Origin: Sulfurimonas sp. | GTDB taxonomy: Bacteria > Campylobacterota > Campylobacteria > Campylobacterales > Sulfurimonadaceae | Assembly: GCA_016735225.1 (NCBI GenBank) | Contig: JAERRX010000045.1 | Coordinates: 1 to 46,215 of the forward strand | Length of the DNA stretch: 46,215 nt | Direction: 5' to 3' | Shown: positions 1 to 46,215 of the stretch, piece after piece | How the letters are laid out: every line of letters starts with the position of its first letter | Numbering within the stretch: the first letter of the stretch is position 1 | Made by a program: the position numbers and the translations under genes | The notes under the pieces: model-generated | Databases searched by the model: none | Seen by the model: the letters and a program-made list of their open reading frames with translations, nothing else | What the model was told of the DNA's origin: nothing

Positions 1-2
1 AT

Positions 3-440
3 ATAAATAAAAGCATATTAAAAAAACTATTTTCTTCAAATATAGATAGTTCTCTAATACTCAACATTCCAAAACAACTTAGACACCAAGAGTTTTATTT
101 TATAGGTATAGAGTCAAAAAAAGATGGATATTTAACTTTAATTCAAATATATGAAAATGGAGAAACTGCACTTTTGTTTAGCAATAAAAAAGCAAATAAT
201 AATATAAGACTAGAATATCCAAACAGAAATGAATATGATGGACTAGAGGCATATCTCAATGAAAGTCAGACTAAAGCAAAAGATTTAACAATCGCACTTA
301 TTTGTAAAGAGAAAAAAGACTTTAGTTATTTTGACAATATTTCAGTATATAAAGAAAAATATGCTAAAGTTTATGGAAAAGTATTTGATATGATGAGTGG
401 ATGCAATGTCAGTAGTGAAATAGTGGAGATCAAAAGATAG
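3..440 (+). CDS. C-terminal part of a hypothetical protein (possibly DUF4384-like), truncated at window start
   Basis: Frame is open from base 3 (INKSILKKLFSSNIDSSLILNIPKQ...) to the stop at 440; the tracked ORF at 174 is only an internal TTG start. The LIQIYENGETALLFSNKK segment is reminiscent of DUF4384, which is tentative. Confidence 0.5.
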   Translation: MNKSILKKLFSSNIDSSLILNIPKQLRHQEFYFIGIESKKDGYLTLIQIYENGETALLFSNKKANNNIRLEYPNRNEYDGLEAYLNESQTKAKDLTIALICKEKKDFSYFDNISVYKEKYAKVYGKVFDMMSGCNVSSEIVEIKR

Positions 441-558
441 GAGTCTTACGAAGATATCTGAAGTGATGGCTATAGCCTCTAGGTGGAGATTTTGAAAATG
501 ATGATAGGTGAGCATTAGTTTTTGATTTGGGTTGAGTCTATAACTATTTTGATTATGT

Positions 559-1314
559 TTATTGTTTGTCGTAGGCACATCTAAAACCAATATGTTCATA
601 CTCATAGCTTTTAGACGACCTATATATGAAGTTTACAAATCGTACATCAAAAAACTCTCTATCTTCACGGTTTTTATAGCTACCACCCTTGATTACAATC
701 TTGTCATCTTCTCCCTCATAAAGAGTTGTAGTCATCTCCCACACATTGCCCATCATGCCAAAGAGTCCATTTGCCGACTCAATACTTAGATCTACCGTTG
801 TTAAGTAGTTGTCCATTTTCTCTTGAGCAGACTCATAGCCAATAGTAGGATAAGCGATAAAAACACTCTCTTTATTTTGGTACTTTCCGATTTTTGTTGG
901 TGTTATCGCAGCCAATATCCACTCTTGTTGTGTAGGCAACCGAGCATCTATACTCTTACAATATTTACCAGCTATATCAAAACTCACTTTTGTTACAGGA
1001 AGCAGTGCATCATCCTCATCGTAGTAGTCATACTTCTCTAACCAAAGAGCTGTTTTCATGTTCTCTATCTTCTTATGATGCTTACTATACTCTTTTGCAA
1101 ATTCAAAAAAGTTCCTTTTACTTACTTCATACTTCTGTATATAAAAGGGTTTTTGGGTTTGAAAGGATTTGTGAGATGTCTCAAATGCTAGTTTTGACTT
1201 AAGCTGTGGTATCGCAAGATTTTGGGGGACTATCTCGACCTTTGCATTCTCAAATGCAAGGGTCACTAAAGGAAAAAAAAGATATATAAAAGAGAGTTTT
1301 TTATATCTGCACAT
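559..1314 (-). CDS. Formylglycine-generating-enzyme (FGE-sulfatase/SUMF1) family protein with signal peptide
   Basis: 251 aa; motifs YEVSKRNFFEFAKEY, LPVTKVSFDIAGKYCKSIDARLPTQQEWILAA, NGLFGMMGNVWEMT, VIKGGSYKNRE, HIGFRCA are typical of FGE-sulfatase domains. Confidence 0.85.
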   Translation of the reverse strand: MCRYKKLSFIYLFFPLVTLAFENAKVEIVPQNLAIPQLKSKLAFETSHKSFQTQKPFYIQKYEVSKRNFFEFAKEYSKHHKKIENMKTALWLEKYDYYDEDDALLPVTKVSFDIAGKYCKSIDARLPTQQEWILAAITPTKIGKYQNKESVFIAYPTIGYESAQEKMDNYLTTVDLSIESANGLFGMMGNVWEMTTTLYEGEDDKIVIKGGSYKNREDREFFDVRFVNFIYRSSKSYEYEHIGFRCAYDKQ

Positions 1315-2113
1315 TTAAAGCTTCACTAAGTAGCTCTCTTAAAACCTGTCCAGTCTTACCAGTGATAAGTGCTGCATTGTTATCAAACTCGGCATTTACT
1401 ATCTCTTTTGTCATGATAGTTATAGTATTTGCAGTAGAGTTTAAGATCACTAAAAATATTCTCACATCTACAAAGTAAACTCTCTTTTTGTCATAGGGAG
1501 TAAACGACTCAAGAAAAACACTATCTGGGTTTACCATTTTAACAATTTTACCATTTGCATCTCTTAGTGTTACTTTTATATCTGTAACCATCTGAACCTC
1601 TTTCTCAAGGTAGATATTTGATACTTTAAACAGAGTGTTTTCAGCCAATAGCTCTAACTCATTTTTTTCCTCTTTTTCACTGTTTACATCTTCAAAATCA
1701 CTCTCAGAGAAGTCAGCAAAGTCATCATCTTCTTCACTCTCTACAGTTTTCTCCTCTTTGTTGATTTTGTTATACTCAAAGAGAAGAGTTTCGTTAAGTT
1801 TATCTAGTTCAAGAGTAACTAGTTTTTCATAGTGATTTTTTCTAGCATATTTTTTAGGAGTTACTATATTTGCTTGTAACTCTTTTGCAACGATCACTCT
1901 GGTAAGTTTCTTTATCTGGTCACGATAGCCTCTTTTTATGGCTATTCTAGACTTTTTTGCTCTCTTGTTTGTGACTAAAACAGGTGCGATCACGAGGTTG
2001 TACTCTGAGTTGTTTACACTACTAAAGTATGCTGAGAGTTCAGATGCATTGAGCTCAGATGTGCCATAGCCTAGTAAAAACAGTGCTACTATTAGTTTTT
2101 TAAATATACTCAC
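1301..2113 (-). CDS. Hypothetical exported protein
   Basis: 270 aa ORF with N-terminal hydrophobic signal sequence; co-directional and nearly contiguous with its neighbours. Confidence 0.65.
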   Translation of the reverse strand: MSIFKKLIVALFLLGYGTSELNASELSAYFSSVNNSEYNLVIAPVLVTNKRAKKSRIAIKRGYRDQIKKLTRVIVAKELQANIVTPKKYARKNHYEKLVTLELDKLNETLLFEYNKINKEEKTVESEEDDDFADFSESDFEDVNSEKEEKNELELLAENTLFKVSNIYLEKEVQMVTDIKVTLRDANGKIVKMVNPDSVFLESFTPYDKKRVYFVDVRIFLVILNSTANTITIMTKEIVNAEFDNNAALITGKTGQVLRELLSEALNVQI

Positions 2114-2116
2114 TGT

Positions 2117-3244
2117 TTACTTCTGCTTCATACATCTAAAAGTGACATTTGCACCTGTATGACTTTTAGAAGCACCCCAGTACTGATAGTTTGCCCAGTC
2201 AAATAAAATGATCTCATTTCCAGAGATCTCAACACTATCATCATCCTCTGCCATATCATCAATCTCTACTGCAGTTCTACAGTTTTTACTGTACTTCTTC
2301 TGTCTTAGACTTAGAGTATCCGCTTCACTGCAGTACTTGTCATCAAACTCACTAGAGTAACCCTCTATCATCTCTTCATGTCCGGGACTAAAGGGTTTAG
2401 ATATCACACCATCTCTTCTAGCATACTCAAAAACATAGACAGAACTCAGTGAAGCCCCATCATTGATACTCTGACAATAGTTCTTTGCCTTAGCATAGCC
2501 AATATTTGTCATAGCCTTATTTTCACTCCCTTCACTCTTATACATAGCCTGTGTTACAGAGCCTTTCATGATCATATAAGTATCTATATTGCCCATGTTG
2601 TCTGGCACTTTCACTTCAGCCCAGTTTGACTGCAACTCATTTGCAACACTTCTAAGATCAACAGTCTCATCAAAGTAGATGATAGCACCACGAACAGGTA
2701 TAAGCTTTATTTCAAACTTCTCATTTCCTTTAAAGTTTACCTTTAAGATCAAGTCCGCTTCTTGAGGTGTAATGTTTGATATTTGACCAGTAAAACCATT
2801 TTCTCTATGCTCTTTTTGATCTTTTACCAAACTTGATATCTCTTCATTTGAGTGCTTATATTTAAGATGCTTTGTATCATGTATGAAGAGTTTGATCTCT
2901 TTAAGTAGATCGCCCTGCTTTGCTGAGTAACCTTTGAAGTCCACTGCTACTAAGAGTCTGTTTTTTCTGTTTCTTAACTCTTCGTTTTGTAAAACTCTAT
3001 CCATAAGTTTAGTAAAGTATGGAGTTAAGAGACCCTCTGAAAGTTTTAAGTTATGGTCCACATACTTACTATATCTTATATCATTTTGTTCATAAAAATT
3101 TAGCTTTGGATCTGCATCAAAGTTTACAGAGAGTGAGTCATGAAAGTCATTTTTAAGATGAGATGGCACTTCAACTTCTCCACCTCCGCAACCAACTATA
3201 AATGTAGCTACAAGTAGTAGAGATAGATTTTTGACTAGAGACAT
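2117..3244 (-). CDS. Putative lipoprotein with C-terminal FGE-sulfatase-like segment
   Basis: 375 aa; lipobox-like N-terminus (LLLVATFIVGCGGG); C-terminus AKAKNYCQSINDGASLSSVYVFEYARRDG...GANVTFRCMKQK resembles a degenerate FGE/C-type-lectin-like domain. Confidence 0.7.
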   Translation of the reverse strand: MSLVKNLSLLLVATFIVGCGGGEVEVPSHLKNDFHDSLSVNFDADPKLNFYEQNDIRYSKYVDHNLKLSEGLLTPYFTKLMDRVLQNEELRNRKNRLLVAVDFKGYSAKQGDLLKEIKLFIHDTKHLKYKHSNEEISSLVKDQKEHRENGFTGQISNITPQEADLILKVNFKGNEKFEIKLIPVRGAIIYFDETVDLRSVANELQSNWAEVKVPDNMGNIDTYMIMKGSVTQAMYKSEGSENKAMTNIGYAKAKNYCQSINDGASLSSVYVFEYARRDGVISKPFSPGHEEMIEGYSSEFDDKYCSEADTLSLRQKKYSKNCRTAVEIDDMAEDDDSVEISGNEIILFDWANYQYWGASKSHTGANVTFRCMKQK

Positions 3245-4500
3245 TACTTGACTTCAACTATATTGTATTTAGCTTGAAAGTCGGCTAGTTTTTTTCTATT
3301 TTTGAGTATGCTCTTTGTTGTTGCATCTTCAAGTGTGAAGTGAAACTCACCTAGAGCGATATCAAACTCTTGAACTAGCTTTTGCTCTACTTTGAAACTG
3401 TAAAAAGCATGAGACTTTTTCTCTAAAACCACTCTCCCCTCACTCCTGCTTACTCTAAAGTCTTTTGGTGTGTCAGTATTGTCAAAGAACATTAGTGCAT
3501 CTTTTTTAGGGTTTGTGACCATCATCCAAACTCCTGCTAAGTTATAGTAGGGAGTCTTTTTGTTTCTTGTGTACTCTTTTTTCTGTCCATTGCCATACTT
3601 GACTTTTATCATAGACTTTTTAGGACTAGCACTAAACTTGATGTTTGAGTTAGCATCTTTAAACTTTCCAACAGTCTGAAAAAGTGACCTAGTGTGCAGA
3701 CCAGCATAGATGTTTTGCTTTTGGTTGATTTTGGAGCCATGTGCTAAAACCTCACTCATTCCATCTATATTTACCTCTGTAAACTTGTCATTTTTAGCAT
3801 TAGTATTTATGGAGACTTTGAGTCTCTGCTCTTTGTTGTCTTTAGAACTTTTATATACTAAGCTTAGTGTTTCGTCTGCTATGTCATCAAAGGTTGCAAC
3901 TGTTTTCAACTCTGCTGATAGTGCTATAAACTCTTCTAGTTTATCAGAAGTAACCCTACTTAGCATAAACTCCATCTCTTTTTTAGACCCAGTACCTAGC
4001 TCAAACCCAACAAGCACTCTCTCTTTGAAGTAAAATGTACCAAAGGTCTTCATCTTAAGTCCATCTTTATTGCTACCAATAGACTCTTTTACTCTTACTT
4101 CATAGCTTGCTACATCTGTTTTTCCAGAAAATATTTTAGAGTTATACTTTTTCATTTTCTTTGTAACTTCACAAAAATAGTAGTTTCCATCTTCAAAAAC
4201 CTGTAGAGATGTTCCATCGTTTAACTTACCTAAAAGACTATATGCAAGAAGTGTCTCAAAACTAAAGATCGATCTTAGGCTATGGTGTTTTAGATCACCA
4301 AAAAGTTTCAACTTCTTACCATCTTGTGAAAATACAAACTCCTCATCATCAAACTCCATAAGAACTTTTTTCTTATCTTTTGTAGTAAACTCATACTTGT
4401 TGTCCTCACTAAATCCTGCTTCTCTGAGAGAAAAGTAGCTGGCATTTAAACTCAAAACACTCATCACAAATACTACAGAAACTAAAAACATTTTTTTCAT
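3244..4500 (-). CDS. Hypothetical exported protein
   Basis: 418 aa ORF; signal peptide MKKMFLVSVVFVMSVLSLNAS; overlaps the downstream start (3244). Confidence 0.65.
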   Translation of the reverse strand: MKKMFLVSVVFVMSVLSLNASYFSLREAGFSEDNKYEFTTKDKKKVLMEFDDEEFVFSQDGKKLKLFGDLKHHSLRSIFSFETLLAYSLLGKLNDGTSLQVFEDGNYYFCEVTKKMKKYNSKIFSGKTDVASYEVRVKESIGSNKDGLKMKTFGTFYFKERVLVGFELGTGSKKEMEFMLSRVTSDKLEEFIALSAELKTVATFDDIADETLSLVYKSSKDNKEQRLKVSINTNAKNDKFTEVNIDGMSEVLAHGSKINQKQNIYAGLHTRSLFQTVGKFKDANSNIKFSASPKKSMIKVKYGNGQKKEYTRNKKTPYYNLAGVWMMVTNPKKDALMFFDNTDTPKDFRVSRSEGRVVLEKKSHAFYSFKVEQKLVQEFDIALGEFHFTLEDATTKSILKNRKKLADFQAKYNIVEVK

Positions 4501-4604
4501 AGATCACCCTTTTTTTCATTTTTCATATTTTATCATATTTTCAATCTTAATCTTCTTAGAGACCCATTAAGGCATGCAAATGAGAGAAGAGCAAAGTATC
4601 AAAG

Positions 4605-5012
4605 TTATTGTCTGCTACCTCTAACACAACGAACATAGTACTTATCGGACTTATCGTAGCCGTTGGTATGGCCACTGTAGAAGTACACGATCCAAGCACT
4701 CGAGCTACCGGATACAATTGCCGAACTTGACCAGTAGAAGCTAGAGGCTATATTTTGAAAACCTTTTTTAATAGCTGGCTTATACCTACTTATATCGACT
4801 ATGGACTGTAGCTCTTTTATATTTGGAACTCTCCAGTCACTTTTAGCATCTAGTGTTAGTTTTTTACAGTAACTCTTTGCACCACTCCACTCCTTTTTTA
4901 CAGTTTTAGCATCCACATCGTCTTGCCAAACAAGACCTGTCTTAGTATCTACAAATATCTCTAAACTCCAAAGGCTACTAAGCCCTATCATCATCAAAAG
5001 GATTATTCTCAT
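4605..5012 (-). CDS. DGR target protein 1: secreted DUF1566/Lcl_C domain protein carrying VR1
   Basis: 135 aa; signal peptide MRIILLMMIGLSSLWS; GLVWQDD..., AKSYCKKLTL..SDWRVPNIKELQS DUF1566 signatures; C-terminal 47 codons are VR1, matching the TR with A-specific changes. Confidence 0.93.
   Translation of the reverse strand: MRIILLMMIGLSSLWSLEIFVDTKTGLVWQDDVDAKTVKKEWSGAKSYCKKLTLDAKSDWRVPNIKELQSIVDISRYKPAIKKGFQNIASSFYWSSSAIVSGSSSAWIVYFYSGHTNGYDKSDKYYVRCVRGSRQ
4611..4751 (-). repeat. DGR variable repeat VR1 (141 bp)
   Basis: Ungapped alignment to TR 6096-6236: 15 mismatches, 14 at TR adenines on the coding strand, plus one silent T->G (TCT->TCG). Confidence 0.95.
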
Positions 5013-6093
5013 TTATCACTCCTACTTTTTTACACAAATTGTAGCTATTTGCATGGCTAATATGCCCTACAAATGAAGCTTGAACAGATAAAAACTGCTT
5101 TATCTCTACAAGACTCATTTCTCCTTTTTGCTTTTCATAGCTATCTAAATAGCGAGCTTTTTTATGCTTATAGTTTTTTATAACTCTTCTTCTAACTAAC
5201 ACATAGTGTGGTCTTATGATATATCCCAAAAAATCCAAACCATCATGAACCGACCTAAGTATTGTTTTATCTCTGAGCTTTAGCTTTAGGTATTGCTCTA
5301 AATAGAGTTCTATTTCACTCTTGATCTCAACAAGTCTATCTTTAGAGTTATCAAAAATTACAAAATCATCTACATATCTTATATATCTCTTGCACTTTAA
5401 AACTCTCTTGCAAAAATTGTCAAAATCATTCATATATACATTTGCAAAAAACTGACTTGTAAGGTTTCCAATAGGTAAGCCCTTGTTTTTAGGAACTTTA
5501 AAAAGTGTTTTATGCGAAGGGATGAGTTCAAAACCCTCTTTTGAGCCTTTTATATAGACATTTTTAGTAATATCGTAAAAAATAATTTTATGAACCAACC
5601 ATAACATTTCATTTAACTCTATTGCAGATTTATCTACCTTGTGATAATTTTGAACTATTGTAGAGTTTAGCATATTAAAAAGTATATTTTTATCTATGGA
5701 GTAGAAGAAATTTCTTATATCCAATTGCAGATAATAGTTGGTCGCTTTTGAAAATTTCAAGGCTCTTTTTTGAGCATTGTGTATGCCCTTACCTACTCTA
5801 CAACTGTAACTGTCGTGGATGAACTTAGGCTCATATATTTTTTCTAAAACAGGAGTTACTAGATGATGCACAACTCTATCTGAAAAATCAGCCGCAAAAA
5901 CCTCTCTAAGTTTTGGAGAAGTTGTTAAAAAACATACACACCTTGCAGGCATATATGTTCTCTTGTTTAACTTTTCCTCTAAGTTACAAATATTCTCAAC
6001 AAGATTCATCTCAAATTTAATTGCATTATGGGTTTTACCTTTACCCCTCTTGCATCTTAAATAAGCACTATGAATCTCCTTAAATGTAAACAT
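4978..6093 (-). CDS. DGR reverse transcriptase
   Basis: 371 aa; RT motifs: YYLQLDIRNFFYSID, GLPIGNLTSQFFANVYMNDFD (DGR-type), RYIRYVDDFVIF catalytic YVDD, DGLDFLGYIIRP; adjacent TR, VRs and avd. Confidence 0.97.
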   Translation of the reverse strand: MFTFKEIHSAYLRCKRGKGKTHNAIKFEMNLVENICNLEEKLNKRTYMPARCVCFLTTSPKLREVFAADFSDRVVHHLVTPVLEKIYEPKFIHDSYSCRVGKGIHNAQKRALKFSKATNYYLQLDIRNFFYSIDKNILFNMLNSTIVQNYHKVDKSAIELNEMLWLVHKIIFYDITKNVYIKGSKEGFELIPSHKTLFKVPKNKGLPIGNLTSQFFANVYMNDFDNFCKRVLKCKRYIRYVDDFVIFDNSKDRLVEIKSEIELYLEQYLKLKLRDKTILRSVHDGLDFLGYIIRPHYVLVRRRVIKNYKHKKARYLDSYEKQKGEMSLVEIKQFLSVQASFVGHISHANSYNLCKKVGVINENNPFDDDRA

Positions 6094-6095
6094 TA

Positions 6096-6236
6096 TCTGC
6101 TACCTCTAACACAACGAACATAGTACTTATTTGACTTATTGTTGTTGTTGGTATTGCCACTGTTGAAGTTCACGATCCAAGCATTCGAGCTATCGGATAC
6201 ATTTGCAGAACTTGACCAGTAGTTGCTAGAGGCTAT
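6096..6236 (-). repeat. DGR template repeat TR (141 bp)
   Basis: Near-identical to VR1 and VR2; translated TR is Asn-rich (NYWSSSANVSDSSNAWIVNFNSGNTNNNNKSNKYYVRCVRGSR), with 11 AAY codons where the VRs carry diverse residues. Confidence 0.95.
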
Positions 6237-6352
6237 TTGGTTCTCTATTTTAAAGCTTCTGATGAAAATGTCAAAAGAAGCTTGCATAAAGCTATATACC
6301 ATTTTCAGGTAAGAAAACCGCACAATATTTTGTTGCACTCTTGCAAAATTTA

Positions 6353-6706
6353 TCATTTTACAACTCTGGCATAGTGGTTTAGCCAAGCTTGGGACTGTTT
6401 GCATATAGCAACAATTAGCTTAGAACTCTCTTCAAACTGTTTGAAACTTTTAAAAGCCTTTAGCTCGTAAGACAACTGAATCAGGATCTTTGTCTCTTCA
6501 CACTTATCTCTTAAAAGTACTAAACCCTCTCTTTTGTCTTCATGCATGTTCACTCGATGTATCATAAAGAGGATCTCCTTTGAGTACTCTCTTAAATCAC
6601 CTCCTATAGTATATTTATTGTACTTTTCAAAACTCTTAACAATAGTCTCAATATATACACAAAACTCCATACTACTCCTGTATATCGGTAAGTTTTCATA
6701 TCTCAT
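6353..6706 (-). CDS. avd: DGR accessory variability determinant (Avd-like four-helix-bundle protein)
   Basis: 117 aa helical protein (MRYENLPIYRSSMEFCVYIETIVKSFEKYNKYTIGGDLREYSKEILFMIHRVN...KQSQAWLNHYARVVK); position between target and TR/RT is typical of Avd. Confidence 0.88.
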   Translation of the reverse strand: MRYENLPIYRSSMEFCVYIETIVKSFEKYNKYTIGGDLREYSKEILFMIHRVNMHEDKREGLVLLRDKCEETKILIQLSYELKAFKSFKQFEESSKLIVAICKQSQAWLNHYARVVK

Positions 6707-6727
6707 TTTTAAACCAAAGTATCAAAG

Positions 6728-7892
6728 TTATTGTCTGCTACCTCTAACACAACGAACATAGTACTTACCCGACTTACTGTAGTTGCTGGTATAGCCACTG
6801 TTGAAGTTCACGATCCAAGCACTCGAGCTATCGGATACATCCGCAGAACTTGACCAGTAGTAGCTAGAGGCTATATTTTTAATTCCATCTATTACTGCTG
6901 GACTATGCTTATTGTAGTCAAGTAAACTTAAGAGTTCGTAATAGTTGGGAAGTCTCCAGTCACTTTTTCCTCCAAGAGATAGATCTCTACAGTACCCCTT
7001 AGCATCTTCCCAGTTAAGCTTTGTACTCTTTGCCTTTTCATTATCTTGCCAGATGAGACCATCTGTGGCTTTAAGCATTCCTAGTTTTCTATATGGTTTT
7101 CTTTTCTTTTTTTTTATATCTTCAACAAGTTGTTTATTTTTAACATTTCCAGTCCAGACTATCAGTGTATCTTTTATCTTACTCTCTAGCTTAAAGTCAG
7201 TATCATACCCTGACATATCACCCATATTTGTTTGGTATGTTTTTTTGTTGAGCTTTACACTTAGGCTGTTTATATATAGACCTCCATCACTATACTCGAA
7301 GACCACTACTGGTTTTAAGCTTTTTAGCTTTGAGCTTTCATCTAGTCTCTGTGCTTCTTTGGGTGCTACTTGGATCTGGATAGGGATGGTGAACTTATCT
7401 GAGATGATTTTACTTATAAAGACTCTATCATCAGCATTATAATTATCAAAATTATCTATTTTGGGTTTTCCAAGGTAGATATTTAAAGCATCTTTTAGGG
7501 TGCTTTGTAGTTTTTTGGGAAGCTCTCTTTGTGCTTTTTTTTGTTTAGTTTTGATAGTTGCTATCTTTTGCTCATAGTCTAAAGTATTTTTGCTATTTTT
7601 AGCATCTTTACTTTTCACATCTTTAGCATAAAGCTTTTCTACTCTTGCTTTCTCATCTTCTACTCGTTTTTTAAAATCTTTAGTAGGTTCATACTTCCCT
7701 TTTTTTAACTCTTTTGACCTGTAGTCAGACCTGCTTACACTTATCTCTATTGGCTTTTTAACTGAGTCTAGGCTATGTTGTGAAAGCAGTTGCTTTTTCT
7801 TAGCATTTATAAGTTTATTTATCTCTGTAGAAGAGATCGTACCTGCAATAAGTGGTAGTGAGAAAAGTAAGAATATTAGTAGTTTTTTGATG
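6728..7892 (-). CDS. DGR target protein 2: secreted two-module protein with C-terminal DUF1566/Lcl_C domain carrying VR2; apparent start is non-canonical (ATC at 7890-7892), first canonical in-frame start is GTG at 7618
   Basis: ORF track gives 6728..7618. The frame stays open upstream and encodes a signal-peptide-like N-terminus (..IKKLLIFLLFSLPLIAGTISSTEINKLINAKKKQLLSQHSLDSVKKPIEIS...) similar to the start of the paralogous protein at 14002-15384. C-terminus DGLIWQDNEK...SDWRLPNYYELLSLLDYNKHSPAVIDGIKNIASSYYWSSS is DUF1566. Confidence 0.85.
6734..6874 (-). repeat. DGR variable repeat VR2 (141 bp)
   Basis: Ungapped alignment to TR: 11 mismatches, all at TR adenines on the coding strand. Confidence 0.95.
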
Positions 7893-8061
7893 GTATCACC
7901 TTAGTTTGTTTTTATTTTTGAGTTTAGCTAAATATAAGTAAAATATTGATTAAAGCTAAAGATTTTAGATAAAATAACTATAACTGAACTTTCGCACCAA
8001 AACTCAATAGTCCCCTACTCTAGTTCCATTAAAATGTTTTATCAACTCTACTTTAACTTGC

Positions 8062-9123
8062 TTACAATCTTTGAACCTCTTCCAAATTCATTTCGTCTTC
8101 AACAATATCAGGAATACTTTTTCTAAATGGATCATCTCTAACTTCTCCATCTAAACTAATAAGTTCATTAGCTTTTAATGATTGGATAATAAAAGGGGAG
8201 TGAGTTGTTATTATAAATTGTATTTTTGGAAATGTATTTTTCAAATCATCTATAACAGTTTTTTGCCATTTCGGATGCAAATGCATATCTATTTCATCTA
8301 TTAGCACAACACCTTGTGCTTTTTTAACTGCATCCTCTCCTAGATGAGGATTTAAGATAATAGCACGATATGCGATATCAGCTGTTAATCTTACAATATT
8401 TTTGTATCCAGCACTTAGCATTGCAAAAGATGTCCAGCTTCCATCTTCTAATTGACCTAGCATATCTTGAGCTTTCCAGCTAAAATGTATTTTTTGCCAA
8501 CTCATTACCATTGTAGTGATTGATTTGGTAAAAGCATTATATAAGGCTTTGTTTTTACCAAATTTTAAAACAGAATCCTCATAATCTCTAAACCAAGTAA
8601 GAAATTGTTTTCTTACAACTTCTGGTTCTAAACAAGCATGATAACCATCAAATCTAGAACCTTCATCTTTATGTATTCTTGTCTCTTTATCATTTACTCT
8701 ATCTGTACCATAATAAGCGATTAAAGGTAGTTGCACATCCTCTCCTGCTCTTACTTTTTGTTCAAGTTCTTTTGCTTTATTTATTAAGTCTTTTGCATGT
8801 TTATAGCTTGTTGCTCCACCCTTTGGCATATTTGTATCTCTATACCAAGTGTATTCATTATTGTCAAGGGAGTTAGTTATATCTATCCTGAAAGGTAATT
8901 GGATTTCAATATTTTCTGTTGATAAAATTTTTCTTCTTTTTTGATGATTGTAAAGTGGCTTTGAATCCATACTACTAATACCTAGAAAAAATGTACCTAA
9001 TGAATATGACAATGCTTCTAAAACAGTTGTTTTTCCAGTTGCATTATTCCCAATGATGATATTCATTTGAGGATTAAATGAAAATTCTTGTTTTTCAAAT
9101 AGTTTAAAGTTAGTTATTTTCAA
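8062..9123 (-). CDS. AAA family ATPase (RecF/OLD-like, AAA_21/AAA_23)
   Basis: 353 aa; Walker A GNNATGKTT, signature-like LSAGYKN, Walker B GVVLIDEIDMHLHP, ITTHSPFIIQSL. Confidence 0.88.
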   Translation of the reverse strand: MKITNFKLFEKQEFSFNPQMNIIIGNNATGKTTVLEALSYSLGTFFLGISSMDSKPLYNHQKRRKILSTENIEIQLPFRIDITNSLDNNEYTWYRDTNMPKGGATSYKHAKDLINKAKELEQKVRAGEDVQLPLIAYYGTDRVNDKETRIHKDEGSRFDGYHACLEPEVVRKQFLTWFRDYEDSVLKFGKNKALYNAFTKSITTMVMSWQKIHFSWKAQDMLGQLEDGSWTSFAMLSAGYKNIVRLTADIAYRAIILNPHLGEDAVKKAQGVVLIDEIDMHLHPKWQKTVIDDLKNTFPKIQFIITTHSPFIIQSLKANELISLDGEVRDDPFRKSIPDIVEDEMNLEEVQRL

Positions 9124-9140
9124 ATTTTAATATTCATTTT

Positions 9141-10892
9141 TTACCTAAAATCTCTAACACATCTTATGTATAGTTCTTTATTTAATGAGTACCATGTTCC
9201 GCTACTTGGAAAATTAAAACTTACTCCTATCATACTATTTGTATTTAAATCATTTTTTGTTGATGTCCAGAAGTTTTGCCATGAGATCTTAGAGCTGTTG
9301 GATAGCTCTTTTTTTATGAAGCTACTGTTAGATAAACTCTGCTTATGCCTGTAAGATTTTTTCTCTTTAATGGTTAAAATCTCTTTCTCAGTAGGAACTC
9401 TCCATCCAGACACAAAACCTACTTTTAAGCTTGAGCAGTAAGACCTTGCACTATCATAGGTGAGTTTTTTCAGTCCATCGTTATTTTGCCACATCAGTTT
9501 AGATTTTGGATCTATATAGGTATCTATGACATACTTAGCTATGAAGTTTTGGTACTCAAACCCATTCTCTTTGTAAAGCTTATAAACACTTCTGTCTATT
9601 TTAAAGTCGATACTATTGTCACTAATTTTCATAGACCTATGCAGGGTCGCTTCATACTTTAGATCTGTATAGAAATTTTGAGTTTTAGGATTTAACACTC
9701 TATGTTTTTTAGCTGTTTCATAAATGAGTATCTGCTTAGTATGCGAAGAGAGTTTATCCATCTTATGGTAGTGAGTGTCAAGTAGCATATACCGTGCATC
9801 TTTTGGAAGGTCATAGCTCATTAGCTCAAACACATACTTAAAGGAAAAAACCTTTACACCAAGCTCTATGTCCCAGATTTCATTGATATTTTTCTTTTTA
9901 TTATAGACTATTGTCTCTTTTTTGTTGGCAAGCAGTTCTTTAAACTTTACAAGACTGGGAGTATCTTTGAGTGCATATCTAGGAATATAGTTGATACGCT
10001 TTTGCTGTGCTCCTATGCATTTGAAAGTAAGCTTATCAGCAGATGAAGACAACTGAGCTTTCATATCAAAAATCTTACAGTACTCTTTGGCTTGTAGTGC
10101 TGGTATCTCAACTTCATTTTTTGAATTGTAGCCAATCAAACTATTTGGAGTAAGCTTAAAGTATGAAGATAAAAAGTACTGATCAACTGTTATGTTTTTT
10201 GCATAGACCTTGATAAACTGCTTTTTATTGTTATATGATATCTGTTTAATTGTGTCTTTTGAATACTCCTGAACTACTGTCTCTTTAGCCTCTGGTGTTA
10301 TCTCTTTGTTTGTGTAGGGTTTCATGGGATTTAAGATGATAAATCTCATCAAATTTACACAATTGCTATATGAGCTTATATCAAAATCATCAAGAGTAAT
10401 AGTGTAGAACTCACTAAATGAGAACTTCCCTTCTTCATTAATAGTACGATAACCCTCTATGACTATGGATTTTTCCAGTACATCTCTGATCGTAAGAGAG
10501 ATATCTAGTGTATTTGTCTGAGTTAAAGCTAGAGCATCACTTAGCTTTTGAGCATCAAACTTAAAGTTTTGTGCAGCAGTATCTTTGTCACTTCCAGTCA
10601 AAAGACTTTTAGCGATAGAGATGCTTTTAAACTTTGTGTTGTAAGCACTTAAGGCACTCCTCTCATCTTTTGTAAATGCAATATTTTTATTTCTTTGCAG
10701 AAAAAGCTGTGCTTTTATCATATTGGTAAAAAAAGTTTTATGGTACTTATCGGCATTTGGATTGAGTAAAATAGGAGTGTTAAGTATGAGAGTTAAACTC
10801 TTTTTAGATGGGTATGTTGAGTATTTACTCTCACTTGAGTATATAGACACGACAGATAAGAGGCTAGCAAATAGTATAAAAAAGAGTTTCAT
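9141..10892 (-). CDS. Exported protein with C-terminal DUF1566/Lcl_C-like domain, no TR match
   Basis: 583 aa; signal peptide; C-terminal KLMWQNNDGLKKLTYDSARSYCSSLKVGFVSGWRVPTEKEI...FWTSTKND...LYIRCVRDFR. Confidence 0.78.
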   Translation of the reverse strand: MKLFFILFASLLSVVSIYSSESKYSTYPSKKSLTLILNTPILLNPNADKYHKTFFTNMIKAQLFLQRNKNIAFTKDERSALSAYNTKFKSISIAKSLLTGSDKDTAAQNFKFDAQKLSDALALTQTNTLDISLTIRDVLEKSIVIEGYRTINEEGKFSFSEFYTITLDDFDISSYSNCVNLMRFIILNPMKPYTNKEITPEAKETVVQEYSKDTIKQISYNNKKQFIKVYAKNITVDQYFLSSYFKLTPNSLIGYNSKNEVEIPALQAKEYCKIFDMKAQLSSSADKLTFKCIGAQQKRINYIPRYALKDTPSLVKFKELLANKKETIVYNKKKNINEIWDIELGVKVFSFKYVFELMSYDLPKDARYMLLDTHYHKMDKLSSHTKQILIYETAKKHRVLNPKTQNFYTDLKYEATLHRSMKISDNSIDFKIDRSVYKLYKENGFEYQNFIAKYVIDTYIDPKSKLMWQNNDGLKKLTYDSARSYCSSLKVGFVSGWRVPTEKEILTIKEKKSYRHKQSLSNSSFIKKELSNSSKISWQNFWTSTKNDLNTNSMIGVSFNFPSSGTWYSLNKELYIRCVRDFR

Positions 10893-11986
10893 TTGAGGTT
10901 CCTACGTAAAATTATTATGTTTATTATTATAGTAAAAAACAATAAAATAAACATTAAGTAAAAGAGTATGTAGTAGTCACTTATCACTAAGTCTATAAAA
11001 AAGTCACTTCTAAAATTTGTAATATGTAGATAGTACGATCTAAAAAGAGATAAAACATAGCGACCTGCCAAGGTTGAAATAATAAAAATAGATGATGAAA
11101 GCAAAAGAAAAATTACTATAATCTCATTTAAGCCCATCCCCATTTTTAAAATTATGCGTAGAGATTTCTCTTTTAATTCTAAAATAATATTTTGAGTAAT
11201 AAGTATGATCACTATAATCGTTCCAATCAAAATAGTTAAGAAGATATTTTTTGCCAAACCAAAAAGTACAAAGTTTTCATATACATCCTCTTCACTCTGG
11301 AGTCTATCCACATAGTGATAGCTCAGTATTTGTAATTTTTTTGCGACTGTGGATATGTAGTGCTGTGTCTCCTCGCTCAACTCATCATCTATCTCTAAAA
11401 CAGCTTGTAGCTCACTGCTGTTTATGAAAGCTTTTATTTTTCTCTCATCTATAAAAATAATTGCTTCACTCGTTAAGAAACCAGTATCTATAACATTAAA
11501 ATCGGGAAGTAAAAGTTTTTGGTCTCTACTTTTTTCAAGAGATATCTCTTGAGTGCCTCTTAAAATATTTTCCAATATTTTGTTTATGTAAACTCCACCT
11601 TCAGAATGAAACCTCTGATCTATATAGCCATCTTTGTAGATATAAAATGTTATCTTTTTTCTTAGTTTTTTCTCTTTGAGGCTTAGTGTGTAGCTATTTT
11701 TTTCTATTTTTCGGATGGAAGATTTTAGACTATTTTGTGTTAAAACACTCTCCACTTCCTTTAAAAACTCTACATCATTACTCTGAAGTGTAAACCTTGG
11801 CTCAAACCCTAAGTAACTCTTTTGTAGCATAGAACTATAGGAGTTTAGTAAGTTTCCTGTAAAAAAATATGCCCCGATCGAGAGACTTAAAATCAAGCTA
11901 ATAACTATAAAAATAGATAAAAATATTTTTGGGCTTTTACTCTTGTACATAATACTAGCTACTAAGCTTAGTTGCTGTAGTTTCAT
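10889..11986 (-). CDS. FtsX/LolC/E/MacB-like ABC transporter permease
   Basis: 365 aa; N-terminal TM helix, large extracytoplasmic domain, three C-terminal TM segments (MacB/FtsX topology). Confidence 0.7.
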   Translation of the reverse strand: MKLQQLSLVASIMYKSKSPKIFLSIFIVISLILSLSIGAYFFTGNLLNSYSSMLQKSYLGFEPRFTLQSNDVEFLKEVESVLTQNSLKSSIRKIEKNSYTLSLKEKKLRKKITFYIYKDGYIDQRFHSEGGVYINKILENILRGTQEISLEKSRDQKLLLPDFNVIDTGFLTSEAIIFIDERKIKAFINSSELQAVLEIDDELSEETQHYISTVAKKLQILSYHYVDRLQSEEDVYENFVLFGLAKNIFLTILIGTIIVIILITQNIILELKEKSLRIILKMGMGLNEIIVIFLLLSSSIFIISTLAGRYVLSLFRSYYLHITNFRSDFFIDLVISDYYILFYLMFILLFFTIIINIIILRRNLK

Positions 11987-13204
11987 CTACTTTATTTCCA
12001 CTTTTTTAATGTTAAATATCAAAGCTACACCGATAACAAAAACAGTTATAAAGATGCTCTCAACCAAAAGTAGTCTCTGTGCAAAACCACTCTCTAAAAG
12101 AAAAGAGATACTAAAAGTGTATCGATAACTCAAGAGCAATAGCCCCAAAGCCACTCCAATACCACTAAAGAGCAGTAGATAAAAACTTCCCATGACAATA
12201 GTACTCACACCTACATTGTAACCCATCAAATATAGAGACCTGATCTGAGGTTGGATGGACAGTAGTGTTCTAAAGATAAGTAGTAAAATAGCACTAGAAG
12301 TAGCGATCAAAATCAGAGCCTGTATCATATTGCTCAACATCTCATAGAGATTTATCAAGTCATACTGTTTTTTATTTTTGTCCAGCCATGTTAGTGTCTG
12401 ATAATCCTTTTCAAACAAGATATTTAACCTCTCTTTTGCAAGGTTTAAGTATGCTATATCGTTACTATGAAGATTGATTGCAAAACCATTTACTCTGCTT
12501 GAAGAGCTGTTTTGTAAACTGTTTAAAAAATTAGCACTTGTGTAGATAGTGGCTTCTTTTTTGTAGTCTCTCAGATAAGCCCCTATGACAAACTTCATCT
12601 GATTTATTTTACTGTTTGAGCTGTAGAGTGTTACTATGCCCTCATTTCTATTTGCACTTACTTGAGGAGCAAATCCCTTGTTTACGATGCTATTGACCAC
12701 TATCATGTTTTCTAAACTGTCATAATCATGCAAAAACTCTTTATATGTTGTAGGCTCATACTCTTTGTCAAAGTATGTAGCATCTCTAAAACTAAATGCT
12801 AGAGGGTATGATGGGTATTGACCAACAATCTCAAAACTACCCTCAATCTTGGGAGAATTTATACTTGCATAAACTTCTAAAGAGAGATCAAGTTTTGCTT
12901 TTACATAGGGTGTAATGCTCTTAATATTTTCTTTACCTAAAGTTTCTACTATTTTTAAAACAACTTTTTGTCTCTGCATTTTGTCTAAATATATCTCATC
13001 ACTATATGATTGTAAAATGATGTGTGGTTGTTTTGCTCCTAGTGATTTACTAAGTATATCTTTGTAATAATTGATTCCAAAAGAGACAAGGGTAATACTT
13101 AAAAAACTCAAAACTGTAAGAAAAAAAGTAGTTATAGAGACTAGATGGGACGAAGAGATAAAAAATTTGTTAAAAAAGAAACTCTTAAGATAAACACTTA
13201 ACAA
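11987..13204 (-). CDS. FtsX/LolC/E-like ABC transporter permease
   Basis: 405 aa; same topology; next to the ATPase gene and a second permease gene. Confidence 0.72.
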   Translation of the reverse strand: MLSVYLKSFFFNKFFISSSHLVSITTFFLTVLSFLSITLVSFGINYYKDILSKSLGAKQPHIILQSYSDEIYLDKMQRQKVVLKIVETLGKENIKSITPYVKAKLDLSLEVYASINSPKIEGSFEIVGQYPSYPLAFSFRDATYFDKEYEPTTYKEFLHDYDSLENMIVVNSIVNKGFAPQVSANRNEGIVTLYSSNSKINQMKFVIGAYLRDYKKEATIYTSANFLNSLQNSSSSRVNGFAINLHSNDIAYLNLAKERLNILFEKDYQTLTWLDKNKKQYDLINLYEMLSNMIQALILIATSSAILLLIFRTLLSIQPQIRSLYLMGYNVGVSTIVMGSFYLLLFSGIGVALGLLLLSYRYTFSISFLLESGFAQRLLLVESIFITVFVIGVALIFNIKKVEIK

Positions 13205-13205
13205 C

Positions 13206-14009
13206 CTACTTCCTAAATACTTCTAAGAGTGTAGCAGGAGCATCAAGCTCTTTTTCAAAATGGTAGTGAGCATTTTTAACAGTCTCATAAAGAGAGGTTT
13301 GATGTGTCACAATCACATGGCAAATATGATGTTCTTCTACAAATCTATGAATACTTTTGATGATTTTAAGAGCCATCATATCATCTAAGCTCGCCGTAGG
13401 CTCATCAGATATAAGGAGTTTTGGCTTATGCACTACACCTCTAACTATTGCAACTCGTTGTTGCTGTCCACCAGAGAGTTCATTTGGATACTTGTAGAGA
13501 TTGGAGTAGTCTAGCTCAACTATGTCAAACCACTTCTTTATCTCAACTATTGCAGTCTCTTTAAATGCCACTTTTGATAACTTCTCACTCTTTGTGTTGA
13601 TATATCCTCGTGATATAAAAGGAGTTAAACAGTTCTCTAGTATAGTAAAGTCAGGTAAAAGCATGTGGGATTGAAAGATAAAACCAACATTGTATCTTCT
13701 AAACGATGCTCTTTTATACTCACCAAAAAAATCTTTTATAGGATTGTTATCTACAGAGATTTTCTTCTCGCCAACAAGTAGTTCACCACTCTTAAACTCA
13801 TTGTCAATAGTGGCTAAATAGTTCAAAAGTGTAGATTTGCCACAACCACTCTTGCCCGTAAGCAGTGTTGTCTCTTTTGAGTAGGCTCTAAAGTTTATGT
13901 TCTCGAAGATAGTATGAGACTTTTTATAACTACTTCCATCCTCTTTTTTATCACTTATATCATAAACCTTTGTAAGGTCTGCTACTTTTATATAGGGAAT
14001 TTTATTCAC
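13206..14009 (-). CDS. ABC transporter ATP-binding protein (LolD/MacB-like)
   Basis: Walker A GKSGCGKST, signature LSGGQQQRVAIVRG, Walker B LLISDEPTASLD, VTHQTS. Confidence 0.92.
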   Translation of the reverse strand: MNKIPYIKVADLTKVYDISDKKEDGSSYKKSHTIFENINFRAYSKETTLLTGKSGCGKSTLLNYLATIDNEFKSGELLVGEKKISVDNNPIKDFFGEYKRASFRRYNVGFIFQSHMLLPDFTILENCLTPFISRGYINTKSEKLSKVAFKETAIVEIKKWFDIVELDYSNLYKYPNELSGGQQQRVAIVRGVVHKPKLLISDEPTASLDDMMALKIIKSIHRFVEEHHICHVIVTHQTSLYETVKNAHYHFEKELDAPATLLEVFRK

Positions 14010-15384
14010 TTAATACATTCCCGCTGTCACTTGCATACTCATGAAAAAATGCAGCATAATGAGGTAAATATTTATCCCTCCAAGAACGGATAGAAGTATT
14101 TGGACACATTTCTACCATTTCGGATTTAAAATCACCATTTTTATAACTTTTTTTCCATCCATCTTGTGTATGTCTTGATGCAATTGTATTAGCACTTAAA
14201 GAACAACTGCGTTTCACTTTTTTTGCATAAAGTTTATGTCCCATCCTAACACTGCCTAAACTAGATTTTCTACGATATGGTAACCTTTTAGTAGATTTAA
14301 CCATAGCTTCTCTACCTATACTCTGAGCAATTGAGGATATTTCACTCTCAGAGTATCTAGCTACTTGTGCTTTCATTAGACCTTTCATTGGACCACCATA
14401 AGTTCCATTTTTGTAGCCTAGTAGTGCTTCTTTTATTTCATGAGATCTCATATTGGAGACTACTTTAGACTTTCCTAAAGCTTTTTTTTCAAAATTAGCA
14501 CCATGGCAACCAAAACAGCTAGAAGTGCTTACTGCTGAATATCTCTTTTGTGCTTTGTTTTGAAAAGGTTCTTTTAGAGCTATCTTTTTAGCTGGTTTTT
14601 TCACCAAGGTTTTGTTGAATGCTACTACATCTTTGTCTTTTGGTGAGTCCTCTTTCCAAACTATTATAGTGTCTGCGACTGTATGATTTAGTTTAAAGCT
14701 AGTGTTGTAATTTTTCAAGCCAGATATAGCTACATTAAATTTCTGTTTCTTATACTTAACAACTATCTCATGTATATAGAGATCGCCTTGCATATACTCT
14801 AGTTTTATCTCTGGTTTAAGTTGCTTGAGTTTTTTTGAATTGTAGAGTTTTTGAGCTTGTGCCACTGGCACTTGAACCTCTACATCAATACTCAAACCTT
14901 TTGAGCTTATAGTCGTTACAAACGCTTCATTATCTGCATTGTAGCTAGATACATCATTGTTTACAAATGCTTTTATTGTTGGTTTTCCCAAATAACTATT
15001 TAAAATTCCATTGAGTGATCTTGCCAATACTTTTGGTAAGTCAGCCTTCGCTTTTTTCATTTTTGAAGCTTGTTTAACTAAATCGTTTTCATATTTTTGA
15101 ACACTTTTATCATATACCTTATCTATCTGCACTATCTTCTTTTGTACTCTGAGTCTCTCTTTATCTACTCTTTTGTTAAAGGCAGGTGTCTTTTCAAAAG
15201 AGCCTTTACTTAGAGTTTTTTCTACAGGGTAGGACTCTTTTTGTGGTCTCTTTATAGTTGAAGCCTCATAGCTTTGAATATATTTTGTTTTTTTATACTC
15301 AAGAAATTTATCTACCGTAGTTGTAGAGATGGACTCTGCAAGCAAAGGTATCACTAGAAGTGTAGTCAGTAAAAGTTTAGTCAT
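14002..15384 (-). CDS. Exported cytochrome-c-domain protein sharing an N-terminal module with DGR target 2
   Basis: 460 aa; signal peptide; CFGCH heme-binding motif (SSCFGCHGANFEKKALG...); N-terminal half homologous to 6728-7892 (LGKPTI..F..., YNADNEAFVTTI, EIKLEYMQGDLYIHEIVVKYKKQKF, DTIIVW). Confidence 0.82.
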   Translation of the reverse strand: MTKLLLTTLLVIPLLAESISTTTVDKFLEYKKTKYIQSYEASTIKRPQKESYPVEKTLSKGSFEKTPAFNKRVDKERLRVQKKIVQIDKVYDKSVQKYENDLVKQASKMKKAKADLPKVLARSLNGILNSYLGKPTIKAFVNNDVSSYNADNEAFVTTISSKGLSIDVEVQVPVAQAQKLYNSKKLKQLKPEIKLEYMQGDLYIHEIVVKYKKQKFNVAISGLKNYNTSFKLNHTVADTIIVWKEDSPKDKDVVAFNKTLVKKPAKKIALKEPFQNKAQKRYSAVSTSSCFGCHGANFEKKALGKSKVVSNMRSHEIKEALLGYKNGTYGGPMKGLMKAQVARYSESEISSIAQSIGREAMVKSTKRLPYRRKSSLGSVRMGHKLYAKKVKRSCSLSANTIASRHTQDGWKKSYKNGDFKSEMVEMCPNTSIRSWRDKYLPHYAAFFHEYASDSGNVLSE

Positions 15385-16656
15385 TTAGTTTGTCCTATTT
15401 ATCATATTGATAAGTTTGTTTTGTAAGTTTGTATCTATGCTCTCTACTTCTGAAAGCTCATAGTTAAAATCCTCTTGCTCTTGGTCTGCATAAGTGTAGT
15501 CTCTTTTTTCATGTGCCATGACTCTATTTTTTTTGTTTTTAAGCTTCATATCAAAACTAAAGTAGTGTACATTATTACCAAGTTGTTCTGAGTAAAACTT
15601 TTTATGCTTTAGATATATTGAAAACTTATTTGCATTTTCACAAGAGGGGGAGTAGTTTATATTTAGACTTTTTAAAGTTCTTTCAAGCTTATTTTTCCAG
15701 CCCTCTGCTCCAAAACACTCAGGGCTATGCTTAAGCTCTAAGCAGTATAGTTTTGGAATCAAATCGTTTTGAGAATATTTTGTATTTTTCATCTGAACAC
15801 TTTTTTCTTTAATAAACTTATTGTTTTTGTTGTAAAGCTTATATCTAATATATATATGACCGCTTTGAAGAATTTTGTACTTACCTTTGAGTTTGTACTG
15901 CTTATAAGTGCTACTGTTGGAGCTTGAAAACTCTTGCATATTACTCTGTAGTTCTTTTGCAAACACTGTAGCAGTTAAAGAGTTTTTATATCTAGCAAAA
16001 TCAATATATGTACTCTTGTTTTTAATTTCAAAGGCTTCAACAAAGAGTTCTACTGCTTCATGTAGATTATTTGCTTTTGTATTTAGCTCGGAAAGTTCAA
16101 AGTCTATCTCGTCTCTATTTGTCAAAAGAGGTGCAAACTCTCTACTCCCAAGAAAAAAAGCGACAACCTTATACTTTTCTATTTTAGCTAAGAGTGTTAA
16201 ACTTTTTTTGTAGTGTGCTCTTTTTTCTTCTAAAGTATAGAGCGATATATCTTTTTTATAAAGAGCATTTACACTTTTTGTATCTTTTGTTATTGAGTTA
16301 AGATAGAGAGGAAGAGAGACGGTAGAGTTTATGGAAGCTCTCACTTTTAGAGTTTTTAAAGGAGGTGCATCTTCTTGAGGTTCTTGTTTTATAACTTCAT
16401 ATTTCACCCCAATCATTGGAAGATCAGAGATAATATTTAAAGAAGTTCTTATCTGCTTGTCGATATCGCCATTTTTTTCAGTTATCGACTGGTAAAACTC
16501 TGCTTTTACTTCTGACTTTATCATACTAGAGAGAGACTCCAATGCACTTTTTTTAGCACCATAAAGAGTATAGTCCTCAGACACAACCTCAACTGTTTGA
16601 GAAAGCAGATCAACACTAAAGAGAGTAACAAGTAGCATTATATATATTATTTTCAT
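15385..16656 (-). CDS. Hypothetical exported protein
   Basis: 423 aa; signal peptide MKIIYIMLLVTLFSVDLLSQ; abuts the downstream gene. Confidence 0.65.
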   Translation of the reverse strand: MKIIYIMLLVTLFSVDLLSQTVEVVSEDYTLYGAKKSALESLSSMIKSEVKAEFYQSITEKNGDIDKQIRTSLNIISDLPMIGVKYEVIKQEPQEDAPPLKTLKVRASINSTVSLPLYLNSITKDTKSVNALYKKDISLYTLEEKRAHYKKSLTLLAKIEKYKVVAFFLGSREFAPLLTNRDEIDFELSELNTKANNLHEAVELFVEAFEIKNKSTYIDFARYKNSLTATVFAKELQSNMQEFSSSNSSTYKQYKLKGKYKILQSGHIYIRYKLYNKNNKFIKEKSVQMKNTKYSQNDLIPKLYCLELKHSPECFGAEGWKNKLERTLKSLNINYSPSCENANKFSIYLKHKKFYSEQLGNNVHYFSFDMKLKNKKNRVMAHEKRDYTYADQEQEDFNYELSEVESIDTNLQNKLINMINRTN

Positions 16657-16718
16657 ATATTTATTTTACTGTTTTACTGTTTATTTATTCCTGAAAGAAA
16701 CAAAAAATATTCAAATGG

Positions 16719-17720
16719 CTAGAGTATCTCCCTTTTTAAGTCTGCCTTTAAAGATGTTAATATCTCATAAGGTATAGTTCTAGCTAAATTAGCAAGAACT
16801 CTTGCATCTTTAAAAATTAAAAGTTGTTCATCCTCACCTATAAATGAACTGTTGTCCATAGATATTTTTCCTATTAGCTCTTTGTTATGCGGTGTTTTAA
16901 AGTTGTTTGAGAGTGTTCTAAAAAAACCATCTCCATAACCAAAGTCATAGTTTGATACAAGACAATCATTTAAGATAGTCTTAGTTCCTCCATAGCCAAC
17001 TTTTTGACCCCTCTTGACACTTCTAGTGGATATTTTTTGTGCATATAGAGATAAAACAGGAGCTAGTTTTTTATCTGCATCTAGGCAACCATAAACAGCG
17101 ATACCAACCCTCGCCATATCTTCATCAAAGTTTGAAGTTCTAAAAAGAGATGCGGAGTTTGCCGAGTGAAACCTTAGTGTTTTAAAACCAAACTCTTTTG
17201 CTAACTCTTTTGCTTCATCTTTTATCTTTTTAAAATTACTGTTTTGCCAAAACCACTCACTTGTTAGCTCATCTGCACTTCTATGGTGTGAAAAAACTGC
17301 TTCTAGTTTTAGACCTGCTTTTTTTATCTTTATAAAGGCTAGTCTTAGATCGCTTTTGTCTATGCCATTTCTGTGCATTCCTGTATCGACTTTGAGTTCT
17401 ACTTTTGTACCTTTTGCAAACTTTTGTATGGAGTTTATGTCGTTAATAGCGTATCGCATCTTAGCATTTGCACTAGTTGGATAGTCTGCTAGGACTAAGA
17501 TATACTCAAAAAACTTTTCTATCCTTTTTGCTTCTGACTCGAAACGAACGACCGCTTTTTTTATGCCATATATTTTAGATAGTGAAGCTATCTCTATAAG
17601 TCCGTGTCCATAAGCATTGTCTTTTAAGACTATTGCTATTTTATCTTTGCTTTTTGTGTGATTTGTGATAATATCTAGGTTGTTAAAAAAATTGTTTTTA
17701 TTTAAAGTTATATAAGCCAT
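16719..17720 (-). CDS. alr: Alanine racemase (likely start MAYITLNKNNF at 17720; ORF extends to 17735)
   Basis: KDNAYGHG PLP-lysine motif, VDTGMHRNGI, FSHHRSAD, VGYGGT, DYGFGYGDGF-like segment (SNYDFGYGDGFFR). Confidence 0.9.
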   Translation of the reverse strand: MAYITLNKNNFFNNLDIITNHTKSKDKIAIVLKDNAYGHGLIEIASLSKIYGIKKAVVRFESEAKRIEKFFEYILVLADYPTSANAKMRYAINDINSIQKFAKGTKVELKVDTGMHRNGIDKSDLRLAFIKIKKAGLKLEAVFSHHRSADELTSEWFWQNSNFKKIKDEAKELAKEFGFKTLRFHSANSASLFRTSNFDEDMARVGIAVYGCLDADKKLAPVLSLYAQKISTRSVKRGQKVGYGGTKTILNDCLVSNYDFGYGDGFFRTLSNNFKTPHNKELIGKISMDNSSFIGEDEQLLIFKDARVLANLARTIPYEILTSLKADLKREIL

Positions 17721-17736
17721 AAAGGAATTATACACT

Positions 17737-18729
17737 ATGAAACGCCTAATCGCAGAGTTTGAAGAGCAAAGTTTTACTCAAATGATATTTCCTCATAAAA
17801 ATACCGACTGGTTAGAGTATTTAGATGAGACTATCACTACATTTGTAAAGATCATAAATGAGATAGTAAAATATCAAAAATGCTTAGTTGTTTGTGCAGA
17901 TATAAAAGATACAAAGAGGAGGTTTAAAAAAAACACAAATCTTTTTTTTGTTGAGTATGAGAGTGATGATACTTGGGCGAGGGACTGCTCAGCATTTTCT
18001 ATCGTAGATGCAGGTGAGCTTAAGCTACTAAACTTTATATTTGATGCTTGGGGAGGGAAGTTTAACTGTTCTAAGGACAATCTTTTAAGCTCTTGCATCT
18101 CAAAACATTATAAGGCTCAGATGCAAGATGTAGAGTTTATCTTAGAGGGTGGGGCAGTTGAGAGCAATGGAGATGGACTCATACTGACTACATCTAGTTG
18201 TATGCTAAAGAGAAACCCAAACTTAGATAAAAAAGAGATAAGTAAAAAGTTAAAATATGAGTTTGGAGCAAGTGAGGTGTTGTACCTAGATCATGGCTAT
18301 CTAAAAGGGGATGATACAGACTCACATATAGATACCCTAGCAAGGTTTATAGATGCTAAAACCATCATCTATCTTAGATGCGATGATAAAAATGATGAGC
18401 ATTTTGTGGAGTTAAACAAGATGCAAGAAGAGCTACAAAGGTTTGCAACTAGACTAGATCTAACTCTTATATCTCTTCCTATGGCAGATGCTGTCTGTTT
18501 TAAAGAAGAAAGACTACCAGCAACTTATCTAAACTTTCTTTTTATAAATGAGGCTATTTTGGTTCCTGTTTATGGAGTAAAGCAAGACATAGAAGCTTTA
18601 AAGATTTTCAAAAAAACCTTTAAACACAAAACTATCATACCTATAAACTGCTCAACTCTTATAAAACAGCATGGCTCACTTCACTGTGTTACTATGAACT
18701 TCGCTAGTGGCATTGACATCTTGGTTTAG
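17737..18729 (+). CDS. Agmatine deiminase / peptidylarginine deiminase family protein
   Basis: 330 aa; DDTWARDCSAFSIV, EGGAVESNGDGLILTT, DDTDSHIDTLARFID, C-terminal HGSLHCVTMNF catalytic region. Confidence 0.92.
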   Translation: MKRLIAEFEEQSFTQMIFPHKNTDWLEYLDETITTFVKIINEIVKYQKCLVVCADIKDTKRRFKKNTNLFFVEYESDDTWARDCSAFSIVDAGELKLLNFIFDAWGGKFNCSKDNLLSSCISKHYKAQMQDVEFILEGGAVESNGDGLILTTSSCMLKRNPNLDKKEISKKLKYEFGASEVLYLDHGYLKGDDTDSHIDTLARFIDAKTIIYLRCDDKNDEHFVELNKMQEELQRFATRLDLTLISLPMADAVCFKEERLPATYLNFLFINEAILVPVYGVKQDIEALKIFKKTFKHKTIIPINCSTLIKQHGSLHCVTMNFASGIDILV

Positions 18730-18819
18730 TATCGCTGTTCCACTCATGATAAGATAGGTTGCTAGAGCGAAACCTATGGCTATTAAGATGATTTTTTTTA
18801 TTTTTTGAATTTTATTCAT
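18676..18819 (-). CDS. Possible small membrane protein (47 aa)
   Basis: Frame read by hand: MNKIQKIKKIILIAIGFALATYLIMSGTAILNQDVNATSEVHSNTVK*; single TM segment; overlaps the 3' end of the deiminase gene in antisense. Confidence 0.3.
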   Translation of the reverse strand: MNKIQKIKKIILIAIGFALATYLIMSGTAILNQDVNATSEVHSNTVK

Positions 18820-18903
18820 GGCGGTATGGTATAAAAAATAAATTAACACTTTCGTAACGCTACTTTAATATCATTGGTAAATTTAAATTTTAAGGTTTAG
18901 CAA

Positions 18904-20919
18904 ATGAATAAAATTATACCTCTATCACTAATGGCTACTGCTTTTCTTGGAGCTGATGATATTCAACTAGCTCCCATAAATATAGAATCAACACTTATAA
19001 CTCAAGTTAGTCAAAATGCTCAAGTTTCTGCAGACTTAGCTCAAGCACTAAGCACAAGTGTTCCCAGTATAGATATGAGTCGCCGTAGTGGCATAGCAAA
19101 TGATATATATATCCGTGGACAAAAACGAGACAACATCTCAGTTGAAGTTGATGGAACAAAAGTTCAGGGAGCTTGTCCAAACAGAATGGATCCTCCCATC
19201 TCTCATATATTGTCAAACCAGATAGAAAGTATAGAGGTTATAGAGGGTCCCTATGATGTTACAAACTTTGGAACACTTAGTGGTGGGGTTATCATAAAAA
19301 CAAAGCAACCAAAAAAAGGCTTTCACGGAGAGGCAAACTTAGGTTATGGAACTTTTAACTATAAAAAAGCTGGAGTAAGTTTAAATGGTGGAAATGATAT
19401 TGTCCGTGTTTTGATTAGCGGTTCTAGTGAGTCAAGTGAGCAGTATAAAGATGGAAATGGAGATAGACTTTCAGACCAAATAGATAACTATGTAGCAAAA
19501 AACCCAAACCTTATAGGAGGAAAGTTTGACCCTAGACTAAAGCCTGATAAGCAAGATATGAAAGCATATCAAAAAGAGTCTCTTATGACTAAGGTGTTTG
19601 TTAATGTTACTGATGAGCAAGAGCTTCGACTAGGATATACAAAAAATAATTCCGAAGATGTTTTGTATCCAAACTCAAAGATGGATGCTGATTATGATAT
19701 ATCCAATATTTATAGTGTTGAGTATGATATAAAAAATATCAATGATTTTTATAAAAACATTAACTTGCAGTACTACTATTCTGATGTTGATCATCCTATG
19801 GATACTTCAAACAGAATGTCATCACTTTCCCCCGTTGGAGTAATGACAAATCATCTAAAAACTACTATGGAAGGCTTAAAACTAAAAAATAACTTTGATA
19901 TAGATAGTTATAAACTTTTACTAGGTCTAGATGCAAGTGAGAGAACTTGGGATGGTTCATACTATAGAAACTCTAAGCCTCTTATGGGTGGTAGAAAAAG
20001 TATAGATGATGCACTTACAACAAACAAGTCTGTTTTTGCAAAACTAGATAAAAGCTTTAACTCTTTTTCTCTTAGTTTGGGTGCAAGATACGACTCCACA
20101 GAGATAACAAATGCAACACTAAACTCAAATGATTATACAGCATTAAGCACCAACATCATGAGTACATATAATCTAAACAGAGATAACAAGATATTTTTAG
20201 GAGTTGGTCAAGCCTCTCGTGTTCCAGATGCAAGAGAGCTTTACTTTAGAGGTTCAGATGGTAAACTAAAGGGTAGCTCACACTTAGAACAAACAACAAA
20301 TACAGAGATTGACTTTGGATATGAAACAGACAATGATGACTTTAAGCTTAAGCTAAAGGGTTTTTACTCAACTCTTCACGATTATATCTACTACCAAAAA
20401 CAAGCAAACGGCACTAATATTTCTAAAAACAATTTTAAAAACATAGATGCTAGTGTCTATGGAGCGGAGCTAAGCTCAACCTACTATGTAAGTGATACAG
20501 TAGCTTTAGACTTAGGTGCTTCATATAAACGAGGAGAAAAAGATAAAGCTCTTAGTGGACAGAGTAACAAAAACTTAGCAGATATAGCACCTCTAAGAGG
20601 AAATCTCGCACTAAGTTATGAATACAAAAAAGATAGCATAGCCATGATAGAGCTACAAGCATCTGATAGATGGAGTGAGTATGACTCGGACAATGGAGAG
20701 CAAGAACTTGGTGCATGGGCTGTTTTAAATTTAAAAGTAAAACATGCTGTAAATAAAAACTTTGACTTTACTATAGGTGCAAATAACCTTCTTGATGAAA
20801 CTTATGCGATAAGCAACACATACTCCGACCTTGTTCTTTTAACAGGTGGAGCAACTGATGTTATGTTAGTCAATGAAGTAGGAAGATATATCTATACTAA
20901 CTTAACTTTTAAATTTTAA
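18904..20919 (+). CDS. TonB-dependent outer membrane receptor (possibly copper-receptor-like)
   Basis: 671 aa; signal peptide, plug domain (DIYIRGQKRDNISVEVDGTKVQGACPNRMDPP...IESIEVIEGPYDV), beta-barrel, terminal aromatic residue (NLTFKF). Confidence 0.92.
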   Translation: MNKIIPLSLMATAFLGADDIQLAPINIESTLITQVSQNAQVSADLAQALSTSVPSIDMSRRSGIANDIYIRGQKRDNISVEVDGTKVQGACPNRMDPPISHILSNQIESIEVIEGPYDVTNFGTLSGGVIIKTKQPKKGFHGEANLGYGTFNYKKAGVSLNGGNDIVRVLISGSSESSEQYKDGNGDRLSDQIDNYVAKNPNLIGGKFDPRLKPDKQDMKAYQKESLMTKVFVNVTDEQELRLGYTKNNSEDVLYPNSKMDADYDISNIYSVEYDIKNINDFYKNINLQYYYSDVDHPMDTSNRMSSLSPVGVMTNHLKTTMEGLKLKNNFDIDSYKLLLGLDASERTWDGSYYRNSKPLMGGRKSIDDALTTNKSVFAKLDKSFNSFSLSLGARYDSTEITNATLNSNDYTALSTNIMSTYNLNRDNKIFLGVGQASRVPDARELYFRGSDGKLKGSSHLEQTTNTEIDFGYETDNDDFKLKLKGFYSTLHDYIYYQKQANGTNISKNNFKNIDASVYGAELSSTYYVSDTVALDLGASYKRGEKDKALSGQSNKNLADIAPLRGNLALSYEYKKDSIAMIELQASDRWSEYDSDNGEQELGAWAVLNLKVKHAVNKNFDFTIGANNLLDETYAISNTYSDLVLLTGGATDVMLVNEVGRYIYTNLTFKF

Positions 20920-20922
20920 ATT

Positions 20923-21672
20923 TTATTCAGGTTGGTGTTCTTTTTGCACCATCTCTACTATTTCATCTTTTACAAATAGAAGGTTTTTATAAATATCTTT
21001 TAAATCATCGATGCGAGTAGATAGAAAATCACGGCTTACAAAATATTGATATTTGTCTTTTGCTAATTTTTTTAATATTACAAAGTTCCAAGTAGCACCT
21101 ACAACATAAGCACCTTTCATTTCCTCGAACTTGTTGAGCTCAACAGCACAGATGAGTTCTGCTAAGAGTTGTGGCTCAGGGTCACCTCCGCCTTGCGATG
21201 GCTTATACTCTTGTATAAAAAAATATGGGGCTTCTGGATAGTCCAATCCTTTTGCTACATAAAAATCACAATATCCATTAAAATCAATTTTATCGTTGGT
21301 GTATGTTAGATTTTTATGATAATAGTTACCTATCTTTAACTCTCTATCTAAAAAATTAACCCTTTCAAGAATAGAGCCAATAAAAACAACTTTAAGAGTA
21401 TCTTCATTAAATTTATTTATCAAATCTCCATATTTATCTAACAGCTTCTGTAAAAAAATCTCAACATCATTTGAAACTATTATATTGTTTTTGAACCAAA
21501 TATCAAATTGGTACCCTTGGTTAAATTCTTTATTTATTATCTCTAGTTCTCTTAAGTATTTCATATCAACACTGCTAAAAGCTTTGGGTTTATCTTCTTT
21601 AACTAGATCCAATAATTTCTTCAACTCTTCTATCTCTTTTGCTTGTTCTTTTATTTTTTTAGTGTCAGTCAT
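20923..21672 (-). CDS. Hypothetical protein
   Basis: 249 aa intact ORF with good local coding structure; family not recognised. Confidence 0.7.
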   Translation of the reverse strand: MTDTKKIKEQAKEIEELKKLLDLVKEDKPKAFSSVDMKYLRELEIINKEFNQGYQFDIWFKNNIIVSNDVEIFLQKLLDKYGDLINKFNEDTLKVVFIGSILERVNFLDRELKIGNYYHKNLTYTNDKIDFNGYCDFYVAKGLDYPEAPYFFIQEYKPSQGGGDPEPQLLAELICAVELNKFEEMKGAYVVGATWNFVILKKLAKDKYQYFVSRDFLSTRIDDLKDIYKNLLFVKDEIVEMVQKEHQPE

Positions 21673-21813
21673 GTTGTTATCCCCTCTTTCTCATTATACC
21701 AAAAAGATAAAAAATATTTTATCTTTTTGAGGATTTGAGGATTTATAAAATTTAAATCATACTACTTAAATTTTAAAGCACTCTCTTATATCAAAAAAGA
21801 TAGAATTCTTTTT

Positions 21814-22875
21814 ATGATTAATAGAGTAAAAACAAAAAAAATATTTGTAGGCAATGTTGGTGTTGGTGGAGATGCCCCCATCTCAAAACAGTCGATGACC
21901 TACTCAAAAACCTCCGATGTTGCATCTACAGTTGAGCAGATAAAAAGAGTTCACTTTGCTGGCTGTGATATTGTCCGCTGTGCTGTTCCTGACATGGAAG
22001 CTGCACTTGCCTTAAAAAGCATAAAAGAGCAGATAGAACTGCCTCTTGTTGCAGATATTCACTTTAACTATAAGCTCGCACTTGTTGCCGCTGAAGTTGT
22101 TGATTGCATCCGTATTAACCCTGGGAATATTGGCTCAAAACAAAGAGTAAAAGAGGTCGTAAAAGCTTGTCAAGCTAGAGGTATTCCTATTCGCATCGGT
22201 GTCAATTCTGGTTCTTTAGAAAAAGAGTTTTTAAACAAGTATGGACAAACTGCACAGGGTATGGTGGCATCTGCTGAGTACAACATAAAGTATCTTGAAG
22301 ATTTAGGCTTTGAAGATATCAAGGTATCTCTTAAGGCTAGTGATGTACAAAGAACCGTAGAAGCTTACAGAATGTTACGCCCAAAAAACAACTACCCTTT
22401 TCATATAGGTGTTACTGAAGCAGGAACTCTTTTTCATGCAACTGTTAAAAGTTCCATAGGGCTTGGTACACTTCTTCTTGATGGCATAGGCGACACTATG
22501 AGAGTTTCTATCACAGGAGAGCTTGAAGAGGAGATAAATGTAGCTCGTGCCATCTTAAAAGATAGTGGAGCGATGCCAGATGGTTTAAATATCATCTCAT
22601 GCCCAACTTGTGGACGCATTGAAGCCAACTTAGTTTCTGCTGTGGCTGAGATAGAAAAAAGAACAGCACATATAAAAGCACCTCTAAATGTTTCTGTCAT
22701 GGGTTGTGTTGTAAATGCCATAGGAGAAGCTGCTCATTCTGATGTCGCTATAGCTTATGGAAAAGGTAAGGGTCTTGTTATGGTAAAGGGCGAAGTTGTT
22801 GCCAACTTACAAGAGAGTGAACTTGTCGATAGGTTTGTAGGTGAAGTAGAAAAGATGGCAGCAAATCAAGAGTAA
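21814..22875 (+). CDS. ispG: 4-hydroxy-3-methylbut-2-en-1-yl diphosphate synthase
   Basis: [61 protein letters not shown] motifs. Confidence 0.97.
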
Positions 22876-22905
22876 ACTTTAAAAATAGCATCAGGAATTG
22901 ACACA

Positions 22906-23784
22906 ATGAAAAAACTAGCTATCATAGGTCCAACTGCATCTGGCAAAACAGCCTTAGCTATAAAAACTGCTAAAAAGATAGATGCTTATATACTTTCTAT
23001 TGATTCTCTTAGCATCTACAAAGAGATAGATATAGTTTCGGCTAAACCCTCTAAAGAGGAGATGGGTGGTGTTAAACATTTTGGTATTGATGTTTTAAGG
23101 CCTGATGAGCATTTTAGTGTCGATATTCTTATATCTATCTATAAGCAAGTAAAAAAAAGATGCGAAGAGGACAATAAAAATCTCATCATAGTTGGTGGCA
23201 CATCTTTTTATCTAAAGTCACTCCTAAGTGGTCTTTCTACCCTTCCAAATATTACCCCAAAGATCAGAAAAAAAGTCACATCTGACTTAAAAGATCTTAA
23301 AAATTCTTATGAAAAGCTAGTAAAACTAGACCCTTTATATATGTCCAATATTAGCCCTTTTGATAGCTACAGAATCGAAAAGGCTCTACTTATATATGAA
23401 GCTTCTGGCATCTGTGCTAGTCAATGGTTTAAGCAAAATCCACCAAAAAAAATCATAGAAGATTTGGATATTTACAATATTAAAGTAGATAGAGAGGTTT
23501 TAAGAGATCGTATATCAAAAAGAACTAGAGAGATGCTTCATCTAGGTCTTATAGATGAGGTTTGTTTTTTAGAGAGAAAATATACAAGAGTGCCAAACTC
23601 TATGGGTGCGATAGGCATCGTAGAAGTTTTAGAGTATGTAGATGGAAAGGTTTCTAAAGAGGAGATGCTTCAAAATATATCTACTCACACCGCACAACTA
23701 GCAAAAAGACAAGATACTTTCAACCGTACTCAGTTTAAAAATACTATATCTGCATCATTAGATGAGCTATATACTACTCTTTAG
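22906..23784 (+). CDS. miaA: tRNA dimethylallyltransferase
   Basis: GPTASGKTALAIKTA, DSLSIYKEIDIVSAKPS, VGGTSFYLKSLLSGL, RQDTFNRTQF motifs. Confidence 0.95.
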   Translation: MKKLAIIGPTASGKTALAIKTAKKIDAYILSIDSLSIYKEIDIVSAKPSKEEMGGVKHFGIDVLRPDEHFSVDILISIYKQVKKRCEEDNKNLIIVGGTSFYLKSLLSGLSTLPNITPKIRKKVTSDLKDLKNSYEKLVKLDPLYMSNISPFDSYRIEKALLIYEASGICASQWFKQNPPKKIIEDLDIYNIKVDREVLRDRISKRTREMLHLGLIDEVCFLERKYTRVPNSMGAIGIVEVLEYVDGKVSKEEMLQNISTHTAQLAKRQDTFNRTQFKNTISASLDELYTTL

Positions 23785-26158
23785 CATCTTTTGCCAATGA
23801 TGCCCAAGCAGAGGTTGGATCGGCATCTATAGCTTCTTTGTAAGCGACTTGAGCTTCATCTTCTCTCCATAGTTTATCATTGAGTGTTCCTAAAAGATAC
23901 TTTTGTCTGGCTCTATCATCTTTGCTTAACTCTAAAGTATCTAGTGACTCTATAACTTCAAGAGCCTTAGAATAGTCTTCTCTATTTATATAGGTTTGGT
24001 AGAGAGTAAACTCGACAAATGGACTTTGAGCATAAGAATCAGACTTTTTTTGTATCTTCATAACTTCTTCGCCATATCTTAGTACTAGATTGTCATCCTT
24101 TGTCTGACTTCCTATATTCATAACAGCTACATATCTCTCTATATCTTTATAACTCTTACCAAACTCTTTTTCTAACTTTACAATAGCATCTATCATCTGT
24201 TTATTTTTCTCAAGTCTTTGGTATGTGTCAAACACTACTCTATAAACATCTTTATATTTTGAATCTTTGTCATCTTTTATAAGAACTAACAACTCTTGAG
24301 ATGCCTTAACAACATCACTATAATTTCCAGTTGCAAAATCAACTTTTATATATCTATAAAGCCATTTTTTTCTCATTTGTATATCTTTAGAGTTTAGATT
24401 TTTGCCAATAACTTTTTTTGCAAGTAAAAAGTCTGCTCCTTTCATAGCACACTCATAGATGCCATCATCCCAATCATCAGACAATGAGATAGCATACTCA
24501 GATGAAATATTTAAAACTCTTTTACATTTTTGCTTTTTTAGTGCCTGCTTCATTGCCCCTAAGGCAGCATCATTTACTATCTCTTTTGTATCTTTATAGA
24601 TAGTTTCATCTAGGTTTAAAAGTGTGTCTTTAGACTCTAAAACATCGTTGTACATCTCATTGTCACGCATAAGTTTTGCTTTTTCATATATGGCACGGTC
24701 GCCTATGCTATCATCTTTATATGTGTCGATAAGCTCATTGTAGGTTTTTATTTTTATGCTTAGATTTGCATCGTTATTATCAAAAAACAAAGAGTCCTTT
24801 GCGATCTGTACTTCTTCATCAAAAAGCCCGTCTGGGTATTTTTCAAAGTACCTATTTAAGGCTGTTAGTGCCTCTTGTTTTTTAGTAGTTTGTGATAGCC
24901 ATATACCTATATTTTTTAACAAAGTTTCATAATAATCATCTCTCTTATCCATAGAATCTAGTAAGGCTTTAGCTATAGATGCCGCACTAGAATAGACTTG
25001 CATATCTGCAAACAAATCCATCATTTTTAAGGAACTCTCATACTCTCCAATAAAAAAGTCTGGTTTTGCCTTGATGATTTTAGCAACATATTTACTAGCA
25101 TCTTTCTTCTGTCCATTGCCTATATAATATTGTGCTAGTTTAAATGCTGCTGTTGATGCTGTTTCTATGCTTTGTGTTTCTCTTAGTGCTTTTGTATAGT
25201 ACATTACTGCTTTTTTAAACCCACCACTCTCTTCTAGCATCTCACCTTTATATATATAGCCCCATTTTGAATAGGGGGAGTCTTTGTGCTCACTAAAGAG
25301 TCTATCAAAAAAATAATCAGCTTGAGAATTTAAACCATTTTGAGAGTAAGACCTTGCACAAAGAGCTAAAACCTCTGCGATATTTTCATCAGATGAGTAT
25401 TCTCGTAAATATATTTTTGAATAATCTATAACATCATCATCATTGTTGAGCTTTGCGCTTGCCCTTATTTTGTAGTATAAAAGCTCTGCAGTAAAAAGAG
25501 ATGAGGGAAATTCATACATAACATCTTCTATTAAATCCAAGCACTTTTCATATTTTTCTTCTTTATAATAACGCTTAATTTTTAGATAATTGCTCACATC
25601 TCCTACATTTTTTATATGAACAGGATTGCCTTTCATATCTAAGCTACCGACATAGGGGAGCTTATCTTTTGAGAGAAAAAATGGAAAGTTTATGGACATA
25701 GGAGATGGGTCATCTTTATACATAAATGGTATCTTCTTTTTATAGCCTACAAGCATCCAGCTTGATGATAACTTTACATCTGCACTATAAACTTCATCAT
25801 CTTTGCTTAGGTTAAAAACTACAGGGTAAAGTTTCATCTTTTTATATGGAGTTATTATGAGAAAAAAAGTTTTTTTCTTTATTTGAGTTTTGATCTTAAA
25901 AAAATCATTTTGAAGTGGTTTAAATTTTTTAGAGGGAGATTTTGAAAAAGCACAAATGACTTTTGAGACTTCACCAAAATCATTTTTTATCTCTTGACAT
26001 AAAAATTTGTTTTTATCTTTGATATTGAGTATTGAGTAGTTTTCAAAATTTTCTTTTGCACCTTGAAGACCTATTTCAAGGGCATAAATAGATGATGATA
26101 GTTGCAACAATAGGCAAAAAGAAAATATTAGCTTTGACAAATCGTATTCCTTTTGCAC
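23774..26158 (-). CDS. TPR-repeat-containing protein
   Basis: 794 aa; repeated TPR-like helices (e.g. YFDRLFSEHKDSPYSKWGYIYKGEM; LLGTLNDKLWREDEAQVAYKEAIDADPTSAWA). Confidence 0.82.
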   Translation of the reverse strand: MQKEYDLSKLIFSFCLLLQLSSSIYALEIGLQGAKENFENYSILNIKDKNKFLCQEIKNDFGEVSKVICAFSKSPSKKFKPLQNDFFKIKTQIKKKTFFLIITPYKKMKLYPVVFNLSKDDEVYSADVKLSSSWMLVGYKKKIPFMYKDDPSPMSINFPFFLSKDKLPYVGSLDMKGNPVHIKNVGDVSNYLKIKRYYKEEKYEKCLDLIEDVMYEFPSSLFTAELLYYKIRASAKLNNDDDVIDYSKIYLREYSSDENIAEVLALCARSYSQNGLNSQADYFFDRLFSEHKDSPYSKWGYIYKGEMLEESGGFKKAVMYYTKALRETQSIETASTAAFKLAQYYIGNGQKKDASKYVAKIIKAKPDFFIGEYESSLKMMDLFADMQVYSSAASIAKALLDSMDKRDDYYETLLKNIGIWLSQTTKKQEALTALNRYFEKYPDGLFDEEVQIAKDSLFFDNNDANLSIKIKTYNELIDTYKDDSIGDRAIYEKAKLMRDNEMYNDVLESKDTLLNLDETIYKDTKEIVNDAALGAMKQALKKQKCKRVLNISSEYAISLSDDWDDGIYECAMKGADFLLAKKVIGKNLNSKDIQMRKKWLYRYIKVDFATGNYSDVVKASQELLVLIKDDKDSKYKDVYRVVFDTYQRLEKNKQMIDAIVKLEKEFGKSYKDIERYVAVMNIGSQTKDDNLVLRYGEEVMKIQKKSDSYAQSPFVEFTLYQTYINREDYSKALEVIESLDTLELSKDDRARQKYLLGTLNDKLWREDEAQVAYKEAIDADPTSAWASLAKDAKE

Positions 26159-26172
26159 AAAATTATAAACTA

Positions 26173-27681
26173 CTAATACCCACTTTTATATACAAGTGCT
26201 GTTACAAACTCTAGTATTGGGTTTACTATGATAAAAGAAAATATAGTTCCCACTACTGCAAAACCGATGATTGTTTTTAAAGGTAGGGTTGCATTTGATA
26301 CAAATGCTGTTCCATCTTTGTTTATTTCAGGTTCTTTCATAAACATATAAACTATAAGTTTTAAGTAGTAATACCCAGCTATCGCAGAGTTTAGAGCCAT
26401 GATAAATGCTAAGACTGTATAGCCACCTGTAACTGCAGAACTTATCATATAGATCTTACCCCAAAACACTGCAAAGGGAGGTAAACCAGCCAACGAAAGC
26501 ATAAACAAAGCCATGATGACTGCCGCTGTTGGAGATGTTTGTATCATACCTGAAAACTTGTTAAAACTGTGGTCTGAGCTTTGATCTTTATGAAGATGCT
26601 TTTGGCGAGAAATCCACAACATACTAAAAGCACCAAGGTTGGTAAAACTAAATAAGATCCAGTATATAAACAAGGCACTATTTGACTGTGTTGTGCCTAT
26701 CAAGATGGCAGACATCACAAAACCAGTATGTGAGATAGAGCTATAAGCTAGCATTCTTTTTACATCGGTTTGAACCAATGCCCAAATATTTGCAATAGTC
26801 ATAGTAAGAACTATAATTATATAAAGTACTACTTCTAACCAAACAACTCCACTATGAATTAAAAACTCAAACATTCTCATAGCTACTACAAACATTGCGA
26901 TTCTAGGCACTATTGACATATATCCTGCCATCGCCGCACTTGAACCCTCATAGACATCAGGAGCCCAAGCATGAAAAGGAACAAGGGAGAGTTTAAACCC
27001 TAAAGCAGCCAACAAAAATGCAGTCCCAACAAGTACAAAACCAATATCCGCATAGCCATTACCTGCTAATACTTCAGATATTTGGTTTATCTCTATGGAA
27101 CCTGTGAGAGCATAAAATACCATAGAGCCAAAGCTAAAGAAACCTGCCGCCAATGCACCCAAGGTAAAATACTTTACAGCAGCTTCAAATGATTTATCAC
27201 GGTTGTGCATCGCTATTAGAGTATATAAAGCTAGAGATGCAGTCTCAAGACTTACAAAAATTAAGATCAAGTTATCTGTTGTGACCATAAACTCAAAGCC
27301 ACTAATCATAAATAAAAATATTGCAAAAAATTCTGGATAAGAAAACTCATGAAATCTTTTATGTGACAAGGCTAAAGGAACAAACAACAAAGATACAACA
27401 ACTATGATAAGTTGAGCAATTATCGCTATACCATCAACCATAACAAGATCAAAAACACCCATTATAGTTCCATCGCTAGTAAAGACTCCTACTGACTCTA
27501 CTATTGCTCCTATGTTTAGCAGTAGCACAAGAATAGTTATCATAACATATAATGTTTTATCTAGTCCACCTTTTATAATGTCAATAATTAAAATTAGCAA
27601 GGCACCAATAACTGGAATAATCATCGGCGAAAGAGTCGTTAGGTTTAATGACTCTAGTGAAATATTTATAGGTTCTAACAT
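26173..27681 (-). CDS. nuoN: NADH-quinone oxidoreductase subunit N
   Basis: Polytopic antiporter-like protein; SLAGLPPFAVFWGK; syntenic at end of nuo operon. Confidence 0.96.
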   Translation of the reverse strand: MLEPINISLESLNLTTLSPMIIPVIGALLILIIDIIKGGLDKTLYVMITILVLLLNIGAIVESVGVFTSDGTIMGVFDLVMVDGIAIIAQLIIVVVSLLFVPLALSHKRFHEFSYPEFFAIFLFMISGFEFMVTTDNLILIFVSLETASLALYTLIAMHNRDKSFEAAVKYFTLGALAAGFFSFGSMVFYALTGSIEINQISEVLAGNGYADIGFVLVGTAFLLAALGFKLSLVPFHAWAPDVYEGSSAAMAGYMSIVPRIAMFVVAMRMFEFLIHSGVVWLEVVLYIIIVLTMTIANIWALVQTDVKRMLAYSSISHTGFVMSAILIGTTQSNSALFIYWILFSFTNLGAFSMLWISRQKHLHKDQSSDHSFNKFSGMIQTSPTAAVIMALFMLSLAGLPPFAVFWGKIYMISSAVTGGYTVLAFIMALNSAIAGYYYLKLIVYMFMKEPEINKDGTAFVSNATLPLKTIIGFAVVGTIFSFIIVNPILEFVTALVYKSGY

Positions 27682-29270
27682 TAGTGCATCTCCTTAGTAG
27701 AAGTTTTTGTGATTATTATCTCTTGTGCAATAGAAGGTATTCTTCTTTTTGCTTCATCTGTTGTAGCCTTATCATGCATAAGTTGAACTACAGACTCAAC
27801 AGAGTTACTGATGGGTGTTAAAAGAGGTTTAGGATAGATACCCAACCAAATAGCAACAACAACCAAAGGTACTAAAGCAAATAGTTCTCTTTTGTTTAGA
27901 TCAGGTAAGTTTTTGTTTTTCTCATTTGTAAGCTCACCAAAAAACATCTTTTTGTAAGCACTTAGCATATAGATAGCTCCAACTATGATAGCAGTTCCTG
28001 CAAAAATAGTTAATATGTGGGATTGTTGATAAAAACCTAAAAGACTTAAAAACTCACCAACAAAGTTGATAGTCAATGGAAGTCCAACAGAAGCCATCAT
28101 CATGATACCAAATATAGTTGCATACCTTGGCATAACATGGGCTAAACCTCCAAAATCTTTCATCATCTTAGTATCTCTTCTATCATAGATGACACCAACG
28201 AGCAAGAACAATGCTCCTGATACAACTCCATGACCTATCATTAAAAATATAGAACCCGATATACCCTCAACATTTAAAGCAAAAGTACCAAGGACAATAA
28301 CACCCATATGACTAACCGAAGAGTAGGCAACAACCTGCTTAACATCCTCTTGTGCATAGGCTACCATGGCGGTATATATAATCATAATAATTGCTAGTAT
28401 AGCTATAGGGAACATAAACATTACCGAAGCATCGGGGAACAGAGGTAATAGAAAACGGATAAGTGCGTATGTACCCATCTTGAGTAAAATCGCTGCTAAA
28501 ATTACCGAACCGATCGTTGGTGCTTGACCATGAGCATAGGGCAACCAAGTATGGAATGGAAACATTGGAACCTTGATAGCAAAACCCATAAAAAATGCTA
28601 AAAATAACCACATTTGATAATTGCCCATGTGCCATATATCACCTGTGAGTAAATCTTCGGCGGGCAAGATAAGTCTATACCAGTCAAGTATAGCAAAGCT
28701 CCAGACACCTGTCGCCTGATAGTAAAAGTATGCCATAAATAAAATACCTACTAGCATCACAAGTGAACCTGTAAAAGTATATAAGAAAAACTTAACCGAA
28801 GCATATATTCTTTTTGGACCACCCCAAGCACCTATGATATAAAGCATCGGTACTAGAGATAGTTCCCAAAATAGATAAAAGACTATAGCATCTAAAGCAA
28901 GAAACACACCTACCATTGTCATCTGTAAAAACAAAAGTGTGATGATAAGGTTCTTAATATTTTTAGTATCACTAAGAGATGCGATACCTATAAATGTAAA
29001 AAATGCCGCTAAAACAACTATGAAAAGAGAGATGCCATCTACACCTAAAATATAGTTGATCCCAAAAGCGGGAACTAGTGGTAACTCTTCCATAAACTGC
29101 ATACCCGATACAGTTGGATCAAAAGAGAACCAAAGGAACAAAGAAAGAGCAAACTCTATAAAGGCAACTGCTGTTCCATAGGCACGCATACTATCTTTTG
29201 CTACCCCTAAACCAAATATACCTGCTAGTGCTGGAAAGAAAATTAAAATTGATAAAATATGATCTAACAT
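27681..29270 (-). CDS. nuoM: NADH-quinone oxidoreductase subunit M
   Basis: FYLFWELSLVPMLYIIGAWGG, VKVPMFPFHTWLPYAHGQAPT-like, VAYSSVSHMG motifs. Confidence 0.97.
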   Translation of the reverse strand: MLDHILSILIFFPALAGIFGLGVAKDSMRAYGTAVAFIEFALSLFLWFSFDPTVSGMQFMEELPLVPAFGINYILGVDGISLFIVVLAAFFTFIGIASLSDTKNIKNLIITLLFLQMTMVGVFLALDAIVFYLFWELSLVPMLYIIGAWGGPKRIYASVKFFLYTFTGSLVMLVGILFMAYFYYQATGVWSFAILDWYRLILPAEDLLTGDIWHMGNYQMWLFLAFFMGFAIKVPMFPFHTWLPYAHGQAPTIGSVILAAILLKMGTYALIRFLLPLFPDASVMFMFPIAILAIIMIIYTAMVAYAQEDVKQVVAYSSVSHMGVIVLGTFALNVEGISGSIFLMIGHGVVSGALFLLVGVIYDRRDTKMMKDFGGLAHVMPRYATIFGIMMMASVGLPLTINFVGEFLSLLGFYQQSHILTIFAGTAIIVGAIYMLSAYKKMFFGELTNEKNKNLPDLNKRELFALVPLVVVAIWLGIYPKPLLTPISNSVESVVQLMHDKATTDEAKRRIPSIAQEIIITKTSTKEMH

Positions 29271-31196
29271 CTATTGAACTCCTAAACCTGATAAAAGTAA
29301 TTTAATGTCATCAGGATGACTTGCTGCAAATGCAAAAACTACTGCTAGAGATAGCAAAACTACAAGACCTGCTACCATCCATTTGAGCATCGTGGAAAGG
29401 TTACCACTTTGCATATCTCTTGTAGCTTCACCAGTAGAGTAAAACCTGTTTGCTATACCATCAACAGATGCATCGATGATTTTTTGGTCAATCTCTTTCC
29501 AAAATACTCTTGATAATGTTCTATATGGTTTTATTAAACATTCTTCATATATAAGGGGAATATAGTATTGATTTATCAAAAGCTTATAGACAAATGTTTG
29601 CTCAACAGCTGATGAGCCATCTGGAACTTTTATGTTGTTTCGTGCATATTTTTTATATGCAAACAAAATCGCACTAGCGGCTAAAAGCTGAGTTCCTATG
29701 GTCATAGCCCAATACACCGCAACACTATGAACATGATACTCAGTAGCAGGAAGAAGTGCTGTTACCATCTCATAATATGGCATCTTAAAAGAACCTGCAA
29801 TAATTGCAAGTAGCAAAAGAGGACTCATGCCAACTAACATAAACTTATATGCTTCATGTGGATGAATTCCAAATATTTTATATCTTTGTTCGCCATGAAA
29901 AATCAACGCAATTAGTCTAAATGAGTAAAATGCTGTTAAGCCTGCGGTAAATAGTAAAACAGAGTAGATAATATAGTGGTGATTGACAAAGGCAGCTTCT
30001 AAGATCAGATCTTTAGAGAAAAAACCTGCCAATGGAAAGATCCCTGCTAAAGCTATAGATGCTACAGTCATCATTATAAATGTACCTCTCATCGTCTTTT
30101 TAAGTCCACCCATCTTAAAAGGGTCAAGTTCATTATCCATTGCATGCATAACATTACCAGCACCAAGAAAAAGAAGTGCTTTAAAAAATGCGTGTGCCAT
30201 AAGATGAAAAAGTGCAACCCAGTAAGCACCAAGCCCAGCCGCTGCAAACATATAACCCAGTTGAGAAAGAGTTGAGTAGGCGATGATTTTTTTCATGTCA
30301 CGATTGACAAGAGCCATAGATGCTGCAAAAATAGCAACAAATGCACCAAGTGAAGCTATAAATAGTCCAACTTGTGGGATTAGGTCATAAAGTGGATTGG
30401 CACGGATAACTAAATATACACCTGCTGTAACCATAGTCGCAGCATGAATTAGAGCAGAAACAGGAGTAGGACCCTCCATCGCATCTGCTAGCCAAGTATG
30501 TAGAGGAAACTGTGCTGACTTACCCATAGCACCTATAAACAAGAAGATGCCCATCCAAGTTAGAGTTTCATTATCTAGTGAAGGTAGTGCTGCAAAAGCC
30601 TCTGTATATTGAAGTGTTCCAGTGTTTGAGTATATTAAAAATATGCCCACAAGCATACCAAGGTCGGCGATACGGTTCATTATAAATGCTTCATTTGCAG
30701 CCCAAGTAGCACTCTCTTTGTAGTACCAAAAACCAATAAGCCCCCATGAACAAAGACCAACACCCTCCCAACCAATAAATAGCCCTGCGAAGTTATCACT
30801 CATAACAAGAATTAACATTGAAAAAACAAATGCTGAAAGCCAAGCAAAAAATCTATTGAAAGATTTGTCATGATCCATATAGCCAATAGCATATATGTGT
30901 ACAACAGTTGATACTAGAGTAACAACCATCATCATAGTAACACTGATCTGATCCACTACAAATCCAAATGGAATATATAGATCTCCAGCTTCCATCCAAG
31001 TCATCATCTCAACATGAACGACTTGTCCAGTTGAAAGTATATGAGCAAGAAGAACAGAACTACTTATAAAAGATACACCAAGCAAAAGAGTTGGAACTAT
31101 TCCAGCTATGAGTAGCTTTGGTTTAGCCGCAAACAAAGTTGCAAACAAAGAGCCTAGCAATGGTGAAAACAGTGCAGTATATAAAAATATTTCCAT
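29271..31196 (-). CDS. nuoL: NADH-quinone oxidoreductase subunit L
   Basis: WEGVGLCSWGLIGFWY, SAQFPLHTWLADAMEGPTPVSALIHAATMVTAGVYL motifs. Confidence 0.97.
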   Translation of the reverse strand: MEIFLYTALFSPLLGSLFATLFAAKPKLLIAGIVPTLLLGVSFISSSVLLAHILSTGQVVHVEMMTWMEAGDLYIPFGFVVDQISVTMMMVVTLVSTVVHIYAIGYMDHDKSFNRFFAWLSAFVFSMLILVMSDNFAGLFIGWEGVGLCSWGLIGFWYYKESATWAANEAFIMNRIADLGMLVGIFLIYSNTGTLQYTEAFAALPSLDNETLTWMGIFLFIGAMGKSAQFPLHTWLADAMEGPTPVSALIHAATMVTAGVYLVIRANPLYDLIPQVGLFIASLGAFVAIFAASMALVNRDMKKIIAYSTLSQLGYMFAAAGLGAYWVALFHLMAHAFFKALLFLGAGNVMHAMDNELDPFKMGGLKKTMRGTFIMMTVASIALAGIFPLAGFFSKDLILEAAFVNHHYIIYSVLLFTAGLTAFYSFRLIALIFHGEQRYKIFGIHPHEAYKFMLVGMSPLLLLAIIAGSFKMPYYEMVTALLPATEYHVHSVAVYWAMTIGTQLLAASAILFAYKKYARNNIKVPDGSSAVEQTFVYKLLINQYYIPLIYEECLIKPYRTLSRVFWKEIDQKIIDASVDGIANRFYSTGEATRDMQSGNLSTMLKWMVAGLVVLLSLAVVFAFAASHPDDIKLLLSGLGVQ

Positions 31197-31200
31197 TCTC

Positions 31201-31509
31201 TTATCCTCTCATCGATGACATTGTGTCTAGGTCGATATTGTTATGTCGTTTATGCCAAACGATCAACAAACCGAGTCCTACGGCAACTTCACTAGCAGCT
31301 ATCGCAATAACGAAAAATGCAAACATCTGCCCAGTCAGGTCACCGTAATAGTGCGAAATAGCAACAAAAGCAATATTTACAGAGTTTAGAAGTATCTCTG
31401 TTGCTAAAAACAACATTAAGAGGTTTTTTCGTCTCATTACTCCTACTAGCCCAATAGAAAACAGAATTGTAGAGAGTACGAGGTAGTGATTTAGTCCTAT
31501 GTCCATCAT
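31201..31509 (-). CDS. nuoK: NADH-quinone oxidoreductase subunit K
   Basis: 102 aa; GVMRRKNLLMLFLATEILLNSVNIAF; AASEVAVGLGLLI. Confidence 0.97.
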   Translation of the reverse strand: MMDIGLNHYLVLSTILFSIGLVGVMRRKNLLMLFLATEILLNSVNIAFVAISHYYGDLTGQMFAFFVIAIAASEVAVGLGLLIVWHKRHNNIDLDTMSSMRG

Positions 31510-32087
31510 GAGAGTACCTCTTTATTTTTTTCTTTTTCTAACTCTTGTATCTCTTCTTCACTCATCAAAGTTAAAGAGGCATCCATTTTTTTGCCAGCTA
31601 AAACGATACCCGCTATCATCGCCACAAGTAACATCACAGCAGCAACTTCAAAAGGAACAAGATACTTCGTAAAAAGCACCAAGCCTATCTCTTGAGTATT
31701 TCCAGCACCTTCTACTACTGGATAAAGAGCTTTGATATTGTCACCAACTATGGGAGCAGAGAAGATTATAACTACTAAAATAGCAGCTAAGGTTGATAAG
31801 CCTGCTACTATATACTTGTTTCCTTTTTTCTCTTTTAGGTCTCTAGTAGTATCAAAAAACATCATTCCAAAAGCATATAGAGCCATTACAGCCCCTGAAT
31901 ACACGACAATCTGTACCGCACCTAAAAAATCAGCACCTAAAATAAAGAAAAATGCTGATATAAATATCATTCCTGCTGCCAATGCTGTTAAAGCATATAG
32001 TGCCTGTGATGTTGTTACGGCAATATAAAACATTATTATTGTTAAAAATGCAAACAGATAAAAAGCAATAGCTTCAAACATACCCAA
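31506..32087 (-). CDS. nuoJ: NADH-quinone oxidoreductase subunit J
   Basis: LGADFLGAVQIVVYSGAVMALYAFGMMFF; synteny. Confidence 0.96.
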   Translation of the reverse strand: MGMFEAIAFYLFAFLTIIMFYIAVTTSQALYALTALAAGMIFISAFFFILGADFLGAVQIVVYSGAVMALYAFGMMFFDTTRDLKEKKGNKYIVAGLSTLAAILVVIIFSAPIVGDNIKALYPVVEGAGNTQEIGLVLFTKYLVPFEVAAVMLLVAMIAGIVLAGKKMDASLTLMSEEEIQELEKEKNKEVLS

Positions 32088-32092
32088 ACTCC

Positions 32093-32710
32093 TTAATATG
32101 CTAGAGGTGTTTTTTTAACACGCTCATCTTCATGTGGTGTAATTGCACCAAAACCTTCAAACTCTTTTTGAGAACCTGACCTCATAACATCCAATGGTGT
32201 TAGCATATAATTTAAATCAACATAGTGTTCTCTTTGATCACTTGCATTTTCATATCTACCACCATGAGTGATGGCTAACTCTGGACAAACCTCTGCACAA
32301 TATCCACAAAAGATACATCTTCCTAGATTTATAGTATAGTCTGTAACCTCTTTACGAGAATTTTCATCTATCTTTGTGTCAATTTTAATACAATTTGATA
32401 TACAAATCTTTTCACAAAGTCCACAACCTATGCATCTTTCTATATCTGACTCAAGAAGTCTTTTCATCTCATGAACAGCTCTATATCTAGGTCCAATAGG
32501 CATCTTTTCCTCGGGATAACTAACTGTATGTTTTTTAAACCAGACAAGCTCTCTCAAAACAACACCAAGTCCTACAAAAAGCTCAACTCTAAAACTTCTT
32601 TTTATTACTCGTTTGATTTTACCCCAACTATCTGTTGGATAATCGGTAATATCTACTAGAAAGTATTCATTACTTATCTCTCTATTGTTAAACTCTTCAT
32701 TTTTCATCAT
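32093..32710 (-). CDS. nuoI: NADH-quinone oxidoreductase subunit I (2x[4Fe-4S] ferredoxin)
   Basis: CIGCGLCEKICISNCIKI and CIFCGYCAEVCPELAI. Confidence 0.97.
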   Translation of the reverse strand: MMKNEEFNNREISNEYFLVDITDYPTDSWGKIKRVIKRSFRVELFVGLGVVLRELVWFKKHTVSYPEEKMPIGPRYRAVHEMKRLLESDIERCIGCGLCEKICISNCIKIDTKIDENSRKEVTDYTINLGRCIFCGYCAEVCPELAITHGGRYENASDQREHYVDLNYMLTPLDVMRSGSQKEFEGFGAITPHEDERVKKTPLAY

Positions 32711-32717
32711 TACCCCC

Positions 32718-33704
32718 TTATATCAATACTATTGCAGTTACTAAAATATTTAACACTGCTATTGGCATTAAGACCTTCCAACATAACCACATCAACTGAT
32801 CTGGTCTTACATCTGGCCATGCGGCTCTTGTCCATAAGAAAAAGAAAAAGAAAAATGACATTTTTGCTAGTAAGCCTAAGGCACCTAAGAAACTTCCATC
32901 TCCATAACCACCCAAAAAGAGTATTGAAATCACAAAAGAGACAAAGAACATATTTGCATACTCACCGATAAAGAAAAGCCCCCATCTTATACCAGAATAT
33001 TCAGTACCAAAACCATCAACTATCTCATGATCATTTGCGATTAGGTGAAATGGAGTACGACCAGTTTCAGCAAAAGAGGCTATCCAAAATAGTACAAATG
33101 CAACAGGCTGGCTCCATATCATCCATTCTGTTATGCCCCCAGATTGATACTCATTGAAGTCTATAAGAGAGAGTGAACTAACTAACATAACTGGTGCTAG
33201 TATCGATAAACCTGTAACTACCTCATAAGAGATAAAAACAGATGTAGCCCTAGCAGCGGAAAGAAGTGAAAACTTGTTAGCAGATGCCATGCCTCCGAGA
33301 AGTGGACCATAAAGACCAACTCCCATAATTCCTAAGATATATAAGATACCGATATTTATATCCGCAACTATAGGATGCACCTCATAACCAAAGATAGTAA
33401 ATGATGGTAAAAATGGTATAGCCGCTGCTGCCATAAAAGCAGTAGATGCTGTAATAATTGGTGCAATTTTAAATATAGGAGCAACTGCACTTGTCGGGAC
33501 TATATCCTCTTTTGTAAAGAGTTTTATACCATCTGCTGCTACTTGAAGAAGCCCATAGGGACCAACATTCATAGGACCTAGTCGCCTTTGCATAAATGCA
33601 AGGACTTTACGCTCAAAGTAAGTTCCTATACCTGCAAGTGCAGAAAAGACAAGTAAAATTACAAGGATTTTTACAACCGTTTCAATTAAATATGCTGTTT
33701 CCAT
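32718..33704 (-). CDS. nuoH: NADH-quinone oxidoreductase subunit H
   Basis: ERKVLAFMQRRLGPMNVGPYGLLQVAADGIKLFTKEDI; AETGRTPFHL; RAAWPDVRPDQLMWLCWK. Confidence 0.97.
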   Translation of the reverse strand: METAYLIETVVKILVILLVFSALAGIGTYFERKVLAFMQRRLGPMNVGPYGLLQVAADGIKLFTKEDIVPTSAVAPIFKIAPIITASTAFMAAAAIPFLPSFTIFGYEVHPIVADINIGILYILGIMGVGLYGPLLGGMASANKFSLLSAARATSVFISYEVVTGLSILAPVMLVSSLSLIDFNEYQSGGITEWMIWSQPVAFVLFWIASFAETGRTPFHLIANDHEIVDGFGTEYSGIRWGLFFIGEYANMFFVSFVISILFLGGYGDGSFLGALGLLAKMSFFFFFFLWTRAAWPDVRPDQLMWLCWKVLMPIAVLNILVTAIVLI

Positions 33705-33707
33705 ATA

Positions 33708-36197
33708 TTACACCTTTTTTATCGAAGCTCTTGCAAAGCGATAACCACTAAACATAGCCTCTGAGTTTAATTTAGAATCAAATGTAGGAAGTATTGCAAT
33801 ATTACCAGCTATTTTATTGTCGCTGATAATAGTTGTTTTGAGTTTTGAGTTTTGATTCTCAACTTCTACACTATCTCCTTGGCTAAATTCTGAACTTTTT
33901 AAGAACTCTTCACTCATATAAAGCCCTGAAACCTCATCAAGGTTTGTGGCCTTGTTTGTAAACTCTGTAAATTGTCTTACAGGGTTTGCAAGATAGATAA
34001 GAGTTCCTTCTAGTTTTTCATCATTTATATTTTCTACACTTATATCTTCACCTGTTTGTACTTTTATATTTTCTAAAAGATAACCTCTTGCTTCATCTGC
34101 ATTGTTTTCATAATGGTTAGGAAGGCTATCAAAGCTTAAAGGTTTAAATCCAGCATCTAGTGGAAGTTCTTTTGTGTAGTCGATAACATTTTTAGCATTC
34201 ATTCCAAGAGCATTGGCTATATCATTTAGCTCATAACCACCATAAGAAAGAGCAGCATTTGTAGGGTTTACTCTTTTGTTTATAGAAGTGAGAGTTCCCT
34301 CTTGTTGGTTTATTGCTGGCATATCAAGATCACCATCACCTAGAGCCGATAGTGTAAAATCTGCTTTTGTGTTATAGCCGATACTATACTCTCCAGCTTT
34401 ATCATCAAGCTCACAAACAAGAGCAACACCTAGCGAGTTAGTTAAAGGAGGTATGATAGTTAGTGCTATATCGCTACATTTTTCAACAAGCCCAACTAAC
34501 CTTGCTAGATTTTTAGAGTTTGGATGATTGTATAGATCTGCTCCAACTATCATAGAAAAAGTATCTTTTTTCTTTAAGTTTTTCTCTAGTAGTTCCATAA
34601 AATTATCATCCGCACCTAAAAGAGATAAAAGAGCATTATCATCTACTTCGATCTCTTTAGAGATTTTTCTAGGAACAAGCTTAGTTTTTTCCACCTCAAG
34701 CTCTTCTTCAACTCCAGTTTCTTCGTTAAGCTTCATCTCTTTAACGATCTCAACTACTTTTTCTTTTATAGTTTCTTCAACTGTTATAGTTTTTTTAGAG
34801 TGAAAAGATGCTAAATACTCAAGAACCTCTTTGGGCAATCTTTCTTTATCGCCAAATAGGTCTAAAACCAGATAAAGAGCTGTTTCTTCTTGAAGTGGAG
34901 CATGGGTAACACTCATTATATTTTTACTAAGCCCTTCTATGATAGGGTCTTTTACAGGATGAAAATATAAACCTGCACCTTTGTTTATAGTCATAGAGTT
35001 ATTTAGAGCATATCTTGCATTGGGGTTGTCACTTTTTAGTGCTGTTCCTATGGAGATAACAAAGTTTGACTTATGTGTTGACTTTAGGTCACTTCCCCAA
35101 AGTTTAGTTCCACTAACTTCACTATAATCTTTTAAAAATGTTTGAAAAGATTTTGCTTCATTGTTTACAAGCTTGTAGCCATATTTCTCTTTTAGAGTTT
35201 GAAGTATATAAGCCTCTTCATTTGTTATGCTTGAAGTAAACTTTATAGTGTCTGCTTTTTTAAATGCACTAAGAGCAGATGCAAAAGCCTTCTCATCTTT
35301 TCTAACATCTCTGTTTTCATAATCAAAACCATATCTACCAGCACCACAAAGCGATACATAATTCCACTCATTCATAACACGATAGATTTTATTTTGAGGA
35401 TTTTCTATGCTTGTATGTTTAACATCATAAGTTATTTGACAGCCTGCTGAGCAGTGTCCACAGGTTGCAGGAACCTGATCTAACTCCCAAGCATTGGACT
35501 TATAAACAAAATGTGTATCTACTAAGGCACCAACAGGACAGACAGAAGCACACTCTCCACAAGAGGTGCAATCAAGAACATCAGTCCCATTAGTCAAACC
35601 AATCAATGATTTGTTTAGCTTGTTCCACATAGCATAAGCATCTTTTGGCATCTCTTTTTTATACTCTGCATCTAGTGCATCTCCACCACGAGGTATGGTT
35701 TTTAAAGAGTTATCGCCTATCATATCTTTACATACAGTAGAGCATCTCTCACAAACAATACAAAGAGCTGAATTGTACTTAATATGACCCCAGTCATGAG
35801 TAGTTCTTGCAACATCTTTTACAGCATAGTTTTGAGCATCTACTCCCATATTTAAAGTATAGTTTTGTAGTTCGCACTCACCAGACTGGTCACAAACTCC
35901 ACACTCAAGTGGATGGTTTACATCATAAACCTCCATGATTGCTCTTCGCTCTTGCTCTATAGCTTGTGTTGAAGTGGTGATACTCATACCATCTTTGGAC
36001 TTTGCATTACAAGCATAAGCTTGCTTGCCATCAACCTCTACCAAACAAAGCCTACAAGCAAGTGTTGGGCTACATCTTGAAAGATAACAGATAGCAGGAA
36101 TATAGATATCATTTGCCCGAGCCGCATTTAGTATAAACTCTCCCTCGCTAGTTTGAACCTCTTTGTTATCGATTTTAATTGTAATATTTTTACTCAT
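33708..36197 (-). CDS. nuoG: NADH-quinone oxidoreductase subunit G
   Basis: 2Fe-2S and 4Fe-4S ligands (AICYLSRCSPTLACRLCLVEVDG; HPLECGVCDQSGECELQ; CTSCGECASVCPVGAL). Confidence 0.95.
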   Translation of the reverse strand: MSKNITIKIDNKEVQTSEGEFILNAARANDIYIPAICYLSRCSPTLACRLCLVEVDGKQAYACNAKSKDGMSITTSTQAIEQERRAIMEVYDVNHPLECGVCDQSGECELQNYTLNMGVDAQNYAVKDVARTTHDWGHIKYNSALCIVCERCSTVCKDMIGDNSLKTIPRGGDALDAEYKKEMPKDAYAMWNKLNKSLIGLTNGTDVLDCTSCGECASVCPVGALVDTHFVYKSNAWELDQVPATCGHCSAGCQITYDVKHTSIENPQNKIYRVMNEWNYVSLCGAGRYGFDYENRDVRKDEKAFASALSAFKKADTIKFTSSITNEEAYILQTLKEKYGYKLVNNEAKSFQTFLKDYSEVSGTKLWGSDLKSTHKSNFVISIGTALKSDNPNARYALNNSMTINKGAGLYFHPVKDPIIEGLSKNIMSVTHAPLQEETALYLVLDLFGDKERLPKEVLEYLASFHSKKTITVEETIKEKVVEIVKEMKLNEETGVEEELEVEKTKLVPRKISKEIEVDDNALLSLLGADDNFMELLEKNLKKKDTFSMIVGADLYNHPNSKNLARLVGLVEKCSDIALTIIPPLTNSLGVALVCELDDKAGEYSIGYNTKADFTLSALGDGDLDMPAINQQEGTLTSINKRVNPTNAALSYGGYELNDIANALGMNAKNVIDYTKELPLDAGFKPLSFDSLPNHYENNADEARGYLLENIKVQTGEDISVENINDEKLEGTLIYLANPVRQFTEFTNKATNLDEVSGLYMSEEFLKSSEFSQGDSVEVENQNSKLKTTIISDNKIAGNIAILPTFDSKLNSEAMFSGYRFARASIKKV

Positions 36198-37017
36198 TTA
36201 TAACCTCTATTTTAACTTGATTATATCTATAAGCAGAAGATTTTACATCCATGCAAAAGATTTGATTGTAAGCAATAGTGCCTTTCATATATTTATCTAT
36301 TTTAAAATGCCTTATATACTCAACACCATCAATACTAAACTTCACATTATCTCCTGATCTTATTTTAGAGCAAAGAGCAAATTGTGCTGAACCTATAAGC
36401 TCCTCTTTTTCTAAGGCACTTACAGAATAAACTACACTTCCATTAAACTCGCCTAGTTCCTCTACTGCATCTATCTTTTCATCTGTTTTGTAAGAAAATT
36501 TTCTTCTATCCATAGGTATCATTAAAACCTTAAAAGGAGTATTTTCTTCTATATATCTTGCTATTTTTACTATATTTTTAGCTCTTGGATGGTTTAGTGT
36601 ATCTTCTCCAACAACTAAAACAGGCTTTTGTTTTCCGATATAGTTTGTTTTAATAATATCTAACTCTTCTTCAGAAATATTACTCTCTGCACTAAGATAA
36701 CCTATATCAAGAGCATCAAAAAACTCCTCTTGATCTGATTTGTCATCAACAAAAATATTGGCTATCATTGCCAATGCTGCTTCTTCACTTCCCACTTCAT
36801 TTTTTATAAAAAGTGAAAGCAGATTTGAGCTATCTTTTTCTTCAATGGGATATATTGAAGATATATAGCTCTTGTTGTTAGTTAGAGCATAATACAAGGC
36901 AAGCTTTAGAGGCATATTGTCATTTTTAAGTGAGTTGCCAACACTTATAACAAAGTCGCTTCTCTTTAAGTCCTCTAGTGTAGCACTTTGCAAAGTCGTT
37001 TCTTTTTTTTGACTCAA
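36190..37017 (-). CDS. HP1265/Cj1574c-type nuo-operon protein (NuoF position)
   Basis: 275 aa; located between nuoD/HP1264-like gene and nuoG, as in Campylobacterota nuo operons; NuoG-like segments. Confidence 0.72.
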   Translation of the reverse strand: MSQKKETTLQSATLEDLKRSDFVISVGNSLKNDNMPLKLALYYALTNNKSYISSIYPIEEKDSSNLLSLFIKNEVGSEEAALAMIANIFVDDKSDQEEFFDALDIGYLSAESNISEEELDIIKTNYIGKQKPVLVVGEDTLNHPRAKNIVKIARYIEENTPFKVLMIPMDRRKFSYKTDEKIDAVEELGEFNGSVVYSVSALEKEELIGSAQFALCSKIRSGDNVKFSIDGVEYIRHFKIDKYMKGTIAYNQIFCMDVKSSAYRYNQVKIEVINE

Positions 37018-37026
37018 AATAAATCC

Positions 37027-37251
37027 CTAGCCTTTTTTCACTACGATAGTCCAATCGACTTCGTTAAACTTTAAAGAGTTCATGAGAGTATAACCACACT
37101 CTTTTACTAGATCAGCAGACTTTTGAACAGGTGTAAAGTCTCCTACTTCAAACAAAAAGATAGCTACCTCGCCCTCTTTATGTTCTGTCAATATCTCTTT
37201 CATACGAGGTTCAAACTCTTTTTTTAACTCTCTTAAATCATATCTTTTCAT
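37027..37251 (-). CDS. HP1264/Cj1575c-type nuo-operon protein (NuoE position)
   Basis: 74 aa; [39 protein letters not shown]...; synteny after nuoD. Confidence 0.78.
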   Translation of the reverse strand: MKRYDLRELKKEFEPRMKEILTEHKEGEVAIFLFEVGDFTPVQKSADLVKECGYTLMNSLKFNEVDWTIVVKKG

Positions 37252-37354
37252 TATTTAACCCTTTTGCAAGTACTTGCTTTCGCACAAAAGATGCTTTGGC
37301 TTTAGTAGCTTCACTTAAAAAAACAAAGCTTTTTGTTTTTATGAAGCTAATCAT
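37238..37354 (-). CDS. Possible small ORF (38 aa) coupled to nuoD
   Basis: Hand translation [42 protein letters not shown] overlap with the nuoD stop and overlap with the next start. Confidence 0.3.
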
Positions 37355-38592
37355 CTGTCAACCTCTCCAAAAACAATATTTGTCGTACCAATAATAGAAA
37401 CAACATCTGGAATATAGTGACCAGGTAAAAGGTCGGTTAAAATTCCTGCATGGTAAAAAGATGGGGCTCGAAGCTTTAGTCTATATGGGTATGGACCACC
37501 CTGAGAGTTTATGAAAAAACCAAGCTCTCCTTTTGGTGACTCTGTTGCCACATAGACCTCTCCAACTGGAGGTCGCATACCTTGAGTTACTAAAACAAAG
37601 TGTTGCATCAAAGAGTAGTTTTGAGTCATGATGTCAAGCTTAGATGCTGAGATATATTTTGGCGAGTGAGCCATCAGCTCTGTTTGTCCATCTTTTACAC
37701 ACTTATCATAGATATCTATACATTGGTAGAGTATCTTAGCAGTTTCTCGCATCTCTTCCATATAGATGCGGTATCTTGCAAAATTATCTCCCCTATCTGA
37801 CCAAGGAACATTAAACTCTACCTCATCATAAAGCTCATAAGGTTCCTCTTTACGAATATCCCAGGCTGTTCCAGATGCTCTAAGCATAGGACCGCTGCAA
37901 CCCCAAGAGTGTGACATCTCTTTAGAAATAGTTCCAACTTCTTCCATTCTCATAAGCCAGATACGGTTTGTATCAAGAAGGTTTTCATAATCTTTTATAT
38001 TTTGAGGTAACTCATCTAAAAAAGTTTTTAGTTGCGATATAAAGTTATCTTGAATATCAAGAGGAACTCCACCGATGCGTATAGCTGCATGGGTAAGTCT
38101 AGCTCCACAATATCCCTCGATAATATCCATCAAATACTCTCTTTCACGAAATGCAAAAAGAAAAATAGTCATAGCTCCAATATCTAGTGCAGTAGTTGCT
38201 AGCCAAAATAGGTGACTCATAAGTCTGTTTATCTCTAAAAGCATCATTCTTATAACTTTTGCACGGCGAGGAACTTCTAAACCGATAAGCTTTTCAACAG
38301 CAAGAGCAAAGCCATAGTTGTTTGAAGAAGAAGCTATATAGTCCATTCTATCAGTTGTTGGCATAAACTCATTATATATCATATTTTCAGCCATTTTTTC
38401 CATACCACGATGAAGGTAACCAATATCAGGGTGAGCTTTTACGATCTGTTCTTGTTGTAGATGCAACATCAGTCGTAACTGACCATGAGAAGATGGATGC
38501 TGAGGACCAAAGTTTAGTATCAGTTCATTATCATCTCTATCAAAGGTGATATTTTCAAAAAACGGTGTTAGTCTATTTTTTATTTGTGCCAT
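37351..38592 (-). CDS. nuoD: NADH-quinone oxidoreductase subunit D
   Basis: [59 protein letters not shown]. Confidence 0.97.
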
Positions 38593-38603
38593 ATTTTGCC
38601 AAC

Positions 38604-39410
38604 CTATCTTTGTGGGTCATCAACAATTGTTGTTGAATCTTTGTGAAATTTCTTAACTAAAAATACTCCACCCTCTTCTTGATAAGGCTGCACTACTTCT
38701 GGTTCATCTCCAGTGATCTTTGTTCCCTTTGGAACCTCATGACCTAAGCGAGAAAATCTATCTGAATCATATCTATCTACTCTTGAGCTGTCTCTATTTT
38801 CAGGTCCGATCTCTTCTCTTGCTTCTTTTCCATATATCTTATCGACCTCATACCAAGAGGCAGCTTCATCGCCTTGAAGGGGGTAGGTTTTTAAAAGAGG
38901 GTGTCCACTCCAGTCATAAGGCATAAGTATTCTTTTCATAAATGGATGTCCGAGTGCTTCGATGCCAAACATATCAAACATCTCTCTCTCACTCCAGTCA
39001 GCACTTCTAAAAAGTTTTTCAACAGAGTTTAGAGCATCTCCATCTTTTATAAACATCTTTATACGAATTCGTTTTCGCTTGTTCATACTAAGTAACTGAT
39101 AAAAAACTTCAAATCCACCTCTATCTGCGACCCAGTCAATAGCACTCATCTCTGAGAGTTGAGAGTATTCTAACTCATCTCTCATCAACTCTAAAACTCC
39201 ATAGTTATCTTTTGGGTTTATAAAAACTACAAGTTGTTCAACTTGTATAAATGAGTCCAAAACTTCAAACTTAGACTTGATAGCTTCTAGGTCAGAGTTG
39301 AAAACTTCATCACTCTCAGGTGGTGATTTTGGAACTTGTGGAGATTTGTAAAATCTGTCTGTATAGTAAGCTTTTGCTTGTACATTATCTTTAGCTTTAT
39401 ATGCTCTCAT
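38604..39410 (-). CDS. nuoC: NADH-quinone oxidoreductase subunit C
   Basis: [51 protein letters not shown]. Confidence 0.96.
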
Positions 39411-39940
39411 TACATTAGCCTTTTTGCTTTTTGTGCTTTAGATGCTTGTTTTGAGCGGATCTTTTGCTGAAGTAACATAACTCCATATTGGAGTGTTTCA
39501 GGGCGAGGAGCACAGCCAGGTAGGTATAGATCAACAGGAATAACTCTATCAACACCTTGAACTGTTGCATAGGTATTAAACATTCCGCCAGTATTTGCAC
39601 AAGAACCCATAGATATAACCCATCTAGGCTCTGTCATCTGATCATAAAGTCTTTTGATAAACTCTGCATGTTTTTTTGTAAGAGTCCCTGCAACTATCAT
39701 AACATCGGCTTGTCTAGGAGATGCTCTAAAGATCGTTCCAAATCTATCAAAGTCATATCTTGAAGCACCAGATGCCATCATCTCGATACCACAACAAGCG
39801 AGACCGTAGGTAAGCGCCCAAAGTGAGTTTGAACGACCCCAGTTTACTATCTTGTCAATGCTCGTAAGTGCGACAGGTAGTCCACCATCTTGTGTATAAT
39901 TTACTTTATGTTGTGCCATTGAAGTGCTCCTTTTTTCCAT
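39410..39940 (-). CDS. nuoB: NADH-quinone oxidoreductase subunit B
   Basis: [60 protein letters not shown]. Confidence 0.97.
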
Positions 39941-40290
39941 GCATATACAAAACCAATAGTTAATAAACCAACAAACATTAACATCTCAGCAAATCCAAAC
40001 CAGCCGAGAAGTTTAAAATCAACTGCCCATGGGAACATAAAAATTATCTCAACATCAAAAAGCAGGAAAAGCAATGCAAATAGATAAAATTGAGGAGAAA
40101 TTCTATTTGGTTGTTTTGTTATTTCAGGTCCACATTCGTAAGCTGAAAGTCTAATTTTATCGCTATCTCTTGCTGCTAATGCACGACTCGCAAGTCGAGA
40201 AATAATCGTTACAGCAGTAAATGCACCAAATGTTACAACAAATAATACAAATACCCCAAAATACGGATGTGCAGTGTTTATATGCTCCAT
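39901..40290 (-). CDS. nuoA: NADH-quinone oxidoreductase subunit A
   Basis: [40 protein letters not shown]. Confidence 0.96.
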
Positions 40291-40422
40291 ACTAACCTAC
40301 CTTATAAATATTTTCATTTTTTAGTATATACCTAAAAAAAATAGTTATGTCACTATATCAAAAAGAGTATTAAAACAAAGATAAGAAATACTCAATACTT
40401 TAAAATACCACCAAAAGAAACA

Positions 40423-42159
40423 CTATTTATGCAAAAAACCCATCGATTTTTCATTGTCAAAGTTTGCATCTTTTTCTTTTTTTATCTCGGCAATAAACTC
40501 AGATACTGTAAAAAGAGGTTCTGGGGTTACCGCAACTTTATATGCTGTGTTTTTTATGATTATGTTGATTTGACCACCTGTTAATGGATAAGATGCTAGC
40601 TTTTTTATATCGAACTCATTATCGTATGGAGCATTTAAGGGTAGCATTTTCTCCCAAAGCTCTACTCTTTGAGCCTCTGAAGGTTTTTTAAACTCTATCT
40701 TATAGTTGAAGCGCCTTGAAAATGCTTTATCGATATTTTCTAGTAAATTTGTTGTTGCTATAAGAACACCTTTGAAGTTTTCTATCTGTTCTAAAAAGAT
40801 ATTTTGCATCTGGTTGTGCATCTGATCGGCAGAGCTATTGACCCCGCTAGACCTTGCTCCTAAAAATTGGTCGGCTTCATTTAAAAGTAAGATGGGTTCT
40901 GTTTTTGTTTTCTCGCTTAAGTCATAAAAGGTATCAAAAATTTTGCGAACATTTTTTTCACTTTCTCCCACATACATAGAGAGTATTTTAGAACAGTCAA
41001 ATGATAAGATTTGTCTTTTTAGTGACTTTGCTAGAGAGTGTGCTGTCATAGTTTTACCTGTTCCTGCATGACCATAAAAGATGATTCTTGCATCTATGCC
41101 ACTCTTTTTATCTTTTATGCCCCACTCAACAAGTCTAGCTACAACCTCTTTATCGACCTGTCTCATAAGGTTTTGCAAGGTATCTTTTGTACTCTTTGCT
41201 AAAACTACATCATCTAAAGATGTTTCACTCTCGATCAGCTCAAATATATCTTGTTCTTCTATAAGTGCATTTAGTTTTAACCTACGAACCTTTTTGTTTT
41301 TTTGCGGATGGATTATGCTCTGTAAAACATCATCAACTATATAAAAAGCTCTCGATATGCCACCAAATGGGTTTAGCATCTCTTCATAGTCTATGATTCC
41401 AGCACTTAGTAGGTTTGAGCCATCTTCTAAGAGTGAGCGATTTTTGATACGCTCATACTCATCTAGCGAGATAAGATCTATAAGAGTATTCATCTCTCTT
41501 AGTCCTGCATCTGTTGCACTATACTCTTCTCGAAGGAGAGCTAAAAAGATAACTTGCTCTTTCGTTTGAAGTTTTTTTTGTTTAAAAAATTTGTCTAAAA
41601 TAAACTTTTCAGAAGTCTGCTCTACTCTCTTTTGAATCCTCTCTTCTAAAAGTTGTAACTTTTTCTGAACTCTATCGATGCCAAGAGAATGCTCATGAAC
41701 ATTTTGGCGAATAGCACTCATCTTTTGATAAAGTTCTATTCTAAAAAACTGCTCTTGAAGATACTCTAAATGATCACTGTATGGCTTTATATCTGTCAAG
41801 TCATTATCATGCTCACCATCTTGGAGTAGCTTTAAAAAAGAGGGGGTTAAGCCCACTGCTGTATTTAAAAGCTCTAAGGGTGTCACATCTGAAATCTTTA
41901 CAGGTGTAAAGCTTTGCTGATGGATCCAGCCCAATTCTAGGAGTACTTTTATATCTATAAGATGCTCTAGATGCTCAAAGCTATCATCAGTATAAAGCTC
42001 GTTTAATAGCTCTAAAACCAATACATCGTCTTGACCTTGCATATATTTACCTGCTAAACTTTGTAAGATTAGAGCTTCATTTTCACTACATTTTAGTTGT
42101 GAAAATATTTCAACCTCATCTATTTTTTTGTTTTGTAAAAAATCAACTAATGTTTTCAA
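40423..42159 (-). CDS. AAA+ ATPase (cell-division/FtsH-like central ATPase domain)
   Basis: Walker A GHAGTGKTMTAHSLA; LLLNEADQFLGAR (Walker B-like, N for D); IATTNLLENIDKAFSRRF arginine finger. Confidence 0.88.
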   Translation of the reverse strand: MKTLVDFLQNKKIDEVEIFSQLKCSENEALILQSLAGKYMQGQDDVLVLELLNELYTDDSFEHLEHLIDIKVLLELGWIHQQSFTPVKISDVTPLELLNTAVGLTPSFLKLLQDGEHDNDLTDIKPYSDHLEYLQEQFFRIELYQKMSAIRQNVHEHSLGIDRVQKKLQLLEERIQKRVEQTSEKFILDKFFKQKKLQTKEQVIFLALLREEYSATDAGLREMNTLIDLISLDEYERIKNRSLLEDGSNLLSAGIIDYEEMLNPFGGISRAFYIVDDVLQSIIHPQKNKKVRRLKLNALIEEQDIFELIESETSLDDVVLAKSTKDTLQNLMRQVDKEVVARLVEWGIKDKKSGIDARIIFYGHAGTGKTMTAHSLAKSLKRQILSFDCSKILSMYVGESEKNVRKIFDTFYDLSEKTKTEPILLLNEADQFLGARSSGVNSSADQMHNQMQNIFLEQIENFKGVLIATTNLLENIDKAFSRRFNYKIEFKKPSEAQRVELWEKMLPLNAPYDNEFDIKKLASYPLTGGQINIIIKNTAYKVAVTPEPLFTVSEFIAEIKKEKDANFDNEKSMGFLHK

Positions 42160-42206
42160 TAATATCCTTAATATTTATAACTCTTATGTTTTGACTGCGT
42201 TTTAGC

Positions 42207-43064
42207 CTAATCTACAAAAGAGTAAAGAAGCTCTATCTCATCTTTCCATATCTTCTCATCGATGGTTTCGAGAATTAGCGGTATATCATTCACTCTATCA
42301 TCATTCATCAAAAACCTAAAAGCATCCAAGCCTATCTCGCCTTCGCCTAGAGAGTGATGTCTATCTTTTTTTGAACCTAAAGGCGGTTTTGAGTCATTTA
42401 GATGCATCCCCATTAGGTAGTTAAAACCCACTATATTTTCAAACTCTTGACATGTTTTATCATAAGCTTGTCTTGTTCTTATGTCATATCCTGAAACAAA
42501 CAGATGGCAAGTATCTATACAGATGCCAACTCTACTTTTATCTTCTACTTTGTCTATTATCTGTGCTAGATGCTCGAACTTATAACCTAAGTTACTGCCC
42601 TGCCCTGCTGTATTTTCTATAACTGCTTTTACACCCTTTGTTTTATCAAGAGCTATATTTATAGACTCAGAAATTTTACTCAAACATTCATCTTCACCTA
42701 TCTCTTTTAAGTGGCTTCCAGGGTGAAAGTTTAGTCTATCGAGACCGAGTTGTTCACAGCGTTCTAGCTCATCTATAAAAGCCATTCTACTTTTTATAAG
42801 TTTTTGCTCATCTGGGTGACCTAGGTTTATTAGGTATGAGTCATGTGGCAAAATATGTTTTGACAATATACCGCTATCATCTAAGGCTTTAAGAAATTTA
42901 TCAATGGTTTTAGCATCTAGCTCTTTTGCATCCCATCTTCTTTGGTTTTTAGTAAATAGTGCAAATGCTTTTGCCCCTATATCCTGAGCATTTTTTACCG
43001 CATTGAAAACTCCACCACTTGCAGAACAGTGTGCTCCAACAAACTTTAAATCTTTTTTACTCAT
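42207..43064 (-). CDS. nfo: Endonuclease IV
   Basis: [80 protein letters not shown]. Confidence 0.97.
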
Positions 43065-43531
43065 TATTTTATATCCTTGATTTTTAAAATTATCTTATTT
43101 TTTTTGTCTTTGAAAAATGTACTTTTTGAACCTACTTTATAAGTTATATCTACATCATTGTTCTTTATTTTTTGTAAAAAACCATCCTGTTTTTTCAACA
43201 TACCCTTTCCATCATAAATAGCCTTTGAGAGCAGTATATTTTGTAAAATATCACTAGGGTATGTTTTGTTTAAGTACTTTTGGTTAAAAGAACTTCTACT
43301 CATACACCCCTCATCTACACATATCAGGTAGTTTATTCTAACCTTTTGTATAGAAACACCTGCACTAAAGAGTTCTAACTCTACACTCTTGGCACTATTT
43401 CTGATATAACCTAGGTCTGCGAACTTAAGTTGCGGTGACTTGATAATGATGATCTTAGTCTGAGTTTTATCATAGTTTTTTATGCTACATGCACTAAATA
43501 AAAGAACAGCTATCAAAAGTAAGTATCTCAT
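43064..43531 (-). CDS. Putative lipoprotein (HP0838-like, tentative)
   Basis: 155 aa; lipobox [13 protein letters not shown]; overlaps nfo start. Confidence 0.65.
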
Positions 43532-43727
43532 AAATAAAATTATAGCGATAATTTCTTTCCAATATGTTATATTTTAGGTAAGTTTGTTAAAATAAACTGC
43601 AGTTTAAATCTTCACTAGGCAAATTCACTATAAATATAATAATATTTATCTCTTTTAAGCTTTAAAAATAAAAGAACAGCTAAAATCCCGTTAATCTAAA
43701 TTTAGGTTAAATAAAATAAGTCAAAGG

Positions 43728-44084
43728 ATGAAAATGGAATTTTTCATAAGAGCATATAAAAATTATGCTAATTTTAATGGTAGAGATACAAGACAGCAAT
43801 ATTGGATGTTTTATCTATTTTATGTTATTGCTTTAATTGTGTTGAGTCTTATAGATGGTCTAATAGGTACAGATGGGGCTTTAGCTGTACTTTTTACTCT
43901 TGCTTCTATACTTCCATCGATCACTAGTGCTACAAGAAGATTGCATGATACAGATAAAAGTGGATGGTGGCAGTTAGTTCTTCTAATTCCTTTTATAGGT
44001 GGTATAGTTGTGATTATTCTTCTAGCAAAAGAAGGCACTCCTAGTGAAAATCAATTTGGCTCAAATCCACTGGGTCAAAATTAA
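43728..44084 (+). CDS. DUF805 membrane protein
   Basis: FIRAYKNYANFNGRDTRQQYWMFYLF...RRLHDTDKSGWWQLVLLIPFIGGIVVIILLAKEGTPSENQFGSNP is classic DUF805. Confidence 0.93.
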   Translation: MKMEFFIRAYKNYANFNGRDTRQQYWMFYLFYVIALIVLSLIDGLIGTDGALAVLFTLASILPSITSATRRLHDTDKSGWWQLVLLIPFIGGIVVIILLAKEGTPSENQFGSNPLGQN

Positions 44085-44093
44085 TAAAAGCAT

Positions 44094-44134
44094 TTTATCT
44101 CGTTTTCAAGCTTGGGGCTTGAGAGTGAGATAAA
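44094..44134. terminator. Inverted repeat after the DUF805 gene; possible transcription terminator or structured RNA
   Basis: TTTATCTC(GTTT)TCAAGC-TTGGG-GCTTGA(GAGT)GAGATAAA: two perfect stem segments separated by a symmetric 4x4 internal loop; no strong U-tract. Confidence 0.45.
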
Positions 44135-44223
44135 TTAGTTTTGGTTTACTATAGGTTTATTTAGTACCTGAATTTTTCATTATAATTTCAGTTATAATAA
44201 ATAAAAGTATAAAAGAGTTCAAC

Positions 44224-44292
44224 ATGCAAACACCACAAAGAAAAGCTAATATTACAAAAACTATTGTGCCATCGCAAAGAGTAAAACTTTGA
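44224..44292 (+). CDS. Possible 22-aa upstream ORF overlapping the NicO-family gene start
   Basis: MQTPQRKANITKTIVPSQRVKL*; its TGA stop overlaps the TTG start at 44289. Confidence 0.3.
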   Translation: MQTPQRKANITKTIVPSQRVKL

Positions 44293-45776
44293 AAAAAATA
44301 GTTCTATTTCTGATAATACCTTTTATTCTTAATGCCTGTGCTTTGTGTTCTATCAGCATACCAAAAGTAACAGCCAATATAGACTTTAGTATTAAAAATG
44401 AAGTAGTTACCAATATGCATGCGAAGTGGACTTTTGGAGAAAAATTCACCCTACAAATATTACCTAACTATGATGAAAATGGAAATGACAAACTAGACAA
44501 AGCAGAAGTACAAGATATGCAAGAAGTACTTATGACATATATTACTCCTAGAAATCTTTTAACCGAACTCTCTATTTATACCCCAACTTCTTCAAAAAAT
44601 ATTTTATTAGTAGCAAAAAATCATAAGCTAATCTATGATAACAAACAGTTATATTTTGATTTTGATATTCCACTCTCTATAGAGTTAAAAAATGGCTCAA
44701 CACTAAAACTTGTCTTTGAAGATAGAGAGGGTTTTTTTGACTTTAAGATAGATAAGTTTGAGGACAAGAAGATAGGTGAAAACCTTTTCATCAAGTCAAA
44801 CACAAACCTAAATGCAGCATTTTTTAAAATAGTAGATGAGAATGCTAAAGTTGCTAGCACTAAACAAATCTCAAACATAGAGCAAAACAAAACACAGAAT
44901 ATAAAGCAAAACATAGAGCAAAATAAGACACAAAACATAGAAGAAAATATAACACAAAGCAAAACACAAAGCATAAAACAAAATACAGAGCAAAACAAAA
45001 CACAAAACATTGCACAAAAAGCTAACAGTTCCTATATAAATATATTGAGATCCTATCTCAAAACATACAGTGATAAGATAAAAGTTCTACTAAAAGATAT
45101 AAAAAAAGAGAGTTCTTTTTCTAGTATGCTTCTTTTGATCTTATTCTCTTTTTTATATGGTCTTTTTCATGCACTAGGGCCAGGACATGGCAAAACCCTA
45201 GTGGCTAGTTATTTTCTTGCAAATGGAGGAGGATGGCATAAGGCATTGAGTATGTCGATACGTATCGGTGTTATTCATGTTGCTGGGGCATTTGCATTGG
45301 TTATAACTAGCATGTACATAATACAAACTTTTATCAGTAAAACTCTAGGAGACACTGCTTTATATACTAGCTATATCTCTGCTACTATCATCATCTTTAT
45401 CTCACTATCGATGCTTTATAAAAAGATGTTTGCAAAGAAAAAGCATGCACACAATTGTTCATGTTGCTCCCACAAACCAACTCCAAAAAGAGGTTGGCTT
45501 GTAGCAGTTGCCGCAGGCATTGTTCCTTGTCCTGGAACTGTCATGATATTTATAATGACTTTAGTTTTAGGTAATTATCTTAGTGGATTTTTGAGTGCTA
45601 TAGCTATGTCTCTTGGCATGAGTAGTGTTATATTTATCAGTTCAATGTTAGCACAATATATACACACAAATGCATCGGAAAAATTTCATAATTTCTTTTT
45701 TATTATAGAGTATATTGCAATTTTTATTATGCTTTTCTTAGGTGTTATACTAATCATCTCTCCTGTTACAATCTAG
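44289..45776 (+). CDS. DUF1007-NicO/RcnA-type nickel/cobalt transporter fusion
   Basis: 495 aa; N-terminal DUF1007-like exported domain (IPKVTANIDFSIKNEVVTNMHAKWTFGEKFT), C-terminal polytopic domain with LFHALGPGHGKTLVASYFLANGG, His-rich loop KKKHAHNCSCCSHK, PCPGTVMIF. Confidence 0.88.
   Translation: MKKIVLFLIIPFILNACALCSISIPKVTANIDFSIKNEVVTNMHAKWTFGEKFTLQILPNYDENGNDKLDKAEVQDMQEVLMTYITPRNLLTELSIYTPTSSKNILLVAKNHKLIYDNKQLYFDFDIPLSIELKNGSTLKLVFEDREGFFDFKIDKFEDKKIGENLFIKSNTNLNAAFFKIVDENAKVASTKQISNIEQNKTQNIKQNIEQNKTQNIEENITQSKTQSIKQNTEQNKTQNIAQKANSSYINILRSYLKTYSDKIKVLLKDIKKESSFSSMLLLILFSFLYGLFHALGPGHGKTLVASYFLANGGGWHKALSMSIRIGVIHVAGAFALVITSMYIIQTFISKTLGDTALYTSYISATIIIFISLSMLYKKMFAKKKHAHNCSCCSHKPTPKRGWLVAVAAGIVPCPGTVMIFIMTLVLGNYLSGFLSAIAMSLGMSSVIFISSMLAQYIHTNASEKFHNFFFIIEYIAIFIMLFLGVILIISPVTI
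44869..45015 (+). repeat. Low-complexity imperfect repeat encoding Gln/Asn/Lys-rich linker in the NicO-family protein
   Basis: Repeated gagcaaaacaaaacacaaaacata-like units (EQNKTQNIKQNIEQNKTQNIEENITQSKTQSIKQNTEQNKTQNIAQK). Confidence 0.8.
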
Positions 45777-45822
45777 TCTCTATTGTTCACAGGGGTGTAA
45801 CTGTGCAAAGTAAACATTTCAT

Positions 45823-45897
45823 AACCCTGTCATCCTCAGAATTTCACAACTCTGTCATCCTCAGAATTTCACAACTCCGTCATCCTCAGAATTTCAC
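45823..45897. repeat. Three tandem copies of a 25-bp unit (AACTCYGTCATCCTCAGAATTTCAC), followed by a partial fourth
   Basis: Copies at 45823-45847, 45848-45872, 45873-45897 differ by one or two bases; the fourth (45898 onward) runs into the palindrome. Confidence 0.9.
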
Positions 45898-45899
45898 AA

Positions 45900-45963
45900 C
45901 TCCGTCATCCTCAGCTTGACTGGGGATCTAGCTAGACTCCCAGTCAAGCTGAGAGTGACGGAG
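45900..45963. repeat. Long palindromic (REP/MITE-like) element
   Basis: CTCCGTCATCCTCAGCTTGACTGGGG-ATCTAGCTAGAC-TCCCAGTCAAGCTGAGAGTGACGGAG: ~26-bp arms with only a few mismatches. Confidence 0.85.
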
Positions 45964-46098
45964 TAAGAAACATTTCGATCCATGTAAGCATTTCAAACTC
46001 TTTCAAGCTAAGAACAACAGTCATATAATATGACTTTATAAACAGTAGCCGTTTTGTTCAATATTTAGATATTCGATCACAAGGGGTGTAACTTTTGT

Positions 46099-46215
46099 TT
46101 ATTTTATAAAAATATCCAATGCCTTAGAAACAGTTAAAAAGAATCCCATCATTCCCATAAGCATAAACATATTTTTGTTAAGTGCTTTTTGGATAGTATG
46201 TTCTATTTTTTCATT
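46099..46215 (-). CDS. C-terminal part of a small membrane protein, truncated at window end
   Basis: Minus strand reads ..NEKIEHTIQKALNKNMFMLMGMMGFFLTVSKALDIFIK* with the frame open to the window edge. Confidence 0.4.
   Translation of the reverse strand, partial: NEKIEHTIQKALNKNMFMLMGMMGFFLTVSKALDIFIK

Follow-up and report, generated by a model that had tools for sequence, protein, structure and literature searches.

How is the template of a diversity-generating retroelement (DGR) marked out and copied when the reverse transcriptase (RT) gene begins immediately behind it? The question is raised by a 46,215-nt contig of a Sulfurimonas sp. genome (JAERRX010000045.1; this whole stretch is referred to as the window), on the minus strand of which target 2, avd, a template repeat (TR), RT and target 1 follow each other and the RT start codon directly adjoins the TR without a spacer between them. 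Every part named in the initial annotation was found at its place in this order, namely target 2 at 6728–7891 with VR2 at 6734–6874, avd at 6353–6706, the TR at 6096–6236, the RT gene at 4978–6093 and target 1 at 4605–5012 with VR1 at 4611–4751 (all minus strand). The one TR and the two VRs are exactly 141 nt each, as had been stated, and align in one ungapped register; the genome bin (1.92 Mb, 82% complete) contains no further copy. The RT gene shares its last 35 nt with the start of target 1. The contig is chromosomal, with housekeeping neighbors such as alanine racemase, GcpE, NADH dehydrogenase-type subunits and a TonB receptor. A PtuA-like ATPase is encoded at 8062–9123 (minus strand; E = 1e-113 to Septu family models); it stops about 65 residues before the model does, and no PtuB follows it immediately. 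A further Lcl_C protein without TR/VR similarity is encoded two genes upstream (9141–10892, minus strand). The earlier statement that all canonical DGR parts are present holds for RT, Avd, TR, VRs and targets, whereas the structured spacer that phage BPP-1 carries between its TR and RT gene is missing.

The 371-aa RT shows the expected GLPIGNLTSQ and YVDD motifs and matches RVT_1 (E = 5.5e-17) as well as the PHROG RT family (E = 2.7e-95). Its best sequence match in the PDB is 8ub7, annotated as "Reverse transcriptase" (E = 1.6e-31), which we take to be the RT of the Bordetella DGR. In a quick tree of 54 rows with long branches at the base and no retron RT included, the window RT falls into a Campylobacterota clade (SH-aLRT 100), close to Sulfurovum and with a gammaproteobacterial clade as sister, and forms one group with BPP-1 and other RTs accompanied by TR and VRs, to which the two group II intron RTs in the tree do not belong; the phylogenetic check proposed with the initial annotation hence places the enzyme within the DGRs. 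Retron RT models stay below their cut-offs (St85 at 57 bits versus a cut-off of 235). The 117-aa avd product, described earlier as Avd-like, is indeed matched by the PHROG "Avd protein of DGR" (E = 1.3e-12), and its hits to Pfam bAvd (E = 2.6e-6) and NCBIfam Avd (E = 1.6e-5) are both below the curated cut-offs. In-frame inserts of about 60–80 residues near the region between YVDD and thumb occur in the RTs of L021 (5001–6302) and L026 (5001–6338), as compared for L006 and L021. The nearest relative of the cassette, L011 (JALUWO010000079.1), is a 3.3-kb contig with an RT 75% identical to that of the window; it is labeled Candidatus Gracilibacteria, which is probably a binning error.

Both VRs lie at the C-terminal ends of Lcl_C proteins, in agreement with the DUF1566/Lcl_C targets described in the initial annotation. 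Target 1 has 135 aa, a signal-peptide-like N-terminus and a Pfam Lcl_C match of E = 5.5e-32. Its AlphaFold2 model, computed with 38 sequences, reaches a pLDDT of 86 (48 with 12 sequences) and resembles best the C-terminal domain of Legionella Lcl (8q4e, E = 4e-5), so that a C-type-lectin fold nearest to this domain is predicted. Target 2 gives Lcl_C at E = 2.6e-29 on a 296-aa ORF. Its signal-peptide frame (IKKLLIFLLFSLPLIAG) opens at an ATC (7891–7889) behind a ribosome-site-like stretch (AAGGTGAT); ATG, GTG or TTG is not found at this N-terminus, the first canonical start being an internal GTG at 7618. The ATC may have arisen by genuine mutation, may serve as a non-standard start codon or may stem from misassembly. 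Consequently, of the claim that RT, avd and both targets are intact, the part on the RT stands, as it is full length with intact motifs, whereas the state of target 2 is doubtful.

Differences between TR and VRs are confined almost entirely to adenines, which make up 47 of the 141 TR bases. VR1 deviates at 15 positions, 14 of which are TR adenines (binomial p = 2e-6), and VR2 at 11, all of them adenines (p = 6e-6); the sole exception is a T>G change in VR1, corresponding to one of 188 non-adenine comparisons for the two VRs. Pooling 28 TR–VR pairs from 17 Campylobacterota loci, with two misregistered pairs left out, gives 444 of 467 mismatches at TR adenines and rates of 0.36 per adenine versus 0.010 per non-adenine site. 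Moreover, at non-adenine sites where the TRs of two loci differ, the VRs match their own TR in 11 of 11 cases for the window and L011 and in 15 of 15 for the window and L012. As each VR follows the TR of its own species, homing must have replaced the sequence of both VRs after the species diverged, in line with the assumed service of two targets by one TR. Both targets are, on this comparative evidence, rewritten in nature over evolutionary time.

TR and VRs might be taken for three diverged ends of paralogous domains with an adenine bias arisen by chance, as an Lcl_C C-terminus is encoded by all three copies. This is refuted by the adenine specificity (chance probabilities in the order of 1e-6 for each VR in the window, 95% over 28 independent pairs) and by the concerted evolution of the VRs with their own TR, and we give the idea practically no credence. 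Less easily dismissed, albeit unlikely, is that the cassette is a relic in which TR and VRs record past activity of an element no longer working. The ATC start of target 2 would fit such a state, as would the losses of RT in L093 and L094 and the drift at non-adenine sites in L015; the RT frame of the window, however, is of full length with its motifs intact, and the single difference among 188 non-adenine comparisons indicates that the last homing event is recent. Hence, a DGR that worked recently and may still be active appears the better reading, and the functionality assumed in the initial annotation is supported by adenine specificity and concerted evolution as far as sequence can support it. 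Taking adenine-specific differences, RT group, Avd homologue and C-terminal VRs in Lcl_C proteins together, the cassette qualifies as a DGR in all tests that could be applied.

Just past the shared 3′ end, TR and VRs diverge in most loci, with T or G following the TR and C following the VR, resembling IMH and IMH*. In addition, two or more TTTG elements are present in 20 of 28 VR 3′ flanks versus one of 16 TR flanks (5% in shuffles). The base change and the repeated TTTG behind the VR look like an IMH-type target mark. A GC-rich hairpin of the BPP-1 kind was not seen downstream of the VRs when viewing the flanks by eye.

Regarding the template RNA itself, a structured 5′ leader of about 130 nt precedes the TR (6234–6370, minus strand), which is evident from covariation, from a score of 108.7 bits with R1, the covariance model built from the aligned leaders, and from the single-sequence fold (z = -3.4). 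It starts with the conserved box GCCAGAG (6364–6370) inside the 3′ coding end of avd, a box also kept in L095 where avd is lacking. This is followed by hairpin P1 (5′ strand 6355–6363, 3′ strand 6341–6349, supported by covariation) with the avd stop codon at its loop, by GNGTGC, by a TTGTGCG core and by the 5′ strand of the long-range helix P2 (GGTTTTCT, 6312–6319). After TACC, P2 encloses hairpin P3 (AAGCTTCT, 6276–6283, pairing with AGAAGCTT, 6253–6260), which is taken from the RNAalifold consensus of 13 sequences and was not counted separately, and closes with its 3′ strand (AGAGAACC, 6239–6246) 2 nt before the TR. Seven of the eight P2 pairs show compensatory changes, and 99.3% are paired. 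In the alignment of 17 leaders, standard pairs occupy 98.1% of pair cells, compared to 70% with shuffled columns and 44–57% with slid partners, both sides have changed in 12 of 16 pairs, and the covariation score is 0.815 versus 0.24 (shuffled) and 0.08–0.18 (slid). Rfam gives no match to the leader up to E = 1 (searched at window positions 4000–8100).

R1 also recognizes sequences outside its build, each directly before a TR, in L070 (E = 2e-20), L026 (1e-9) and L067 (3e-8) as well as in the gammaproteobacterial loci L051 (4e-5), L034 (4e-4) and, weaker, L062 and L063 (0.04). In single gammaproteobacterial sequences P2 is mostly not significant alone, for which reason the E-values of R1 are relied on. 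BPP-1 and the phages L074–L078 are not matched. Among 399 genomes of the order, R1 matched 12, once per genome; ten of these matches were viewed as loci and all lie at a TR or a TR remnant, and the other two, in G089 and G258, lie at already known DGR loci. Four matches (L093–L096) were outside the RT search list, and in these the strands of P1, and those of P2 wherever a TR is left, still pair, using new combinations of bases. In L093 and L094, TR and VRs are present and the RT is deleted or damaged, and of L096 only the TR end remains. As the RT is lost in some relatives of the same genus (L093), the system can decay. The 4.4-kb contig of L095 shows target, leader, TR and target (871–2389) with an adenine-biased VR and neither RT nor avd, a minimal or orphaned DGR. 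The leader is likewise kept in L015 (4565–4840), the TR–VR differences of which are not adenine-specific, indicating either a decayed DGR or a TR replaced by a VR copy.

The five-part order of the window is common to most complete Campylobacterota loci, with TR–RT gaps of 0–26 nt in most relatives compared to 2 nt here, and the position of the targets on both sides of the avd–TR–RT core is, from the loci compared, conserved across this phylum. An exception is L017, where the TR lies ahead of avd and is still preceded by the leader. In every case, P2 ends at the start of the TR. Judging from this distribution, the leader travels with the TR and not with avd or RT. Since it stays with the TR in L017 and L095 and stops where the TR begins, it is most simply read as a 5′ domain of the template RNA. 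A palindromic MITE-like repeat (GTAGGGGGCGAT...ATCGCCCCCTAC) is inserted between TR/avd and RT in L015, L017 and L036. In L014 (1457–1810), 127 nt comprising the TR end and the RT start stand in identical copies on both sides of a run of N, a scaffolding artifact.

What the leader might do is suggested by the missing counterpart on the other side of the TR. A spacer-like element hidden in the 5′ coding region of RT was considered and rejected, as the first 25 codons show no synonymous constraint (ratio 1.08). With no structured 3′ spacer left, the leader is proposed as the dock for RT and Avd and P2 as the stop for RT. The DGR transcript would accordingly consist of the TR preceded by the folded leader (box, P1, core and P2 enclosing P3); RT and Avd would make cDNA from the TR with misincorporation opposite its adenines, most likely with the leader as candidate docking domain and P2 as candidate 5′ stop of cDNA synthesis at the TR end; and the cDNA would then replace VR1 or VR2, marked at the 3′ end by the changed base (T/G in TR, C in VR) and the downstream TTTG. 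The explanation as a whole, a chromosomal DGR with two lectin-fold targets, one TR and a folded leader within the template RNA, is regarded as highly probable.

A competing reading would make the leader a cis-regulatory element of the avd–TR–RT messenger, effecting translational coupling or attenuation of RT and playing no part in retrohoming. P1, which spans the avd stop codon and has ATGA in its loop, is suggestive of this, and so is an open frame running through the TR (6093–6359, minus strand), which begins with an ATG sharing bases with the avd stop (ATGA), ends with a stop codon sharing bases with the RT start (TAATG) and thereby joins avd to RT in most relatives. This frame, however, is closed in L016, L020 and L093, which keep the RNA fold nevertheless; the leader remains with the TR where avd and RT are absent (L095) or where the TR lies ahead of avd (L017); and the invariable end of P2 at the TR start also speaks against a purely regulatory element, which we therefore consider improbable. 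A conserved protein encoded by the TR frame was likewise rejected, as the leader peptides lack conservation and not every relative keeps the frame open; the conservation is better explained by the RNA fold. In most, not all, relatives the TR frame is in register with the VR frame, also in the RT-less L095. Apart from the leader, an 18-bp hairpin was found in the 3′ coding end of RT (5071–5120, minus strand), about 60 nt before the start of target 1 and in 20 Campylobacterota loci. Synonymous codon identity in this region is 1.5–1.6 times the expected value, and 96.2% of the hairpin is paired compared to 30–50% with slid partners, half of the pairs being invariant; it may serve target 1 in RNA processing or in translation.

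Knowledge of template choice in DGRs, and of the points at which copying begins and ends, comes essentially from a single phage with the folded RNA behind the template. The layout seen here, in which the folded RNA precedes the template, is a natural comparison and raises the question of how cDNA is primed without the spacer. In addition, the leader model finds DGR template RNAs even where the RT is lost, and the cassette offers an A+T-rich bacterial two-target system with a single template for two surface lectins. In the literature searched, the coverage of which is incomplete so that a prior description is possible, no earlier account of a 5′ leader was found.

Compared to the BPP-1 DGR (mtd–avd–TR–brt), the window shares the order target–avd–TR–RT, Avd, adenine mutagenesis, a C-terminal VR in a lectin-fold target and the RT group. 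In BPP-1, however, no leader exists, avd and TR are 0 nt apart, and a structured spacer (Sp) of 144 nt lies 3′ of the TR before brt, whereas in the window the structured element is located between avd and TR, the TR abuts RT and a second target follows RT. According to PMC12875486, Sp is folded, brings in bRT-Avd and contains the adenine used for priming. The leader would most likely take over, at the 5′ end, part of the role that Sp has at the 3′ end. One TR with two targets is known from PMC6642488 and not new; this source gives several VRs for 28.6% of DGRs and includes systems with one TR, several VRs and DUF1566/Lcl_C targets. The window differs from the multi-VR systems described there in that its targets flank the avd–TR–RT core, an arrangement kept across Campylobacterota, a phylum absent from the searched text of that source. 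Hence, the DGR is of an ordinary, conserved two-target kind, a new member with a template RNA architecture that is a new variant.

Gammaproteobacterial DGRs (L034 from Rhodanobacter, L051 from Leucothrix and the viral contigs L062 and L063) belong to the sister RT clade and likewise possess an R1-matching leader before the TR; in L034 and L062, unlike in the window, both VRs are upstream of RT. Burkholderia phage Magia, Shewanella phage QDWS and Pseudomonas phage phPA-G show a 157–162-nt leader and a TR 9–13 nt from RT. Their leader has a similar fold with P1 and a closing helix, is unrelated to R1 in sequence and is represented by few sequences; together with L040 and L043, compensatory changes are seen in 21 of 53 pairs (five sequences, with the structure derived from the same alignment). 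The 5′-leader layout may thus be widespread. Retrons (msr–msd–RT) resemble the window, in layout only, by a structured RNA 5′ of the copied stretch and an RT gene just downstream, whereas the window RT belongs to the DGR group. The TR ends (CCTCTAACA...TGTTAGAGG) are complementary in most relatives, a pairing which fails in L017, L019, L020, L022, L023 and L066. Tentatively, and with more doubt than conviction, two architectures of DGR template RNA might be distinguished, one with a 3′ spacer as in BPP-1 and one with a 5′ leader that recruits RT and Avd and bounds the cDNA, priming in the latter proceeding from a retron-like internal site or from paired TR ends instead of a 3′ spacer.
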